Source of the DNA: Brachybacterium sp. YJGR34
GTDB taxonomy: Bacteria; Actinomycetota; Actinomycetes; Actinomycetales; Dermabacteraceae
Assembly: GCF_003347015.1 (NCBI RefSeq)
Contig: NZ_PNFB01000016.1
Location: forward strand, 31,502-95,501
Direction: 5' to 3'
DNA length: 64,000 bases
Shown here: piece by piece, positions 1 through 64,000 of the stretch
Layout: the number at the start of each line of letters is the position of its first letter
Position numbering within the stretch: position 1 is the stretch's first letter
Translations under genes and position numbers: made by a program
The notes under the pieces: model-generated
Seen by the model: only the letters and a program-made list of their open reading frames with translations
What the model was told of the DNA's origin: nothing
Database searches by the model: none

Positions 1-666
1 GGGCGCGAGCAGGCCGCTCTCGTAGGCGAGGATCACGAGCTGTGCGCGGTCGTGGGAGCGGACCTTGGTCATGATGCGGTTCACGTGGGTCTTGGCCGTG
101 TGCGGGGAGATGAACAGCTTCTCGGCGATCTCGCCGTTGGACAGTCCTCGTGCCACGAGCAGCAGCACCTCGGCCTCGCGGTCGGTCAGCTTCGCGAGCG
201 CCGCGGCCGCCTGGGGTTCGGCTGGCCTCGTCCGTGCGTCGGCGAGCACATAGCGGTGGATGAGCCCGCGTGTCGCCGCCGGAGAGAGGAGCGAGTCTCC
301 GGCATGCACGGAACCGATGGCGCGCGCGATGTCCTCCGGCTCTGCTCCCTTGCCGATGAAGCCGCTGGCACCTGCCCGGAGCGCTGCGACGACGTACTCG
401 TCCTCCTCGAAGGTGGTGAGGATGAGGACCTTCGTCTCTGACAGGTCGGGGTCCTCACAGATCAGCTCGGTGGCTTCGATGCCGTCGAGGCCCGGCATGC
501 GGATGTCCATGAGGACGACGTCCGGGTGCAGCTCCCTGGCGAGTGAGAGTGCCTCGGCCCCGTTCTCGGCCTGGCCGGCGACGGAGATGTCGGGGTGGGA
601 TTCGAGGATGCCGGCGACGGCCCGTCGGATGAGCGGCTGATCGTCGGCCACGAGCACGGATGTCAC
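1..666 (-). CDS. NarL/LuxR-family response regulator (3' end cut by window)
   Basis: DNA-binding response regulator of a two-component system. It starts at GTG 666, which overlaps the kinase stop in a GTGA junction, and it runs off the window edge after 222 codons, so only the extreme C-terminus may be missing. The receiver domain (about residues 3-120) has the acidic pair D8-D9, the phospho-acceptor Asp54 in LMDIRMPG, and a conserved Thr in LTTFEEDEY. A LuxR-type helix-turn-helix follows (about 155-220) with LTDREAEVLLLVARGLSN and a recognition helix HTAKTHVNRIM. Co-translation with the kinase makes the pair cognate. The target is unknown; the divergent exported dioxygenase-like gene is the nearest candidate. 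Confidence 0.93.
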   Translation of the reverse strand, partial: MTSVLVADDQPLIRRAVAGILESHPDISVAGQAENGAEALSLARELHPDVVLMDIRMPGLDGIEATELICEDPDLSETKVLILTTFEEDEYVVAALRAGASGFIGKGAEPEDIARAIGSVHAGDSLLSPAATRGLIHRYVLADARTRPAEPQAAAALAKLTDREAEVLLLVARGLSNGEIAEKLFISPHTAKTHVNRIMTKVRSHDRAQLVILAYESGLLAP

Positions 667-1988
667 GCCGATCCCCCTTCTCTGGACAGGGGCAACTCTA
701 CGTCCAGTCGGTGGCGTCCCTCCTGCCGACTCGTCGAGACCGTCCCCTGCGCAGCGGCCACGCGTTCGCGCAGTCCGATGAGGCCGAGGCCCGTGCCCGC
801 ACCGGCGGCGGCACCCCGGGGCCGCGACGGCTCCTCCGGCACCGGGTTGTCGATCTCGATGCGCAACTGCGTCTCCCCCGCGGTGACGCGAAGCCGCGCA
901 GCGTGCCCGTCGCCGTGTTTGTGAGCGTTCGTCAGGCCCTCCTGGATCACGCGGTACGCGACGTGTCCGGTGGTACCGGTGACTCGGGACAGATCGCCCC
1001 GGATGTCGGTCTCGATCACCAGGCCCGCCTCCCCCATGCGGCCGAGCAGGGCGTCGAGGACGTCGAGGCTCTGCTGCGAGGGCGTGGAGTCCGCGCTCTC
1101 GTCCTCCCGCAGATATCGCAGCAGATCGCCGATCTCGCCCAGTGCGCCCCGGGCGGCCTCACGAATAGTGGCCAGCGCGTCCTGGGCGCGTTCGGGCTGG
1201 CGAGCGATGTACCCCGACGCCGCTCCGGCGTGCAGATTGATCACGGAGATCTGATGGGCCACCGTGTCGTGCAGATCGCGGGCGATCCGCAGCCGCTCCT
1301 CCGACACCCGCCGGAGGGCCTCGGCCTCACGCGTCAGTTCGGCCCGCCGGGCGCGGTCCTCGGCCTGCAGGAGATACTCCTGCCGAGAGCGGGCGCTGTC
1401 GCCGAGCGCCGCAGCGATGGCGAGCGCCGCTCCGACCTGGAACACCCGAGAGTCCAGCGATTCCCCTCCCGTCGTCGCGAAGGCGAGGGCGACGACCAGC
1501 GCCGTGGCGGTGGCCGTCACCGCCAACACCACCGTCCGCCGGGCACGGAATGCGAAGGCATGGGCCGCGATCGTCGCCGCGATACCCGGTCCCAGCGAGG
1601 GCAGGCCGAGCAGCACGGCGAGGACGAATCCGGCGAACGCGACGGCGAGCGCGGGGATCGGCCACCGCCGCCGGACGAGCATGAGCGCTGCCGGCACGAT
1701 GAGCAGCGCCAGCGTCAGCAGCGGGGCCTCGACAGCGGCAGCGGACGGCCCGCCCGGCCCCGACCCGTCGAAGCGAACGTCCGGTGGGCCGTCGACGGGT
1801 CCGAGGAACTCCGGGCCCGGGAGGAGCGCGCCGCCCAGCAGCCCGCCACCGAGCAGAACGACCGCCGCGGCGATCACGTCGCCGAGATGGCCCATCCACC
1901 ATGACCGATCTCGCGGCGCTGCCGCGCGCTCCGGTCCCCTCGGATCGGTCCCGGTCCCGGAGCCGGGCGGCGTGGGTTCCTCGCTCAT
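663..1988 (-). CDS. Sensor histidine kinase (HisKA_3 type)
   Basis: Membrane sensor kinase partner of the NarL-type regulator. The chosen ATG 1988 gives 441 aa; a longer reading to 2033 exists but would add an uncharacteristic Arg-rich extension. Several hydrophobic segments (about 36-57, 90-105, 111-132, 133-170 and 183-196) form the membrane part, with no large extracellular sensor domain. A coiled segment leads into the HisKA_3 dimerisation helix RIARDLHDTVAHQISV, with phospho-acceptor His240. The HATPase domain shows the N box in QEGLTNAHKH and the G box in GTGLGLIGLRERV. Its stop overlaps the regulator start by four bases, so the two are translationally coupled. The signal sensed cannot be read from the sequence. 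Confidence 0.93.
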   Translation of the reverse strand: MSEEPTPPGSGTGTDPRGPERAAAPRDRSWWMGHLGDVIAAAVVLLGGGLLGGALLPGPEFLGPVDGPPDVRFDGSGPGGPSAAAVEAPLLTLALLIVPAALMLVRRRWPIPALAVAFAGFVLAVLLGLPSLGPGIAATIAAHAFAFRARRTVVLAVTATATALVVALAFATTGGESLDSRVFQVGAALAIAAALGDSARSRQEYLLQAEDRARRAELTREAEALRRVSEERLRIARDLHDTVAHQISVINLHAGAASGYIARQPERAQDALATIREAARGALGEIGDLLRYLREDESADSTPSQQSLDVLDALLGRMGEAGLVIETDIRGDLSRVTGTTGHVAYRVIQEGLTNAHKHGDGHAARLRVTAGETQLRIEIDNPVPEEPSRPRGAAAGAGTGLGLIGLRERVAAAQGTVSTSRQEGRHRLDVELPLSREGGSA

Positions 1989-2140
1989 GCCCCCCAGTGT
2001 GACGCCCGCCCAGCGCACGCGGCGTCCACCCACTGCGGCCTCACGCCGTACCGCGGGCGCGGTACGTGGTGTCTGCGGCGGGGCGACGCGCGGGCCGCGC
2101 CCTCGGGGAAAGCTCGATGCATGAACGGAAGGAGACGATC

Positions 2141-3103
2141 ATGACGACCCGAATCCCGGAGCCCACGCCCACCGCTGAAGGGCCCGCCTACGAGGGGCGG
2201 CTGCTCGATCGGCCGGACGAGGAGGTGGTCGACCAGGGCGCGAGCTTCGACATGCGCACGCTCATGAGTCGACGAGCGCTCCTCGGGACCGGCCTGGCGG
2301 GCTTCGGCTCCGTCGCGCTGGCCGCCTGCGCTGCCGGTGGGAGTGACACCTCGACACCGTCCGGAACAGCTGCCTCGGGCTCGGAGATCCCCGATGAGAC
2401 GGCCGGCCCCTATCCGGCCGACGGCTCCAACGGCCCCGACGTGCTGACCCGCTCGGGGATCCTGCGCAGCGACCTCCGATCGAGCATCGGGGCAGACGAT
2501 CCGGTCGACGGCGTGCCGCTCGACGTCACGTTCACCGTCATCGACATGGCAGGCGGCGACGTCCCCTTCGCCGGTGCGGCGGTGTACGCCTGGCACTGCG
2601 ACGCCCAGGGGCGGTACTCGATGTACTCCGACGGTGTCGAGGACGAGACCTGGCTGCGCGGCGTCCAGATCGCCGACGCCGACGGCACGGTGACGTTCAC
2701 CTCGATCATCCCCGGCTGCTACACGGGACGCTGGACCCACATCCACCTCGAGGTCTATCCCGACGTGGACTCCCTCACCGACGCCGCGAACGCGATCGCG
2801 ACGTCGCAGATGGCGCTGCCCGAGGACGTCCTCGCCGCGGTCTACGAGCTGTCCGCCTACGACGGCTCGTCCCGGAACCTCTCCGGGATCACGCTCGCGT
2901 CGGACAACGTCTTCGGGGACGACGGCGCTGCGAGCCAGATGGCCGCCATGACCGGTGCCATCGACGCCGGGTACACCGCCGCGCTGGACGTCCGCGTCGA
3001 CACCACCACGGAGCCGAGCGGCGGCGGTGCCCCGCCCGCGAACGGCGGAGGACCCGGCGGCGAGTCGCCGCCCGGGGACGGGCCGACGGAGCCGAGCTCC
3101 TGA
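2141..3103 (+). CDS. Exported intradiol ring-cleavage dioxygenase-like lipoprotein
   Basis: Likely non-haem Fe(III) dioxygenase-fold protein anchored outside the membrane. Start ATG 2141 is preceded by GGAAGGAG at 2127-2134; an upstream in-frame ATG at 2120 lacks this site. The 320-aa product has a long N-region (about 45 residues), then a twin-Arg motif SRRALLG, a hydrophobic stretch and a lipobox LAAC with Cys63, so Tat export followed by lipidation is likely. The catalytic-domain core shows AVYAWHCDAQGRYS and CYTGRWTHIHLEVY, matching the Tyr/His metal-ligand region of intradiol enzymes. The C-terminus is a Gly/Pro/Ser tail (about 295-320). The substrate is unknown. It sits divergent from the two-component system and directly before a DUF3500 lipoprotein. 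Confidence 0.85.
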   Translation: MTTRIPEPTPTAEGPAYEGRLLDRPDEEVVDQGASFDMRTLMSRRALLGTGLAGFGSVALAACAAGGSDTSTPSGTAASGSEIPDETAGPYPADGSNGPDVLTRSGILRSDLRSSIGADDPVDGVPLDVTFTVIDMAGGDVPFAGAAVYAWHCDAQGRYSMYSDGVEDETWLRGVQIADADGTVTFTSIIPGCYTGRWTHIHLEVYPDVDSLTDAANAIATSQMALPEDVLAAVYELSAYDGSSRNLSGITLASDNVFGDDGAASQMAAMTGAIDAGYTAALDVRVDTTTEPSGGGAPPANGGGPGGESPPGDGPTEPSS

Positions 3104-3165
3104 TCCCGGCGCGTCCTGCGCCCGTCGACGTTCACCATCACCACCCGACTTCCAGGGAGAACACC

Positions 3166-4449
3166 ATGCGACAGACCACGTCCGACACCACCACCTCCGC
3201 CCGCCGACTCCTGCGCCGCGGCGCACTGCAGGCCGCCTCCGCCCTGATGATCGGCGGACTCGTCCTGACCGGATGCTCCGCAGGGTCCACGGACACCTCC
3301 GCCTCGGAGGCGACTGCCCAGTCCTCGAGCACGTCGACCACGGACTCCACGAGCAGCGACAGTGACACCTCGACCAGCGACGCGGCGACCACCGCCTCGA
3401 CCATCTCCGACACGACGGCCGCCGCCGAGGCATTCATGGCCACGCTGACCGACGAGCAGATCGAGACCTTGACCTACGAGTACGACGACGAGACCAAGTC
3501 GACGTCGTGGTCGAACTTCCCCGTGACCTTCGTCGACCGCGCGGGCCTGAACCTCGCCGACCTCACCGACGAGCAGCGGGCCGCCGCCCTCGAGGTCCTC
3601 GAGGGGCTGCTCAGCGAGGAGTCCTACGCGATGGTCGAGGGCATCATGGGCGGCGACGAGTACCTGCTGGAGAACAGCAGCACCACCGAGGACTCGCTGG
3701 GCCAGTACTACATCGCCTTCTTCGGCGATCCCTCCGACACCGACGCCTGGTCGATCCAGTTCGGCGGCCACCACCTCGGCATCAACGCCGACCTGAACGG
3801 CGCCGAGAGCGCCATCACCTTCGCTCCGACGCACCTGGGCGTCCAGCCGGCCGTCTACACGACCGAGGACGGCGAGGAGGTGCAGCCGTTCGACGCGATC
3901 TACACCGACGCCTTCGCCTTCTTCGACAGCCTCACCGAGGAGCAGCAGGCCACGCTCACCTCCGGCGACGTCAGCATGTGCGCACCCGGCGGCACCTGTG
4001 ACTTCTCCACCGGCTCCGGGCTGACCGGCGCCGACCTCACCGCGGAGCAGAAGGAGCTCCTCCTGGAGCTGATCGCGAACTGGGCCGGGATGGCCGACGA
4101 GGAGACGAACGCGGCTGAACTGGCCGAGATCGAGGCGACGCTCGACGACACCGTCATCGCCTGGTCGGGAGAGACCACGTACGACATGAGCACCGGCGAC
4201 GGGATCAGCTTCTCCATCTCCGGGCCGGACGTCTACGTCGCCTTCCAGGCCCAGGAGGGCTCGGCCGGGGCCGACGTCGACGGCGTGACCACCTCCGGCT
4301 GGGGCCATGTCCACACCATCTACCGAGACCCGAGCAACGACTACGCCGGAAGCGTCCCCCAGCAGGAAGGCTCCGGAATGGCCGGAGGCCCCGGCGGCGA
4401 GGGGGACGCACCCGGCGGTGCCGGTGACACCCCGCCCGAGCGTCCGTGA
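3166..4449 (+). CDS. DUF3500-family lipoprotein
   Basis: Extracellular lipoprotein of unknown function. ATG 3166 has a GGGAGA site about 6 nt upstream. The 427-aa protein begins with RRLLRRGA, a hydrophobic segment and lipobox LTGC (Cys37), followed by a Ser/Thr/Asp-rich linker (about 38-85). The body fits DUF3500: a start with FMATLTDEQ, a middle LTDEQRAAALEVLEGLLS, and the hallmark WSIQFGGHHLGINADLNG followed by FAPTHLGVQPAVY. The His pair in GGHH suggests metal or heme-type chemistry, but no activity is established. The tail (about 403-427) is Gly/Pro/Glu-rich and resembles the tail of the preceding lipoprotein. A 62-base gap and the same strand suggest co-transcription with the dioxygenase-like gene. 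Confidence 0.85.
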   Translation: MRQTTSDTTTSARRLLRRGALQAASALMIGGLVLTGCSAGSTDTSASEATAQSSSTSTTDSTSSDSDTSTSDAATTASTISDTTAAAEAFMATLTDEQIETLTYEYDDETKSTSWSNFPVTFVDRAGLNLADLTDEQRAAALEVLEGLLSEESYAMVEGIMGGDEYLLENSSTTEDSLGQYYIAFFGDPSDTDAWSIQFGGHHLGINADLNGAESAITFAPTHLGVQPAVYTTEDGEEVQPFDAIYTDAFAFFDSLTEEQQATLTSGDVSMCAPGGTCDFSTGSGLTGADLTAEQKELLLELIANWAGMADEETNAAELAEIEATLDDTVIAWSGETTYDMSTGDGISFSISGPDVYVAFQAQEGSAGADVDGVTTSGWGHVHTIYRDPSNDYAGSVPQQEGSGMAGGPGGEGDAPGGAGDTPPERP

Positions 4450-4541
4450 GCCACGGCGCGGAGCGGCCAGGACGGTTCCGATGCACGTTCCGTCGCGGCG
4501 ACGAGGGCTGACGCGTCGCCGTTCGGTCCACGCCGGACACG

Positions 4542-4557
4542 CGTCGCCCGGGCGACG
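4542..4557. terminator. Perfect 16-bp palindrome after the DUF3500 gene
   Basis: CGTCGCCCGGGCGACG reads the same on both strands and can form a short hairpin about 90 bases past the lipoprotein stop. No T-tract follows. The 10-base string ACGCGTCGCC occurs twice here (4511-4520 and 4539-4548). A terminator role is a guess from position. Confidence 0.35.
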
Positions 4558-4601
4558 GACCGCCGGCATCCGAGACGCACGCGCCGGATGCGACCGACTG
4601 C

Positions 4602-4631
4602 TAAGGTCGTATTCCTTGAATCCATGGAATA
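4602..4631 (+). promoter_or_regulatory. Promoter and ArsR-type operator of the ArsR-rhodanese/MFS operon
   Basis: A -10-like box TAAGGT (4602-4607) is followed by an inverted repeat TATTCC (4610-4615), a 10-base spacer and GGAATA (4626-4631). The repeat covers the expected transcription start and ends 8 bases before the GTG of the regulator. AT-rich imperfect palindromes at the promoter are the usual binding sites of ArsR/SmtB proteins, so autoregulation is the natural reading. Confidence 0.6.
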
Positions 4632-4639
4632 CCGCTGAG

Positions 4640-5281
4640 GTGAGCAAGGAGTCCGTCGTCGAGGTCTTCGCCGAGGCGGTCAAGGCGATCGCGAACGGAC
4701 GGCGGCTCGAGCTGATGGAGCTCATGGCCCAGGGTGAGCACGCGGTCGAGGCGCTCGCCCGACAGACGGGCATGGCCACGACGACCACGTCCGCACACCT
4801 GCAGACGCTCCACCGGGCGGGCCTGGTGGTCAGGCGGCGCGAACGGACCACCATCTACTACCGGCTCAGCGGGGACGATGTCGCCGAGCTGTACACGGCG
4901 GCCAAGCGCGTGGCGCTGAACCGGTACCCGCGGCTGCGGGAGGCCCTCGACGCCTACATGGGCGAGCCGCGCGCCCAGGGACCGGTCATCGACCCTGCCG
5001 CAGTGACCTCCCAGATGGTCGTCATCGACGTGCGCCCGGCCGAGGAGTACGACGCCGGGCACTTCCCCGGCTCGGTCTCCTTCCCGCTGGCGGAGCTGGA
5101 GGACCGCATCGACGAGCTCCCCGAGGACCGCGAGATCGTCGTGTACTGCCGCGGCGAGCTGTGCCGGCTGGCGCGCGAGGCGGCCGTGCTCCTGCGCGCG
5201 CACGGACTGGACGCCAAGGCCATGGACGAGGGCGTCGTCGAGTGGCGCGCGAGCAAGGAGATCGACCTTGGAGTCGGCTGA
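4640..5281 (+). CDS. ArsR-family regulator fused to a rhodanese domain
   Basis: Transcription factor that probably senses sulfur or thiol state. Start GTG 4640 gives 213 aa; a TTG at 4616 is in frame but lies inside the operator. Residues about 5-95 form a winged helix typical of ArsR (VKAIANGRRLELMELMAQGE, then a recognition helix around TTTSAHLQTLHRAGLV). Residues about 118-208 are a rhodanese domain with VIDVRPAEEYDAGHFPGS and active-site Cys170 in VVYCRGELCRLA. The only cysteines in the protein are C170 and C175, so the classic metal-binding Cys sites of metal-sensing ArsR proteins are absent. I infer control through persulfide or oxidant chemistry on the rhodanese cysteines. It overlaps the next gene by 14 bases. 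Confidence 0.9.
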   Translation: MSKESVVEVFAEAVKAIANGRRLELMELMAQGEHAVEALARQTGMATTTTSAHLQTLHRAGLVVRRRERTTIYYRLSGDDVAELYTAAKRVALNRYPRLREALDAYMGEPRAQGPVIDPAAVTSQMVVIDVRPAEEYDAGHFPGSVSFPLAELEDRIDELPEDREIVVYCRGELCRLAREAAVLLRAHGLDAKAMDEGVVEWRASKEIDLGVG

Positions 5282-6545
5282 CGCCAGCACCGCGGAGCGC
5301 GCGGTCGCCGTCGAGTCCGAGCGGGCACGGGTCCACCGGCGAACCCTGACCGTCGTCATCCTCAGCCAGATCCTCGGCGGCGCCGGGTTGGCGGCCGGGG
5401 TCTCCGTGGGCGCACTGCTGGCCCAGGACATGCTCGACTCCGATGCCCTGTCCGGACTGCCCATCGGCCTGTTCACCCTCGGGTCCGCGCTGGCCGCGTT
5501 CCTGGTGGGCCGCTCCACGCAGCAGTTCGGCCGCCGGGTGGGCCTGGCCTACGGTTTCCTCGTCGGCGGCGTCGGGGCCGCCGGGGTGGTCGCTGCCGCG
5601 GTCCTCGACAGCGTGCCCCTGCTGTTCCTCGCCCTGTTCATCTACGGCTCGGGCACCGCCACCAACCTCCAGGCCCGCTACGCCGGCACGGATCTCGCCC
5701 CGGCGAGCAGGCGCGGCTTCGGCACCAGCATGGCCATGGTCGCGACCACCGTCGGTGCCGTCGCGGGGCCGAACCTCATCGACCCGATAGGCAGCGTCGC
5801 CCAGTCCCTGGGCGTGCCCACCCTGGCCGGGCCCTTCCTCCTCGCCGCCGCCGCGTACGGGGCGGCCGGACTGGTGCTGTTCGTCTTCCTGCGCCCTGAT
5901 CCGTATCTGCTGGCCAAGCGCATGGCCACCGATGCAGCTGCCGCGGACGGGACAGGTGCTGCGAGCGGCGCGGTCCCCGAGGTCGGGATCGGCGCGTACG
6001 TGGGCGCGGCGGTGATGGTTCTGACCCAGATCGTGATGGTCGCGATCATGACGATGACGCCCATCCACATGCGGGCCCACCACCACGAGATGGCCGCCGT
6101 CGGCCTCGTCATCGGCATGCACATCGGGGCCATGTGGCTGCCCTCGCTCGTCACCGGCATCCTGGTGGACAAGCTCGGGCGCACCTCCATGGTCATCGCC
6201 TCCGGCGTCACGCTGCTGCTCGCCGGAGTCGTCGCGGCCATCGCGCCAGGCGACTCCCTCGGCCCGCTCATCCTCGCTCTCGTCCTGCTCGGCGTCGGAT
6301 GGAACCTCGGCCTGGTCTCCGGCACCGCGCTGGTCGTGGACGCCACCGTGCCGCAGAACCGCCCGCGCACGCAGGGCACCATCGACGTGCTCGTCGCCCT
6401 CTCCGGAGCCGGCGGCGGCGCGATGTCCGGCATGGTCATGTCCGCGACCAGCTATCAGGCCCTGTCGCTCGGCGGCGGCATCCTCGCCCTGCTGCTCATC
6501 CCCGTGCTGCTGTGGGCCCGTGCCCGCCATGCCGTCGCCGCCTGA
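5268..6545 (+). CDS. MFS transporter, multidrug-type
   Basis: Twelve-helix major facilitator protein of 425 aa, probably an exporter. The start is TTG 5268, supported by AAGGAG at 5255-5260 with 7-nt spacing; the start lies inside the regulator gene. The first half carries the loop motif FLVGRSTQQFGRRVGLAYG between helices 2 and 3. The second half has a His/Met-rich stretch MTPIHMRAHHHEMAAVG that also occurs in related actinobacterial and Bacillus permeases. No soluble extra domain is present. As the second gene of a two-gene operon behind an ArsR-rhodanese regulator, it may export the compound that triggers derepression, perhaps a reactive sulfur or electrophilic species; this is inference. 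Confidence 0.88.
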   Translation: MESADASTAERAVAVESERARVHRRTLTVVILSQILGGAGLAAGVSVGALLAQDMLDSDALSGLPIGLFTLGSALAAFLVGRSTQQFGRRVGLAYGFLVGGVGAAGVVAAAVLDSVPLLFLALFIYGSGTATNLQARYAGTDLAPASRRGFGTSMAMVATTVGAVAGPNLIDPIGSVAQSLGVPTLAGPFLLAAAAYGAAGLVLFVFLRPDPYLLAKRMATDAAAADGTGAASGAVPEVGIGAYVGAAVMVLTQIVMVAIMTMTPIHMRAHHHEMAAVGLVIGMHIGAMWLPSLVTGILVDKLGRTSMVIASGVTLLLAGVVAAIAPGDSLGPLILALVLLGVGWNLGLVSGTALVVDATVPQNRPRTQGTIDVLVALSGAGGGAMSGMVMSATSYQALSLGGGILALLLIPVLLWARARHAVAA

Positions 6546-6553
6546 GCTCGGCC

Positions 6554-6578
6554 CGACCTCGCACGCCGCGCGAGGTCG
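6554..6578. terminator. Bidirectional terminator between MFS gene and mutM
   Basis: CGACCTCGC (6554-6562) pairs with GCGAGGTCG (6570-6578) around a 7-base loop. It fills the 33-base gap between two convergent genes and ends one base before the mutM stop, so it can serve both. Confidence 0.75.
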
Positions 6579-7517
6579 CTATGGGCGGCGCTGGCAGGAA
6601 CGACAGAAATGCGAGGACCGGTTCTGGTAGGTGACGCGCCGGATGGTGCTCCCGCACCGCGGGCACGGCTCCCCTTCCTTGCCATAGACGTTCAGGCTCC
6701 GCGCGAAGTACCCGCTGCGCCCCTCGACGTTGACGTACAGCGCGTCGAAGCTCGTCCCGCCCACGGCGAGGGCGCGCTCCATGACCTCGCGGGCCGCGCG
6801 CAGGATCGCCAGCGCGCGACGCTGCGTGAGCGCCTGGCCCGGGGTGTCGTAGCGGGTGCGGGCGGCCCACAGCGCCTCGTCGGCATAGATGTTGCCGATC
6901 CCGCTGACCAGGTCCTGCGCGAGCAGCAGGGACTTGATGCCGGCGCGGCGGGCGCGCAGCGTGCGGGCGATGGCGGGCAGATCGGCGGCCGGGTCCAGCA
7001 GGTCACGGGCCACGTGGGCGGCGTCCTGCGGGAGCAGCGCATCGAGGCTGCCCGCCCCGGCGAGCGCACCGTCGGCCGCTGGCACCAGATCGCTGATCCA
7101 CAGGCCGCCGAACAGCCGCTGGTCGAGGAAGTCGATCACGGCGCCGTCGTCGAGGTGCAGGGACAGGCGGCGGTGGCGCAGCGGATCCGCGGCCGGCCCC
7201 TCGGAGGGCTCCGCGGCGACCGCGAGCGCCCCCTCGGCGGTACGCAGGCGCAGCTGACCGCTCATGCCCAGGTGCGCCATCAGCGCTTCGCCGCTCTCCG
7301 CTCCCCCGGCCTCGGCCAGGCGCCACCACAGGAACTTCCCGCGCCGCACCACGGCGGTCAGCCGCGCCCCGAGCAGGGCGGCGCGGAGGCGGTCCTCTCC
7401 CCCGCGCTGGCGGCGGATGCTGCGGGCATCGAGGACCTCGAGCGCGGTGACGGTGCGGCCGACGGTGCGGGGCTCGAGGCCGCGGCGCACCACCTCGACC
7501 TCGGGCAGCTCGGGCAT
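6579..7517 (-). CDS. mutM: Formamidopyrimidine-DNA glycosylase (Fpg/MutM)
   Basis: Base-excision repair enzyme removing oxidised purines such as 8-oxoguanine, with AP-lyase activity. The 312-aa protein starts with MPELPEVEVVRRGLE, giving catalytic Pro2 and Glu3 after Met removal. The conserved lysine in VVRRGKFLWW is K61. The C-terminus carries the zinc finger, with cysteines at 285, 288, 305 and 308, and the essential Arg in TYQNRSSHFC. It is slightly longer than typical because of a 25-residue insertion after the GMSGQLRL strand. It lies four bases downstream of rnc on the same strand, as commonly seen in actinobacteria. Confidence 0.97.
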   Translation of the reverse strand: MPELPEVEVVRRGLEPRTVGRTVTALEVLDARSIRRQRGGEDRLRAALLGARLTAVVRRGKFLWWRLAEAGGAESGEALMAHLGMSGQLRLRTAEGALAVAAEPSEGPAADPLRHRRLSLHLDDGAVIDFLDQRLFGGLWISDLVPAADGALAGAGSLDALLPQDAAHVARDLLDPAADLPAIARTLRARRAGIKSLLLAQDLVSGIGNIYADEALWAARTRYDTPGQALTQRRALAILRAAREVMERALAVGGTSFDALYVNVEGRSGYFARSLNVYGKEGEPCPRCGSTIRRVTYQNRSSHFCRSCQRRP

Positions 7518-7521
7518 GCGC

Positions 7522-8274
7522 TCAGCCCCGTGGGATGAGGGTCTCGCCGCGCTCGGCGAGCACGGCCCGCACGGCGTTCTGGGCGGCGGCGAGCTCGGCG
7601 TCCTTCTTCGAGGCGCCGTCCCCGTCGGCGGTGATCACGCCTTCGACGGTGACCGTCGCGGTGAAGGTCTTCTGGTGCTCGAGGCCGCTCTCGCCGAGGG
7701 CGTAGGCGACCGTGCGGCCCTCCGCGGCGGCGATCTCCTGCAGGCGGGACTTGTAGTCGTAGCCCGCCTCGAGGAACTCGTCGGACTCCAGCAGCGGCCC
7801 CATGAGCTCGAGCACCATCCGCCGCGAGACGTTCTGGCCCAGCGCGAGGTGGACCGCACCGATGACCGCCTCGGTGGTGTCGGCGAGGATGGAGGCCTTC
7901 GTGCGCCCTCCCGTGAGGTCCTCGCCGCGGCCCAGCTTCACGTAGGCCCCCAGATCCATCCGGGAGGCGACCACGGCGAGCGCCCGGGTGCTCACGGTCG
8001 CGGCGCGGCGGCGGGCCAGGTCCCCCTCGGGCAGCGTGGGGTGGGTGGCGTAGAGGTGCTCGGTGACCGCCAGCTGCAGCACCGCGTCGCCGAGGAACTC
8101 GAGCCGCTCGTTGTGCGGGACGCCGTCGTGCTCGTAGGAGTAGGAACGGTGGGTCAGGGCGAGGTCGAGCAGCCCGGTGGCGGTGAGATCGGCGGCCTGG
8201 GCGGCGTCCAGCGGCAGCGCGTCGAGCAGGGCCGAGGGGTCGGCGGCCTCGGTGGCGCGGCGGCGACGCGCCAT
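7522..8274 (-). CDS. rnc: Ribonuclease III
   Basis: Double-strand-specific endoribonuclease for rRNA and mRNA processing. ATG 8274 overlaps the DUF177 stop by one base (TGATG) and gives 250 aa. The signature HNERLEFLGDAVL (about residues 54-66) holds the metal-binding acidic residues, and a second acidic pair occurs in DTTEAVIGAV. A double-stranded RNA-binding domain follows (about 168-248), with DYKSRLQEI at its start and the basic GASKKDAELAAAQNAV at its end. The gene is part of a tightly packed DUF177-rnc-mutM unit. Confidence 0.97.
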   Translation of the reverse strand: MARRRRATEAADPSALLDALPLDAAQAADLTATGLLDLALTHRSYSYEHDGVPHNERLEFLGDAVLQLAVTEHLYATHPTLPEGDLARRRAATVSTRALAVVASRMDLGAYVKLGRGEDLTGGRTKASILADTTEAVIGAVHLALGQNVSRRMVLELMGPLLESDEFLEAGYDYKSRLQEIAAAEGRTVAYALGESGLEHQKTFTATVTVEGVITADGDGASKKDAELAAAQNAVRAVLAERGETLIPRG

Positions 8275-8840
8275 CAGGATTCCTTGGGCTCGTCGTCGAA
8301 CAGGCCCTTCAGCGCGGCGAAGCGGTCGTCGATGACGTCGTGGTGGTGCTCGGGATCGTCCTCCATCCGGGCGCCGCACTGCGCACACAGGCCCGGGCAG
8401 TCCTCCCGGCACAGCGGACGCTCCTCGGCCTCCATCGCCAGCAGGTCACGCACCAGCGGGCCGAGGGTCACGGCGTCCTCGACCAGGAGGACAGCGTCCT
8501 CCTGCTCCTCGGCCTTGACCTTCTCGGGGATCATGAACAGCTCGTCGAGGCGGGCGTCCACGTCCTGCTCAACGGGGTCCAGGCAGCGGGAGCACTCCCC
8601 CTCGAGGTGGGCGACGACGGTGCCGTGGACGTAGATGCCCTCGACCACGGCCTCGAGCTCCACGTCCACGGCGATGTCCTCGCCCTCGGGGACCTGCATC
8701 GCGAGGCCGCCGGCCTCGCGGGCGGGGGCGGGCACGGTGGCGGAGACGTGGCGATGGGTGCCGGCGCGGCCGACGAGGTCGACGGCGTCGAACCGCAGCA
8801 GGCTGTCGAGCGGGGAGGTGGGAACGGAGTCGGAAGTCAT
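8274..8840 (-). CDS. DUF177/YceD-family protein
   Basis: Family linked to 23S rRNA metabolism and large-subunit assembly, function not fully known. The 188-aa protein has the family features: N-terminal PLDSLLRFDAVDL, a central LEGECSRCLDPVEQDV, and a C-terminal Cys motif CREDCPGLCAQCG, followed by an acidic-His stretch EDDPEHHHDV and a closing RFAALKGL. The paired cysteines probably bind zinc. In most actinobacteria the ribosomal protein L32 gene (rpmF) lies directly between this gene and rnc; here the stop overlaps the rnc start and no rpmF is present. Confidence 0.92.
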   Translation of the reverse strand: MTSDSVPTSPLDSLLRFDAVDLVGRAGTHRHVSATVPAPAREAGGLAMQVPEGEDIAVDVELEAVVEGIYVHGTVVAHLEGECSRCLDPVEQDVDARLDELFMIPEKVKAEEQEDAVLLVEDAVTLGPLVRDLLAMEAEERPLCREDCPGLCAQCGARMEDDPEHHHDVIDDRFAALKGLFDDEPKES

Positions 8841-8917
8841 CGGCGGCGGTCCTGTTCGTGACGTCGGGGCAGGTGGTGCGGTGCGAGATGGCGGGGTGGT
8901 GCGGTGCGCAGGACCAT

Positions 8918-9409
8918 TCAGGATACGGCCGCGGCGGCGTGCAGCGCGTCCAGGGACGGGGCCGGGATCATGTCGGAGACGTCACCGCCCAGTGCGTGGA
9001 CCTCCCGCACCAGCGAGGAGGAGATGTGGGACCAGGTGGCGTCGGTGAGCAGGAACAGCGTCTCCACGCCCGCGAGATGGTGGTTCATGCGGGCCATCGG
9101 CTCCTCGTAGGCGAGGTCCAGCTGGGAGCGCAGGCCGCGCACCACGGCGCCGGCCCCCACGTCGCGGCAGAAGTCGACCAGCAGCCCGCGGGGCAGCGTG
9201 CGGGCCTCGACCTGCTCGGCGAGACCGGCCTCGGCGAGGACGGCGGTGATCGCCCCCAGGCGCGCCTCGAGGTCGAGCGTCCCCTTCTTCGCGGGGTTGT
9301 GGGAGACGGCGATGATCACGTGGTGCCCGAGCGCGGCCGCCCGGCGCGTGAGATCCAGATGCCCCAGAGTGAAGGGGTCGAACGAGCCGGGCAGGACGAC
9401 GGTGCTCAT
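8918..9409 (-). CDS. coaD: Phosphopantetheine adenylyltransferase
   Basis: Fourth step of coenzyme A synthesis, transferring AMP from ATP to 4'-phosphopantetheine. The 163-aa length is standard. The nucleotidyltransferase motif GSFDPFTLGH places the T/HxGH histidine at residue 17, and the second signature ISSSLVRE is present near residue 128. VVRGLRSQLDLAYE matches the pantetheine-binding region. No ribosome-binding site precedes the ATG; instead a TACAGT box ends 6 nt upstream, pointing to leaderless transcription. Usually rsmD sits directly upstream of coaD, but here four unrelated genes separate them. Confidence 0.97.
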   Translation of the reverse strand: MSTVVLPGSFDPFTLGHLDLTRRAAALGHHVIIAVSHNPAKKGTLDLEARLGAITAVLAEAGLAEQVEARTLPRGLLVDFCRDVGAGAVVRGLRSQLDLAYEEPMARMNHHLAGVETLFLLTDATWSHISSSLVREVHALGGDVSDMIPAPSLDALHAAAAVS

Positions 9410-9415
9410 GGCGCC

Positions 9416-9421
9416 ACTGTA
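9416..9421 (-). promoter_or_regulatory. Leaderless -10 box of coaD
   Basis: TACAGT on the minus strand, followed by 6 nt and the ATG at 9409. This puts the first transcribed base at or next to the start codon. No clear -35 box is seen. Confidence 0.6.
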
Positions 9422-9505
9422 GTGCGCCCGGCGCCGTGCAGGACGCCGGATGCGCGGGGCCGACGGCGACCGGCCGATCGTCGGCGGTCCGGAGCGCCCG
9501 AGGAG

Positions 9506-9886
9506 TCAGTCGAGGTCGAGCGTGACCTGGTGCACGCCGTCGTCCCCGATCCCGTCGATGGTCACGGTGCCCGTGGTGCCGGCGAGCTCCTCGGTGCCCG
9601 AGCCCGGGGCGATGACGTAGTGCAGGGCGGGTTCGCCGTCGGTCATCGTGCCGAGCTGCTGCAGGGTGAGGCGTCCGCGGCGGCCGTCGAGGGTGCCCTC
9701 GAAGATCTCGGTGGCCACATAGCCGGCACCTCCGGAGGCCGGGTCCCCGGCGGTGAGCATGAGACCTTCCGACCTCCCGTCGAGGTCGCCCTGCCAGGTC
9801 TTGGCCAGCGCGAAGCGGTTCCAGGCTCCCGGGAGCGGTTCCCCGGGGTGCGTCGTCACGGTGAAGGTCGCAGACAGGCGAGGCAT
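9506..9886 (-). CDS. DUF3224-family protein
   Basis: Small beta-rich protein of unknown function, 126 aa. It shows family features: a start with LSATFTVTTHPGEPL, the central YVATEIFEGTLDGRRGRL with LTLQQLGTM, and the near C-terminal VIAPGSGTEELAGTTGTVTI. No catalytic residues can be assigned; the fold is probably an allene-oxide-cyclase-like barrel. It lies between coaD and an AraC-type regulator, ten bases from the latter's stop, and seems to have its own leaderless promoter. Confidence 0.88.
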   Translation of the reverse strand: MPRLSATFTVTTHPGEPLPGAWNRFALAKTWQGDLDGRSEGLMLTAGDPASGGAGYVATEIFEGTLDGRRGRLTLQQLGTMTDGEPALHYVIAPGSGTEELAGTTGTVTIDGIGDDGVHQVTLDLD

Positions 9887-9892
9887 GGCCCC

Positions 9893-9898
9893 ACCTTA
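9893..9898 (-). promoter_or_regulatory. Leaderless -10 box of the DUF3224 gene
   Basis: TAAGGT on the minus strand ends 6 nt before the ATG at 9886, inside the end of the AraC gene. No ribosome-binding site is present. Confidence 0.55.
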
Positions 9899-10795
9899 GA
9901 CCTCCGTCCCTCGGCGCGCTCCGGCGGAGGGGGTGGCCGCGACCCCCTCGGCATAGCGTGCAGGGGTCGTCCCGGTCACCTGGCGGAAGTCCCGCACGAA
10001 GTGCGACTGGTCGTACCAGCCCAGCTCCTGGGCGAGGTCCGCGGTCGACACCGCCTCGCCGCGGTCGAGGGCGGCGACGGCGTCCCTCACCCGCGCCCGC
10101 ACCACCATGCGCTTGGGCCCGACGCCGACGAAGCGGCGGAACATCCGCTGCAGGGAGCGCAGCCCCAGCCCGGAGCGCTGCTCGAGGGCGGCGGTGCCCG
10201 TGACGCCGGGGTCCTCGAGCAGCGCCAGGACGCTCAGGAACGCCGCGTAGCCCGGGTCCTCGCGGGGTCTCACGGCGAGCAGCCACGCATCGAGCACGGG
10301 CGCGGCCGTGCTCGCGGTGCCGGGCCCCTCCGGTCCGATCTCCGGCAGCGCGTTCGCGAACCACGCGGACGCCGGGACGGTTCGGTCACGCAGCTCCGCC
10401 GGCTTGGCGTCGACGAAGGCGGTGATGCCTCCCGGACGGAACCGGACTCCGACCACCCCGCCGGAGCCGTGCTGGGTGACGTCGAAGCGTCCGCGGGTGA
10501 CCGGGCCGGTGATCCAGCTGCCCGCGCCGTCGGTGTCCGCGCGCCGGACCCCGCCCCACTCGCGCGTGAGATGGACGGCGGGCTCGTCCAGCGTGGCCGC
10601 GCGATGGGACTGGCCCGGCCCCAGCTCCCAGCGCACCGACCAGTACCGGTCGATCCAGCGCCGCAGCGCGGGCGCGGGGGCGGCGCTGTCGTACCGGGCG
10701 CGGGCGAGGAGCTCCTCGGGACGCAGCACGTGGCCGTACATGTGCTCGGGAGGAGGGGACGCTGTCGCGTTCGTCCTATCCGCGCTGCCGGTCAT
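9896..10795 (-). CDS. AraC-family transcriptional regulator
   Basis: DNA-binding regulator of 299 aa from ATG 10795 (an ATG about 17 codons later, MYGHVLRPEELL, is an alternative). The N-terminal half (about 20-180) resembles the DUF6597 sensing domain often found before AraC domains, with ALRRWIDRYWSVRWEL. The C-terminal half (about 195-290) has two helix-turn-helix motifs: LGLRSLQRMFRRFVGVGPKR and DLAQELGWYDQSHFVRDFR, ending in TGTTPARYAEG. It faces the VOC gene with 18 bases between the start codons, so it may control that gene and itself. Confidence 0.9.
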   Translation of the reverse strand: MTGSADRTNATASPPPEHMYGHVLRPEELLARARYDSAAPAPALRRWIDRYWSVRWELGPGQSHRAATLDEPAVHLTREWGGVRRADTDGAGSWITGPVTRGRFDVTQHGSGGVVGVRFRPGGITAFVDAKPAELRDRTVPASAWFANALPEIGPEGPGTASTAAPVLDAWLLAVRPREDPGYAAFLSVLALLEDPGVTGTAALEQRSGLGLRSLQRMFRRFVGVGPKRMVVRARVRDAVAALDRGEAVSTADLAQELGWYDQSHFVRDFRQVTGTTPARYAEGVAATPSAGARRGTEV

Positions 10796-10813
10796 GGCGC
10801 GAGTGTGGCAGAC

Positions 10814-11218
10814 ATGACCGACACCGCACAGGACACCACCGCCCCCGATGCCGCCCCCGTCGCCTCGCTGGCGATGATCACCCTCGACGCCGCGGAGACG
10901 GAGCCGCTCGCCCGCTTCTGGCACGCGGTGCTGGGCTGGCCGATCCTCCACCTCACCGCGGAGTACGCGATGCTGCAGGGCCCCGCGCACGCCCTGGGCA
11001 TCGGGGCGATCCCCGACCATCGTCCGCCGTCCTGGCCCGACGAGGGCCGCAAGCAGTTCCACCTCGACCTCGCCGTGGCAGACCTCGAGGCCGCCGCGAC
11101 CCGCTGCGAGGAGCTCGGTGCGACGCGCGTCGACGAGCAGCCCGGCGAGACGTGGATCGTGCTGCGCGATCCCGCCGGGCACCCCTTCTGCCTGACCAGG
11201 GCGGAGAACTGGGCCTGA
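10814..11218 (+). CDS. VOC-family (glyoxalase-like) protein
   Basis: Protein of 134 aa with the vicinal-oxygen-chelate fold. The sequence opens with LAMITLDAAETEPLARFWHAVLGWP, has the metal-site His in KQFHLDLAVADLEAA and ends with VLRDPAGHPFCLTR, the classic final strand with a glutamate-like position replaced. Members act in glyoxal or antibiotic detoxification or as binding proteins, and the substrate cannot be told. No Shine-Dalgarno is present upstream. It is divergent from the AraC regulator. Confidence 0.88.
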   Translation: MTDTAQDTTAPDAAPVASLAMITLDAAETEPLARFWHAVLGWPILHLTAEYAMLQGPAHALGIGAIPDHRPPSWPDEGRKQFHLDLAVADLEAAATRCEELGATRVDEQPGETWIVLRDPAGHPFCLTRAENWA

Positions 11219-11258
11219 CCCCTCCCCGCCCGGCGACGGCGCACGACCTCCGCGCTGC

Positions 11259-11831
11259 TCAGCGCTGCTGGTCGCGATGCTCCGCGGCCAGCAGCGCCCA
11301 GCTCATCCCGTCGAGCCAACGGCCGCTGCGGTGCAGGGATTCTTCGCGATGGACGCCTTCCAGGCGCATCCCGATCTTCTCCAGCACGCGCCGTGAGGCG
11401 AGATTGTCGGCGAAGCAGTGGGCCTCGACGCGGCGCACCCCGATCCCCTCGACGGCCAGGCGCAGCAGCGCGTAGGCGAACTCGGTGCCCAGCCCCTGCC
11501 CGTGGACGCCGGGGTCCAGCACCCAGCCCAGCTCGGCCTGCTGCCCGCGGGCCTGCTCGACCATGTCGGCCTGCGACCAGGCGTCCTGCTGCTCGATCTT
11601 CCCGACCGCGACGATCCTCTCCCCGCGCAGCCCCACCACGGACAGGGACAGCCGGTCCTCCCACCACGCCTGGTGCTCCTCGAGCGCGGTGTGCCAGGAC
11701 GTCGTCCACTCCTGCACCGCGGGCAGGCGGTACCAGGGCCAGATCGCGGCCGCGTCCTCGCTGCGGGCGAGGCGCAGCTCGAGGCGATCGGTGCGGACCG
11801 GCCAGTCGAGAGCCGCGAGCGGTGTGGTCAT
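11259..11831 (-). CDS. GNAT acetyltransferase, RimJ/RimL-like
   Basis: N-acetyltransferase of 190 aa. It opens with TDRLELRLARSEDAAAIWPW, has the acetyl-CoA loop GVHGQGLGTEFAYALLRLA (motif A, Q/RxxGxG/A) and closes with the RimJ/RimL hallmark DNLASRRVLEKIGMRLEG. The target amino group is unknown; proteins of this type modify ribosomal proteins or small molecules. The start has no ribosome-binding site but a TACGCT box 6 nt upstream, located in the end of rsmD. It is 13 bases downstream of rsmD on the same strand. Confidence 0.9.
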   Translation of the reverse strand: MTTPLAALDWPVRTDRLELRLARSEDAAAIWPWYRLPAVQEWTTSWHTALEEHQAWWEDRLSLSVVGLRGERIVAVGKIEQQDAWSQADMVEQARGQQAELGWVLDPGVHGQGLGTEFAYALLRLAVEGIGVRRVEAHCFADNLASRRVLEKIGMRLEGVHREESLHRSGRWLDGMSWALLAAEHRDQQR

Positions 11832-11837
11832 GGCCTC

Positions 11838-11843
11838 AGCGTA
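11838..11843 (-). promoter_or_regulatory. Leaderless -10 box of the GNAT gene
   Basis: TACGCT (minus strand), 6 nt before ATG 11831. It lies in the 13-base gap between rsmD and the acetyltransferase gene. Confidence 0.5.
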
Positions 11844-11844
11844 G

Positions 11845-12399
11845 TCATGCGGGTCCGCCGAACTGCAGGACGGTCTCGCCGTAGGTCCTGGTGCCGTCGT
11901 CGGCCCACCCCTCCGGCCACGCGACGGGGCGGGTGCGGGAGGAGCGCTCGAGGACCACCAGCGCCTCCGGTCCGAGCGCCGGGACGAGGCCGAGCAGCAG
12001 CTGCTCGAGCGCCTCGCTCGCGACGTCGTAGGGCGGGTCGAGGAAGACGAGGTCGATGCCGCGCCCCCCGAGCTGGGGCACGACGGTCTCCGCCTTCCCG
12101 GGGCGGATCTCGCAGCGCTGCTCGAGGCCGAGGTCGCCGGCGGTGCGGCGCAGCTGCGCCGCGGTGGCACGGTGCAGCTCGACGAGCAGCGCGTGCTCGG
12201 CGCCGCGGGAGAGGGACTCGAAGGCGAGGGCGCCGGTGCCGGCGTAGAGGTCGAGCACCCGGGCCCCGGCCAGGGCGTCCCACCCCTCGAGACGGGAGAA
12301 GAGGGCCTCGCGCACCCGGTCGGAGGTGGGGCGGGTGCCCTTGCCGGGCGGACCGGGGATGGTGCGGCCTCCCAGGGTGCCGGCGATGATCCGCGGCAT
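11845..12399 (-). CDS. rsmD: 16S rRNA (guanine(966)-N2)-methyltransferase
   Basis: SAM-dependent methyltransferase acting on G966 of 16S rRNA. ATG 12399 follows the recG stop after one base and has AGGAG 5 nt upstream; the product is 184 aa. It starts with MPRIIAGTLGGRTI, contains TSDRVREALFSRL, the SAM loop VLDLYAGTGALAFESLSRG and the catalytic motif DLVFLDPPYD. Gene order recG-rsmD is conserved in actinobacteria. Confidence 0.96.
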   Translation of the reverse strand: MPRIIAGTLGGRTIPGPPGKGTRPTSDRVREALFSRLEGWDALAGARVLDLYAGTGALAFESLSRGAEHALLVELHRATAAQLRRTAGDLGLEQRCEIRPGKAETVVPQLGGRGIDLVFLDPPYDVASEALEQLLLGLVPALGPEALVVLERSSRTRPVAWPEGWADDGTRTYGETVLQFGGPA

Positions 12400-12400
12400 G

Positions 12401-14614
12401 TCAGCTCCTCTCGACGTCGGGGTCGGCATCGCGCAGCCGTTCGGCGATCGCGGTCTCGAGAGCGCCGTGCGCGGCGAGCTCGGGGTCGCCGGCGACCACG
12501 GCGAAGGCGTCTTGCCGGGCATTCTCGATGAGGCGGGCGTCGCGCAGCACGTCGAGGTGGCGCAGGGTGCGCCGCAGACCGGACTGCTCCTCGCCGACGA
12601 GGTCGCCGGCTCCGCGTCGCTGCAGGTCGAGCTCGGCGAGGGCGAAGCCGTCGGCCGCCTCCGCGATCGCCTCCAGGTGCTGGGAGTGCGCCCCGCCCAC
12701 CTCGACGCGGGTGTCGAGGAAGGCGATGCCGGGGTGCTCGCCGCGGCCCACCCGGCCGCGCAGCTGGTGCAGCTGGGAGATGCCGAAGCGCTCGGCGTCC
12801 AGCACGATCATCACCGAGGCGTTCGGCAGGTCCACCCCCACCTCGATGACGGTGGTGGCCACCAGCAGGTCGAGGGTGCCGTCCCGCACGGCGTCCATCG
12901 CCTCCTGCTTCGCCTCCGCCTCGAGGCGGCCGTGGAGCACACCGATCCGGGCGCCGCGCAGAGCCGGGTGGCGGCGGAGCCGCTCGGCGGTCTGGGTGAC
13001 GCCGCGCGCCGGCTCCAGCGGCGGCGGCTTCTCCGCGCCGTCCTGCTCGGGGCCGCGGGGCTCCGGGGCCTCGTCGAGGTCCTCGTCGATCCGGGCGCAG
13101 ACCACGAGGACCTGCCGCCCCTGCGCGATCTCCTCCCCGGCCCGCGCCCACATCCGCTCCTCCCAGGCGGGGAGCTGCTCGTGGACCACGTAGCTGCTCA
13201 CGCCGGCGCGGTTCCCCGGGCTCTCCCGCAGGGTGAGGACGTCGAGGTCGCCGACGGTCGCGAGCGCCGCCGTGCGCGGGATCGGCGTGGCGGTCATGAC
13301 GACGACGTGCGGACTGGTGCCGCCCGGCCCCTTGGTGCGCAGGCGGCGGCGGTGATCCACGCCGAAGCGATGCTGCTCGTCGATGACCACGAGGCCCAGC
13401 GCGGCGAACTCGACGCTCTCGGTGAGCAGCGCGTGGGTGCCCACCACGATCCCGGCCTCGCCCGAGGTGACGTCCAGCAGGGTCTCGCGCCGGGCGCCGG
13501 TGCGCTGGGACCCGGTGAGCAGACGGACGCGGGTGGCCTCCGGGTGGCCGTCGAGCTGACCGGCCCGGGCGAGCTCCCCGAGGAGACCGGTGAGGGTGCG
13601 GTGGTGCTGTTCGGCGAGGACCTCGGTGGGGGCCAGCAGCGCCGCCTGGTGGCCGGAGTCCACGGCGCGCAGCATGGCGCGCAGGGCGACGACCGTCTTC
13701 CCGGAGCCGACGTCCCCCTGCAGCAGGACGCTGGTGGGGTGGTCGCGGCCCACGTGCTCGACGAGCTCGGCGCCGATGCTGCGCTGGCCCTCGGTGAGCG
13801 AGAACGGCAGGCGCTGCTCGAACAGCCCCTGCAGCGGCCCCTCGGCGCGCAGCGCGGGAGCGGGGGTGCGCTCGTCCTGGGCGCGGCGCTGGGCGAAGAT
13901 CGACTGCAGCACGAAGGCCTCCTCGTACCGCAGATGCGCCATGCCCGCGCGGGTGTCCTCGAGGGTGAGCGGCGTGTGGACGAGCCGGGCGGCCTCGGCG
14001 AGGCTGACCAGACCGCGCTCGGCGAGCACCTCGTCCGGGAGGATCCGGGTCAGGGCCTCCGCGTGCTCGACCCCCTTCTCCGTCGCCTCGCGCATCGTGC
14101 GCTGGGCGATGTTCTTGCGCAGCGGGTAGACGGGCCGGGGCCGCTGGGCGTGGGCACGGCCCGCCGCGGTGTCCTCGACCGGCTCGTACTCGGGGTGGGT
14201 GATCTGGAAGGTGCCGCGGTAGTCGTTGCGGCCCACCCGGCCGTGGACGACGATCAGCGCACCCACGGGGAGATGGCTGCGGTGCCAGTCGACCAGGTGC
14301 GGCTTGGCGAGGAAGAAGGTGAGGGTGATCTGCTCGGAGGAGTCGGAGACCGTCACCTCGAGGACGGAGCCGGGCCGGGTGCGCATCCGGCGCTCGTGCA
14401 CGCCGACGACGGTGACGATCGCGCTGACCTCCTCCCCCTCGCTGATGGTGCGCAGGGAGGTCAGAGGAGCAGGGACCAGGTAACGGCGCGGGGCGAAGCG
14501 CATCATCGCGTCGAGATCGCGCACGCCGAAGGACGCCATGGCCTTGGCCTCCTTCGGGATCAGCAGCTCCCGCAGCGGCATCGCGCCGCGCGGGGGATCC
14601 TGCGTCCTGGCCAT
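12401..14614 (-). CDS. recG: ATP-dependent DNA helicase RecG
   Basis: Branch-migration helicase for stalled forks and recombination intermediates. ATG 14614 is chosen because GAGGAG lies about 7 nt upstream; the product is 737 aa, near the family norm. An N-terminal wedge/OB domain (about 50-150) precedes the motor. Walker A is GDVGSGKT (300-307), the Walker B box is DEQH (412-415), motif III is MTATPIPRT and motif VI is QLHQLRGRVGRG. A family-specific acidic insertion (DEDLDEAPEPRGPEQDG) lies between the motor domains. Upstream lies the divergent rpmB. Confidence 0.97.
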   Translation of the reverse strand: MARTQDPPRGAMPLRELLIPKEAKAMASFGVRDLDAMMRFAPRRYLVPAPLTSLRTISEGEEVSAIVTVVGVHERRMRTRPGSVLEVTVSDSSEQITLTFFLAKPHLVDWHRSHLPVGALIVVHGRVGRNDYRGTFQITHPEYEPVEDTAAGRAHAQRPRPVYPLRKNIAQRTMREATEKGVEHAEALTRILPDEVLAERGLVSLAEAARLVHTPLTLEDTRAGMAHLRYEEAFVLQSIFAQRRAQDERTPAPALRAEGPLQGLFEQRLPFSLTEGQRSIGAELVEHVGRDHPTSVLLQGDVGSGKTVVALRAMLRAVDSGHQAALLAPTEVLAEQHHRTLTGLLGELARAGQLDGHPEATRVRLLTGSQRTGARRETLLDVTSGEAGIVVGTHALLTESVEFAALGLVVIDEQHRFGVDHRRRLRTKGPGGTSPHVVVMTATPIPRTAALATVGDLDVLTLRESPGNRAGVSSYVVHEQLPAWEERMWARAGEEIAQGRQVLVVCARIDEDLDEAPEPRGPEQDGAEKPPPLEPARGVTQTAERLRRHPALRGARIGVLHGRLEAEAKQEAMDAVRDGTLDLLVATTVIEVGVDLPNASVMIVLDAERFGISQLHQLRGRVGRGEHPGIAFLDTRVEVGGAHSQHLEAIAEAADGFALAELDLQRRGAGDLVGEEQSGLRRTLRHLDVLRDARLIENARQDAFAVVAGDPELAAHGALETAIAERLRDADPDVERS

Positions 14615-14880
14615 GCGGTCTCTCCTCGAGGACTCTCCGTGCGCACGGTGGCCCGTGCCGGGCACCATGGTGCCACTGCCCTGCGACGTTGTGGCGGAGT
14701 CCACAGCGTGCCGACCTTCCGCCCCTCTTCTGGCGCGCAGGAAGGTGAGCTATGATTCCGTGGTTGCCCTGACCGCCGGGGGCTCGCACCTCCGTGCTCA
14801 CCCAGGTCACCGACTCCGCCGAATCGATGCGGGGCTGGAGTGGGCACCGCGATCAGAAATCGACTTACCAGGAGACGACA

Positions 14881-15078
14881 GTGGCTGCTTCCACGTGTGA
14901 CATCTGCGCCAAGGGCCCTCGCTTCGGCAAGGCCGTGTCTCACTCGCACCGCCGCACCTCGCGTCGCTGGAACCCGAACATCCAGTCGGTCCGCACTGTG
15001 ATCAACGGCACCAGCAAGCGCGTGAACGTGTGCACCTCCTGCCTCAAGGCAGGCAAGGTCAGCACGCTCGGCGCCTGA
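14881..15078 (+). CDS. rpmB: 50S ribosomal protein L28 (zinc-ribbon form)
   Basis: Large-subunit ribosomal protein, 65 aa. The start is GTG 14881 with AGGAGA upstream, although an open frame continues 5'. The sequence has [20 protein letters not shown] and [20 protein letters not shown]. Two CxxC pairs (C6/C9 and C51/C54) show that this is the zinc-binding C+ form. Divergence from recG and position before a strong hairpin suggest a single-gene transcript. Many actinobacteria have a second, cysteine-free L28 elsewhere that replaces this one under zinc starvation. Confidence 0.95.
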
Positions 15079-15101
15079 GCGAGACCGCCCAGGACTCATC
15101 C

Positions 15102-15137
15102 GCGCGAGCCCTCACCCCTCGGGGTGGGGGCTCGCGC
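15102..15137 (+). terminator. Terminator hairpin after rpmB
   Basis: A 17-bp stem (15102-15118 with 15121-15137, including one G-T pair) closes on a 2-base gap. It starts 24 bases after the rpmB stop. No T-run follows, as is common in high-GC actinobacteria. Confidence 0.8.
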
Positions 15138-15216
15138 GCTGTCCGGGGCGAGGCCGCGGGCGCAGCGCCGGTAGCCTGAGCAGCTCCGGGCCCCCTCACC
15201 CCGCCAGGAGCAGCCG

Positions 15217-15960
15217 ATGCCCGCCTCCGAGCCCACGATCCTGGCCACCAGTGCCGGATACCGTCCCCACCCCCGGCTGCGCTTCGGCTTCGGGCCGATG
15301 ATCGCCTTCGCCGTCGAGCTCAGCCGTGAACAGGGTGCCGACCCCCGCGTGAGGCCCCGGATCTGCAACGTCTCCACCGCCTCCGGGGACGACAGGGGCT
15401 TCCAGCGGGACATGGAGGAGGCTGCCCGCGAGGCCGGGTACGAGCTCTACCATCTGAGCCTGTTCTCGATGCCGAACGTCGAGGACGTCGAGAGCTACCT
15501 GCGCGGCGCCGACGTGGTGTGGGTCAACGGCGGCTCGGTGGTGAACCTGCTGGCCGTCTGGAGGGCGCACGGCCTGCCGGAGATCCTCCGGCGGCTCTGG
15601 CAGGAGGGCGTGGTGCTGGCGGGGATCTCCGCCGGCTCGATCTGCTGGTTCGAGGGCGGGGTCACCGATTCCTTCGGCCCGGAGCTGCGGCCGGTCACCG
15701 ACGGCCTGGGCCTCCTCCCCGGCGCGAACGGAGTACACATGGACTCCGAGGAGGGCCGGCGTCCGCTGCTGCGCGCGCTGGTGGCCGACGGGACCCTCGG
15801 GCCCGCCCTGTGCACGGACGACGGTGCGGGGCTGCTCTTCCGGGGCACCGAGCTGGTGGAGGCGGTCGCCGAGGTGGACGGTGCCCGCGCGACGCGGATC
15901 GCCCGGGACGACTCCGGCGCGGTGCTCGAGACGGAGCTGCCGGTCCGACTGCTGCGGTGA
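15217..15960 (+). CDS. Peptidase E-like protein (family S51)
   Basis: Putative serine peptidase of 247 aa, related to dipeptidase E and cyanophycinase. AGGAG lies about 7 nt before ATG 15217. The nucleophile elbow is GISAGSICW with Ser138, preceded by the conserved VWVNGGSVVNLL. The histidine partner may be in NGVHMDSEEGRRPLL. Family members cleave Asp-Xaa dipeptides, but the exact substrate is uncertain. The gene stands alone between two strong hairpins. Confidence 0.85.
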   Translation: MPASEPTILATSAGYRPHPRLRFGFGPMIAFAVELSREQGADPRVRPRICNVSTASGDDRGFQRDMEEAAREAGYELYHLSLFSMPNVEDVESYLRGADVVWVNGGSVVNLLAVWRAHGLPEILRRLWQEGVVLAGISAGSICWFEGGVTDSFGPELRPVTDGLGLLPGANGVHMDSEEGRRPLLRALVADGTLGPALCTDDGAGLLFRGTELVEAVAEVDGARATRIARDDSGAVLETELPVRLLR

Positions 15961-15969
15961 CGACAGCGA

Positions 15970-16024
15970 TCGAGGCGTGGTCGCCGGGGAACTCTCCCCG
16001 AGTTCCACAGTGTCCACGCCTCGA
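15970..16024. terminator. Bidirectional nested-stem terminator
   Basis: An outer 11-bp stem (15970-15980 with 16014-16024) and an inner 6-bp stem (GGAACT 15988-15993 with AGTTCC 16001-16006) are separated by 7-base internal loops on both sides. It lies between the convergent peptidase and acetyltransferase genes and can serve both. Confidence 0.75.
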
Positions 16025-16054
16025 CCGCGTGCACGGGCCCGCGCAACGAGCCTC

Positions 16055-16981
16055 TCAGCCGAGGTCCCGCAGGCGCGAGGTGAGCCCGTTCGGGATCTCG
16101 ACGAGATGGACGGGATCCTTCTCGACGGGATCGAGCGTCGCCAGCAGCGGGGCGGCGTGCGGATCGGTGGGATGGTTGTCGAGGTCCAGGTGGGTGACCC
16201 CGAGGTCGCACAGGCCCTCGAGCGCGGCGGCGAGGCACAGGGCCACATCGAGGCGCGCCGTGGGTTCCGAGGCGTCCACTGCTTCCACGCACGCCTCGCG
16301 CACGGGGCCGACGGGCTCGTCGTAGACGTCCAGCAGCGCGGTGATCCGTCCTTCCCGCAGTGTCGCCCAGGACAGCTCCAGAACGCTGTTCTCCACGATA
16401 CTCGCCCCCACCTCCGAGACCAGGACGTCGCGGGAGGCCGTCGGCGACCAGCTGGCGTGCTGCCAGTGGTACCGGTCGGCGAGGGCATCCGCCACGTCGG
16501 CGCGCGGCAGCTCGCCGAGGCGGACCAGCTGGACGTCCCCGTCGGCGGCCTCGCACACCGCCGCGCACCAGCGCTCCGTGCGCTCCGCGGCGGCGTGGAC
16601 GGAGAGCAACGGGACCGGCAGGTAGGTCACCGCTCCGAGGGAACGCAGGAAGAGGTCCCGCTCGCTGCCCGGCGCCACCTTCGAGGACAACGGATTATTG
16701 CTGTATCTGCCGAGTTCGCGGAGAAGCGCTGTTCCGTGGCCTTGGCGACGATGGGCCGGATCGATCTCGAGCTCCACCAGATCGCGCCGCGGATGCACCG
16801 TGCTCGCACCGATCCGGCCCACGCCGATGACGCGCCAGGTCCCGTCGCCGCCTTCCTCGATCTCCAGCACGAGGGCGCGGAAGCCCTCCCGCCAGCCGTC
16901 GGGCTTCAGCCAGGCGAAGCGGTGGCCGTCACGGGCGACGTCCTCCGCGGTCGCGGGGCGGGACCGGCGCGGGCAGCTCAC
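16055..16981 (-). CDS. GNAT-family N-acetyltransferase
   Basis: Protein of 308 aa starting at GTG 16981, which overlaps the alcohol dehydrogenase stop (GTGA). The N-terminal half is a GNAT domain with LVLEIEEGGDGTWRVIGVGR and the acetyl-CoA loop DPAHRRQGHGTALLRELGRY. The C-terminal half looks like a second, degenerate GNAT-like domain, ending LCDLGVTHLDLDNHPTDPHA, in which the acetyl-CoA loop is not recognisable. The target is unknown. Translational coupling to the dehydrogenase suggests they are made together. Confidence 0.82.
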   Translation of the reverse strand: MSCPRRSRPATAEDVARDGHRFAWLKPDGWREGFRALVLEIEEGGDGTWRVIGVGRIGASTVHPRRDLVELEIDPAHRRQGHGTALLRELGRYSNNPLSSKVAPGSERDLFLRSLGAVTYLPVPLLSVHAAAERTERWCAAVCEAADGDVQLVRLGELPRADVADALADRYHWQHASWSPTASRDVLVSEVGASIVENSVLELSWATLREGRITALLDVYDEPVGPVREACVEAVDASEPTARLDVALCLAAALEGLCDLGVTHLDLDNHPTDPHAAPLLATLDPVEKDPVHLVEIPNGLTSRLRDLG

Positions 16982-18054
16982 GCCACCGCCGCGTCCTCGA
17001 AGCTCGCGATGTCGATGACGACGCGGAAGGCCACGTCGCCGGCCACCACGCGGTCGTAGGCCGCATCGACCCCGTCGACCCCGATCGTCTCGACCGTCGC
17101 GGCCAGGCCGTGCTCGGCGCAGAAGTCCAGCATCTCCTGGGTCTCGGCGATGGAGCCGATGTTGGAGCCGGCGAGGACCTTGTTGTCCCCGATGAGCGAG
17201 CCGAACCCGAGCGACTGCGGCTCCGGCGGCAGCCCCACCACCGCCATCACGCCGCGCGGCGCCAGCAGCGAGAGGTAGCCGTCCAGCGGGAGGTTCGCGC
17301 TGACGGTGTTGAGGATGAGGTCGAACTCCCCGCGATGTGCGGCGAAGAAGCCCTCCTCCGTCGTGGCCAGCACGCGGTGCGCCCCGAGCTCGAGCGCCTG
17401 GTCCCGCTTCCTCAGCGTGCGGGTCAGCACGGTGACCTCGGCGCCCATGGCGGCGGCGATCTGCACGCCCATGTGGCCGAGGCCGCCCAGACCCACGACG
17501 GCCACGCGCTTGGCGCGCCCCTCGACCTGCTCGCCGGCGCCCCAGCGGGCCAGCGGCGAGTAGGTGGTGATGCCCGCGCACAGCAGCGGCGCGGCCTCCT
17601 CGAAGCCGATCGCCTCGGGGATGCGCAGCACGAAGTCCTGGTCGACCACGACCTTCTGGGCGTAGCCGCCCTGCGTGATGGTGCCGTCGACGTCGGTCGC
17701 GTTGTAGGTGCCGACATTGCCCTCCCGGCAGGACTGCTCGTACCCGGCGAGACACTGGGCGCAGCGGCCGCAGGAGTTCACCATGCACCCCACACCCACG
17801 CGGTCGCCGACGCTCCACCGCGTCACCTCGGACCCGACGGCGGAGACCACGCCCGCGATCTCGTGGCCGACGGTGAGCGGGAAGTGCGCCTCACCCCACT
17901 CGTTGCGGATCGTGTGGATGTCGCTGTGGCAGATCCCGGCGGCGACGATGTCGATGACGACGTCTCCCGGCCGGGGGTCTCGACGCTCGATGGTCGTCAC
18001 TTCGAACGGCTGGTCGGCGCCCGTCTTCTGCAGGGCCTTGACCGTGATCGACAT
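16978..18054 (-). CDS. Zinc-dependent NAD(P) alcohol dehydrogenase (CAD/YahK type)
   Basis: Medium-chain dehydrogenase of 358 aa reducing aldehydes or oxidising alcohols. Catalytic zinc ligands are Cys42 in GICHSDIH and His64/Glu65 in VGHEIAG; the structural zinc site is C95, C98, C101 and C109 in SCGRCAQCLAGYEQSC. The dinucleotide loop VAVVGLGGLGHMGVQ follows. The IRNEWGEAHFPLTVGHE segment is typical of the cinnamyl-alcohol-dehydrogenase group, which prefers NADPH. The physiological substrate is unknown. A GNAT gene is coupled downstream. Confidence 0.93.
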   Translation of the reverse strand: MSITVKALQKTGADQPFEVTTIERRDPRPGDVVIDIVAAGICHSDIHTIRNEWGEAHFPLTVGHEIAGVVSAVGSEVTRWSVGDRVGVGCMVNSCGRCAQCLAGYEQSCREGNVGTYNATDVDGTITQGGYAQKVVVDQDFVLRIPEAIGFEEAAPLLCAGITTYSPLARWGAGEQVEGRAKRVAVVGLGGLGHMGVQIAAAMGAEVTVLTRTLRKRDQALELGAHRVLATTEEGFFAAHRGEFDLILNTVSANLPLDGYLSLLAPRGVMAVVGLPPEPQSLGFGSLIGDNKVLAGSNIGSIAETQEMLDFCAEHGLAATVETIGVDGVDAAYDRVVAGDVAFRVVIDIASFEDAAVA

Positions 18055-18090
18055 GGGGATCCTCCTCGTGGCTGGATGGCGCGCACCAGC

Positions 18091-19080
18091 CTACGGCGCG
18101 GCGTCGAAGTGATCGAACCCGTGGCCGGGGATCGGGGAGCCGTCCAGGACCACCGCGGGGAAGGCGGCGTCGACTACCCGACCGATGGGTCGGAACCCCG
18201 CCGGGACGGCGCCGACGGGGAAGGTGGCGAGCATCGCGTGTTCCTCGCCCCCGTGCAGCACCCAGGTCCAGGGATCGATCGTGAGCTCCTCCCCGAGTGC
18301 TGCGAGGGATCGCACGTCCGGGGTGAGGGCCTCGCGATCCAGGTCCAGCGCGACACCGGAGGCGCGGGCCAGGCGCTCCCCGTCCCGCACCAGGCCGTCG
18401 GAGAGATCCATCATGGCGCTCGCACCGCGGCCGACGGTCCACCCCAGGGAGAGGTCCGGCGCCGGGGCGTCGTGCCAGGCGACGAGGTCCGCGAAGGAAT
18501 CGGCCCCCAGCACCGCGCCGTCCTCGACCCGGATCAGACCGGACAGGACCAGCGCGAGGCCCGCCGCCGAGCGGCCCAGGCGCGGCGCGCCGATCGCGAG
18601 CACCTGCCCGGGCCGCGCACCGGAGCGGAGCACGGGCGGGCATTCCCCCTCGAGGGCGCCGAGGGCGGTGACCGTGAGGCTCAGCCGCTCCGCGCGGCCC
18701 AGGTCCCCGCCCACCACGCGGGCGCCGTCGGCTTCGGCACGCTCGGCCAGGCCCGCCGTGATCTCCTCGAAGACGGAGCTCGGCGTGGAGGCGGGCGCCG
18801 AGAGCGAGGAGACCAGCGCGACCGGCCGGGCGCCCATCGCCGCGACATCGGCGAGGTTCTGCACCGCCGCCTTGCGGCCGATCCACCGCGGCGCCGTGGT
18901 CCCCGGCAGGAAGTCGTGACCCTCCACGAGCGTGTCGGTGGTCACGACCACCCGCGGCGAGGGCAGGCGGACCACGGCGGCATCGTCCCCGGGCCCCACC
19001 TCGACGCGGTCATCGGTGGACAGCAGCGGGAGCATCCGGGCCAGCAGCTCGCTCTCCCCGCGGGGCATCTGGGCACTCAT
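18091..19080 (-). CDS. thiL: Thiamine-monophosphate kinase
   Basis: Final step of thiamine diphosphate synthesis, phosphorylating thiamine monophosphate. The 329-aa protein has the N-terminal PGDDAAVV with metal-binding aspartates, TTDTLVEGHDF, RWIGRKAAVQNLADVAAMG, the mid GGDLGRAERLSLTV, and MMDLSDGLVRDGERLA; the C-terminal part shows LHGGEEHAML. The ATG has no ribosome-binding site but a TACCGT -10 box 6 nt upstream. It is divergent from the DUF3515-like lipoprotein. Confidence 0.96.
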   Translation of the reverse strand: MSAQMPRGESELLARMLPLLSTDDRVEVGPGDDAAVVRLPSPRVVVTTDTLVEGHDFLPGTTAPRWIGRKAAVQNLADVAAMGARPVALVSSLSAPASTPSSVFEEITAGLAERAEADGARVVGGDLGRAERLSLTVTALGALEGECPPVLRSGARPGQVLAIGAPRLGRSAAGLALVLSGLIRVEDGAVLGADSFADLVAWHDAPAPDLSLGWTVGRGASAMMDLSDGLVRDGERLARASGVALDLDREALTPDVRSLAALGEELTIDPWTWVLHGGEEHAMLATFPVGAVPAGFRPIGRVVDAAFPAVVLDGSPIPGHGFDHFDAAP

Positions 19081-19086
19081 GCTCCC

Positions 19087-19096
19087 ACGGTAGTCT
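19087..19096. promoter_or_regulatory. Overlapping divergent leaderless -10 boxes of thiL and the DUF3515 gene
   Basis: The minus-strand box TACCGT (19087-19092) and plus-strand box TAGTCT (19091-19096) overlap by two bases. Each ends exactly 6 nt before its own start codon (ATG 19080 and GTG 19103). Only one polymerase could bind at a time. Confidence 0.6.
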
Positions 19097-19102
19097 CGAC
19101 GG

Positions 19103-19606
19103 GTGCTCCGCTCCCGCTCCCTCGCCCTGGCCGCCGGCGGCGCTCTCGCCGCGGGCCTCGTGCTGACCTCGTGCGCCGCCGTCCAGGTCCCTCCGGGCCC
19201 CGAGGCCCAGGACCCGCTGTGCGCGGACATCGTGCTGGGCGCACCGGAGCAGGTGCTCGGGATGGAGAAGGTGGAGACCTCGAGCCAGGGCACCGTGGCC
19301 TGGGGCCACGGGGAGGACACGGTGGTGATGCGCTGCGGCGTCACCCCGCCCGGTCCCACCACCGACCAGTGCACGACCCTCGCCGACGGCAACGGCACGG
19401 AGGTGGACTGGATCGTGCGCGAGCTGGAGGACGGGGTCTTCCTCTACACCACCTACGGCCGGGAGCCCGCGATCGACGTCACGGTGCCGCTCTCCGCGGC
19501 GCCCGATCAGCCCTCGGCCGCCGCTCTCGACCTCACGCAGGTCATCACCCGCACCATCGAGGCGACCGACCGCTGCGTGGGTCCCGGGGACACCGCGGCG
19601 CCGTGA
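19103..19606 (+). CDS. DUF3515-like lipoprotein
   Basis: Exported lipoprotein of unknown function, 167 aa, from GTG 19103. It has a basic N-terminus, a hydrophobic stretch rich in Ala/Leu and a lipobox LTSC (Cys24). The mature part shows PEAQDPLCADIVLGAPEQVLG, a conserved TVAWGHGEDTVVMRCGV and a final cysteine in EATDRCVG, matching DUF3515 proteins that sit next to ddl and thiL in actinobacteria. Four cysteines in the mature part may form disulfides. The neighbourhood with ddl suggests a cell-envelope role, not proven. Confidence 0.8.
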   Translation: MLRSRSLALAAGGALAAGLVLTSCAAVQVPPGPEAQDPLCADIVLGAPEQVLGMEKVETSSQGTVAWGHGEDTVVMRCGVTPPGPTTDQCTTLADGNGTEVDWIVRELEDGVFLYTTYGREPAIDVTVPLSAAPDQPSAAALDLTQVITRTIEATDRCVGPGDTAAP

Positions 19607-19624
19607 CCCCGGCGCCCGGCCCTC

Positions 19625-20740
19625 TCAGCGGGAGCCGAGGCGGCGGGAGCGGGCCTGCTCGATGAGATCCGTGATGAGATCGGCGTAACTGAGCCCCATG
19701 GCCTCCCACAGCACCGGATACATCGAGTACGGGGTGAAGCCGGGCATGGTGTTGACCTCGTTGATCAGCACGCGATGGTCCTCGGTGACGAACATGTCCA
19801 CCCGCCCCAGCCCCTCGAGGCCGAGGGCCGTGAAGGCACGGGCGGCGGTCTCGCGGACCTCCTCGAGGTCGCGGTCGGGCAGCGCGGCGGGCACCTGGAT
19901 CTGCACCGTGCCCTTGCCGAAGTACTTCGCCTCGTAGTCGTAGAAGTCGAGGTCGTCGCCGACGGCGACCTCGCCGGGGAGGGTGGTGCGCGGTTCGGCG
20001 CCGTCGCGGCCCTGGAGCACGCCGCACTCGATCTCGCGCCCGGTCACGCCCTCCTCGATGAGCACCTTGGGATCCTCGGCGAAGGCCTCCTTCAGCGCGA
20101 GGTCCAGCTGTGAGGGGTCCGTGACGCGGCTGACCCCGAGGCTCGAGCCGGCGCGGGCGGGCTTGACGAACCAGGGCAGCGGGTGGTGCGCCTGCAGGTG
20201 CTCGAGGACCTGGCGGGACCCGGCGGCCCAGCGGTCCTCGTGGACCACGATGCCCGGCGCGCACTCCAGGCCGTGGGCGCGCAGCACGAGCTTGGAGGCG
20301 GCCTTGTCCATGGCCGCGGCGGAGGCGAGCACACCGCTGCCCACGTAGGGGATGTCCAGCATCTCGAGCATGCCCTGGACGGTGCCGTCCTCCCCGTAGG
20401 CGCCGTGCAGCAGCGGCCAGACCACGTCCACCTCCGCGAGCGGCCGGACCACCCCGTCCACGACGGTGCGCAGCACGGCCCGCTCCCCCGGGCGGTGCCG
20501 GGACTCGGGCAGCAGCACCTCGGCGCCGCGGGGGTCGATCTCCGGGGCACGGCCGTCGACCATGGTCCAGTCCGAGGCGTCGTCGGAGACGTGGATCCAG
20601 CGCCCCTCGCGGGAGATGCCGATCGCGATCACGTCGAAGCGGCGGCGGTCGATCGCGGCCAGGATGCCGCCGGCGGTCACGCAGGAGATGCCGTGCTCGC
20701 CGCTGCGGCCGCCGAACAGGAGGGCGATGGTCGTTCTCAT
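19625..20740 (-). CDS. ddl: D-alanine--D-alanine ligase
   Basis: ATP-grasp ligase making the D-Ala-D-Ala dipeptide for peptidoglycan. The 371-aa protein begins TIALLFGGRSGEHGISCVTA, has HGAYGEDGTVQGMLEMLDIPYVG split by the VGSG loop, the ATP-grasp WFVKPARAGSSLGVSRV, and the terminal INEVNTMPGFTPYSMYP with metal-binding Glu/Asn. It follows gpsA on the same strand (10-base gap), the usual actinobacterial order gpsA-ddl. Confidence 0.97.
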   Translation of the reverse strand: MRTTIALLFGGRSGEHGISCVTAGGILAAIDRRRFDVIAIGISREGRWIHVSDDASDWTMVDGRAPEIDPRGAEVLLPESRHRPGERAVLRTVVDGVVRPLAEVDVVWPLLHGAYGEDGTVQGMLEMLDIPYVGSGVLASAAAMDKAASKLVLRAHGLECAPGIVVHEDRWAAGSRQVLEHLQAHHPLPWFVKPARAGSSLGVSRVTDPSQLDLALKEAFAEDPKVLIEEGVTGREIECGVLQGRDGAEPRTTLPGEVAVGDDLDFYDYEAKYFGKGTVQIQVPAALPDRDLEEVRETAARAFTALGLEGLGRVDMFVTEDHRVLINEVNTMPGFTPYSMYPVLWEAMGLSYADLITDLIEQARSRRLGSR

Positions 20741-20750
20741 ACCGAAGAGC

Positions 20751-21743
20751 TTATTGCTCGGGACGGACCGAGCGTGACAGCAGGGCCGCGGTGACCTCGT
20801 CGATCCGTGCGCCGTGGTCGACGACGGCGACCACCGCGCGGGCGATCGGCACGTCCACGCCGATCCGCGCGGCGAGATCCGTCACGGCGCGGGCGGTCGC
20901 GACGCCCTCGGCGGTCTGACCCACCTCGGCGGCGGCCGCCTCCACGTCCAGCCCGCGCCCGAGGGCGAGGCCCAGGCGGTGGTTGCGGCTGAGCGGCGAG
21001 GAGCAGGTGGCCACCAGGTCGCCCATCCCGGCGAGTCCCGCGAAGGTCTCGCGCCGCCCGCCGAGGGCGACGCCGAGGCGGGTGATCTCCGCGAGGCCGC
21101 GGGTGATGAGGGAGGCGGTGGTGTTGTGCCCGTGCCCCAGACCCACCGCGGCGCCCACGGCGATCGCGATGACGTTCTTCACGGCGCCGGCGATCTCCAC
21201 GCCCAGCACGTCGGTGGAGGTGTAGGCGCGCAGGTACGGCGCCTCGCACCAGGTGGCGAGGACGTCCGCCAGCTCCTGGGAGGGGGCGGCCACGACGCTC
21301 CCGCACGGCCGGCGCTGCAGGATCTCGCCGGAGAGGTTGGGGCCGGAGAGCACGCCCACGCGCTCGGGGTCCGCTCCCCCGGCCTCCACCAGCACCTCGC
21401 TGATCCGTGCGTCGGTGCCGCGCTCGAGCCCCTTGGCCAGGGACAGCACGGGCACCGGAGGCAGGGCGGGCCAGGTCTGCAGGGTCGCGCGCAGCGACTG
21501 CGCGGGGACGGCGACGACGATCCCGTCGGCCCCCTCGAGCGCCTCTCCGAGCTGCGAGGTGGCGCCGACGGTGGCGGGCAGCTCGTGCTCGCCGAGGTAG
21601 CGGCGGTTGCGGTGCTCCTCGCGGATCTCGCGGGCCACCTCCTCGCGCCGAGCCCAGAGCATCGTCTCGCTGCCGCCGTCGGCGAGCACCTGCGCGACGG
21701 TGGTGCCCCAGCTGCCGGCGCCGAGGACGGCCAGGCGGGTCAT
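20751..21743 (-). CDS. gpsA: Glycerol-3-phosphate dehydrogenase [NAD(P)+]
   Basis: Makes sn-glycerol 3-phosphate from dihydroxyacetone phosphate for phospholipid synthesis. The 330-aa protein has the dinucleotide loop GAGSWGT (residues 8-14), the catalytic region LSLAKGLERGTD with its lysine, LSGPNLSGEI, and GVEIAGAVKNVIAIAVG with the second catalytic lysine. Its start overlaps the plsC stop by four bases, so acyltransferase and substrate supply are coupled. Confidence 0.97.
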   Translation of the reverse strand: MTRLAVLGAGSWGTTVAQVLADGGSETMLWARREEVAREIREEHRNRRYLGEHELPATVGATSQLGEALEGADGIVVAVPAQSLRATLQTWPALPPVPVLSLAKGLERGTDARISEVLVEAGGADPERVGVLSGPNLSGEILQRRPCGSVVAAPSQELADVLATWCEAPYLRAYTSTDVLGVEIAGAVKNVIAIAVGAAVGLGHGHNTTASLITRGLAEITRLGVALGGRRETFAGLAGMGDLVATCSSPLSRNHRLGLALGRGLDVEAAAAEVGQTAEGVATARAVTDLAARIGVDVPIARAVVAVVDHGARIDEVTAALLSRSVRPEQ

Positions 21744-22543
21744 GACTCCTGCTTCCAGGCCCGGTAGCCGGGCTGCGTCCTGCCGATCTCGGGGCGGTGC
21801 GCGTCCATGCTCCCATCATGCAGCACGGCGGGCGGCGTCTCGCCGCGCAGCCGGCCGAGCAGCTCCGCGATCCGCGCCATCAGCTCCTCGGTGACCCGCC
21901 GCACGGCCTGCTGGGAGGTCTCCCCCTCTCGGCGGGAGACCGTGAAGGGCTCGCCGACGAGCATCTGCACGCGCCGGCCGGGCCCGGGGTGCGGGACCGG
22001 GGAGCCGACGGGCCACAGCGCGCGCGAGCCCCAGCTCGCGATCGGCACCAGCGGGGCCCCGGTCTCCAGGGCCAGGCGCGCAGCGCCGTAGCGTCCCTGC
22101 ATCGGCCACAGGTGGCGATCGCGCGTGTAGGTGCCCTCGGGGAAGATCATGAGCAGCTCTCCCCGGCCCAGGGCGGCGCGGGCGTCGCCGAGGGCGTCCC
22201 CGCTGCGGGAGGTGCCGCGGCGCACGGGGATCTGCCGGGACTGACGCAGCAGCGTCCCCAGCACCGGGACGCGGAACAGCGACTCCTTGGCGAGGAAGCG
22301 GGGCGCGATGCCGGAGGCCTGCAGCAGGTGCCCGTAGCCGAGAGGGTCGAAGGCGCTGAGATGGTTGCCGCAGGCGATCGCCGGCCCGGTGGCCGGGAGG
22401 TTCTCGACGCCCTGCCAGCGCGGCCGCGCGAGCAGGGACAGCAGGGGGCGCAGCGGGATCTGCGCGAGGTCGATGACCGCCCCGGCGCGACGCGGGGCCG
22501 GGCGGGCCCGGCCCACGTCCCAGCTGCGCAGGACGCCCTTCAC
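21740..22543 (-). CDS. plsC: 1-acyl-sn-glycerol-3-phosphate acyltransferase-like protein
   Basis: Acyltransferase of phospholipid synthesis, 267 aa. The HX4D catalytic motif is NHLSAFD (His61, Asp66), and the substrate-binding motif FPEGTYTRDRHLWPMQ follows near residue 135; a PIASWGSRALWP block corresponds to motif IV. One hydrophobic stretch near the N-terminus anchors it. It overlaps both neighbours by four bases, forming a plsC-gpsA unit upstream of ddl. The exact step (PlsC versus another acyl acceptor) is inferred from gpsA linkage. Confidence 0.9.
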   Translation of the reverse strand: MKGVLRSWDVGRARPAPRRAGAVIDLAQIPLRPLLSLLARPRWQGVENLPATGPAIACGNHLSAFDPLGYGHLLQASGIAPRFLAKESLFRVPVLGTLLRQSRQIPVRRGTSRSGDALGDARAALGRGELLMIFPEGTYTRDRHLWPMQGRYGAARLALETGAPLVPIASWGSRALWPVGSPVPHPGPGRRVQMLVGEPFTVSRREGETSQQAVRRVTEELMARIAELLGRLRGETPPAVLHDGSMDAHRPEIGRTQPGYRAWKQES

Positions 22544-23142
22544 CGGGACGTGGTGGAGGTGCCGCGGCCCAGCGCCCTGCGGGAGACCTGACCGGTGAGG
22601 GAGGCCGCCCGGGGGTTGCCGGCGAGGGCGCGGCGCTTGAGGGTCGTGGGCGCCCGACGGGCCAGGGTGTTCACCGCGGCGGCGTGCATCAGGCGGCGCG
22701 GGGCGAAGGCCAGGCGGCCGCGCACCGAGCGGTACTTCACGGCCGTGGTGACCTGGAGCAGCGATCCGCCGGGGAGCAGGGAGACGCCGATGCGGATCTG
22801 CAGCTTCTCGTCGTCGTCGATGATCAGCGCCTCGGAGCCGACCACCTCGTCCGCGAGGTACTCCTTCTCCGGCGGCGGGACCATGTCGAACAGGCGGATC
22901 GCCTCGTCCCGCAGGGCGCGGACGCCGCGGGAGGTCAGCGGGGTGTTCTCATGGGCGAAGATCGCATCGGCCCAGACCCGGGGATCCGATTCCTCGACCC
23001 CGCCGGTGGGCACGATGACCACGTCGCAGTAGTCGGGGATCGGGATGTCGCGCAGGGCGAGGGAGCTGGTGGCCGCGGCCACCGGTGCCTCCTCGTCGCG
23101 CTGCGCCTCCGGTGCGGCGCCCTGCTCGAGGTGCTCGCTCAT
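22540..23142 (-). CDS. DUF2867-like protein
   Basis: Protein of 200 aa of unknown function. ATG 23142 starts two bases after the murA stop codon. The N-terminal 35 residues are polar and probably disordered. The body has DPRVWADAIFAHENTPLTSRG, VRALRDEAIRLFDMVPPP and the beta strands of a small globular domain, ending LQVTTAVKYRSVRGRLAFAP, which resembles DUF2867 proteins. The last 35 residues are Arg/Ala-rich. It is coupled by overlap to plsC, so a role near the membrane is possible. Confidence 0.65.
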   Translation of the reverse strand: MSEHLEQGAAPEAQRDEEAPVAAATSSLALRDIPIPDYCDVVIVPTGGVEESDPRVWADAIFAHENTPLTSRGVRALRDEAIRLFDMVPPPEKEYLADEVVGSEALIIDDDEKLQIRIGVSLLPGGSLLQVTTAVKYRSVRGRLAFAPRRLMHAAAVNTLARRAPTTLKRRALAGNPRAASLTGQVSRRALGRGTSTTSR

Positions 23143-23144
23143 GC

Positions 23145-24461
23145 TCAGTCCTCCCAGAACTCGGCCCCGAGCGCCGCGAGCTTGTCGCGGAAGGACTCGT
23201 AGCCACGGTCGATGAGGTCGATGCCGCGGATCGTGGAGACCCCCTCGGCCCCGAGGGCCGCGATGAGGTAGGAGAATCCGCCGCGCAGGTCGGGCACCGT
23301 GATGTCCGCACCGTGCAGGGGCTTGGGCCCCGAGATGACGGCCGAATGGTTGTAGTTGCTGCGACCGAAGCGACAGCTGGAGCCCCCCAGGCACTCGCGG
23401 TAGACCTGGATGCGGGCGCCCATGTCGTTGAGGGCCCGGGTGAAGCCGAGACGGTTCTCGTAGACGGTCTCGTGGACGATCGAGATGCCGTCGGCCTGGG
23501 TGAGGGCGACCACCAGCGGCTGCTGCCAGTCGGTCATGAGACCGGGGTGCACGTCGGTCTCCACCGCGATCGAGCGCAGCGTGGTGCCGGGGTGGTAGAA
23601 GCGGATGCCCTCCTCGGTGATGTCGATCCCGCCGCCGATCTTGCGGAAGACGTTGAGGAAAGTGGACATCGGCTTCTGCTGGGCGCCGCGGAGGAACACC
23701 GAGCCCTTGGTCACGAGCGCGGCGCAGGCCCAGGAGCCGGCCTCGATGCGGTCCGGCAGCGCCCGGTGCTCGTAGCCGCCGAGGGTCTCGACGCCCTCGA
23801 TGGTGATGGTGCGGTCCGTCTGCACGGAGATGATCGCGCCCATCTTCTGCAGCACCGCGATGAGGTCCTCGATCTCGGGCTCCACCGCGGCGTTGGTCAG
23901 CTCGGTGACGCCCTGGGCGCGCACCGCCGTGAGCAGCACCTGCTCGGTGGCGCCCACGCTCGGGTACTCGAGATGGATCTTGGTGCCGCTCAGACCGTTC
24001 GGCGCGGTGATGTAGATGCCCATGTCGCGCTTGTCGACGACCGCACCGAAGCTGCGCAGCACGTCGAGGTGGTAGTTGATCGGCCGGTCCCCGATGCGGC
24101 AGCCGCCCAGATCCGGGATGATCGCCTCGCCGAGCCGGTGCAGCAGCGGGCCGCAGAAGAGGATCGGGATCCGCGAGCTGCCGGCATGGGCGTCGATGTC
24201 GGCCACGTGCGCGCGCTCGACGTTGGAGGGGTCCAGGCGCAGCACCCCGCCGGGGATGTCGTGCTCGATCTTGACCCCGTGGATCGACAGCAGGTTCGAG
24301 ACGATCCGCACGTCGGAGATGTCCGGGACGGAGGAGAGCACGCTGGGACCCTCCCCCAGCAGAGCGGCCACCATCGCCTTCGAGACGAGGTTCTTCGCTC
24401 CGCGGACGGTGATCTCACCGTCGAGGGGACGTCCCCCGCGCACATGGAATGTCGAGCTCAT
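23145..24461 (-). CDS. murA: UDP-N-acetylglucosamine 1-carboxyvinyltransferase
   Basis: First committed step of peptidoglycan synthesis, adding enolpyruvate from PEP. The 438-aa protein begins FHVRGGRPLDGEITVRGAKN, with the substrate-binding Lys-Asn pair. The mobile loop GGCRIGDRP holds Cys121, equivalent to the fosfomycin-target cysteine, so no natural Cys-to-Asp resistance change is seen. DLRGGFSYLIAALGAEG and RGYESFRDKLAALGA close the protein. A GGA-type ribosome-binding site precedes the ATG. Confidence 0.97.
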   Translation of the reverse strand: MSSTFHVRGGRPLDGEITVRGAKNLVSKAMVAALLGEGPSVLSSVPDISDVRIVSNLLSIHGVKIEHDIPGGVLRLDPSNVERAHVADIDAHAGSSRIPILFCGPLLHRLGEAIIPDLGGCRIGDRPINYHLDVLRSFGAVVDKRDMGIYITAPNGLSGTKIHLEYPSVGATEQVLLTAVRAQGVTELTNAAVEPEIEDLIAVLQKMGAIISVQTDRTITIEGVETLGGYEHRALPDRIEAGSWACAALVTKGSVFLRGAQQKPMSTFLNVFRKIGGGIDITEEGIRFYHPGTTLRSIAVETDVHPGLMTDWQQPLVVALTQADGISIVHETVYENRLGFTRALNDMGARIQVYRECLGGSSCRFGRSNYNHSAVISGPKPLHGADITVPDLRGGFSYLIAALGAEGVSTIRGIDLIDRGYESFRDKLAALGAEFWED

Positions 24462-24591
24462 GGTGTCCTTGCCTCGAGGGGAGGGTGCCGCCGGCGCCCG
24501 GTTCTGACCGGGTCACCATACCGGAGGCTCCTGCACCGGGCGATGAGCCCGCAGGTCCCGCGGCGGAGGGCCGCGGGCCTGCGGGGACGCC

Positions 24592-25206
24592 TCAGATCGA
24601 GTCGGCCGTGCGCGCCGGCAGCGTCTTCGGCATCCACGCCGGACGAGTGGCCTCGAAGGCGGTGATCTCCTCCTCGTGGCGCAGCGTCAGGCCGATGTCG
24701 TCCAGGCCCTCCATGAGGCGCCAGCGGGTGTACTCGTCGACGTCCATGCGGAAGGTCGCATCGGCCGCGTGCACCTGACGGTTCTCGAGGTCGACGGTCA
24801 CCTCCGCGCCGGGGCTCTCCTCGAGGATCTTCCACAGCTGCTCGATGTCGTCCTGGGCCAGGACGCCCGCGACCAGGCCCTGCTTGCCGGCGTTGCCGCG
24901 GAAGATCTCCGCGAAGCGGGTGGAGAGCACGGCCTTGAAGCCGTAGTCGCGCAGCGCCCAGACCGCGTGCTCGCGCGAGGAGCCGGTGCCGAAGTCCTCC
25001 CCGGCCACGAGCACGGTGCCCTGCGCGTAGGCCGGGCGGTTGAGGACGAAGTCGGGATCGTTGGTGCGCCAGGCGTTGAACAGACCGTCGTCGAAGCCCG
25101 TCTTGGTGACGCGCTTGAGGTAGACGGCGGGGATGATCTGGTCGGTGTCGACGTTGCTGCGCCGCAGGGGGACGCCGATGCCGGTGTGGGTGGTGAAGGC
25201 TTCCAT
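24592..25206 (-). CDS. leuD: 3-isopropylmalate dehydratase small subunit
   Basis: Small subunit of isopropylmalate isomerase in leucine synthesis, and also used by the citramalate route. The 204-aa protein has [18 protein letters not shown], the swivelling-domain core [21 protein letters not shown] and [11 protein letters not shown]. It lies 14 bases downstream of leuC in the same direction. Confidence 0.97.
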
Positions 25207-25220
25207 CGGGATGCTCCTGA

Positions 25221-26660
25221 TCAGGCGACAGGCTGGAGGTCGGTGGGCGCGACGGGCGCGCCGAGATCCGACGGCGAGGACAGGGTGCCGCGCACGGCGG
25301 TGGCGGCGGCCACGACCGGCGAGACCAGATGGGTGCGCCCGCCCTTGCCCTGGCGGCCCTCGAAGTTGCGGTTGGAGGTGGAGGCGGCCCGCTCGCCGGG
25401 GGCCAGCTGGTCCGGGTTCATGCCCAGGCACATCGAGCAGCCGGCCTGGCGCCACTCGGCGCCGAAGTCCAGGAAGATGCGGTCCAGGCCCTCCTGCTCG
25501 GCCTGGATCCGCACACGGGCGGATCCGGGCACCACGAGCACGCGGACGTCGGGGTGCTTGGTGCGTCCCTCGAGCACGGAGGCGAAGGCGCGCAGGTCCT
25601 CGATGCGGCCGTTGGTGCACGAGCCCATGAAGACGGTGTCGACCGGGATCTGCTTCAGGGGGGTGCCGGGCACCAGGTCCATGTACTCCAGCGCGCGCTC
25701 GGCGGCGTTGCGCGCGCTGTCGTCGGTGAAGTCCTCCGGGGCGGGGACGTCGGCGCTCAGCGGGAGACCCTGGCCCGGGTTGGTGCCCCAGGTGACGAAG
25801 GGCTCGAGCTGGTCGGCGTCGATGACCACCTCGGCGTCGAAAGTGGCGTCGTCATCGGAGCGCAGCGTCTTCCAGTACGCGACGGCCTCGTCCCAGTCGG
25901 CGCCCTGCGGGGCGTGAGGACGGCCCTGGACGTACTCGAAGGTGGTCTCGTCCGGGGCGATCATGCCCGCGCGGGCGCCGGCCTCGATGGACATGTTGCA
26001 GATCGTCATCCGGCCCTCCATGGAGAGCCGGCGGATCGCCTCGCCGCGGTACTCGAGCACGTAGCCCGCGCCGCCGCCGGTGCCGATCTCGGCGATCACC
26101 GCGAGGATGATGTCCTTGGCGGTGACGCCCGGCTTGAGGTCGCCGTCGACCGTGATCGCCATGGTCTTGAAGGGGGTCAGCGGCAGGGTCTGCGTGGCCA
26201 GCACGTGCTCGACCTCGCTGGTGCCGATGCCGAAGGCGAGGGCGCCGAAGGCCCCGTGGGTGGAGGTGTGGGAGTCGCCGCAGACCACCGTGATGCCGGG
26301 CATAGTCAGCCCCAGCTGGGGGCCGACGACATGGACGATGCCCTGGTCCTTGTCGCCGAGGGAGTGGATGCGCACGCCGAACTCCTCGGCGTTGCGGCGC
26401 AGGGTGTCGATCTGGGTGCGCGAGGTGATGTCCGCGATCGGCTTGTCGATGTCGATCGTGGGGGTGTTGTGGTCCTCGGTCGCGAGGGTCTGGTCGAGGC
26501 GGCGCGGGGACCTGCCCTCCTGCCGGAGCCCGTCGAAGGCCTGCGGGCTGGTGACCTCGTGCAGCAGCTGGAGATCGATGTAGAGCAGGTCCGGCTCGCC
26601 GTTCTCCCCGCGGCGGACCACGTGATCCGCCCAGACTTTCTCCGCGAGAGTCCCCGCCAT
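25221..26660 (-). CDS. leuC: 3-isopropylmalate dehydratase large subunit
   Basis: Aconitase-family subunit carrying a 4Fe-4S cluster. The 479-aa protein shows [20 protein letters not shown], the cluster cysteines in [10 protein letters not shown] and [12 protein letters not shown], and [23 protein letters not shown] lies 6 nt before the ATG. It is divergent from an IclR regulator with a palindromic site between them, as in other actinobacteria where such regulators control leuCD. Confidence 0.98.
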
Positions 26661-26760
26661 GTCGATCCTTCCCTGCGCCCGGGATGCGGGCGCGTTCCGT
26701 GAATGCTGAGCAGCGCTCGGGGTGCGAGCGCAGTCATCATCGTGTTCCGGTCCACGATCC

Positions 26761-26796
26761 GACGCACTTGCGTCTCACCAAATAAGACGGCAGTAT
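26761..26796 (+). promoter_or_regulatory. Operator and leaderless promoter of the IclR gene
   Basis: A perfect inverted repeat GACGCA-CT-TGCGTC (26761-26774) covers a -35 box TTGCGT (26768-26773). A 17-base spacer leads to -10 CAGTAT (26791-26796), which ends 6 nt before ATG 26803. A second weaker repeat, CGTCT/AGACG, lies at 26771-26775 and 26785-26789. The site sits between two divergent genes and could serve both. Confidence 0.6.
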
Positions 26797-26802
26797 CGGA
26801 CC

Positions 26803-27537
26803 ATGGACAAGATCTCGGAGGAGAACGGCAGCGGCGTCGGCGTGCTCGACAAGGCGGCGATCGTGCTCGGCGCCCTGGAGGCCGGACCGGCGACTCTCGC
26901 CCAGCTCGTGCAGTCGACCGGGCTCGCGCGACCCACGGCGCACCGCCTGGCGGTGGCGCTGGAGTATCACCATCTGGTCGCCCGCGACATGCAGGGGCGC
27001 TTCATCCTGGGCCCGCGGCTCGGGGAGCTCGCCGCCGCGGCCGGTGAGGACCGGCTGCTGGCCGCCGCCGGTCCGGTGCTCGCGGCGCTGCGGGACCACA
27101 CCGGGGAGTCCGCCCAGCTGTACCGCCGCCAGGGCGACCACCGCATCTGCGTCGCCGCCGCCGAGCGCCCCATCGGGCTGCGCGACTCGGTCCCGCTGGG
27201 CGCGGCGCTGACCATGAAGGCCGGCTCCGCCGCCCAGATCCTGCTGGCCTGGGAGGAGCCGGACCGCCTCCACCGCGGACTGCTCGGCGCCCGCTTCACG
27301 GCCACCCAGCTCTCGGCCGTGCGCCGCCGCGGCTGGGCGCAGTCCATCGGGGAGCGCGAGCCCGGCGTCGGCTCGGTCTCCGCCCCGGTCCGCGGCCCCA
27401 ACGGCCGCGTGGTCGCGGCGCTGAGCATCTCCGGCCCGATCGAGCGCATCACGCGCCAGCCGGGCCGCCTGCACGCCGCCTCGGTCATGAGCTCCGCGAA
27501 CCACCTCACCGAGCTGCTGCGCCGCGCCGGCTCCTGA
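26803..27537 (+). CDS. IclR-family regulator, probable controller of leuCD
   Basis: Transcription factor of 244 aa. The N-terminal winged helix (about 12-65) has GVLDKAAIVLGALEAGPATL and TGLARPTAHRLAVALEYHHL, followed by the IclR effector domain with QLYRRQGDHRICVAAAERP, VPLGAALTMKAGSAAQILLA and EREPGVGSVSAPVRGPNGRV. The short glycine-rich start and divergent placement from leuC match the NdgR/LtbR group, known in Streptomyces and Corynebacterium to regulate leucine genes. The ligand is not known from sequence. No ribosome-binding site is present; leaderless start predicted. Confidence 0.92.
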   Translation: MDKISEENGSGVGVLDKAAIVLGALEAGPATLAQLVQSTGLARPTAHRLAVALEYHHLVARDMQGRFILGPRLGELAAAAGEDRLLAAAGPVLAALRDHTGESAQLYRRQGDHRICVAAAERPIGLRDSVPLGAALTMKAGSAAQILLAWEEPDRLHRGLLGARFTATQLSAVRRRGWAQSIGEREPGVGSVSAPVRGPNGRVVAALSISGPIERITRQPGRLHAASVMSSANHLTELLRRAGS

Positions 27538-27566
27538 GCGCCCCCGGGCCGTGCCCGCCCTCGGGG

Positions 27567-27601
27567 CCGGTGGGTGACGTCTCGACGACCCCTCCCACCG
27601 G
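27567..27601. terminator. Candidate terminator between IclR and universal stress genes
   Basis: CCGGTGGG (27567-27574) and CCCACCGG (27594-27601) form an 8-bp stem with a 19-base loop between two convergent genes. Confidence 0.45.
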
Positions 27602-27621
27602 GTGGAACCCAGCGGGATGGA

Positions 27622-28440
27622 TCAGTCGCGCTCGATCCACACCGGGGTGTGGGCGAAGCGCAGGACGTTGACCAGCTGGCGCGGCGCGCCGACCCGGCCG
27701 TCGTCCGCCGCGGACCGCTCCCCCGCCACCACCGTCAGGCACGCGTCCCGGCTCGCCTCGATGAGCTCCTTCGCGGTATCGGCCGCGGCGACGGTCACGT
27801 CCCGGACGAACACCGAGGGATGCGTCAGCGCGATCCGCTGCGCGGTGCCGGCCAGGATCTCCTGCGCCTGCTCCTCGGTGGTGCCCGGCCGCACGATCAG
27901 ATGGATGTCGCGCCCGTAGGCCTCGGCCAGATCCGCGGCGCGCGTGACCACCTCGGTGGCGGTCTCGTGATGGACCAGGCCGATCGGCCCCTCCCCCTCG
28001 ATGCGCCCGCGCACCACCACCACCGGGCAGGCCGCACGCGCGGCCAGGGCGAGGCTCTTGGAGCCGACGATGAGCGTCATCAGCCGGCCCAGCCCTCGAC
28101 CCCCCAGCACCAGCAGATCCGCCTCAGCGCTCACCCCGACCAGCACCGGCACGGCGTTGCCGTCGATCACCTCGGAGGTGATGGGGAGGTCCGGATGGTC
28201 CTCCCGCGCGATCGTGAGGGCGTCCTTGAGCAGGCTCTGGGCGGCGCTGCGGAAGCCCGATCCGGCCATGCCCGAGATCGGGTCGATGTTGACGTCGAGC
28301 TCGGTCCAGACGAAGGCGTGGACCAGATGGAGCGCGCCGCCGACGGTGGCGGCGTGCTGGGCGGCCCAGCGGACCGCCAGATCGGATTCGTCGGCATCGA
28401 AGACGCCGACGGTGATTCTCGGAGCTGCGCTGTGCGTCAT
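27622..28440 (-). CDS. Universal stress protein, tandem domain
   Basis: UspA-family protein of 272 aa. The N-terminal domain (about 5-145) has ITVGVFDADESDLAVRWAAQ and the ATP-binding motif VLGGRGLGRLMTLIVGSKSL, of the G-2x-G-9x-G-S type, so nucleotide binding is likely. The C-terminal half (about 148-272) is a second, diverged Usp-like unit in which the glycine motif is largely lost (VVAGERSAADDGRVGAPRQL). Such proteins support survival under stress or hypoxia in actinobacteria. A TATCGT box 6 nt before the ATG suggests a leaderless transcript. Confidence 0.9.
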   Translation of the reverse strand: MTHSAAPRITVGVFDADESDLAVRWAAQHAATVGGALHLVHAFVWTELDVNIDPISGMAGSGFRSAAQSLLKDALTIAREDHPDLPITSEVIDGNAVPVLVGVSAEADLLVLGGRGLGRLMTLIVGSKSLALAARAACPVVVVRGRIEGEGPIGLVHHETATEVVTRAADLAEAYGRDIHLIVRPGTTEEQAQEILAGTAQRIALTHPSVFVRDVTVAAADTAKELIEASRDACLTVVAGERSAADDGRVGAPRQLVNVLRFAHTPVWIERD

Positions 28441-28446
28441 GTCACG

Positions 28447-28452
28447 ACGATA
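28447..28452 (-). promoter_or_regulatory. Leaderless -10 box of the universal stress gene
   Basis: TATCGT on the minus strand, 6 nt before ATG 28440; no ribosome-binding site. Confidence 0.55.
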
Positions 28453-28560
28453 CTCTCCCCCGGCCCCGGCGCGCAGGGGCGTGGTCCGCGATACCGCCCG
28501 CATGGTCGCGCCGAACGAGGTGAGGCCGCGAAGACGGCGGGAAAAGGGGGAGAAATGAGA

Positions 28561-28590
28561 AGGAGCCGGCGCTCATGAGCGCCGGCTCCT
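28561..28590 (-). terminator. Perfect 30-bp palindrome, tRNA operon terminator
   Basis: The arm AGGAGCCGGCGCTCA meets its exact complement with no spacer. It lies 6 bases past the 3' end of the last tRNA-Glu, and on the minus strand a T/C-rich stretch follows. This fits an intrinsic terminator of the tRNA transcript. Confidence 0.85.
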
Positions 28591-28595
28591 GTCCG

Positions 28596-28668
28596 TACCC
28601 CGTACCGGATTTGAACCGGTGTTACCGCCGTGAGAGGGCGACGTCCTGGGCCGCTAGACGAACGGGGC
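28596..28668 (-). tRNA. tRNA-Glu(CUC), copy 1
   Basis: A 73-base cloverleaf. The acceptor GCCCCGT pairs with ACGGGGT (one G-U at the end), the anticodon loop is CTCTCAC with CUC at its centre, and the T-loop is GGTTCAAATCC. CCA is not encoded. It differs from copy 2 at one D-loop base (GCGGCCCAGG here). Confidence 0.95.
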
Positions 28669-28672
28669 GGGT

Positions 28673-28692
28673 GCGAGATCCGAAGATCTCGC
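28673..28692 (-). other. Hairpin in the tRNA-Glu spacer
   Basis: GCGAGATC and GATCTCGC flank a CGAA loop (8-bp stem) in the 28 bases between the two tRNA-Glu genes. It is probably a processing signal or partial terminator in the precursor. Confidence 0.5.
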
Positions 28693-28696
28693 CTCG

Positions 28697-28769
28697 TACC
28701 CCGTACCGGATTTGAACCGGTGTTACCGCCGTGAGAGGGCGACGTCCTAGGCCGCTAGACGAACGGGGC
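28697..28769 (-). tRNA. tRNA-Glu(CUC), copy 2
   Basis: Second 73-base copy, 101 bases upstream of the first on the minus strand. It is identical to copy 1 except GCGGCCTAGG in the D-loop. Same CUC anticodon and G1-U72 end pair. Confidence 0.95.
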
Positions 28770-28802
28770 GCGGACTGCGCGACAGGAAACTGCCGCGTAG
28801 CG

Positions 28803-28874
28803 CTGGGGTACCAGGACTCGAACCTAGAACGACGGTACCAGAAACCGCTGTGTTGCCAATTACACCATACCCCA
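28803..28874 (-). tRNA. tRNA-Gln(CUG)
   Basis: A 72-base cloverleaf starting TGGGGTATGGTGTAATTGG. The acceptor TGGGGTA pairs with TACCCCA, the discriminator is G, the anticodon loop is TTCTGGT with CUG, and the T-arm contains GGTTCGAGTCC. It is the first tRNA of the three-gene unit. Confidence 0.95.
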
Positions 28875-28967
28875 TGGTGAGAAGTACTTTCCGTGGTTCT
28901 TCCCGTTCCGCTCCCCGGTGGTTTCCGTGGGCTTTCCGGTCAGTCCTGCGTGCCGTACCGAGGTAAG

Positions 28968-28996
28968 ACTCTACCGGCTCTGTGCCCGCAAGACAA
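28968..28996 (-). promoter_or_regulatory. Promoter of the tRNA-Gln/Glu/Glu operon
   Basis: On the minus strand, -35 TTGTCT (28991-28996), a 17-base spacer and -10 TAGAGT (28968-28973). It lies about 90 bases upstream of tRNA-Gln and just past the gltX terminator, so the tRNAs have their own start. This is the best-conserved promoter in the window. Confidence 0.75.
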
Positions 28997-29012
28997 AGCG
29001 AGAGGGCCTCTG

Positions 29013-29048
29013 AGCGCTGTGAGGCTCGGCACCTCGCCCCACAGCGCT
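29013..29048 (-). terminator. Terminator hairpin after gltX
   Basis: AGCGCTGTG (29013-29021) pairs with CACAGCGCT (29040-29048), 9 bp, and inner GAGG/CCTC bases can extend the structure. It starts 8 bases downstream of the gltX stop. Confidence 0.75.
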
Positions 29049-29056
29049 CCGCGGGC

Positions 29057-30586
29057 TCACTGCGCGGCGGTCGCCTCCGCGAGGCGATCGCGCAGCGCGC
29101 GCAGGCGAGCGATGCTCGAGGCGCGCCCGAGCAGCTCCATGGACTCGAACAGCGGCGGGGAGATCCGGCGGCCGGAGATCGCGCTGCGCAGCGGACCGAA
29201 GGCCAGGCGCGGCTTGATCCCCATGTCCTCGACGATCGCGGCGCGCAGGGCGGGCTCGAGGTGCTCCGCGGTGAAGGCGCCGTCCTCCAGTGCCTCCACC
29301 TCGACCAGGGCACGCTCCAGGACCGCCACGGGGTCGTCGCCGAGCTTCTTCAGCGCGTCGTCCTGGACCACCAGCTCCTCATCGGGCACGAAGAGGAAGC
29401 CCAGCAGGTCCGGAGCCTCGGCCAGGAGGTTCATACGGGTCTGCACCAGCGGCGTGGCGGCGGCGACGAGCTCCCGCTGCTGCGCGGTGACCTCCTCGCC
29501 CAACACGCCGCCCCGCTGGAGGTACGGGAGCAGCCGCTCGGCGAGCTCCGCCTCCGGCAGCAGACGGATGTGATCGGCGTTGATGGCGGTGGCCTTCTTG
29601 AGGTCCACGCGCGCCGGATTGGGGTTCACGTCGTTCGCATCGAAGCGCTCGACGAGCTGCTCGCGGCTGAAGATGTCCTCGTCGGCGCTGTAGCCCCAGC
29701 CCAGGAGGGCGAGGTAGTTGACCATGCCCTCGGGGGTGAAGCCCTGATCGCGGTAGAGGAACAGGTTGGACTGCGGATCGCGCTTGGAGAGCTTCTTGTT
29801 GCCCTCCCCCATCACATAGGGGAGGTGGCCGAACTCCGGGATCCGCTCCGCCACGCCGATGTCCACCAGCGCGCGGTAGAGGGCGATCTGGCGCGGCGTG
29901 GAGGACAGGAGGTCCTCGCCGCGCAGCACGTGGGTGATGCGCATGAGGGCGTCGTCGACGGGGTTGACCAGCGTGTACAGAGGCTGTCCGTTCGCGCGGA
30001 CCACCACGAAGTCCGGGGTGGAGCCGGCCTTGAAGGTGATCTCCCCGCGCACCAGGTCGGTGAAGCCGAGGTCGGTCTCCGGCATGCGCAGGCGCCAGGT
30101 GGGCTCGCGACCCTCGGCACGGAAGGCCGCCTTCTGCTCCGCGGTGAGCTCGCGGTCGTAGCCGTCGTAGCCGAGCTGCGGGTCGCGCCCGGCGGCACGA
30201 TGACGCTCGGCGATCTCCTCCGCGGTGGAGAAGGACTCGTAGATGTGCCCGGCGTCCTTGAGCTTCGCGATGACGTCCTGATAGATCTCGCCGCGCTGCG
30301 ACTGGCGGTAGGGGCCGTGGGGGCCGCCCACCTCCACGCCCTCGTCCCAGTCGATGCCGAGCCAGCGCATCGCCTCGAGCAGCTGGTGGTAGGACTCCTC
30401 GCTGTCCCGGGCGGCGTCGGTGTCCTCGATGCGGAAGATGAGCTTCCCGCCGTGGTGGCGGGCGTGGGCCCAGTTGAACAGGGCGGTGCGCACGAGGCCG
30501 ACGTGCGGGGTGCCGGTGGGGCTGGGGCAGAAGCGCACCCGGACCTCATCGGTCGGGGTGGCGTTCGCGGCGGGGACGGTGGTCAC
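29057..30586 (-). CDS. gltX: Glutamyl-tRNA synthetase
   Basis: Class I synthetase charging tRNA-Glu, 509 aa from GTG 30586 with AGGAG upstream. The HIGH-type motif is PHVG in [20 protein letters not shown], and the KMSKS-type motif is [11 protein letters not shown]. The [14 protein letters not shown] and [20 protein letters not shown] segments are typical. It is directly upstream of tRNA-Glu and tRNA-Gln genes. Actinobacteria often lack glutaminyl-tRNA synthetase, so this enzyme may also misacylate tRNA-Gln for transamidation; the window does not decide this. Confidence 0.97.
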
Positions 30587-30632
30587 GCGGGGTGCTCCTG
30601 GAGGATCTGGGCGGGCGAGGGGGCGGGGCCGG

Positions 30633-31409
30633 TCAGCGGCGCACGATGGGGTTCGAGAGCGTGCCGATGCCCTCGATGGTGATGTCGACGGAGGATCCCG
30701 GTTCGACGGCGCGCACGCCGGCCGGCGTGCCGGTCAGGACGAGGTCCCCCGGCAGGAGGGTGACGACGGCGGAGATCTCGGCGACGAGCGCCGAGACGTC
30801 GCGGAGCATGTCCGCGGTGGTGCCGTCCTGGGCGACCTCGCCGTCGACCGCGCTGGAGATGCCCAGGGACGCGGGGTCGAGGTCGGTCTCGATCCAGGGG
30901 CCGATCGGGCAGGAGGTGTCGAAGGCCTTGGCGCGGAACCACTGGTTCTCCGCCGCCTGGGCGTCGCGGGCGGTGAGGTCGTTCGCGCAGGTGTATCCCA
31001 GGACATGCTCCGGGACCTGCTCCGGGGTGAGGTCCTTGGACATCCGCTTGATGACCACCGCGAGCTCCGCCTCGAGGCTCACCTCCTGGCTGTACGCCGG
31101 CAGGACGACGGGGTCTCCGGGGCCGACGACGGCCGTGTTGGGCTTGAGGAAGTAGAGCGCCTGCTCGGGGACCTCGTTGCCGAGCTCGGCGGCATGGGCG
31201 GCGTAGTTGCGGCCCACGCACACCACCTTCGAGCGCGGGATGACGGGTGCCAGCAGGCGGACGTCCTCGAGCGGGAGGATCGTGCCGGTGGGGCGGATCT
31301 CGGTGTACAGGGGGTCACCGGTGATCCCATAGACCATGTCCCGGCCGTCCTTCTCCTGGACGATGCCGTACTGGGGATCCTCGCCGGTGGTGAATCGGGC
31401 GATGCGCAT
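30633..31409 (-). CDS. Fumarylacetoacetate hydrolase-family protein
   Basis: Metal-dependent hydrolase or decarboxylase fold, 258 aa. The N-terminal segment [17 protein letters not shown] is the small domain. The FAH core has [34 protein letters not shown], the acidic metal ligands in [13 protein letters not shown] (Glu-x-Glu) and the aspartate in [14 protein letters not shown], and [15 protein letters not shown]. Annotated relatives act on 2-hydroxyhepta-2,4-diene-1,7-dioate or oxaloacetate enol forms; a precise substrate is not supported. A TAGACT box ends 7 nt before the ATG. Confidence 0.92.
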
Positions 31410-31416
31410 GCCTGTC

Positions 31417-31422
31417 AGTCTA
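31417..31422 (-). promoter_or_regulatory. Leaderless -10 box of the FAH-family gene
   Basis: TAGACT on the minus strand with a 7-base gap to ATG 31409; no ribosome-binding site. Confidence 0.5.
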
Positions 31423-31468
31423 GGCGGTCGCGCCGGCCGGGCATCACCGGCCGGCTCCGTCCTGCATG

Positions 31469-32038
31469 TCACCCCTCGCTCGCCGGTAGCAGGAGGGCGC
31501 GCAGCCGCAGCTCCGCCTCGCTGCGGTCGATGCCGTCGTAGACGTCGCGCACGAGCGGATGGGAGACGGTGGAGTCGGGCACCACGAGAGGCAGCTCCAT
31601 GCCTCGGGTGAGGATCTGGACGGGGAGCGAGGTGGACCGGGAGTACCCGTCGACCTGCGTGGCCAGCTGCCCGGGATACACCTCCGAATGCTCCGGGTCC
31701 TCGTAGTGCTCGGTGTAGTCGAGGAAGCTCTCCTCGCTCACCTGGACCCACAGCGCGCTCTCGAGGCCGAGATCCTCCCCGCGCACCGGGATCCTCAGAA
31801 TCCCCCGCAGGTAGAAGTCCGGCAGGGGGCGCACCCAGATCATGCAGAGCTCCTCCGTGCCACGGGCATGATGCTCACGCTCGTGGCCCGAGAGGGCGAG
31901 ATAGGCGTCGGGACACGGGTAGTCCACGCCGGGCCAGGGCTCCAGCAGCGTCCCGTCCGGGGCGGTGAGCGGTCTGCCGCAGTCGGCACAGTGCGCGCGG
32001 TGGTCGTCGCGGTCGACATGGTCGTCGTGGGAGGTCAT
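31469..32038 (-). CDS. DUF2199-family protein
   Basis: Protein of 189 aa of unknown function. GAGGAG lies 10 nt before ATG 32038. The N-terminus has a CxxC pair in HCADCGRPLTA, then ERE-HHARGTEELCMIW and FYLRGILRIPVRGEDLGLES followed by ALWVQVSEESFLDY, which are the DUF2199 features (cysteine pair, LC, FIRG-like, WVS-like blocks). A zinc site is possible but only two close cysteines are present. It is divergent from the DNA glycosylase-like gene. Confidence 0.85.
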   Translation of the reverse strand: MTSHDDHVDRDDHRAHCADCGRPLTAPDGTLLEPWPGVDYPCPDAYLALSGHEREHHARGTEELCMIWVRPLPDFYLRGILRIPVRGEDLGLESALWVQVSEESFLDYTEHYEDPEHSEVYPGQLATQVDGYSRSTSLPVQILTRGMELPLVVPDSTVSHPLVRDVYDGIDRSEAELRLRALLLPASEG

Positions 32039-32202
32039 CGGTGCTGCTCCTCGTCGGAAGGGGTGAGGCGACGCTAGATCGGAACGGCCCGCCTCCACCG
32101 CACCCACGGCCCCGTTGTGGAGGCCGGGGCGGTGGGGAGGAACGGTCCGCGCCGCCTCGTACGATGGATCGCCCCGACGGACCACCCCTGCAAGGAGCTC
32201 CC

Positions 32203-33159
32203 GTGACCCCGCTCCCGGTCGACTCTCCGACCCGCGTCCTCTCCCGCGCCGAGGCGATGCGCTCGCGCCGCGCCCACGAGCAGCGGGCCGATGCGCTGAC
32301 CGCCGGTCATCGCGAGCGTCGCGCCCAGGGCATCAAGCACCCGGTCGAGGACTTCCTGTTCACCTACTACCCCTTCAGCGCCGCACGGCTGCGGCGCTGG
32401 CATCCGGGCTGGGAGCTGGCATACGACCCCTCGGCCGACGTCGACGCCGACGGTCGAGCTGTGATCGCGGATGTCGACGCCGAGGGACGTCGCTCCTGGT
32501 ACCTCGACTCCCCCGGCCCCGCGGGCGGACCGACGCGGCGCGCGGACCTCCGGCGCTATCTGGACGAGCGGGCGGATGCCGTCGACTTCATGGCGCGCCT
32601 GCTGCGCTCCTCCTCCCTCGCACGGCGGACGCCGAACTTCTCCTGCTTCGGCCTGCACGAGTGGGCGATGGTCTACCGTCTCGCGCCCGGCGAGCAGCGC
32701 CACGAGGATCTCCCGCTGCGGCTGGGGCAGGAGGCGACCGACGCGGTGGTCGAGAGCGAGCGTCTGGTGTGCTCCCATATCGACGCCTTCCGCTTCTTCA
32801 CGCCCCCGGCGGTGCCGCGCAACGCGATCACGCCCACCCGTGCCACGCAGGTGCAGCGCGACAACCCCGCCTGCCTGCACGTGGGCATGGACCTGTACAA
32901 GTGGGCGATGAAGCTCGTCCCGCTGATCCCCTCGTCGCTGGCGCTGGACTGCTTCGAGCACGCGCGCGCCACCCGCGTGCTGGACATGGAGGCCAGCCCG
33001 TACGACGTGCGGTCGCTCGGCTACGGCGTGGTGCCGATCGAGACGGCCGAGGGGAAAGCGGAGTACCGGCGCCGCCAGCACGATCTCGCCGAGCGCGCCG
33101 ACGCGCTGCGCGAGCAGATCCTCGCGCATCTCGAGCCGCTGCTCTCCGCGGAGGCCTGA
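32203..33159 (+). CDS. 3-methyladenine DNA glycosylase-like protein
   Basis: Actinobacterial protein of 318 aa usually annotated as 3-methyladenine DNA glycosylase, though activity is poorly documented. GTG 32203 has CAAGGAG 5 nt upstream. Recognisable blocks are GIKHPVEDFLFTYYPFSAAR with LRRWHPGWELAYD, NFSCFGLHEWAMVYR, RHEDLPLRLG, SHIDAFRFFTP and CLHVGMDLYKWAMKLVPLIP. Conserved His and Asp residues suggest an enzyme, but none of the classic AlkA or Mag helix-hairpin-helix motifs is seen. The helicase gene follows 116 bases downstream on the same strand. Confidence 0.75.
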   Translation: MTPLPVDSPTRVLSRAEAMRSRRAHEQRADALTAGHRERRAQGIKHPVEDFLFTYYPFSAARLRRWHPGWELAYDPSADVDADGRAVIADVDAEGRRSWYLDSPGPAGGPTRRADLRRYLDERADAVDFMARLLRSSSLARRTPNFSCFGLHEWAMVYRLAPGEQRHEDLPLRLGQEATDAVVESERLVCSHIDAFRFFTPPAVPRNAITPTRATQVQRDNPACLHVGMDLYKWAMKLVPLIPSSLALDCFEHARATRVLDMEASPYDVRSLGYGVVPIETAEGKAEYRRRQHDLAERADALREQILAHLEPLLSAEA

Positions 33160-33275
33160 CCCCAGCGGTCTCGCCGCCCACGGGCGCGCAGCGTGGCGAG
33201 TCAGGTCATGGTCCCGGGCGCCGCGGCCGCGCGGGGAGTGCTGGAGGGTCGGAGCTCCCTGGCAGACTGGACCCC

Positions 33276-35834
33276 ATGCCGATCCTCACGCCCTTCCTGC
33301 CCGAGAGCTCCGCCGATGCCGGACAGGACGCGATCGTCGACGGGTTCGTCGAGGCCCAGGAGTCCGTCGGCCGGACCCTCTACCCGCACCAGGAGGAGGC
33401 GCTGCTGGCCATCGCCGCGGGCGATCATGTCATCGCGGCCACGCCCACCGGCTCCGGCAAGACCACGATCGCCTACGCGGCCCTCTTCGCCGCCCTCGCC
33501 CGCGGCGAGCGCGCGTACTACACCGCACCGATCAAGGCGCTGGTGAGCGAGAAGTTCTTCGACCTGGTCGCCCAGTTCGGCGCGGAGAGCGTCGGCATGA
33601 TGACCGGCGACTCCTCCGTGAACCACGAGGCGCCGATCATCGTGTGCACGGCGGAGATCTTCGCGAACCACGCCCTGCGCGAGGGACCCACCAGCGAGGT
33701 GGGCCTCGCGGTGATGGACGAGTTCCACTACTACGGGGACCCGCAGCGCGGATGGGCCTGGCAGGTCCCGCTGATCGAGCTGCCCCGCTGCCAGTTCGTG
33801 CTCATGAGCGCGACCCTCGGCGACGTCACGCGCTTCGAGGAGGACCTCGAGGAGCGCACCGGGCGCGCCGTGTCCACGATCGACGACGCCCCGCGCCCGG
33901 TGCCGCTGGACTTCCGCTGGTCCCTGGAGCCGCTGCCGGACACGATCGCCACCATCCTGCAGGACCGCGATGCGCCGGTCTACATCGTCCACTTCACCCA
34001 GAAGGACGCGCTCGAGCAGGCCCAGGCGCTGCGGGGGCAGAAGATCCTCGCCGACGGCGAGAAGGAGCGGATCCGGGAGATCATCGGGGACTTCCGCTTC
34101 TCCCGCGGCTTCGGGCAGGTGCTCTCCGGCCTGGTGCGCGAGGGGATCGGGGTCCACCACGCCGGCATGCTGCCCAAGTACCGCCGCCTGGTGGAGAAGC
34201 TCGCCCAGTCCGGGCTGCTGAAGATCATCTGCGGCACCGACACGCTGGGGGTGGGCATCAATGTGCCGATCCGCACCGTGCTGCTCACCTCCCTGGCGAA
34301 GTTCGACGGCAAGCGGATGCGGCTGCTCAACGCCCGCGAGTTCCATCAGATCGCCGGGCGGGCGGGACGCGCCGGCTACGACACCGTGGGCCACGTCGTC
34401 GTGCAGGCGCCGCCGTGGACCATCGAGTTCGAGCGCGAACGGGCCAAGCAGCGCGCCCGCGAGGAGTCCGGCACAGCTCCCAACAGCGCCAAGAAGCGGA
34501 AGAAGGAGCCCAAGCCCCGCATCCCCGAGGGTGCCGTGAGCTGGTCCGAGGCGACCATGACCAAGCTGGTCGAGAACGCTCCCGAGCCGCTGCGCCCCCA
34601 CCTGAAGGTCACCGCCGGCATGGCCCTGGCGCTCATCGCCCGGCCCGGCGATGCGATCGCCGCGGGCCGCCACCTCATCCTCTCCAGCCATCAGACCAGG
34701 ACGCAGAAGCTCAAGCTGGTGCGCGAGGCGGTCGAGATCCTCCGCGGCCTGCGGGATGCGGAGATCATCGAGGTGCTCGAGGAGCCGGACCATCTGGGGC
34801 GCCGCTTCGCGCTGGTCGAGGACCTCCAGCTGGACTTCACCATGAACCAGCCGCTGGCCCCGTTCGCCATCGCGATGATCGACTCCCTCGACGAGGAGTC
34901 CGACTCCCTGACCCTGGACACCCTCTCGATCATCGAGGCGATCCTCGAGGATCCCCGTCAGATCCTCATGGCGCAGCTCAACGCGGCCAAGGGCGAGCTT
35001 CTCGCCGAGCTCAAGGCCGACGGCGTCGAGTACACCGAGCGCATGGCCCGGCTCGACGAGGTCACCTGGCCCAGGCCCCTCGAGGAGGATCTCGAGGCGG
35101 CCCTCGAGATCTATGCGCGCTCGCACCCCTGGGTGCGCGCCGACGACCTCTCCCCCAAGTCCGTGGTGCGCGAGATGTACGAGACCGGGCAGACCTTCAG
35201 CGAGTTCGTGCAGCGCTACGGCCTGCAGCGCTCCGAGGGCATCGTGCTGCGCTATCTCTCCGACGCCTACCAGGCGATGCGGCGCACGATCCCGCAGGAC
35301 CTGCGCACCGAGAGCCTCGACGACCTCATCGAGTGGCTGGGCGTGCTGGTGCGCGGCATCGACTCCTCGCTGCTGGACGAGTGGGAGGCGCTCTCCCATC
35401 CCGAGGAGCTCGAGGCCGACGGCGCCTCCGAGATCCGCCCCAGCACGCCGCGCGGACTCTCCGCCCAGACCAAGGTGCTGCGCACCATGGTGCGGGCCGC
35501 GATGTGGCAGCGCGTGGAGCACTTCGCCTTCGAGCGCGAGCAGCGTCTCGCCGAGCTCGACGGCGCCTCCGGTTGGGACCGGCCGCGCTGGGCGGAGGCC
35601 ATGGACGCCTACTACGACACCTACGACCACGTCGGCATCGACGGGCCGGCCCGCTCCCCGCAGCTGCTGCAGATCACCGAGGAGTCGCGGACCTGGCGGA
35701 TCCGCCAGGTCCTCGACGACCCCGATCGCCACCACGACTGGGCGATCGAGGCGGAGCTCGATCTCGAGGCGACCGACGAGGCCGGGGAGCCGGTGCTCGC
35801 CATCACCCGCGTGGGTGACCTCGCCGACCGCTGA
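33276..35834 (+). CDS. Ski2-like DEAD/DEAH-box helicase with DUF3516
   Basis: Large superfamily 2 helicase of 852 aa, probably acting on RNA. Walker A is AATPTGSGKTTIAYAALF (about 50-67), motif Ia is YYTAPIKALVSEKFFDL, the DExH-like box is MDEFHYY, motif III is LMSATLGDVTRFEEDL, and motifs V-VI are GTDTLGVGINVPIRTVL and EFHQIAGRAGRAGYDT. A Lys-rich linker (PNSAKKRKKEPKPR) follows. The C-terminal part (about 430-850) matches the DUF3516 region that defines this actinobacterial subgroup. No ribosome-binding site precedes the ATG. A bidirectional hairpin follows the stop. Confidence 0.9.
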   Translation: MPILTPFLPESSADAGQDAIVDGFVEAQESVGRTLYPHQEEALLAIAAGDHVIAATPTGSGKTTIAYAALFAALARGERAYYTAPIKALVSEKFFDLVAQFGAESVGMMTGDSSVNHEAPIIVCTAEIFANHALREGPTSEVGLAVMDEFHYYGDPQRGWAWQVPLIELPRCQFVLMSATLGDVTRFEEDLEERTGRAVSTIDDAPRPVPLDFRWSLEPLPDTIATILQDRDAPVYIVHFTQKDALEQAQALRGQKILADGEKERIREIIGDFRFSRGFGQVLSGLVREGIGVHHAGMLPKYRRLVEKLAQSGLLKIICGTDTLGVGINVPIRTVLLTSLAKFDGKRMRLLNAREFHQIAGRAGRAGYDTVGHVVVQAPPWTIEFERERAKQRAREESGTAPNSAKKRKKEPKPRIPEGAVSWSEATMTKLVENAPEPLRPHLKVTAGMALALIARPGDAIAAGRHLILSSHQTRTQKLKLVREAVEILRGLRDAEIIEVLEEPDHLGRRFALVEDLQLDFTMNQPLAPFAIAMIDSLDEESDSLTLDTLSIIEAILEDPRQILMAQLNAAKGELLAELKADGVEYTERMARLDEVTWPRPLEEDLEAALEIYARSHPWVRADDLSPKSVVREMYETGQTFSEFVQRYGLQRSEGIVLRYLSDAYQAMRRTIPQDLRTESLDDLIEWLGVLVRGIDSSLLDEWEALSHPEELEADGASEIRPSTPRGLSAQTKVLRTMVRAAMWQRVEHFAFEREQRLAELDGASGWDRPRWAEAMDAYYDTYDHVGIDGPARSPQLLQITEESRTWRIRQVLDDPDRHHDWAIEAELDLEATDEAGEPVLAITRVGDLADR

Positions 35835-35854
35835 GGCAGCCGGTCGTCGGCGCG

Positions 35855-35889
35855 ATGGAGGCCGGCACCACCAGGGTGCCGGCCTCCAT
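35855..35889. terminator. Bidirectional terminator between helicase and repeat-peptide gene
   Basis: ATGGAGGCCGGCACC (35855-35869) pairs perfectly with 35875-35889 around a 5-base loop. It sits between convergent genes, 20 bases past the helicase stop. Confidence 0.85.
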
Positions 35890-35898
35890 CACGTCCGC

Positions 35899-35917
35899 GC
35901 CGACCCCGAGGGTCGGC
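35899..35917 (-). terminator. Second hairpin after the repeat-peptide gene
   Basis: GCCGACCC (35899-35906) pairs with GGGTCGGC (35910-35917) around CGA; flanking GTCCGC and GCGGAC extend it with a 3-base bulge. It begins directly after the TAG stop of the minus-strand gene. Confidence 0.65.
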
Positions 35918-35925
35918 GGTGCGGA

Positions 35926-36210
35926 CTACTGCGGGTTCACCTCGACGGCCAAGGTGACGCCGCGCTGCGGGTTCACCTCGACGTACTGCGGGTTCACCTC
36001 GACACGCTGCGGGTTGACCTCGACGCGCTGCGGGTTCACCTCGACGAAGGAGCGGAGACTCCGCTGCGGATTGACCTCGACAGCCGAGGCGGCACCCGCA
36101 CCCGCCAGTCCGAGGGACAGGACGAACGCGGCACCCACGGCGGCACGCGCCGTGCGTCCGAGCCGTCGACGCGGGCGGGACGGCGGAAACTCTTCGGAAG
36201 CAGGATTCAC
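35926..36210 (-). CDS. Small secreted protein with six VEVNPQ repeats
   Basis: Predicted exported protein of 94 aa that I do not recognise. GTG 36210 has a GAGAGGA site about 8 nt upstream; a longer frame to 36297 lacks such support. Residues 12-22 are basic, 23-41 hydrophobic and ASA (41-43) is a good signal-peptidase I site. The predicted mature part is 51 aa and consists of VEVNPQ at 44-49, 56-61, 63-68, 70-75, 77-82 and 89-94. Linkers are R, R and Y between the middle repeats, and RSLRSF and RGVTLA at the ends. The last repeat is followed immediately by the stop. No cysteine, aromatic-rich patch or sorting signal is present. It may be a precursor of short peptides or a beta-strand surface polymer; both are guesses. 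Two hairpins flank its 3' end, supporting a real transcription unit. Confidence 0.75.
   Translation of the reverse strand: MNPASEEFPPSRPRRRLGRTARAAVGAAFVLSLGLAGAGAASAVEVNPQRSLRSFVEVNPQRVEVNPQRVEVNPQYVEVNPQRGVTLAVEVNPQ
35929..36081 (-). repeat. Six 18-bp coding repeats
   Basis: Units at 35929-35946, 35965-35982, 35986-36003, 36007-36024, 36028-36045 and 36064-36081. Four are identical at the DNA level (plus strand CTGCGGGTTCACCTCGAC); two differ at one or two bases. All encode VEVNPQ. Near-identity at synonymous sites suggests recent expansion or ongoing homogenisation. Confidence 0.95.
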
Positions 36211-36349
36211 GGTGGGGTCCTCTCGAGGGAGACGAGCACCGGCTCCGGCGCCCGCAGCCTCAGGATAGCCCCGCAGCACTCTCGGCAAAAGGGGCATTCC
36301 CGGCCGAACCGGAATCGTCCCGATCAGCCCTGCCGGTGGTCACCGCACC

Positions 36350-36377
36350 GCGGGGGCCGCGGCGCGGGGGCCGCGGC
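36350..36377. repeat. Tandem 14-bp GC-only duplication
   Basis: GCGGGGGCCGCGGC occurs twice head to tail, 22 bases downstream of narI. It contains a CCGCGG palindrome and may act as part of a terminator for the nar operon. Confidence 0.6.
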
Positions 36378-36398
36378 GCGCCCCGGTCCTGCACAGTG

Positions 36399-37130
36399 TC
36401 AGTACTTCACCTTCTCCCAGCCCCGCCGCTCGGCCTCCTTGCGGGGGTCCTTGCTGCGGTAGACGATGTACGGCCTGGTCAGATAGCCGAGCGGGGCGGC
36501 GAAGACGTGCACCAGGCGCGTGAACGGCCAGATCCCGAACAGCAGCAGCGCGGAGAGGATGTGCAGCTGGAAGAAGATCGGCGCCTGCCCCATCAGCTCC
36601 GGATCGGGTCGCAGGGTCCAGAACTCTCGGAACCAGATCGAGACGCCCTCGCGGTAGTCGTATGTGCCGAGGGCCGAGTGCACGATCGTGGCGAGCAGGC
36701 CGAACAGGATCGTCAGCGACAGCATCAGGTACATCAGCTTGTCCCCCGCCGTGGTGGCGCCGAAGACCCGGGTGTTGGTGCGCCGCCGGTACAGGAGGAT
36801 CAGCAGCCCGCCCACGCAGGCCACGGCCGCGGCGAGCCCGATGGTGATCGCCATGAGGTGGTACAGATGATCGCTGACCCCCAGGAACTCCGTCCAGGAC
36901 TTCGGGATGCCGAGGCCCACCACATGGCCGAAGAAGATGCCGATGATCCCGAAGTGGAACAGCGGCGAACCGATCGACAGCAGGCGCGACTCGTAGATCT
37001 GGCTGGAGCGGGTGGTCCAGCCGAAGCGGTCCGCGCGGAAGCGCCACACGTGCCCGAGCACGAACACGGCGAGCACCATGTACGGCAGCACCACCCACAG
37101 CAGCAGGTCGAGCGTCGAGACGTCGGTCAT
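36399..37130 (-). CDS. narI: Respiratory nitrate reductase gamma subunit
   Basis: Membrane cytochrome b subunit that oxidises menaquinol and passes electrons to NarH. The 243-aa protein has five membrane helices. The heme ligands are all present: His59 and His69 in LFHFGIIGIFFGH, and His190 and His208 in FFQLHILSALLLF and WPFTRLVHVF. The start overlaps the narJ stop (ATGA). It is the last gene of the narGHJI operon. Confidence 0.97.
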   Translation of the reverse strand: MTDVSTLDLLLWVVLPYMVLAVFVLGHVWRFRADRFGWTTRSSQIYESRLLSIGSPLFHFGIIGIFFGHVVGLGIPKSWTEFLGVSDHLYHLMAITIGLAAAVACVGGLLILLYRRRTNTRVFGATTAGDKLMYLMLSLTILFGLLATIVHSALGTYDYREGVSIWFREFWTLRPDPELMGQAPIFFQLHILSALLLFGIWPFTRLVHVFAAPLGYLTRPYIVYRSKDPRKEAERRGWEKVKY

Positions 37131-37960
37131 GAGGGTCGTCCTCTCATCAGGTCCACGGGAACCGGTCCGGGAGCGGCCGCCCCGGACCCGCAGGAGGAGG
37201 CGGCGGAGGTCTGACCGGCGAGGTCGCCGGCGGCGCCGTCCAGTCCGAACCCGTCCGCGCCGTAGCCGTCCAGGCCCACCAGCTCCTCCTCGGGTCCCTC
37301 CTCGGCCAGGCGCAGCACCGCGGCGCGGTCGTCGGCGTCCAGCGGCGGGAGGGTCGCGCACAGGGCCACGAGCGCCCCGTGCCACGGCGAGCCGATGTCC
37401 GCCAGATGCAGGCGCAGCAGCTCGACGCCCGGACGATTGGCGCGCAGGATCTTCGCGCCGCGCTCGGCATCGTGGGCGGCGGCGAACTCGAGCACCACGG
37501 GGAGGTGGTCGGGAAGCTCCTCGGCACCGATCACGAGGCCCGCCGCCCGGAAGTCCTGCTTGATGCGCAGCAGGGCCATCCCCCGCCGGCGGGTGTCCCC
37601 GTGGCTGAAGTACGTCAGGTGCAGGCAGCCGCGCCGGCGCGTGTCGAAGGTGTCCACGTACTGCTCCTGGAGGATCACCGGGTCCTGCGCGGACAGCTGG
37701 TGGAGACTGCCCAGGAGGGCGGTGCGCGCCGGGTCCGGGAGTCCGCCGGCGAGCTCGCGCACGGCGGTGAAGCGCTCGATGGTCCGCTCCTCGGGGTAGG
37801 TGAGCATCCACGAGACCGCGATCCAGCAGATCCGCAGCTCCTCGGTGGTCATCCCGGAGGCGTGCAGCTGGTCCTTCCCGGCCCGTCCGCGCGGCGAGGA
37901 GGCCGTCGCGGCACCGGGCCCGCCGTCCCGTCGGCCCAGCAGCCGGGCGAGCGCACCCAT
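37127..37960 (-). CDS. narJ: Nitrate reductase assembly chaperone NarJ
   Basis: Cytoplasmic chaperone for inserting the molybdenum cofactor and haem into the NarGHI complex. The 277-aa protein starts at ATG 37960 (a GTG one codon earlier is also possible) in a TGATG junction with narH. It has the TorD-like helical blocks: ISWMLTYPEERTIERF-type start (WIAVSWMLTYPEERTIERF), EQYVDTFDTRRRGCLHLTYF and HGDTRRRGMALLRIKQDF, and DHLPVVLEFAA. The C-terminal 60 residues are Gly/Ala-rich and not conserved. Confidence 0.94.
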   Translation of the reverse strand: MGALARLLGRRDGGPGAATASSPRGRAGKDQLHASGMTTEELRICWIAVSWMLTYPEERTIERFTAVRELAGGLPDPARTALLGSLHQLSAQDPVILQEQYVDTFDTRRRGCLHLTYFSHGDTRRRGMALLRIKQDFRAAGLVIGAEELPDHLPVVLEFAAAHDAERGAKILRANRPGVELLRLHLADIGSPWHGALVALCATLPPLDADDRAAVLRLAEEGPEEELVGLDGYGADGFGLDGAAGDLAGQTSAASSCGSGAAAPGPVPVDLMRGRPS

Positions 37961-39591
37961 CACGCGCTCCCCGTGGCCGGGGACGGGAACAGGCCCTCGG
38001 GCCTGCCGGTGCCGTCCCAGTTCAGGAGGTTCACGCGTCCGGCCTCGGGCCGGGGGACGGTCTCGCGGCGCTGGGTGGCGTATCCCGGCCCGGACATGCC
38101 CATCGGCTCCTCCGGCGGGGACATGCTCATCCCCGGCCCACCCGGTGCGTTCAGCGGGCAGTCCGTGCCGGTGCTCTCGAGGTCATGGGCCGATTCGTGG
38201 TGCCCCACCGGGATCACGTAGCGGTCCTCGTATTTCGCGATCGCGAGCAGGCGGTACATCTCCTCCATCTCCTGGCCGGACATGCCCACCGCATTGGCGA
38301 TCCCCTCCTTCGGCTCGCGGCCCAGGTTGATGTCGCGCATGTACGAGCGCATCGCCGCCATCCGGTACAGCACCCGCTCCACGGTGGGGACGTCGCCGGC
38401 GCTGAACAGGTTCGCGAGGTACTCCACGGGGATGCGCAGCGCATCGATCGCCGCGAAGAGGCTCTCCGCGTCCTCCGCGTCGTAGCCGGTGTCCCGCACC
38501 ACGTCCACCACCGGGGACAGCGGCGGGATATACCAGACCATCGGCATGGTGCGGTACTCGGGGTGCAGCGGGAGCGCGACCTCGTAGTCCTTGATGAGCC
38601 GGTAGGTCGGTGATCTCTGGGCGGCCAGGAGCCAGTCGTGCGGGATGCCCGCGGCGCGGGCCCCGGCGATGACCTCGGGATCGTTCGGGTCGAGGAGGAG
38701 GTCGCGCTGGGCGCGGTAGAGGTCCTTCTCGTCCGGGGTCGAGGCGGCCTCGGTGACGCGGTCGGCGTCGTAGAGGACCAGACCGATGTAGCGCAGGCGG
38801 CCCACGCAGGTCTCCGCGCACACCGTCGGCTCACCCTGCTCGATGCGCGGATAGCAGAAGGTGCACTTCTCGGCCTTGCCGGTGCGGTGGTTGAAGTAGA
38901 TCTTCTTGTACGGGCAGCCGGTGACGCACATGCGCCAGCCGCGGCAGCCGTCCTGGTCCACCAGGACGATGCCGTCCTCCTCGCGCTTGTAGATCGCGCC
39001 CGAGGGGCAGGAGGCGACGCAGGTGGGGTTCAGGCAGTGCTCGCAGATGCGCGGCAGGTAGAACATGAAGGTCTGGTCGAACTCCATCGTGACCTTCTCC
39101 TCGATGCCCTTGAGCATCGGGTCGAGGTCCTTGGCCGCGTAGGTTCCGCCGAGGTCGTCGTCCCAGTTGCCGGACCAGGTGATCTCGGTGCGCTCCCCGG
39201 TCAGCAGCGAGGTCGGCGGCGCGGTGGGGATCGTCTCCTGCTGGGCGGGGGCGCGCAGCAGGTTGTCGTAGTCGTAGGTCCACGGCTCGTAGTAGTCCTC
39301 GATGCCCGGCAGGCGCGGGTTGGAGAACAGCTGGAGCAGCTTGGTCAGGCGACCGCCGGCGCGGAGCTTCAGCCGACCGTTCCTCCCCAGCTCCCAGCCG
39401 CCCTTCCACTTCTCCTGGTCCTCGTACCCGCGCGGGTAGCCCTGTCCGGGCCGGGTCTCGACGTTGTTGAACCAGATGTACTCGGTCCCGGAGCGGTTGG
39501 TCCACGCCTGCTTGCAGGTGACCGAGCAGGTGTGGCAGCCGATGCACTTGTCGAGGTTCATCACCATCGACATCTGGGCCATGACGCGCAT
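37960..39591 (-). CDS. narH: Respiratory nitrate reductase beta subunit
   Basis: Iron-sulfur electron-transfer subunit of 543 aa. The first cluster motif uses C16, C19, C22 and C26 (CIGCHTCSVTC). Further motifs are CEHCLNPTCVASCPSGAIYK, CRGWRMCVTGCPYKKIYF (with Trp replacing a cysteine, as expected for the 3Fe-4S cluster) and KCTFCYPRIEQGEPTVCAETC. GGAAGGAA precedes the ATG. It is followed by narJ with a one-base overlap. Confidence 0.97.
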   Translation of the reverse strand: MRVMAQMSMVMNLDKCIGCHTCSVTCKQAWTNRSGTEYIWFNNVETRPGQGYPRGYEDQEKWKGGWELGRNGRLKLRAGGRLTKLLQLFSNPRLPGIEDYYEPWTYDYDNLLRAPAQQETIPTAPPTSLLTGERTEITWSGNWDDDLGGTYAAKDLDPMLKGIEEKVTMEFDQTFMFYLPRICEHCLNPTCVASCPSGAIYKREEDGIVLVDQDGCRGWRMCVTGCPYKKIYFNHRTGKAEKCTFCYPRIEQGEPTVCAETCVGRLRYIGLVLYDADRVTEAASTPDEKDLYRAQRDLLLDPNDPEVIAGARAAGIPHDWLLAAQRSPTYRLIKDYEVALPLHPEYRTMPMVWYIPPLSPVVDVVRDTGYDAEDAESLFAAIDALRIPVEYLANLFSAGDVPTVERVLYRMAAMRSYMRDINLGREPKEGIANAVGMSGQEMEEMYRLLAIAKYEDRYVIPVGHHESAHDLESTGTDCPLNAPGGPGMSMSPPEEPMGMSGPGYATQRRETVPRPEAGRVNLLNWDGTGRPEGLFPSPATGSA

Positions 39592-39639
39592 GAGGGGGAT
39601 TCCTTCCGACGGGCGGACGACGGGCGGTGGGCGGCGGTC

Positions 39640-42600
39640 TCAGTACTCGACGGGAGCGGTGCGCTTGCGGATCACCGTCACCTCGTCGCGCTGGTTGCCG
39701 GTGGGCCCGTAGTAGTTGAAGGCGTAGGAGAGCTGGCCGTAGCCGCCAATCAGGTGCGAAGGCTTGAGCATGATGCGGGTCAGGGAGTTGGTGACTCCGC
39801 CCCGCTTCCCGTCCCGCTCGGTGAGGGGGACGTTGACCGTGCGCTCCTGGCCGTGGTGCATGAAGGCGGTCCCCCGCGGCATGCGATGGCTGACCACGGC
39901 GCGCGCGGCGACCACGCCGTTGCGGTTGACGGCCTCGACCCAGTCGTTGTCCTCGATGCCCACGGCCTCCGCGTCCTCGACGCTCATCCAGATGTTCTGC
40001 CCGCCGCGGGACAGGTTCATCATGAAGAAGTTCTCCTGGTACATCGAGTGGATCGCCCACTTGTTGTGCGGGGTCAGGTAGCGCACGGAGATCGAGGTGC
40101 CGGCCTCGTCCTGCTCGCCCAGCGGGCGCTCGCCGAAGAGCGCGGTCATGTCCAGCGGCGGCCGGAAGACCGGCAGCGCCTCCCCGATCTCGAGCATCCA
40201 GTCGTGGTCGAGATAGAAGTGCTGACGGCCCGTGAGCGTGTGCCAGGGCTTCTTGCGCTCGACGTTGATCGTGAAGGGGCTGTAGCGACGTCCCCCGGTC
40301 TCGGAGCCGGACCATTCGGGGCTGGTGATGACCGGCACCGGGGCGGCCTGGGTGTCCGAGAAGTGGATGCGCTTGCCCTCGTTCTCCGCGGAGAGGTCGC
40401 GCAGCGCCACGCCCGTGCGCTTCTCGAGGGTCTCGAAGCCCTGGGTGGCCATGTGCCCGTTCGTGGTGCCGGACAGTCCCAGGATGAACTCGCAGGCCTG
40501 GAGGTCGGTCTCGATCTTCGGGCGTCCCGCGGCGGGACCGGAGCGGTGGACGCCGTTGAGCCGTCCCAGCTCCTCGACCTGCTTCGTCACGTCGTAGGTG
40601 ATGCCCTTGGTGGTCATCCCGAGGGTGTCCAGCAGCGGCCCGATCGAGGTGAACTTCGCGTGGATCTGGGTGTAGTCCCGCTCCACCTCCACGAGCGTGG
40701 GCATGGTGAGCCCCAGGATCGGTTCGCACTCCCCCGCCTTCCAGTCCCGCACCCTCCCGTGCGGGGTGGCGAGCTCGCCGGGGGTGTCGTGCTGGAGGGG
40801 GAAGGCGACCACGTCCTTGCGGGTCCCCAGATGGGTCTCGGCCAGCTCGCTGAACTTCTTCGCGATCGAGGCCCAGGTCTCCCAGTCCGTGCGGGACTCC
40901 CAGGGGTTGGAGATCGCGGGGTTGAAGGAGTGGATGAAGGGGTGCATGTCCGTGGTGGACAGGTCGTGCTTCTCGTACCAGGTGGCCGCCGGCAGCACCA
41001 CGTCGGAGTGCAGGGTGTGGCTGGTCATGCGGAAGTCGAGCGTGAGCAGCAGGTCCATCTTGCCGATCGGGGCCTCCTCCCGCCATCGCACGTCGCGCGG
41101 GCGCAGATGCTCCGGCGTCTCCTCCCCGGTCGCGGCGCTGTCCACGCCCAGCAGGTGGCGGAAGAAGTACTGATCGCCCTTGGCCGAGGAGCCCAGGGTG
41201 TTGGCCCGCCAGATCGACCAGATGCGCGGATGGTTCTGCGGGGCGTCCGGGTCCTCGGCCGCGAAGTTGATCTCGCCGTTCTTCAAGGCCTCCACGAGAT
41301 ACGGGATGGTCTCCTGGCCGGCGGCGGCGGCCCGATCGGCGACGTCCAGGGAGCTGATGTCGAACTGCGGGAAGAAGGGCTGCCAGCCCAGACGCTGGGA
41401 GAGGGCCACGGCATCGGCGGCGGTGGTCCCGGCGAAGCGGCCCGCCCCGGTGGTCGCGGTGAGGGTGTCGGCCCCGAAGCGGTCATAGCGCCACTGGTCG
41501 GTGTGCATGTACCAGTAGGTGGTCTGGGTCATCTGGCGGGGCGGGCGCGACCAGTCCAGGGCGTTGGCCAGATGCAGCCAGCCGGTGATGGGCCGCACCT
41601 TCTCCTGGCCCACGTAGTGCGCCCAGCCGCCGCCGTTGACGCCCTGGGTGCCGCACAGCGTGGTCAGGGTCAGGAAGGAGCGGTAGATGGTGTCGGAGTG
41701 GAACCAGTGGTTGGTGCCGGCGCCCATGATGATCATGGAGCGCCCGCCGGAGTCGACGGCGCTCTGCGCGAACTCGCGCGCGATCCGTGCGGCGGCCTGC
41801 CCGGGCACGCCCGTGATGGTCTCCTGCCAGGCCGGGGTGTAGAGGGCCTCGGCGTCGTCGAGCCCGCGGGCCCATGTGCCAGGCAGGCCCTCGCGCCCCA
41901 CGCCGTACTCGGCCAGCAGCAGGTCGTAGACGGTGGTGACGGCGCGGCCGTCGATCCGGCGCACGGGGACGCCCCGCGTCACGTCGCCGCGGCCGCCCTG
42001 GCCGGCGGTGTCGAAGCGCGGCATGAGCACCTCGGCGACCTCTTCGTGGTGGCCCAGCAGCGTGAGCGCCGGGTCGAGATCGCCCAGCTCGAGATTCCAG
42101 CGGCCCTCGCCGTCGGCGCTGTAGCGGTGGCCGAGCGTTCCGTTGGGGACGGCGGCCTCACCGCGGGCGGCGTCGAAGAGCAGCGGCTTGAAGTCCGCGT
42201 GCTCGGTCGCAGCCTCCGCGGTGCGCACCTCCCCCAGGTCGCTGGCGACGAGGAACTTGCCCGGGACCAGCGCGCCGTCCTCCCGCTGCTCGAGCTGGAC
42301 GAGGAAGGGCAGGTCCGTGTACTGGCGGGCATAGTCGAGGAAGGCCGGCGTCTGCTTCTCGACGTAGAACTCGCGCAGGATCGTATGGCCCATGCCCATG
42401 GCCAGCGCCGCATCGGTGCCGGGATGGGGGGCGAGCCACTCGTCGGCGAACTTCACCGACTCCGCGTAGTCGGGGGCGACGGAGATGACCTTCTGGCCCC
42501 GGTAACGGGCCTCGGTCATCCAGTGCGCATCCGGGGTGCGGGTCTGCGGGACGTTCGATCCCCACATGATGAGGTAGGCGGCGTCCCACCAGTCCCCGGA

Positions 42601-43419
42601 CTCCGGGACGTCGGTCTGGTCGCCGAAGACCTGCGGGGAGGCGGGAGGCAGATCCGCGTACCAGTCGTAGAAGGACAGCATCGAGCCGCCGATCAGCTGA
42701 TGGAAGCGGGCCCCCGAGGAGAAGGAGACCTGGCTCATCGCCGGGATCGGGGAGAAGCCGGTGGCGCGGTCGGGGCCGTACTCCTTGACCGTGTGCACGT
42801 AGGCGGCGGAGATCATCTCGATCGCCTCGTCCCAGGAGGCGCGCACGAGGCCGCCCCGGCCGCGGGCCCGCTTGTACCGCATGGCCTTCTCGGGATCGGA
42901 GACGATCGCCTTCCAGGCCTCCACCGGATCGTGGCCCGGCGCCTTCGCCTTCTCCTCGCGGTACAGCCGCAGCAGCTCGGAGCGCACGTAGGGGTACCGC
43001 ACCCGGGTGGGCGAGTAGGTGTACCAGGAGAAGGACGCGCCGCGCGGACAGCCGCGGGGCTCGTACTCGGGCTTGTCCGGGCCGGCGGACGGGTAGTCGG
43101 TCTCCTGGGACTCCCAGGTGATCACCCCGTCCTTGACGTACACCTTCCACGAGCAGGAACCCGTGCAGTTCACGCCGTGGGTCGAGCGCACCACCTTGTC
43201 GTGGCTCCAGCGCTCCCGGTAGAAGGAGTCGCCGCCGCGCCCGCCCACGCGATGGGTCTCCCGGCCGTCCGCGCTGATCGCCTCCGAACGGCTGAACATC
43301 CTGCGCGCACCGATCAGCGCATCGAACAAAGGGGAATCCGTCCCCGTGCCGGTGCCGGGGGCGGCGGCGCGCGGCGTCCGCGGCCCCTGCTGCGTGTCCT
43401 GGTCGTCCTGAACGGTCAT
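39640..43419 (-). CDS. narG: Respiratory nitrate reductase alpha subunit
   Basis: Catalytic molybdopterin subunit reducing nitrate to nitrite, 1259 aa. The N-terminal FS0 cluster uses His81, Cys85, Cys89 and Cys124 (HGVNCTGSCSW, RGCPRG); the histidine ligand and absence of a Tat signal with RR mark the membrane-bound NarG type rather than periplasmic NapA. AYLIMWGSNVPQTRTPDAHW and YWYMHTDQWRYDRFG fit the family. AGGAGGAG lies 6 nt before the ATG. It follows narK by 55 bases. Confidence 0.98.
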   Translation of the reverse strand: MTVQDDQDTQQGPRTPRAAAPGTGTGTDSPLFDALIGARRMFSRSEAISADGRETHRVGGRGGDSFYRERWSHDKVVRSTHGVNCTGSCSWKVYVKDGVITWESQETDYPSAGPDKPEYEPRGCPRGASFSWYTYSPTRVRYPYVRSELLRLYREEKAKAPGHDPVEAWKAIVSDPEKAMRYKRARGRGGLVRASWDEAIEMISAAYVHTVKEYGPDRATGFSPIPAMSQVSFSSGARFHQLIGGSMLSFYDWYADLPPASPQVFGDQTDVPESGDWWDAAYLIMWGSNVPQTRTPDAHWMTEARYRGQKVISVAPDYAESVKFADEWLAPHPGTDAALAMGMGHTILREFYVEKQTPAFLDYARQYTDLPFLVQLEQREDGALVPGKFLVASDLGEVRTAEAATEHADFKPLLFDAARGEAAVPNGTLGHRYSADGEGRWNLELGDLDPALTLLGHHEEVAEVLMPRFDTAGQGGRGDVTRGVPVRRIDGRAVTTVYDLLLAEYGVGREGLPGTWARGLDDAEALYTPAWQETITGVPGQAAARIAREFAQSAVDSGGRSMIIMGAGTNHWFHSDTIYRSFLTLTTLCGTQGVNGGGWAHYVGQEKVRPITGWLHLANALDWSRPPRQMTQTTYWYMHTDQWRYDRFGADTLTATTGAGRFAGTTAADAVALSQRLGWQPFFPQFDISSLDVADRAAAAGQETIPYLVEALKNGEINFAAEDPDAPQNHPRIWSIWRANTLGSSAKGDQYFFRHLLGVDSAATGEETPEHLRPRDVRWREEAPIGKMDLLLTLDFRMTSHTLHSDVVLPAATWYEKHDLSTTDMHPFIHSFNPAISNPWESRTDWETWASIAKKFSELAETHLGTRKDVVAFPLQHDTPGELATPHGRVRDWKAGECEPILGLTMPTLVEVERDYTQIHAKFTSIGPLLDTLGMTTKGITYDVTKQVEELGRLNGVHRSGPAAGRPKIETDLQACEFILGLSGTTNGHMATQGFETLEKRTGVALRDLSAENEGKRIHFSDTQAAPVPVITSPEWSGSETGGRRYSPFTINVERKKPWHTLTGRQHFYLDHDWMLEIGEALPVFRPPLDMTALFGERPLGEQDEAGTSISVRYLTPHNKWAIHSMYQENFFMMNLSRGGQNIWMSVEDAEAVGIEDNDWVEAVNRNGVVAARAVVSHRMPRGTAFMHHGQERTVNVPLTERDGKRGGVTNSLTRIMLKPSHLIGGYGQLSYAFNYYGPTGNQRDEVTVIRKRTAPVEY

Positions 43420-43474
43420 GAACTGCTCCTCCTGAGGGGCGGACGGACGGCGGTGGGCGCGTGGGGCGGCGGAC

Positions 43475-44704
43475 CTACGGGACGGCCGGCTCCCGGCGGC
43501 CGGCTCCCCGTCCCACCATCAGGGTCACGCCGATCGCGCCGAGGGTGGCCAGCAGCAGCAGCGCGATCCCGATCGAGTAGCTGCCCTGGGCGGAGTACAC
43601 GGCGGCCATGACCAGCGGCGGCACGAAGCCCCCCAGGCCACCCGCGGCTCCGACGAAGCCGGTCACGGACCCCACCACGGACGGGTCCGAGGTCTGTGCC
43701 ACCAACGCGAACACCGCGCCGGAGCCGAGGCCGAGGCCCGCGGCCATGAGGATGTACACGATCGTGCCCAGGGGCATCAGGTCCGGCTGGAAGATCAGCA
43801 CGAACGCGGCCACGGTCACCGCGGTGTAGGCGACGAGCAGGGTGCGCACGGCGCCCAGACGATCGGAGAGGGTGCCGCCCAGGGGCCGCATGATGACGGC
43901 GACGATCACGAAGCCGGCCATCCGGAAGGAGGCGTCGGTCGCCTCCAGGCCGTACCAGTTCTGCAGCATCGTGGGCAGGAAGACGGAGAAGGCCACGTAG
44001 CCGCCGAAGCTCAGCGCGTAGAGGTAGCAGGCCTGCCAGGTGACGGTCAGCTTCATGACCGCCACGGAGGAGGTGATGATGTTCCGGTGCGAGGGCGACC
44101 AGGTGGGGGCGTCCTTCATGAACAGCCAGGCGACGATCGCGTAGAGCACGAGGGCGATCGCGGTGAGCACGAAGGGCGCGGCGTCGCCGATCGCGTTCAC
44201 CAGCGGCACGGTGGTGAAGGCGCTGATCGCGGTGCCGCCCATGCCCATCCCGTACAGGCCGGTGGCCATGCCGCGCTTGGCGGGCGGGAACCAGGAATTC
44301 ACATAGGGAACACCGATCGCGAACGTGGTGCCGGCGATGCCGAGGAAGAATCCGCCCAGCAGAAGCGTCCCGAATCCGTACTGCCCCACGAACCCGAGGA
44401 ACAGCACGGGGATCACGGTGAGCAGGGAGACCAGCGGGAACATGAGATGGCCGCCGAAACGGTCGGACAGCGCCCCCACCACAATCCGGCCCAGGGAGCC
44501 GACGAGCACCGGGATCGCGACGATCAGGGAGGAGTCCGCGGCCAGACCGCGCTCGACGTAGATCGGTCCCAGCGGGCTGAGCAGGGCCCAGGCCCAGAAG
44601 TTGATCCCGAACCCGAGCGTGACCAGGAACAGGGCGCGCCAGGCCCCGGCCGGTACGGCGTCGGGATCGGTGGTGTCGGCGGAGGGACGGGCGGACTCGG
44701 TCAT
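43475..44704 (-). CDS. narK: Nitrate/nitrite MFS transporter, copy 1
   Basis: Twelve-helix major facilitator protein of 409 aa, probably nitrate uptake or nitrite exchange. GGAGG lies 6 nt before ATG 44704. The nitrate-signature-like glycine-rich blocks are present: GIAGTTFAIGVPYVNSWFPP in helix 5 and GFVGAAGGLGGFVPPL in helix 11. Basic residues R/K in substrate-binding helices 2 and 8 are not easily assigned. First gene of the nar operon, preceded by a long upstream region with an inverted repeat. Confidence 0.93.
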   Translation of the reverse strand: MTESARPSADTTDPDAVPAGAWRALFLVTLGFGINFWAWALLSPLGPIYVERGLAADSSLIVAIPVLVGSLGRIVVGALSDRFGGHLMFPLVSLLTVIPVLFLGFVGQYGFGTLLLGGFFLGIAGTTFAIGVPYVNSWFPPAKRGMATGLYGMGMGGTAISAFTTVPLVNAIGDAAPFVLTAIALVLYAIVAWLFMKDAPTWSPSHRNIITSSVAVMKLTVTWQACYLYALSFGGYVAFSVFLPTMLQNWYGLEATDASFRMAGFVIVAVIMRPLGGTLSDRLGAVRTLLVAYTAVTVAAFVLIFQPDLMPLGTIVYILMAAGLGLGSGAVFALVAQTSDPSVVGSVTGFVGAAGGLGGFVPPLVMAAVYSAQGSYSIGIALLLLATLGAIGVTLMVGRGAGRREPAVP

Positions 44705-44806
44705 CGGTGGCCTCCACGATCGAGGGCGGAGACGGAGCCGCTGGGCGACCCGTCCCACGCATCGGCGGAATGCGGAACCCTCACAGGATCCACGTCCCGT
44801 CCTGCC

Positions 44807-44833
44807 ACACTAAGGGACCTCGGTCCCGTCAGA
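44807..44833 (-). promoter_or_regulatory. Candidate nar operon promoter with inverted repeat
   Basis: Minus strand: TCTGAC (44828-44833), 15-base gap, TAGTGT (44807-44812). The gap is filled by GGGACC-GA-GGTCCC (14-base palindrome at 44814-44827). The short spacer is unusual, and a bound protein could either block or realign polymerase. No FNR-type TTGAT-N4-ATCAA site is seen in the 240 bases upstream of narK. Confidence 0.4.
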
Positions 44834-44943
44834 GAAGGCTTTCCGGTGAACTCCTCGACCGCAGCCCGGGAATCCCGCTTTTCGAAACGAAGGCCTTCCG
44901 GAATTCCCGCCCCGGTCGGAGCGCGAGGAACCGGACGGACCGG

Positions 44944-45474
44944 TCAGCCGGCCGTGTCGAGCTCGAGGTCGACCATGAGCTCGGCGGCGATCTCCTCGAG
45001 CGCGTCCCGGACCTGTCCCTGGTCCGTGCCGGCGGGAAGGCGCAGCTCGGCCTCCGCCTCGAACAGCATGCCGCCGCCCTCCGGGGCTTCCCGGGTCCAG
45101 CTGCGCAGACCGTCGATGGTGGCCCCCTGGGAGCGCAGCGCGGCGGTGACCTCGCGGACCATGCCGGTGCGGTCCTGGCCCAGCAGGTGCAGGCTGAGCG
45201 CCTCGCCCGAGGCGTCCGGCGATCCGGAGCCCGCGGTCCCCTCGGTGGCCTCGACGCTCAGGCCCTCGCTCGCAGCCAGCGCCGGCAGGGCGGCCAGGAG
45301 CGCGTCGACGTTCTGCTCGGGCACCTCGACCAGGACGATCCCGGCGAACTTCCCGGCGAGCAGCGAGAGCTGGCTGTCGACCCAGTTCCCCCCGTGCTCG
45401 TCGACGGCGGCGGCGAGGGCGGCGACGAGGCCGGGGCGGTCGTCGCCGATGGCGGTGAGCACATAGGTCGTCAT
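44944..45474 (-). CDS. Double ACT-domain protein (GcvR-like)
   Basis: Protein of 176 aa made of two ACT domains: residues about 3-72 (TYVLTAIGDDRPGLVAALAA, GGNWVDSQLSLLAGKFAGIV) and about 92-170 (LSLHLLGQDRTGMVREVTA, LRSWTREAPEGGGMLFEAEA). ACT pairs bind amino acids; the E. coli relative GcvR controls the glycine cleavage genes with GcvA. Neither GcvA nor gcv genes are nearby. It sits between two narK paralogues on the same strand. A TACCCT box ends 6 nt before the ATG. Confidence 0.88.
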   Translation of the reverse strand: MTTYVLTAIGDDRPGLVAALAAAVDEHGGNWVDSQLSLLAGKFAGIVLVEVPEQNVDALLAALPALAASEGLSVEATEGTAGSGSPDASGEALSLHLLGQDRTGMVREVTAALRSQGATIDGLRSWTREAPEGGGMLFEAEAELRLPAGTDQGQVRDALEEIAAELMVDLELDTAG

Positions 45475-45480
45475 GCGCTC

Positions 45481-45486
45481 AGGGTA
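45481..45486 (-). promoter_or_regulatory. Leaderless -10 box of the ACT gene
   Basis: TACCCT on the minus strand, 6-base gap to ATG 45474; no ribosome-binding site. Confidence 0.5.
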
Positions 45487-45489
45487 GCG

Positions 45490-46734
45490 TCATGCGACGG
45501 CCGGGCGGGCCGCCCGCTCGGATCCCCTCCGGCTCAGGGTCCAGGTGATCGCGAGCGCCCCGACCGCGGCCGCCGCGAGGAGCAGGATCGCCGGGGCGTA
45601 GGTGCCCGTCGTCGTCAGCGCCGCGGCCATGAGGATCGGCGGCACGAAGCCGCCCAAACCACCCGCCGCACCGACCACCCCGGTCACCGCCCCGACGGCG
45701 GAGGGCTCGGTGACCTGGGCGACGAGCGCGATGACGGCCCCCGCACCCAGGCCCAGCGCGCCGGCGATCACGAGCAGGGCCACCGTCCCCACCGGCACGA
45801 GCACCGGATGCGTGCTCAGCAGCAGCGCCGCGGCGAGCACCGCCAGGTAGGAGACCGCGAGGGTCCGGCCCGCGCCCGCACGATCGGCGAGCACACCGCC
45901 CAGGGGGCGCAGGAGCACGGCGACCAGGACGAACCCGGCCAGCCCCAGCGAGGCCTCCGCGCTGCCGAGCCCGTACCAGGTGCTCAGCAGCGTGGGCAGG
46001 AAGACGGCGAAGGCGACGTAGCCGCCGAAGGAGAGCGCGTACAGGCACGAGGCCTCCCAGGTCCCCCGGTGCCGCAGGACGCCCACGGTCCCCCGCAGCG
46101 CGGCCCCGCGGGACGGCGTCCAGCCCGGCGCGGTGGGCAGCAGCAGCCAGGCCACCGCGGCGTAGAGGCACAGCGCGATCGCGGTGACCACGAAGGGGGC
46201 GCTGTCCCCCACCGCGGTCAGCAGCGGCACGGTGGTGAAGGCGCTGATGGCCGTGCCGCCCATGCTGGCCCCGAAGATGCCGGTGGCGAGCCCGCGGCGC
46301 CCCGGCGGGAACCAGGAGTTGACGTAGGGGACCCCGATCGCGAAGGCCGTGCCGGCGATGCCGAGGAAGAAGCCGCCCACCAGGAGCGTCGCGGCGGAGT
46401 GCTGGCCCACCAGGCCGAGGAACAGCACCGGCACCACGGAGGCCAGCGCGATGAGCGGGAACATGACCCGCCCGCCGAGGCGATCGGTGAGGGCGCCGAC
46501 GGGGATCCTGCCCAGTGAGCCGACCACCACCGGCACCGCGACCAGCAGCGCGGCCTCGGGGACGACGCCGCGCTGGACGTAGACCGGCCCCAGCGGGCTC
46601 AGCAGCGCCCAGGCCCAGCTGGTCAGGGCGAAGCCGATGGTCGCGAGGACGAGCGCCCGCACGGCGCCGCGCGGCGGCGCCGTCGCAGGGGCGGAGGGCG
46701 GTCTCGTGCGGGTGGCGGTGGACGGCTGGGCCAT
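45490..46734 (-). CDS. narK: Nitrate/nitrite MFS transporter, copy 2
   Basis: Second NarK-type protein, 414 aa, clearly paralogous to the copy at 43475-44704. Shared blocks include SWAWALLSPLGPVYVQRG, GIAGTAFAIGVPYVNSWFPP, CLYALSFGGYVAFAVFLPTL and GVVGAAGGLGGFVPPI. Differences concentrate at the N-terminus and in the helix 6-7 loop. It stands outside the narGHJI unit, separated by the ACT gene, so it may be expressed under other conditions, for example assimilation or nitrite export. Confidence 0.92.
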   Translation of the reverse strand: MAQPSTATRTRPPSAPATAPPRGAVRALVLATIGFALTSWAWALLSPLGPVYVQRGVVPEAALLVAVPVVVGSLGRIPVGALTDRLGGRVMFPLIALASVVPVLFLGLVGQHSAATLLVGGFFLGIAGTAFAIGVPYVNSWFPPGRRGLATGIFGASMGGTAISAFTTVPLLTAVGDSAPFVVTAIALCLYAAVAWLLLPTAPGWTPSRGAALRGTVGVLRHRGTWEASCLYALSFGGYVAFAVFLPTLLSTWYGLGSAEASLGLAGFVLVAVLLRPLGGVLADRAGAGRTLAVSYLAVLAAALLLSTHPVLVPVGTVALLVIAGALGLGAGAVIALVAQVTEPSAVGAVTGVVGAAGGLGGFVPPILMAAALTTTGTYAPAILLLAAAAVGALAITWTLSRRGSERAARPAVA

Positions 46735-46864
46735 GGAGGACGCTCCGCTCCGGACAGGTGGCGAGGACGTCCGCCAGCATGCCCGCGGCGCGGCGCCGGG
46801 AGCCCCTCCCCCGGGTCCCGACGAGACCGATGGTCACGGTCGGGTCACACGGAGCGCGCCATCT

Positions 46865-48496
46865 TCACACCCCGGACTTGTAGAGCCCGTAGGTGTACGC
46901 ATCGTAGACCGCCTCCCAGGAGGCCTCGATGACGTTGGGCCCCACGCCAACTGTCTGGAACTCGAGCCCGCGCCCGGAGGTGCGCACGAGGACCCGCGTG
47001 GTGGCGTCGGTGCCGTGCTGGGCATCGAGGATGCGCACCTTGAAGTCCCGCAGCTCGAATTCGTCGACCTCCGGGTGCCGCTCCCGCAGGGCCGATCGCA
47101 GCGCGAGGTCCAGGGCGTTGACCGGACCGTTGCCCTCCGCGATGGCGACCCGCCGCTCGTGTGCGCCGTCGCCGTCGGCGACCAGCTTCACGGTCGCCTC
47201 GCTCTCGAGGATCCCGTCCCGGCCCAGCTGGGAGGTGGCACGCCAGGACTCGACCGTCGAATAGCTGGGCACCTGGCCCAGCTGATCCAGCAGGAGCAGC
47301 TCGAAGGAGGCGTCGGCCGCCTCGTAGGAGTAGCCCTCGGCCTCGCGCTGCTTGACGGCGCGCGCGAGGCGGGAGAGCAGCTCCTGATCCCCGGCGAGGT
47401 CGAAGCCCAGCTCGCGGCCCTTGAGCTCGATCGAGGCGCGCCCGGCCATGTCGGAGATGATCATGCGCATGTCGTTGCCGACCCGGTGCGGATCGATGTG
47501 CTGGTACAGGTCAGGATCGACCCGGATCGCGCTCGCATGCAGCCCCGCCTTGTGGGCGAAGGCGCTCGCTCCCACGTAGGGGGCACGGGAGCCCACCGGC
47601 ATGTTCACGATCTCTCCGATCGCGTGGGCGATCCGGGTGGCCTCGGCGAGGGTCTGCTCCGAGACCAGATCCAGTCCCATCCGGAGCTGGAGGTCCGCCA
47701 GGAGCGTCACCAGGTCCGCATTCCCCGTGCGCTCTCCGTAGCCGTTGACGCAGCCCTGCACATGGGTGATCCCCGCGCGCACGGCGGCCAGCGCGTTGGC
47801 GACCGCGCAGCCGGAATCGTTGTGGGTGTGCACACCGAGCCGGGCGTCGCCCGCCCCGCCGGCCGCCAGGCGCTCCCGGAGGTCCTCGATCACCTCGGTG
47901 ACCTGGTGCGGGAGCATGCCGCCATTGGTGTCGCACAGCACCAGCACGGCGGCGCCGGCCTCGTGGGCGGCGCGGAGCACGGCGGTGGTGTAGTCGGCGT
48001 CGTGGAGGAAGCCGTCGAAGAAGTGCTCGGCGTCGAGCATCACCTCACGGCCGAGCCCCACCAGGTGCGCGACCGTCTCGCGCACCATCGCGAGATTCTC
48101 CTCTGCAGTGGTGCGCAGCGCTCCGGTGACATGGCGCAGATCGGACTTCGCCACCAGGGTGATGGTCTCCGCGCCCGAGGCGACGAGCGCGGCCACCTGG
48201 GCGTCCTCGGCGACCGCGACCCCGGCCTTGCGGGTCGCGCCGAAGGCGGCGAGTCGGGCGTGGCGCAGCTCGAGCTCCTCGGCGGCACGGGCGAAGAACT
48301 CGGTGTCGCGCGGGACGGCGCCGGGCCAGCCGCCCTCGATGTAGGTCACCCCGAGCTCGTCGAGGTGGCGGGCCACAGCCAGCTTGTCGGCCACCGAGAG
48401 GGTGAGCCCTTCCTGCTGGGAGCCGTCGCGCAGGGTCGTGTCGTAGAGGTGGAAGGCAGGGATCGCCGGCACGGCCGGGCTCGTCGCGGTCGTCAT
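46865..48496 (-). CDS. cimA: (R)-citramalate synthase
   Basis: DRE-TIM metallolyase of 543 aa that condenses pyruvate and acetyl-CoA to citramalate, giving 2-oxobutyrate for isoleucine without threonine. The motif YDTTLRDGSQQEGLTLSV opens the barrel; HTHNDSGCAVANALAAV carries the metal His pair; GCVNGYGERTGNADLV and FAHKAGLHASAI are typical of CimA. A LeuA-type regulatory dimer domain closes it (about 420-540, QFQTVGVG-like GLEFQTVGVGPNVIEASWEA). Its ATG lies five bases after the ilvE stop. The family name is confident; actual pyruvate specificity needs a test. Confidence 0.93.
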   Translation of the reverse strand: MTTATSPAVPAIPAFHLYDTTLRDGSQQEGLTLSVADKLAVARHLDELGVTYIEGGWPGAVPRDTEFFARAAEELELRHARLAAFGATRKAGVAVAEDAQVAALVASGAETITLVAKSDLRHVTGALRTTAEENLAMVRETVAHLVGLGREVMLDAEHFFDGFLHDADYTTAVLRAAHEAGAAVLVLCDTNGGMLPHQVTEVIEDLRERLAAGGAGDARLGVHTHNDSGCAVANALAAVRAGITHVQGCVNGYGERTGNADLVTLLADLQLRMGLDLVSEQTLAEATRIAHAIGEIVNMPVGSRAPYVGASAFAHKAGLHASAIRVDPDLYQHIDPHRVGNDMRMIISDMAGRASIELKGRELGFDLAGDQELLSRLARAVKQREAEGYSYEAADASFELLLLDQLGQVPSYSTVESWRATSQLGRDGILESEATVKLVADGDGAHERRVAIAEGNGPVNALDLALRSALRERHPEVDEFELRDFKVRILDAQHGTDATTRVLVRTSGRGLEFQTVGVGPNVIEASWEAVYDAYTYGLYKSGV

Positions 48497-48501
48497 GGCG
48501 C

Positions 48502-49593
48502 TCAGACCAGCCGGGTCAGCCAGCCGTGACGGTCCGGGATCCGGCCGTACTGGATGTCGGTGAGCTCCTGGCGGAGGGACAGCGTGGTCTCGCCGGAGCC
48601 GCCGTCGCCCACGGTCCAGGTCCCGCCGCGGGCGCGGAACTCGCCGATCGGGTTGATGACCGCGGCGGTGCCGCAGGCGAACATCTCCACGATCTCCCCG
48701 GAGCTCAGCTGCTCGAGGACCTCGCTGATGAGCAGGTGGGTCTCCTCGACCTGCAGACCGCGCTCGGCGGCGAGGGTGAGGATCGAGGAGCGGGTGACGC
48801 CCTCGAGGATCGAGCCGGTCAGCGCCGGGGTCAGCAGCCGGCCGTCGCGGGTGAGCGCGAAGACGTTCATGCCCGAGAGCTCGTCGATGGACGAGCGGGT
48901 CTCCGAGTCCAGGAACAGGACCTCGTCGGCGCCCTGCTCCGCGGCCTCCCGCTTGCCCAGCAGGGAGGAGGCGTAGTTGCCGCCGCACTTGGCGGCGCCG
49001 GTGCCGCCGGCGCCGGCGCGCGAGTAGTCGTCGGAGATCCAGACCACCAGGGGCTGGACGCCGCGCGGGAAGTAGGGCCCCGCCGGGGAGGCGATCACGT
49101 AGTAGTCGACGCTGTGCGCGGCCCGCACCCCGAGGAACTCCTCGCCGGCGAACATGAAGGGACGCAGGTACAGGGACTCCTCGCTCGTGGCCTCGGGGAC
49201 CCACGGCTCGTCGGCCGCGACCACGGCCCGCAGCGAGGCGAGGAAGTCCTCGATCGGCAGCTCGGGCAGGGCGAGCCGGCGGGCGGAGCGCTGCAGGCGC
49301 TCGGCGTTGGCCTGCGGCCGGAAGGTCCACACCGAGCCGTCGGCGTGCCGGAAGGCCTTCAGCCCCTCGAAGATCTCCTGGCCGTAGTGGAGCACCGCGG
49401 AGCCCGGTGAGAGCTGGATCGGTCCGAAGGGCACCACCTCGGCGCCGCCCCAGCCGTCCTCGAGGGTCCAGCGCGCACGGGCCATGAAGTCCGTGAAGTG
49501 CGATCCGAAGCCGGGGTCGGCGAGGATCTGCGCGCGCTCGTCCTCGCCGACGCGACGGGTCGTGCTGGTCTGGGTGAAGTCGAGCGCGCTCAC
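48502..49593 (-). CDS. ilvE: Branched-chain amino acid aminotransferase
   Basis: PLP enzyme for the last step of Leu, Ile and Val synthesis, 363 aa from GTG 49593 with GAGGAG 7 nt upstream. The PLP lysine is in GGTGAAKCGGNYASSLLGK. VLHYGQEIFEGLKAFRHADG and EMFACGTAAVINPIGEF are family blocks of fold-type IV BCAT enzymes. It lies between leuB and cimA in the same orientation. Confidence 0.97.
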   Translation of the reverse strand: MSALDFTQTSTTRRVGEDERAQILADPGFGSHFTDFMARARWTLEDGWGGAEVVPFGPIQLSPGSAVLHYGQEIFEGLKAFRHADGSVWTFRPQANAERLQRSARRLALPELPIEDFLASLRAVVAADEPWVPEATSEESLYLRPFMFAGEEFLGVRAAHSVDYYVIASPAGPYFPRGVQPLVVWISDDYSRAGAGGTGAAKCGGNYASSLLGKREAAEQGADEVLFLDSETRSSIDELSGMNVFALTRDGRLLTPALTGSILEGVTRSSILTLAAERGLQVEETHLLISEVLEQLSSGEIVEMFACGTAAVINPIGEFRARGGTWTVGDGGSGETTLSLRQELTDIQYGRIPDRHGWLTRLV

Positions 49594-49661
49594 GGGGTGC
49601 TCCTCAGGGGCGGGGGTCGGGGTGGGGATGTCGCGGTGTCGCGGCGGTTCGGCGGGCGCGA

Positions 49662-50723
49662 TCAGCGCCCGGAGATCGCCGCGACCAGGTCGTCGCCGAT
49701 GCGCACGGTGCCGCGGACGCGCAGCTCCTCGGAGTCGGCGCGGGCGGCGATGTCCGCCTCCACGGCGGAGCGGACCGCGGCCGCCGGCGCGGTGTGGCCC
49801 AGGTGGTCCAGCAGCAGCGCGACCGAGAGCACGGTCGCGGTGGGGTCGGCGAGGTCCTTCCCGGCGATGTCCGGGGCGGAGCCGTGGACCGGCTCGAACA
49901 TCGAGGGGTAGGCGCCGGAGGGATTGAGGTTCGCGCTCGCGGCGAGGCCGATGCCCCCGCCGACGGCCGCGGCGAGGTCGGTGACGATGTCACCGAAGAG
50001 GTTGTCGGTGACGATGACGTCGAAGCGGGACGGATCGGTGACCAGGTAGATCATCGCCGCGTCGACATGGGCGTAGTCGACCTCCACCTCGGGATGCTCG
50101 GCCCCGACCTCCTCGACGATGCGCCGCCACAGGTGCCCGGCGTGGACCAGCACGTTGTGCTTGTGCACCAGGGTGAGCTTCTTCCGACGCCGCTCGGCCT
50201 GCGCAAAGGCGTAGCGCACCACGCGCTCGACGCCCACGGCCGTGTTCAGGGAGACCTCGGTGGCCACTTCGAGCTCCGTGCCGGTGCGCATCGAGCCGCC
50301 GTTGCCGACGTACGGGCCCTCGGTGCCCTCCCGCACCACCACGAAGTCCACCTCGCCCGGTGCGGCGAGCGGGGAGCCCACCCCCGGGAAGAGCGTGGTG
50401 GGCCGCAGGTTCACGTAGTGGTCGAAGCCGAAGCGGAGCTTCAGCAGCAGACCGCGCTCGAGGACCCCCGAGGGGACACCGGGGTCACCGACGGCCCCCA
50501 GCAGGATCGCGTCGTGCTCGGCGAGGCGCGCCATGTCCTCATCGGTCAGGGTCTCCCCCGTGCGGTGCCAACGCCCCGCACCGAGGTCGAAGTCGGTGGT
50601 CTCGACCGTCACGCCGACGGGGTCGAGCGCGGCGCGGAGGGCGCGCAGGCCCTGGGGGACGACCTCGCGGCCGATGCCGTCGCCCTCGATGAGGGCGAGC
50701 CGGAGGGTGCTGGGGGTGCTCAT
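49662..50723 (-). CDS. leuB: 3-isopropylmalate dehydrogenase
   Basis: NAD-dependent oxidative decarboxylase of leucine synthesis, which can also act on methylmalate in the citramalate route. The 353-aa protein starts [75 protein letters not shown] and [20 protein letters not shown] include the metal-binding aspartates and NAD site. It follows serA by 53 bases. Confidence 0.97.
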
Positions 50724-50776
50724 GGGGGCTCCGTTTCCGGGAACGTGTCAGGGGCTGCTGGGGGCGTGGGCGGTGA

Positions 50777-52384
50777 TCAGTAGACGAGGTCGACCGCGTG
50801 GATCGAGCGGGCGCCGATGCTCTCGCCGAGCTCCTCGGCGAAGTCCCGGCCCACGGACTCGTCGAGGTCGAGCACCACGAGGGCCTCGGAGCCGGGGCCC
50901 CGTCCGGCGCGCGAGACCTGCATGCCGGCGATGTTCACACCGGCCTCGCCGAGGCGCAGGCCGTACTGGCCGATCAGGCCCGGCCCATCCTCGTAGCGGA
51001 TGATCAGCAGGTGGTCGCTGAGCGGGACGTCGAGCGCATGGCCGGCGACCTCGGTGAGCTTGTGCTCCTGGTCCACGCCGCTGAGGGTGCCCGAGACGGA
51101 GACGACCTCCCCGCCGCGCAGCGTGCCGCGCAGGGTGACGACGTTGCGGAAGCGCTCCGTGGCCTCCTCGGTGACCAGCTGCACGGTGATGCCGCGCTCC
51201 TCGGCCAGGACGGGGGCGTTGACGTAGCTGACCTGCTCGGTGACCACCGAGCGGAACACGCCGCGCAGGGCGGAGAGCTTCAGCGCGGTGACGTCGCGGG
51301 AGGCGATCTCGCCGTGCACCTCGATGTCCAGCAGCTCCGGGGACTCGCCCGCGAGCGCGGTGAACAGCTGGCCGAGACGGTCGGCCAGGGCCACGCCCGG
51401 ACGGACCAGGTCGTCGATCGCGCCGCCGGCGACGTTGACCGCATCGGGCACCAGCTCGCCGGCCAGGGCCAGGCGCACCGAGCGCGCGACGGCCACGCCG
51501 GCCTTCTCCTGCGCCTCCGCGGTCGAGGCGCCCAGGTGCGGGGTGAGGGTGACGCTGTCGAGCTCGAGCAGGCGCTTCGCGGTCTCGGACTGCGCGGGCG
51601 GCTCGGTGGTGTAGACGTCCAGCGCCGCGCCGGCGATCCGGCCGGCGACGAGCGCCTCGTAGAGCGCCTCCTCGTCGATGAGCCCGCCGCGCGCGGCGTT
51701 GACGACGTGGAGGGAGGGCTTGGCGAGGGCGAACTGCTCGGCGCCGAGCAGGCCCGTGGTCTCCGGGGTCTTGGGCATGTGGACGGTGGCCACATCGGCC
51801 TCGCGCATCAGCTCGTCGAGCTCGACCACGCGCGCCCCGAGCTCCGCGGCCCGGGTGTGGTTGACGTAGGGGTCGTAGGCGAGCAGCTCGACGCCGAAGG
51901 GCGCGAGGCGCTCCGCGACCAGCTGGCCGATCCGGCCGAAGCCCACCACGCCCACGGTCTTGCCCAACAGCTCGACGCCGGTGAGCTGCTTGCGCTCCCA
52001 GCGCCCGGCCTTCACCGAGGCATCGGCGCGGGCGAGGTTGCGCAGCGAGGCGAGGATCAGCGTCACCGCGAGCTCCGCCGCGGAGACGATGTTGGAGGTC
52101 GGGGCGTTGATGACCATGACGCCGGCGGTGGTCGCGGCGGCGACGTCCACGTTGTCCAGTCCCACGCCCGCGCGGGCGACGACCTGGAGCTTCTTCGCCG
52201 CGGCGAGGACCTCGGCGTCGACCTGGGTCGCCGAGCGGACCAGCAGGGCGTCGGCCTCGGCGATCGCCGAGAGCAGGGCGGGACGGTCGGTGCCGTCGAC
52301 GTGGCGGACATCGGCGCCGTCGCCGAAGACCTCGATGGTGGCGGGCGAGAGCTCTTCGGCGAACAGGACGACGGGACGCGTCAC
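50777..52384 (-). CDS. serA: D-3-phosphoglycerate dehydrogenase
   Basis: First step of serine synthesis. GTG 52384 has GGAGG 8 nt upstream and gives 535 aa, the long actinobacterial form. The NAD loop is VGVVGFGRIGQLVAERL, the catalytic Arg, Glu and His are in NAARGGLIDEEAL, TTEPPAQ and TPHLGASTAEAQEK. A regulatory intervening domain (about 320-450) and a C-terminal ACT domain (about 460-535, IIRYEDGPGLIGQYGLRLGE) allow serine feedback. A -10-like TACTCT lies at 52443-52448 on the minus strand, about 60 bases upstream. A hairpin separates it from ilvC. Confidence 0.97.
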   Translation of the reverse strand: MTRPVVLFAEELSPATIEVFGDGADVRHVDGTDRPALLSAIAEADALLVRSATQVDAEVLAAAKKLQVVARAGVGLDNVDVAAATTAGVMVINAPTSNIVSAAELAVTLILASLRNLARADASVKAGRWERKQLTGVELLGKTVGVVGFGRIGQLVAERLAPFGVELLAYDPYVNHTRAAELGARVVELDELMREADVATVHMPKTPETTGLLGAEQFALAKPSLHVVNAARGGLIDEEALYEALVAGRIAGAALDVYTTEPPAQSETAKRLLELDSVTLTPHLGASTAEAQEKAGVAVARSVRLALAGELVPDAVNVAGGAIDDLVRPGVALADRLGQLFTALAGESPELLDIEVHGEIASRDVTALKLSALRGVFRSVVTEQVSYVNAPVLAEERGITVQLVTEEATERFRNVVTLRGTLRGGEVVSVSGTLSGVDQEHKLTEVAGHALDVPLSDHLLIIRYEDGPGLIGQYGLRLGEAGVNIAGMQVSRAGRGPGSEALVVLDLDESVGRDFAEELGESIGARSIHAVDLVY

Positions 52385-52532
52385 GGGAAAAACCTCCGGG
52401 TCGGGTGATGGTGCCCGGACTGCCGTCTCCGGGGCCGGGGACAGAGTACTGCGGTGTCCGCCATGCGGTCGCCTCGGCCAGGATCCGAGACCCTTGTCCA
52501 CGCCCTGACACGGGGCGCACCGGCGGCTGGGG

Positions 52533-52580
52533 GCCGACGGCCGTGGGACCGACCCGCGGGCCGGCCGCACGGCCGTCGGC
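52533..52580 (-). terminator. Terminator hairpin after ilvC
   Basis: GCCGACGGCCGTG (52533-52545) pairs perfectly with 52568-52580 (13 bp). The 22-base loop contains CCCGCGGG. It begins 33 bases past the ilvC stop and separates ilvBNC from serA. The rest of the 228-base gap holds the likely serA promoter. Confidence 0.7.
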
Positions 52581-52612
52581 AGCAGCGGCGCCGTGAGGCA
52601 CCGCTGACGGGA

Positions 52613-53757
<1,145 letters not shown>

Positions 53758-53772
53758 GGATGCGGGACGAGC

Positions 53773-54318
53773 TCAGGAGAGCAGGCTGCGGTCGGTGATC
53801 GCGCGCCCGCCGCGGCCGATGGCGACCTCGCCGGACTTGACGATCTCGCGGATCCCGAAGGCCTCGAGCATCCCCAGCAGCGCGGTGAGCTTGTCCTGGG
53901 TGCCGGTGGCCTCGATGGTCACCGAGTCGGCGGCCGCATCGACCACCTTCGCCCGGAACATCTGCACGATCTCCAGCACCGAGGTGCGGGTGGTGTTGTC
54001 CGCGGTGACCTTGATGAGGATGAGCTCGCGCTGGACGGTCTGCCGCGCGTCGAGCTGGACGATCTTGAGCACGTTGACGAGCTTGTTGAGCTGCTTCGTG
54101 ATCTGCTCGAGACGATGCTGGTCGACGTCGACCACCACCGTGATGCGGGAGATCTCCGGATGCTCGGTCGGTCCGACGGCGAGCGAGGAGATGTTGTAGC
54201 CGCGACGCGAGAACAGAGCGGTGACCCGGGTGAGGACGCCGGGCTTGTTCTCGACCAGCACCGAAAGGGTCTGGCTGTGCGGGGTCATGACGTAGTCGGT
54301 CGTCGAGGTGGTAGTCAT
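53773..54318 (-). CDS. ilvN: Acetolactate synthase small (regulatory) subunit
   Basis: Regulatory subunit that gives valine feedback to IlvB, 181 aa. The N-terminal ACT domain starts LSVLVENKPGVLTRVTALFS and RRGYNISSLAVGPTEHPEIS; the second domain runs from RELILIKVTADNTTRTSVLE to IREIVKSGEVAIGRGGRAI. The ATG comes two bases after the ilvB stop. ATG 54318 is chosen; a second in-frame Met follows at residue 11. Confidence 0.97.
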   Translation of the reverse strand: MTTTSTTDYVMTPHSQTLSVLVENKPGVLTRVTALFSRRGYNISSLAVGPTEHPEISRITVVVDVDQHRLEQITKQLNKLVNVLKIVQLDARQTVQRELILIKVTADNTTRTSVLEIVQMFRAKVVDAAADSVTIEATGTQDKLTALLGMLEAFGIREIVKSGEVAIGRGGRAITDRSLLS

Positions 54319-54320
54319 GA

Positions 54321-56078
54321 TCAGATGTCCCTCTCCCACTCGGGGCTCATGCCCTGGGCGATCTGGATCTCGTCGTTGGAGACGCCGGCCGGCACCATCG
54401 GCCACACCATGGCGTCGGCGCTGACGGTGAAGTCCACGACCACGGGGCGGTCGTTGATCTCCAGCGCCTGCTGGATCGTGGCGTCGATGTCCTCGTCCCG
54501 CTCGCAGCGCAGCCCGGCGCAGCCGTAGGCGTCGGCGAGCTTGACGAAGTCCGGGATGCGGCGCGAGCCGTGGCCCGTGTTCAGCTCGGTGTTGGAGTAG
54601 CGCTGGTCGTAGAACAGGTTCTGCCACTGCCGGACCATGCCGAGGCTCGAGTTGTTGATGACCGCCACCTTGATCGGGATCTGGTTGATCACGCAGGTGG
54701 CGAGCTCTTGGTTGGTCATCTGGAAGCAGCCGTCGCCGTCGATGGACCACACCACGCGATCGGGCATGCCCACCTTCGCCCCCATGGCCGCCGGCACCGA
54801 GTAGCCCATCGTGCCCAGCCCGCCGGAGTTGATCCAGGTGCGCGGGTTCTCGTAGGTCACGAACTGGCTGGACCACATCTGGTGCTGGCCCACGCCCGCG
54901 ACGTAGATGGCCTCGGGACCGGAGAGCGCGCTGAGACGCGAGATGACCTTCTGCGGCGCGGTGAAGCCGTCCTCGGTCTCGGTCCAGCCCAGCGGGTAGT
55001 TGTCCCGCAGCATCGACAGCATGGTCCACCAGGCGCCGTAGTCGCGCTCATCGGCGGCGGCGAGCCGCTCGCGCAGCTCGGCGGTCAGGGCGCGGGCGAC
55101 GTCCGCGGCCTGCCCGACGATCGGGACGTCGGCCTCGATGTTCTTCGAGATCTCGGCCGGGTCGATGTCCGCGTGGACGATCTTCGCCGAGGGGGCGAAG
55201 GAGTCCAGGCGTCCGGTCACGCGGTCGTCGAAGCGGGCGCCGATGTTGACGATCAGGTCCGCCCGCTGCAGCGCGGAGACCGCCGCAACGGTGCCGTGCA
55301 TGCCGGGCATGCCCAGCTGCTGCGGGTGCGAGTCGGGCAGGGCGCCGCGGGCCATGAGGGTGGTGACGAAGGGCGCACCGGAGAGGTCCACGAGCTCGCG
55401 GATCTCCTCGGTGGCATCACCGCGGATCACCCCGCCGCCCAGCAGGAAGACCGGACGCTGGGCCTCCAGCAGCATGGAGACGGCCTCGCGGATCTGCTTG
55501 CCGTGCGGACGCGACTCCGGCTTGTAGCCGGGCAGGTCCATGCTCTCGGGCCAGACGAACTCGGTCATCGCCTGCTGGGCGTCCTTGGTGACGTCCACGA
55601 GCACCACGCCGGGGCGCCCGGTCGAGGCGATGTGGAAGGCCTGCTTGATCACCTTGGGGATCTCCGCGGCGTCCTTGACCAGGAAGTTGTGCTTGGTCAC
55701 GGGCATCGTCATGCCGACGATGTCCGCCTCCTGGAAGGCGTCGGTGCCGATGAAGGGCGAGCCCACCTGCCCGGTGATGGCCACCATCGGGATGGAGTCC
55801 ATCTGGGCGTCGGCGATCGCGGTGATGAGGTTGGTGGCGCCGGGGCCGGAAGTCGCCAGGCACACGCCGACCTTGCCCGTGGCGTGGGCATAGCCGCTCG
55901 CGGCGTGGCCGGCGCCCTGCTCGTGGCGGACCAGCACGTGGCGCAGGCCCTCGGCGTCCATCAGCGGGTCGTAGGTGGGCAGGATGGCACCACCGGGAAG
56001 GCCGAAGACGACCTCGGCTCCGGCGTGCTTGAGGGACTCGACCAGCGCTTGGGCGCCGGTCATGGTCTGTCCGGTCAT
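54321..56078 (-). CDS. ilvB: Acetolactate synthase large subunit
   Basis: Thiamine-diphosphate enzyme forming acetolactate and acetohydroxybutyrate, 585 aa. ATG 56078 is chosen since AAGGAG lies 6 nt upstream; other in-frame codons upstream lack this. The catalytic glutamate is E53 in [14 protein letters not shown]. The FAD region has [19 protein letters not shown], and the ThDP motif is [18 protein letters not shown]. It is the first enzyme gene of ilvBNC and follows a leader-peptide attenuator. Confidence 0.98.
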
Positions 56079-56161
56079 CGGAACTCCTTCGTCGTCTCGG
56101 ACGGTGGGCATGGCGGGGATCCTGCGCACCTCCCCCGCACCCCGCATCCTGCCGGGGCACG

Positions 56162-56195
56162 AAAAAGCCCCTCCGCCTGGGGCTCAGGGAGGGGC
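56162..56195 (-). terminator. ilvB attenuator terminator
   Basis: On the minus strand GCCCCTCC (56195-56188) pairs with GGAGGGGC (56174-56167) and is followed directly by TTTTT. It is a classic intrinsic terminator placed between the leader peptide and ilvB, about 85 bases before the ilvB start. It is the only T-tailed hairpin noticed in this window. Confidence 0.85.
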
Positions 56196-56226
56196 GCGGA
56201 AGACGAGCTCGTAGAACGAACGGGCG

Positions 56227-56265
56227 TCAGCCGCGCTCGGTAACTACGAGAAGGTTCATCTCCAT
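56227..56265 (-). CDS. ilvB leader peptide MEMNLLVVTERG
   Basis: A 12-codon ORF, too short for standard gene finding. Codons 5-8 are Leu-Leu-Val-Val, products of the ilvBNC pathway, as expected for ribosome-mediated attenuation. There is no ribosome-binding site for the first ATG; a -10 box TAGCAT ends 6 nt before it, so the mRNA probably starts at this ATG. The second ATG (56259) is an alternative. The bases CTCGTAG of the Leu-Val codons (56250-56244) can pair with CTACGAG (56214-56208), and GCGCGG at the end of the ORF with CCGCGC (56199-56194) next to the terminator. Attenuation of ilvBNC with a leader lacking a ribosome-binding site has been described in Corynebacterium glutamicum. Confidence 0.8.
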   Translation of the reverse strand: MEMNLLVVTERG

Positions 56266-56271
56266 GCCGAC

Positions 56272-56277
56272 ATGCTA
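56272..56277 (-). promoter_or_regulatory. Leaderless -10 box of the ilvB operon
   Basis: TAGCAT on the minus strand ends exactly 6 nt before the leader-peptide ATG at 56265. The -35 region is weak. Confidence 0.65.
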
Positions 56278-56391
56278 GGTGCTCCCCCGCGCAGATCACC
56301 AGGTGTCCGGATCGCGAGATGTGTGCCACGACGCCCTACGTGCCGCCCGGCGCCCGGGCATGTCATCCGCCGACACACATGCCCCAAGAAG

Positions 56392-56420
56392 TTGTAATGC
56401 CGCCCATAACCTTGCATGAT
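56392..56420 (+). promoter_or_regulatory. Leaderless promoter of the sulfate assimilation operon
   Basis: -35 TTGTAA (56392-56397), 17-base spacer, -10 CATGAT (56415-56420), then 6 nt to ATG 56427. No ribosome-binding site. It is divergent from the ilvB promoter, with 115 bases between the two -35 regions and -10 boxes. Confidence 0.65.
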
Positions 56421-56426
56421 CTGGGT

Positions 56427-58178
56427 ATGTCCCGCACCGACACCGCAGAGACCCTGTCGAGCACCGCTTCCGCGGCCACCGCCACGGCGCCCGTCCGGGC
56501 GCGACCCTCCCGCTCCGGGAAGCCGCAGGGCCAGTGGAAGATCGACGGCACCGAACCGCTGAACCACAACGAGGAGTTCAAGGCCGAGGACAACGGCCTC
56601 AACGTCCGCGAGCGCATCGAGACCATCTACGCCGAGGCCGGCTTCGACGCGATCCCCGGTGACGACCTTCACGGCCGGTTCCGCTGGTGGGGGCTGTACA
56701 CCCAGCGCCTGCCCGGCATCGACGGCGGGCGCACTGCGCAGCTCGAGCCGCACGAGCTCGAGGACCGCTACTTCATGCTCCGCGTCCGCACCGACGGGGC
56801 CTCCCTCTCCCCCGCCGCCCTGCGGGTCCTCGGCGGCATCTCCGACGAGTTCGGCCGCGGCACCGCGGACATCACCGACCGGGAGAACATCCAGTACCAC
56901 TGGATCGAGATCGAGGCGATGCCCGAGATCTGGCGGCGCCTGGAGACCGTGGGCCTCGAGACCACCACCGCCTGCGGCGACACCCCGCGCGGCTTCCTCG
57001 GCAGTCCCGTCGCCGGCGTCGCGGCCGACGAGATCATCGACCCCACCCCGGTGATCGCCGAGATCAAGCGCCGCTACCTCGGCGACCCGGACCTCGCCAA
57101 CCTCCCGCGCAAGTTCAAGACCGCCATCACCGGCCACCCCACCCAGGACGTGGTCCCCGAGATCAACGACGTCTCCCTGGTGGGCGTGGTCCACCCCGAG
57201 CTCGGCCCGGGCTACGACCTGTGGGTGGGCGGCGCGCTGTCCACCACGCCGCGCCTGGGCGAGCGGCTGGGGACCTTCGTGACCGAGGAGCAGGCCCCCG
57301 ACGTCTGGCACGGCGTGGTGCGGATCTTCCGCGACTACGGCCATCGCCGGCTGCGCAACAAGGCCCGGCTGAAGTTCCTCCTGGCCGAATGGGGCCCCGA
57401 GAAGTTCCGCGAGGTCCTGGAGACCGAGTACCTCGGGTACTCCCTGGCCGACGGTCCGGCGCCGGGCGCACCCACGGGGCCCGGCGACCACGTCGGTGTG
57501 CATCGACAGAAGGACGGCCGCCACTACGTCGGCGCGACGCCCACGGTGGGGCGGATCGGCGACGGCCGGCTGAGCGCGCTGGCCGATCTCGTCGAGTCCG
57601 TCGGCGCCGAGTCGGTGCGCCTGACCCCCTTCCAGACCCTCGTGGTGCTGGGCGTGCCCGAGGAGGGCGTGGAGGGCCTGGTCGCGGGGCTCCAGGAGCT
57701 CGGGCTCAGCACGCGGCCCAGCCCCTTCCGCCGCTCGACCATCGCGTGCACGGGCCTGGAGTTCTGCAAGCTGGCGATCGTGGACACGAAGGACACCGCC
57801 GAGCGGACCATCGCGGAGCTCGAGGAGCGCCTCGGCGAGCTCGCGCCCGCGCTCGGCGCGCCGATCAGTCTGCACGTCAACGGCTGCCCCAACTCCTGCG
57901 CCCGCATCCAGACCGCGGACATCGGCCTCAAGGGGCAGATCATCACCACCGACGAGGGCGAGCAGGTTCCCGGTTTCCAGGTGCATCTGGGAGGATCGCT
58001 CGCGCGGCCCGACCTGGCCGAGCCGCAGCTGGGCCGTACCCTGCGTCGGCACAAGGTCGCCGCCCGCGACCTCACCGACTACGTCGAGCGCGTGGTGCGC
58101 TCCTATCTGGCCGGGCGCGAGGCCGAGGAGAGCTTCGCCGCCTGGGCGCACCGCGCCGAGGAGGAGGATCTGCGATGA
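56427..58178 (+). CDS. sir: Ferredoxin-dependent sulfite reductase (NirA/Sir type)
   Basis: Reduces sulfite to sulfide using a siroheme-4Fe-4S centre, 583 aa. The cluster cysteines are C441 and C447 (CTGLEFC) and C487 and C491 (CPNSC). The siroheme half-domains show NIQYHWIEIEAMPEIW and the C-terminal LHVNGCPNSCARIQTADIGL. The sequence family also includes nitrite reductases; linkage to cysH, cysD and cysN supports sulfite as substrate. The N-terminal 45 residues are Ala/Thr-rich and variable. Stop overlaps the cysH start. Confidence 0.95.
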   Translation: MSRTDTAETLSSTASAATATAPVRARPSRSGKPQGQWKIDGTEPLNHNEEFKAEDNGLNVRERIETIYAEAGFDAIPGDDLHGRFRWWGLYTQRLPGIDGGRTAQLEPHELEDRYFMLRVRTDGASLSPAALRVLGGISDEFGRGTADITDRENIQYHWIEIEAMPEIWRRLETVGLETTTACGDTPRGFLGSPVAGVAADEIIDPTPVIAEIKRRYLGDPDLANLPRKFKTAITGHPTQDVVPEINDVSLVGVVHPELGPGYDLWVGGALSTTPRLGERLGTFVTEEQAPDVWHGVVRIFRDYGHRRLRNKARLKFLLAEWGPEKFREVLETEYLGYSLADGPAPGAPTGPGDHVGVHRQKDGRHYVGATPTVGRIGDGRLSALADLVESVGAESVRLTPFQTLVVLGVPEEGVEGLVAGLQELGLSTRPSPFRRSTIACTGLEFCKLAIVDTKDTAERTIAELEERLGELAPALGAPISLHVNGCPNSCARIQTADIGLKGQIITTDEGEQVPGFQVHLGGSLARPDLAEPQLGRTLRRHKVAARDLTDYVERVVRSYLAGREAEESFAAWAHRAEEEDLR

Positions 58179-58996
58179 GCACCGAGACCGTCGATGACCT
58201 GAGGACCGAGCGCCTGCGCGCCGTGGCCGCGGAGGCGTCCGAGCGCTTCGCGGCCCTCGAGCAGGACCTGGGCCCCGAGGAGCTGGCCGAGGAGGCCTCG
58301 CGCTGGGCGGCGGAGACCTTCGGGTCCTCGCTCGCGGTGGCCTGCTCGATGGCCGATGCGGTGCTGCCGCACGTGGTGGCCCGTCACCGCCCCGGTGTGG
58401 ACGTGCTCTTCCTCGAGACCGGGTACCACTTCCCCGAGACCCTGGCCACCCGGGACCGGGTGGCGCGGGAGCTCGACGTGACCGTGATCGACGTCCTGCC
58501 CGAGCGCACCGTGGCCGAGCAGGACGCGGCCCACGGGGCGCGTCTGCACGACCGCGATCCCGGCGCCTGCTGCGCGATGCGGAAGATCGACCCGCTGCGT
58601 GCGGCGCTGCGCGGCTACGACGCCTGGGTCACCGGCGTGCGCCGCGAGGAGGGCCCCACCCGGGCGGGCACCCCGGTGGTCACCTTCGACGAGGCCTTCG
58701 GCCTGGTGAAGATCAACCCGCTGGTCACCTGGTCCTTCGATCGCCTCATGGGCTATTCCCGCGAGCACGCGCTGCCGGAGAACCCGCTGCTGGACCAGGG
58801 CTACCCGAGCATCGGCTGCGCCCCCTGCACCCGCGCCGTCGCCCCCGGCGAGGACCCTCGTGCCGGCCGCTGGTCCGGGAGCGCGAAGACCGAGTGCGGA
58901 CTCCATCCCGGCACCGAGCAGGCCGGGGCCCCCGCCGACGGCAGCGTCACCGCGCTGTCGCTGCTGTCCCTCGACACGACCCAGGAGGACCGATGA
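58175..58996 (+). CDS. cysH: Adenylylsulfate (APS) reductase
   Basis: Reduces APS to sulfite and AMP with thioredoxin, 273 aa. The 4Fe-4S motif that distinguishes APS from PAPS reductases is present: C132-C133 (CCAMRKIDPL) and C215/C218 (GCAPCTR). The catalytic cysteine is C241 in KTECGLH. VLFLETGYHFPETL is the PP-loop-associated region. Because APS is used directly, no CysC kinase is needed and none is found. ATGA overlaps join it to sir and cysD. Confidence 0.97.
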   Translation: MSTETVDDLRTERLRAVAAEASERFAALEQDLGPEELAEEASRWAAETFGSSLAVACSMADAVLPHVVARHRPGVDVLFLETGYHFPETLATRDRVARELDVTVIDVLPERTVAEQDAAHGARLHDRDPGACCAMRKIDPLRAALRGYDAWVTGVRREEGPTRAGTPVVTFDEAFGLVKINPLVTWSFDRLMGYSREHALPENPLLDQGYPSIGCAPCTRAVAPGEDPRAGRWSGSAKTECGLHPGTEQAGAPADGSVTALSLLSLDTTQEDR

Positions 58997-59943
58997 CCGC
59001 TCTGATCCCCGAGACGCGGACCACCACCGCCGCGGCCACCGGATCGGCTCCGGCCGCCGATCTGCTCGACGCCCTCGAGAGCGAGGCGATCCACATCCTC
59101 CGCGAGGTGGTGGGCGAGCTCGAGCGTCCGGCCATGCTGTTCTCCGGCGGCAAGGACTCGGTGGTGATGCTCCACCTCGCCGCCAAGGCGCTGTGGCCCG
59201 CCCCGGTCCCCTTCCCCGTGCTCCATGTGGACACCGGGCACAACTTCCCCGAGGTGCTCACCTTCCGCGACGAGGCCGTCGAGCGCTACGGCGTCGAGCT
59301 GAAGGTCGCCTCGGTCCAGGACTACCTCGACGACGGCCGGCTGCGCGAGCGGGCCGACGGCACGCGCAACCCGCTGCAGACGCTCCCGCTGCTCGACGCC
59401 ATCGAGCAGCACCGCTTCGACGCCGTGCTGGGCGGCGGTCGCCGCGACGAGGACAAGGCCCGGGCCAAGGAGCGGATCGTGTCCCTGCGCAGCTCCTTCG
59501 GCCAGTGGGACCCCAAGAACCAGCGCCCCGAGCTGTGGCATCTGTACAACACCCGCCGCCAGCCCGGCGAGCACGTGCGCGTCTTCCCACTGTCGAACTG
59601 GACCGAGCTGGACGTGTGGCGGTACATCGCCCGTGAGGGGATCGAGCTGCCCCCGCTGTACTACGCGCACGAGCGCGAGGTCTTCGAGCGCGACGGGATG
59701 CTCCTGTCCCCCGGCGCGTGGGTCACACCGCGCGAGGGCGAGCGCACGGAGGTCCGGACGGTCCGCTACCGGACCGTCGGCGACATGTCCTGCACGGGCG
59801 CGGTGCCCTCCTCCGCGGCCGACGTGGAGGCGGTGATCGCCGAGGTCGCCGCGACCACGATCACCGAGCGCGGCGCGACCCGCGCCGACGACCGCCTGTC
59901 CGAGGCCGCCATGGAGGACCGCAAGAAGGAGGGCTACTTCTGA
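58993..59943 (+). CDS. cysD: Sulfate adenylyltransferase subunit 2
   Basis: Catalytic subunit of ATP sulfurylase, 316 aa. AGGAGG lies just upstream of ATG 58993. The PP-loop is SGGKDS (51-56); FPVLHVDTGHNFPEVLTFRD and GGGRRDEDKARAKERI are family blocks, and the C-terminus ends in the usual RKKEGYF. It pairs with CysN, which starts one base before its last base (TGATG). Confidence 0.97.
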   Translation: MTALIPETRTTTAAATGSAPAADLLDALESEAIHILREVVGELERPAMLFSGGKDSVVMLHLAAKALWPAPVPFPVLHVDTGHNFPEVLTFRDEAVERYGVELKVASVQDYLDDGRLRERADGTRNPLQTLPLLDAIEQHRFDAVLGGGRRDEDKARAKERIVSLRSSFGQWDPKNQRPELWHLYNTRRQPGEHVRVFPLSNWTELDVWRYIAREGIELPPLYYAHEREVFERDGMLLSPGAWVTPREGERTEVRTVRYRTVGDMSCTGAVPSSAADVEAVIAEVAATTITERGATRADDRLSEAAMEDRKKEGYF

Positions 59944-61262
59944 TGAGCACCACCACCCTGACCCCCGCGACCGCGCTGGACGACGCGGCCTCCCCGACCC
60001 TGCTGCGCCTGGCCACGGCCGGCAGCGTGGACGACGGCAAGTCGACCCTCATCGGGCGCCTCCTGCACGACACGAAGTCGGTGCTGGCCGATCAGCTCGC
60101 CGCCGTGCAGGACGCGAGCCGGCGCCGCGGGTGGACCGGCGAGCTGGCGGACCTCGCGCTGCTCACCGACGGCCTGCGCGCCGAGCGCGAGCAGGGCATC
60201 ACGATCGACGTCGCCTACCGCTACTTCGCCACCGCCGAGCGCTCCTACGTGCTGGCCGACACCCCCGGTCACGTCCAGTACACCCGCAACATGGTCACCG
60301 GCGCCTCCACGGCCGACGTCGTCGTGGTGCTGGTCGACGCCCGCCACGGCGTCCTCGAGCAGACCCGTCGGCACCTCGCCGTCGCGGCCCTGCTGCGGGT
60401 CCCTCACGTGGTGGTCGCCCTGAACAAGATCGACCTGGTCGAGCACCCCCAGCAGGTCCACGCCGACGTGGTGGAGCAGCTGGGGAGCGTGGCCGCCGCG
60501 CTCGAGATCCCGGTGCCCGAGGTGGTCCCGCTCTCGGCGCTGCACGGGGACAACGTGGTGGAGTCCTCCGCCCTCACCGCCTGGTACGAGGGGCCCACGC
60601 TGCTGGGGATCCTCGAGGCGCTGCCCGCGGGCCGTCACGCCGTGGACGAGCCCTTCCGCCTGCCGGTGCAGCTGGTGATCCGCCCCCAGCTCGGGGCGCG
60701 GGATCCTGCTCATCGCGACTATCGCGGCTATGCGGGGCTGCTCACCTCGGGCTCCCTCGCCGTGGGCGACGAGGTGCTCGTGGCCGGCTCCGGCCGCACC
60801 ACCACGGTGGCGGGCATCGACCGCGCCCAGGAGTCCGTCCAGCGCGCGGAGGCGGGGGACTCCGTCACGGTCCGCCTCGACGAGGATCTCGACATCTCCC
60901 GGGGTGACCTGCTCGCCGCACCCGGTGCCCCCTCGCCGGTCCGCGCCGCGGAGGCCATGCTCTGCTGGCTCGCCGAGACCCCGCTGCGCCCCGGCGCCCG
61001 GGTGCTCGTCAAGCACGGCACCCGCACCGTCCAGGCCCGTGTCAGCACGCTCCACGACCGCCTCGACATCAGCACCCTCGAGCGCATCCCCGCCGAGCAG
61101 GCCGATCTCAACGACCTCGTGCGGGTGGGCCTCGAGGTCGCCGAGCCGCTCCCGCTCGAGCTCTACTCCGCCTCCCGCGACGGCGGCGCGCTGCTGGTCA
61201 TCGACCCGCAGACGGCCACGACCCTCGCGGCGGGGATGGTCTCCGCCCGCGACGCCGTCTGA
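59943..61262 (+). CDS. cysN: Sulfate adenylyltransferase subunit 1 (GTPase)
   Basis: Regulatory GTPase of ATP sulfurylase, 439 aa. G1 is GSVDDGKST (27-35), G2 includes REQGITIDVAYRYF, G3 is DTPGH and G4 is NKID. EF-Tu-like beta domains follow. The length shows that no CysC (APS kinase) domain is fused, in line with an APS-reducing pathway. Confidence 0.97.
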   Translation: MSTTTLTPATALDDAASPTLLRLATAGSVDDGKSTLIGRLLHDTKSVLADQLAAVQDASRRRGWTGELADLALLTDGLRAEREQGITIDVAYRYFATAERSYVLADTPGHVQYTRNMVTGASTADVVVVLVDARHGVLEQTRRHLAVAALLRVPHVVVALNKIDLVEHPQQVHADVVEQLGSVAAALEIPVPEVVPLSALHGDNVVESSALTAWYEGPTLLGILEALPAGRHAVDEPFRLPVQLVIRPQLGARDPAHRDYRGYAGLLTSGSLAVGDEVLVAGSGRTTTVAGIDRAQESVQRAEAGDSVTVRLDEDLDISRGDLLAAPGAPSPVRAAEAMLCWLAETPLRPGARVLVKHGTRTVQARVSTLHDRLDISTLERIPAEQADLNDLVRVGLEVAEPLPLELYSASRDGGALLVIDPQTATTLAAGMVSARDAV

Positions 61263-61271
61263 GGCTCGGGC

Positions 61272-62228
61272 GTGCTGCTCGAGCTGCTCCCCGCCGGCAT
61301 CGCCGGGTTCCTCGCGCAGATGATCGACGGGGCGCTGGGGATGGGATTCGGGGTCACCTCGGCCTCGCTGCTGCTGGCCACCTCGATGGCGCCGGCCGTC
61401 GTGGCCTCGACCGTGAAGTTCGCCCAGCTGGGCACCACCCTCGCCTCCGGAGCGAGCCACTGGGGCGTCGGGAACGTCGATCGCGGCATGATGCTGCGTC
61501 TGGCCGTGCCCGGCGGGATCGGGGCGCTGGTGGGCGCGACGGTGCTCTCCTCGCTGTCTCTCGCGGCGGCCGCACCGCTGATGTCCGCGCTGCTGCTCGG
61601 TCTGGGCGTGCTGGTGCTGCTGCGCTTCCTGCTGGGGGGCATCCCGGGCCCGGCCGTGCCGGGAGCCGCCGACGGCGGCACCCCGGCCTCCCGGCGCCGC
61701 GGCCTGCTGGTGCCCCTCGGGCTCGTGGGCGGTCTGGTGGACTCCACGGGCGGGGGCGGCTGGGGGCCCGTGGTCTCCTCGACGCTGCTCTCGACCGGCC
61801 GGACCGCGCCGCGGCGGGTGATCGGCTCCGTCGCCGCCGCCGAGTTCGTCGTGACGGTCTGCGCGAGCATCGGCTTCGTGCTGGGCCTGGGGATCGGCGG
61901 GGTCCCCGTCGGCCTCGTGCTCGCGCTCATGGCCGGCGGCGTCCTCGCCGCCCCGATCGCGGCGCGCCTGGCCGGGCGTCTGCCCGCCCCGCTGCTCGGC
62001 ATCCTCGTGGGCAGCCTGATCATCACGCTGAACCTGGGCCCGGTGCTCCTCACCCTGGGGCTCCCGGCGCCGGTGCGCGTCGGGGTGCAGCTCGGTGCGG
62101 CCGTGATATGCCTCGGCCTCGTGGCGCGCACGATCCGGATGCTCCGCCGGCGACCGCGTGGCCTCGGGGATTCTCCGGGGGAAACCGCTGCGAAGCCCGT
62201 GGCTGTGCCCGAGCCGGCCTCCTCGTGA
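61272..62228 (+). CDS. TauE/SafE-family permease
   Basis: Membrane protein of 318 aa with about eight helices. The start is GTG 61272, nine bases after the cysN stop. The two family repeats are visible: GFLAQMIDGALGMGFGVTSA near the N-terminus and GLVGGLVDSTGGGGWGPVVS in the middle. Relatives move sulfite, sulfonates or sulfate. Operon position suggests sulfate uptake or sulfite export; direction is not determined. The last 35 residues are charged and cytoplasmic. Confidence 0.9.
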   Translation: MLLELLPAGIAGFLAQMIDGALGMGFGVTSASLLLATSMAPAVVASTVKFAQLGTTLASGASHWGVGNVDRGMMLRLAVPGGIGALVGATVLSSLSLAAAAPLMSALLLGLGVLVLLRFLLGGIPGPAVPGAADGGTPASRRRGLLVPLGLVGGLVDSTGGGGWGPVVSSTLLSTGRTAPRRVIGSVAAAEFVVTVCASIGFVLGLGIGGVPVGLVLALMAGGVLAAPIAARLAGRLPAPLLGILVGSLIITLNLGPVLLTLGLPAPVRVGVQLGAAVICLGLVARTIRMLRRRPRGLGDSPGETAAKPVAVPEPASS

Positions 62229-62279
62229 TCGTCGGCATGGAATGGACAACCGCGCCGTGACCCACCGGGAGATGGAACG

Positions 62280-62384
62280 ATGAGAGTCATGTTCGACGAT
62301 TCGCCGCTTCGCGACGGCTGCCCCGGGAACCGTGTCCCGGCATTCGTCGGCGACGACGCACGAGTCCGGTGCCACCGACCGTGA
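62280..62384 (+). CDS. 34-codon ORF coupled to the siroheme gene
   Basis: A short ORF beginning MRVMFDDSPLRDGCPGN, with GGGAG about 9 nt before its ATG. Its TGA overlaps the GTG of the next gene (GTGA at 62381-62384), which suggests translational coupling. It contains two cysteines (14 and 31) and no known domain. Cysteine-containing upstream ORFs control sulfur genes in mycobacteria, so a cysteine-sensing role is possible, though the cysteines here are not clustered. The surrounding 150-base gap after the permease gene has no other recognisable feature. Confidence 0.5.
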   Translation: MRVMFDDSPLRDGCPGNRVPAFVGDDARVRCHRP

Positions 62385-63949
62385 ATCCGCTTCCTGCCGA
62401 GGCCGTCCTCGCCCCGGGCTCCGTCGCCCTCATCGGCGGCGGGCCCGGCGCGCTGGACCTCGTCACCGTCCGCGGCCTGGCCCTGCTGCGCCAGGCCGAC
62501 GTCGTGGTCGTGGACCGCCTGGGGCCGGTGGGCCTGACCGAGCAGCTCGGCGAGGACGTCGAGGTGATCGACGTCGGCAAGACGCCCGGGCGCCCGTCGC
62601 TGGGTCAGGCGGGCATCGAGGAGCTGCTGGTCGCCAAGGCCCTCGCCGGCCATCGCGTGGCCCGCCTCAAGGGCGGGGACCCCTTCGTGCTGGGCCGCGG
62701 TGGGGAGGAGGTGCTGGCCTGCCGCGCCGCCGGCGTGCCTGTGCAGGTGGTGCCCGGGGTGACCTCCGCGATCGCCGGCCCCGCCGCCGGGGACGTGCCC
62801 GTCACCCACCGCGGCCGCGCCGTCGCCGTGCACATCGTCAACGCCCACGGCGACCTGGGCCCGGCGGACCTCGCCGCGCTGGCCGATCCGGGCACCACCA
62901 CGGTGCTCATGATGGGCGTGGGCTGGTTGCCGCGTCTGGCCGCGCAGGCGCTGCTGAACGGCGTGGATCCCGCGACCCCGGTCGCGATCGTGCAGAGCGC
63001 GACCCTGCCCGCCCAGCGCACCGTCCACGGCACCCTCGCCACCATCACGGAGGTCGCGCGCGAGCATTCGATCGCCTACCCGGCGGTGATCGCCGTCGGC
63101 CCCACCGCCGCCGAGGGCTTCCTGGAGCCGCCGCGCACCGGGGACGAGCCCCGTGGCTCGGGCCGCGAGGCCCTGAACAGCTCCCCGGCGCTCACCGGTC
63201 CGGCGGCCGAGGGAACCGCTCCTGCCTCCTTCTGGCCGGTGCTCATCGGCTGCGCCCACGGCACCCGGATCCGCGAGGGTCGCGATGTCATCCGCGCGCT
63301 GCTGCAGGACATCGCCGGCCAGCTCCCCGGGGTCGCGGTGCGGGAGGCATATGTGGACGTCCAGAGTCCGGAGCTCGCGGAGGTCGTGGCCCGGCACGCC
63401 CCGGTCACCGCGGTGGAGCGCACCCGCGAGACCGAGGGTGCGCCCGCGGCCGTGGTGGTCCCGCTGCTGCTGTCCACCGGCTTCCACGTGGGCCAGGACG
63501 TCGCGGAGGCCGTCACCGGTCGCGAGGCGCTGGCCGCCGAGCCGCTGGGCCCCGATCCCCGGCTCGCCGAGGTCATGGCGCAGCGCCTGGCCGAGGCGGG
63601 CGCGCGCGAGGACGACATCGTGGTCATGGCCGTGGCCGGGACCCGCGACGAGGCCGGACAGGCGATGGCCCGCCGGATGAGCGAGCAGCTGGGCGCGCAC
63701 CTGGGCCGGAGCGTGGGCCTGGGCTACATCTCCGCCGCGCAGCCGCCGATCGCCGAGGCCGTCGCCGCGGCCCGCGCCGGCGCCGCCGCGGGCGCGCGCG
63801 TGGTGATCGCGAACTACCTGCTGGCCCCGGGGACCTTCCACGCCCAGCTCGAGACCGCCGGCGCGGACCTGGTCGCCGCGCCGCTCGGGAACCATCCCCT
63901 GGTCGCGCAGATCGCCGCGGACCGCTTCCGCACCGCCCTCGGCGCCTGA
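62381..63949 (+). CDS. Uroporphyrinogen-III methyltransferase/sirohydrochlorin chelatase fusion
   Basis: Two-domain siroheme enzyme. The GTG at 62381 (522 aa) is chosen for its coupling with the upstream ORF; a GTG at 62369 is possible. Residues about 14-245 are SUMT/Cob[35 protein letters not shown] and [14 protein letters not shown]. After a linker (about 250-280), residues about 282-520 are a CbiX/SirB type II chelatase: [20 protein letters not shown] with a conserved His, [19 protein letters not shown] with a second metal-site His, and two ferredoxin-like halves. The precorrin-2 dehydrogenase domain of CysG is missing. It supplies siroheme to the sulfite reductase in the same cluster. Confidence 0.92.
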
Positions 63950-64000
63950 GGGCCGACGCCGCCCCGGGACGGAGAAGCGCCCGACGTTCCCGCGGGAACG
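63950..64000. other. Window end, no gene recognised
   Basis: Fifty-one GC-rich bases after the siroheme gene. The string CGTTCCCGCGGGAACG at the extreme end is a perfect 16-base palindrome and may be a terminator hairpin. Confidence 0.5.

Follow-up and report, generated by a model that had tools for sequence, protein, structure and literature searches.

In the genomes compared, a family of array genes was found to be restricted to one branch of the genus Brachybacterium. Each gene encodes a small, predicted-secreted protein in which 3 to 13 related hexapeptide units follow a signal peptide. Comparison of the units indicated that the hexapeptide is under purifying selection and that it takes the form of lineage-specific dialects. 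As a tentative interpretation, held at somewhat less than even confidence, we propose that the array gene encodes a multi-copy precursor of a secreted hexapeptide, with signalling as its likely use. In the species of the window (the whole 64-kb stretch of Brachybacterium sp. YJGR34 DNA analysed here), the peptide would be VEVNPQ. The array gene of the window and the features around it were as follows.

33231..35834, plus strand: DEAD/DUF3516 helicase gene, convergent with the array gene and its constant neighbour (Pfam)
35851..35893, no strand: inverted repeat of 19 nt, 95% complementary, with a 5-nt loop, between the convergent stops (from the sequence)
35926..36210, minus strand: hexapeptide-array gene of 94 codons and a stop, with GTG as its start codon
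36082..36210, minus strand: predicted signal peptide of 43 residues, RRR...GAGAASA (by inspection and conservation in the alignment of relatives)
36064..36081, minus strand: unit 1, VEVNPQ (sequence match)
36028..36045, minus strand: unit 2, VEVNPQ (sequence match)
36007..36024, minus strand: unit 3, VEVNPQ (sequence match)
35986..36003, minus strand: unit 4, VEVNPQ (sequence match)
35965..35982, minus strand: unit 5, VEVNPQ (sequence match)
35929..35946, minus strand: unit 6, VEVNPQ, the last residues of the protein (sequence match)
36262..36290, minus strand: candidate promoter, TTTTGC (36290-36285), 17 nt, TATCCT (36267-36262) (read by eye)
36399..37130, minus strand: narI (nitrate reductase gamma), upstream neighbour of the array gene (Pfam)

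The GTG start codon at 36210 was shortly preceded by GAGAGGA, and the GAGAASA end of the signal peptide abutted the first unit. With RSLRSF, R, R, Y and RGVTLA as linkers, the remainder of the protein had the layout VEVNPQ-RSLRSF-VEVNPQ-R-VEVNPQ-R-VEVNPQ-Y-VEVNPQ-RGVTLA-VEVNPQ. The preliminary description was thereby borne out in its account of six VEVNPQ units behind an ASA-ending signal peptide (a predicted one), of linkers consisting of R, R, Y or six residues starting with R, of four units identical in DNA and of a last unit that forms the end of the protein; it named no strand, and the gene is on the minus strand. When up to two mismatches were allowed, the unit DNA matched six times in the 64 kb, always within the array gene and on the minus strand, compared with a mean of 0.03 matches in 100 dinucleotide-preserving shuffles. 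All 13 base differences between the six units were in third positions of the VEVNPQ frame. The same bias was observed within the arrays of all relatives, where 526 of the 690 base differences between units were in third, 117 in second and 47 in first positions. A frame on the opposite strand (35855-36268) is also open, but a chance open frame was ruled out by this third-position bias in the VEVNPQ frame.

The window protein and P0002 scored under every curated Pfam cut-off, as did both of these and P0004 in NCBIfam, in agreement with the preliminary description, which knew of no described family with this repeat. Membership of a known family was rejected, as the weak rows obtained (a reovirus domain, YmdB and TIGR00282 among them) were far under cut-off. 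The string VEVNPQ was not found in the literature within the scope of our search, and a search on secreted repeat proteins of Brachybacterium (titles and abstract starts) returned nothing about such arrays. What appears to be new here is an array family with no matching family model, together with a unit, VEVNPQ, with no match in the literature searched.

The preliminary description had tied its claim to conservation of the repeats in close relatives and to an unbroken frame in other strains, and had suggested that copy number may vary. Array relatives were detected in 19 of 38 Brachybacterium genomes by a protein search of the genus and a profile search, and the gene was not confined to one genome. 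According to the coordinates, the array was convergent with the helicase gene in all 19. The C-terminal part of the helicase was found in 37 of the 38 genomes (G029 had no match). In a tree of this part (37 genomes, midpoint root, moderate fork support of 93/85), all array genomes were placed in one branch of 22 genomes, with the array present in 19 of the 22 genomes inside and in none of the 15 outside. The branch genomes without an array were G002, G015 and G016. Neither three NP-type units nor a repeated unit was found near the helicase end in 18 of the 19 array-less genomes, while two positive controls were detected. A diverged array copy at the same site was rejected, with nothing similar around the helicase end in these 18 genomes (the nineteenth being G029, with no helicase match).

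No array gene was confirmed in the nine genomes of other genera of the family among the 47 genomes searched with the profile; the only match there, in G044 (E 8.5e-5), had no units where it was read. Among 396 genomes sampled from the order, 17 had a match at E ≤ 1e-5, 13 of them in the genus and four outside; none of these four was a small secreted array, in a search that scored at most 13 candidates per genome and may miss distant members. A database of 5.8 billion proteins yielded 15 proteins with the profile, including the window's own, and the signal peptide and units were the same in every one. An intact frame, with the start codon behind a GAGAGGA/GAAAGG-like site, was present in 17 of the 19 array genes, so that the expectation of an unbroken frame held except in two. 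The frame of G027 had no in-frame start, and in this genome (L044) the protease described below was also divided between two frames; these defects may reflect either low assembly quality or decay. The array gene of G036 was the most divergent and had no clear start. Copy number varied as anticipated, with five units in G004 and, by our count, seven or eight in the close database relatives P0013-P0016 and P0009.

In the window, the array gene sits behind the narGHJI genes. A scan for consensus promoters found none at the array gene of the window. The candidate promoter read by eye was in register with conserved TATTCT-like boxes of the relatives in an upstream alignment, and such a box was common to the upstream regions of 17 array genes. 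No terminator was found at the window array with a T-run rule; the inverted repeat at 35851..35893 could possibly serve as a two-way terminator without a T run. A palindrome matching TGTGA-N6-TCACA at 8 or more of 10 positions was present in 11 of the 17 upstream regions (with mononucleotide shuffling as the control), at -77 to -86 from the array start, and was perfect (10/10) in G004 and G025. The other six regions, including that of the window's gene (5/10 matches), had no palindrome. TGTGA-N6-TCACA is the half-site pattern of CRP-type regulators. The window's genome encoded one protein with a cNMP-binding domain above cut-off, and regulation of the array by a CRP-type, cNMP-binding protein is predicted.

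By our unit rule, the 19 genes contained 123 units: 40 VEVNPQ, 26 VEINPQ, 14 VEVNPW, 8 IETNPL, 7 VQINPQ, 6 IETNPQ, 6 IQGNPQ and rarer others. The largest array consisted of 13 VEVNPQ units (G028) and the shortest of three units (G014). The rule fixes P at position 5, which is thus invariant by definition; position 4 was N in 119 and position 2 was E or Q in 121 of the 123 units. Whole arrays differed together, as in G030 with VEINPQ and its tree neighbour G003 with VQINPQ. Mixed arrays were observed as well: G025 combined IETNPL, its commonest unit, with IETNPQ, G008 contained VEVNPQ, PEVNPQ and VEVNPL, and the arrays of G009 and G024 ended in IWGNPQ. Within genes, 479 codon differences between units were synonymous and 137 non-synonymous (123 units, 19 genes). 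The corresponding pS was 0.339 and pN 0.032, a pN/pS of about 0.09 in which pN is biased low, since the rule admits related hexapeptides only, although the linkers beyond the units do vary freely. Between genes, pN was 0.178. Eight of the 19 genes had only synonymous differences between their units, and in both G026 and G027 all five DNA copies were distinct while encoding VEVNPW throughout. Since the differences are mostly synonymous, the peptide itself appears to be under selection, and since the units are alike in protein while their DNA has diverged, recent copying alone is not enough to explain their uniformity. As far as the comparison of units goes, the pattern is what a recognised peptide, or else a repeat that is homogenised while under selection, would show.

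These results also bear on the reading of the array as nothing more than a rapidly expanding coding repeat, carried by a secreted protein that the cell can do without, with a unit of no specific function. Such a repeat could well vary in copy number and be absent from three genomes of the branch (G002, G015 and G016) and everywhere outside it. We consider it very improbable, because selection on the peptide is required to account for the low within-gene pN/pS and for the differences confined to third positions in 8 of the 19 genes, and because the upstream box and palindrome are conserved. As a separate observation, the Asn codon of the units was AAT in 37 of 119 cases, compared with 4 of 65 Asn codons in four long reading frames from the window (p 7e-5); here the units came from 19 genomes and the control frames from one, and one of these frames includes the stretch before the true helicase start. 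The AAT excess may hint at synonymous diversification.

The first unit lay directly behind an AxA-type end (ASA, AAA or AGA) in 18 of the 19 genes, and the last unit was the C-terminus in 14. At the 104 junctions between units (19 genes), the linker comprised no residue in 49 cases, one in 25, six in 19, two in five, four in three and seven in three. The unit was followed by K at 18 junctions, by A at 10, by F at nine and by R at seven. The preliminary description had likened the protein to precursors cut at single arginines. Given the many junctions without a linker and the rarity of R, such cutting was rejected as the rule of the family. The E of the unit was considered as the cut site of a Glu-specific protease and not retained, since G036 (IQGNPQ) has no such E yet has the protease; G003 (VQINPQ) has neither. 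No cleavage site common to all members was seen in the 19 genes.

A further proposal of the preliminary description was a beta-strand fibre. As a surface or matrix polymer, V-E-V-N-P-Q would be a strand-turn unit able to assemble with itself or to adhere to a surface, and its copy number would set the length. The alternating V-x-V and the N-P turn would suit this role in a small predicted-secreted repeat protein, and the six-residue linkers (19/104) and abutting units (49/104) preserve a register of six residues in some members of the family. The register is, however, broken by the single-residue linkers (25/104) and by the linkers of two, four and seven residues (11 more), and an array can be as short as the three units of G014. 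No sortase motif, LPxTG-type tail or C-terminal anchor was seen when the array alignment was read by eye, and 14 of the 19 arrays end in a unit. The AlphaFold2 model of the window protein was disordered and without strand (mean pLDDT 50, pTM 0.13), which weighs little against a strand or fibre because it was built on a shallow 12-row alignment. The fibre stands as a rival that we regard as improbable, while a regular fold is opposed by linker lengths of 0, 1, 2, 4, 6 or 7 and by the pLDDT of 50.

A gene for a secreted protease that comprises a propeptide and an S1 domain was present in 22 of the 38 genomes. The protease matched the solved S1 structures 3wy8 (E 6e-71) and 3cp7 (E 1.8e-65) and scored just under the Pfam Trypsin_2 cut-off (27.1 vs 27.6 bits). 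Its gene was located directly upstream of the array in nine genomes and across the helicase gene in five; the other eight protease genomes had no array. No such protease was found in the window's genome at E ≤ 1e-8, which is one of five array genomes out of 19 without it. When the 47 family genomes were searched with the array profile, 14 of the 18 hits that lay outside array genes fell on the signal peptide of this enzyme: 13 overlapped its own protease match, and one (G017) was just upstream of it. As far as they were read, the other four (G002, G023, G034 and G044) were unrelated. This 3WY8-like protease (AL20 / 3WY8 S1 proteases; PDB 3cp7, 3wy8) has the signal peptide most closely related to that of the array, whereas the array has no protease domain and shares with these enzymes only the signal peptide, plus one hexapeptide in G028. 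The protease was close to the array in 14 of the 22 branch genomes and also occurred in 7 of the 15 genomes outside the branch. It is therefore likely to be older than the array, and its secretion signal was probably taken over by the array gene.

In G028 (L038, complement strand), beside the 13-unit array, the protease propeptide contained IPAVEVNPQAD about 20 residues before the mature domain, and the propeptide of G024 had the near form IPAVEVDPQVR. Of the 22 protease matches, one thus had VEVNPQ in its propeptide and another a near form of it, and no NPW was found in the protease propeptides of the VEVNPW genomes. A degenerate DNA pattern encoding V[EQ][VI]NP[QWR] was matched at four sites of the 38 genomes that lay outside arrays (G001, G005, G022 and G028), and a reversed control pattern at none. 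The matches in G001, on the opposite strand of a cytochrome oxidase gene, and in G005, inside a membrane protein, were read as chance.

Because of the shared signal peptide, the strongest rival explanation is that the array acts on the secreted S1 protease encoded nearby, as its decoy or inhibitor. The array would be an offshoot of the protease 5' end (from the signal peptide and possibly some of the propeptide), and its repeated unit would occupy the protease or the latter's propeptide partner. The 14 profile matches at the protease signal peptide, the position of the protease next to the array or across the helicase gene, its greater age and the hexapeptides in the propeptides of G028 and G024 fit this explanation. 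So does the retention of the array in all 14 branch genomes with the protease compared with 5 of 8 without (p 0.036), although this counts genomes and not independent events. Yet five genomes, including the window's, keep the array without the protease, VEVNPQ or its near form is found in only two of 22 propeptides, and the unit dialects do not visibly track changes in the propeptide. We consider a decoy unlikely, though deserving of attention.

The idea of a multi-copy peptide precursor can be compared with known systems. The precursors of yeast alpha-factor and of neuropeptides have a signal peptide and many copies of one short peptide that is uniform in each gene but varies from species to species. 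Unlike these, the array is bacterial, has no dibasic or constant spacer, and its units often abut. The nearest parallel in operation is with the RRNPPA quorum-sensing propeptides of Bacillota (Phr, AimP, NprX and PapR). They are described, in sections of PMC11343458 and PMC9765709, as short Sec-exported propeptides that may contain the mature peptide in repeats and are processed by proteases outside the cell. The mature peptide has 5-7 residues, some propeptides contain several identical or near-identical copies, and variation between lineages takes the form of dialects (same sections). The array resembles them in its dialects and in its short propeptide with predicted Sec export, as seen in the 94-residue window protein (signal peptide by inspection and conservation). 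RRNPP propeptides are defined by a TPR gene next door in a section of PMC10075063. No TPR gene was found beside the window array (Pfam domains, E ≤ 0.001); its neighbours are the helicase gene and narI, and in nine relatives the S1 protease is upstream. In contrast to RRNPPA propeptides, the array also has up to 13 copies, a host in Actinomycetota, no visible sequence relation and no common cleavage site. As no adjoining TPR gene was found, we suggest that the array works like RRNPPA propeptides at most and do not file it among them.

As a precursor, the small protein would be exported by the Sec route. Signal peptidase would cut before the first unit, as suggested by the AxA-type end directly ahead of this unit in 18 of the 19 genes. 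Extracellular proteases would then release units or short concatemers, in most relatives perhaps by means of the neighbouring S1 serine protease, and cells of the same species would recognise their own dialect. In a weaker form, which fits equally well, the uncut array itself would be a multivalent ligand. Freely varying linker lengths and sequences would be expected if the working part is the unit rather than the complete array. Also in favour are the 14 of 19 arrays that stop exactly at the end of a unit and a copy number that changes between near relatives. Given its uniform units, their dialects and the selection on the unit, a multi-copy precursor, as raised in the preliminary description, remained the best reading, albeit a tentative one. 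Several points count against it: no receptor, transporter or maturation enzyme could be tied to the array, the adjoining TPR gene appears to be absent in the window, not all arrays are uniform, five of the 19 genomes seem to lack the protease, and the members share no apparent cleavage site. Moreover, one would also expect uniform units if the array were a polymer or a multivalent binder.

Perfect tandem hexapeptides were also observed between the N-terminal domain and the subtilase domain of S8 subtilases, in all nine proteins read (L192 8948-10513 and 10518-12854 in G144; L193 in G090; L194-L200). Their units were IETNPL, IETNPF, TRSNPF, GTRTNPY (seven residues), MYDGHP, LYDGHP, FWVGHP, FWGGHP and GYGDGV, uniform within a protein and different between genera. 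The gene next to the G144 subtilase encodes a CHAT domain, and G090 has a homologue of this CHAT gene. Partial matches to it were found beside L195 and L198 and none beside the other five (1.5-kb flanks). The S8-CHAT proteins resemble the arrays in their perfect short tandem repeats, and the G144 unit IETNPL is the commonest unit of the G025 array. They differ in that the S8-CHAT protein has 520 residues, no evident signal peptide and repeats before a subtilase domain, with no other relation to the array; the shared IETNPL is likely convergence. When the part of the S8 protein that carries the repeats was searched against a database, there was no match at E ≤ 0.001, and a literature search on CHAT with S8 repeats found nothing on such genes. 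Another NP repeat, a long EVETNP run in the C-terminal part of a WYL-type frame (L190, G238), looks like a low-complexity expansion.

A more far-reaching scenario, which we consider doubtful and quite improbable as a whole, is that one branch of the genus turned a protease secretion signal into a carrier of a species-specific hexapeptide in up to 13 copies, protease-matured where the enzyme was kept, tuned by a CRP-like regulator and with a dialect per lineage, and that the same idea, of a protease next to a uniform and lineage-specific hexapeptide array, arose again in the S8-CHAT genes of other actinobacteria.

Short peptide signals that mature from propeptides encoded by genes have mainly been described in Bacillota. 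The known signals of Actinomycetota are typically enzyme-made small molecules, according to part of PMC10075063. If the array is a multi-copy precursor, its peptide is probably a signal, and these branch-wide, predicted-secreted arrays with their dialects would be a tractable candidate for peptide communication in Actinomycetota: the predicted peptide has six residues and can be purchased, and the 19 genomes provide 19 predicted dialects that can be compared against each other.
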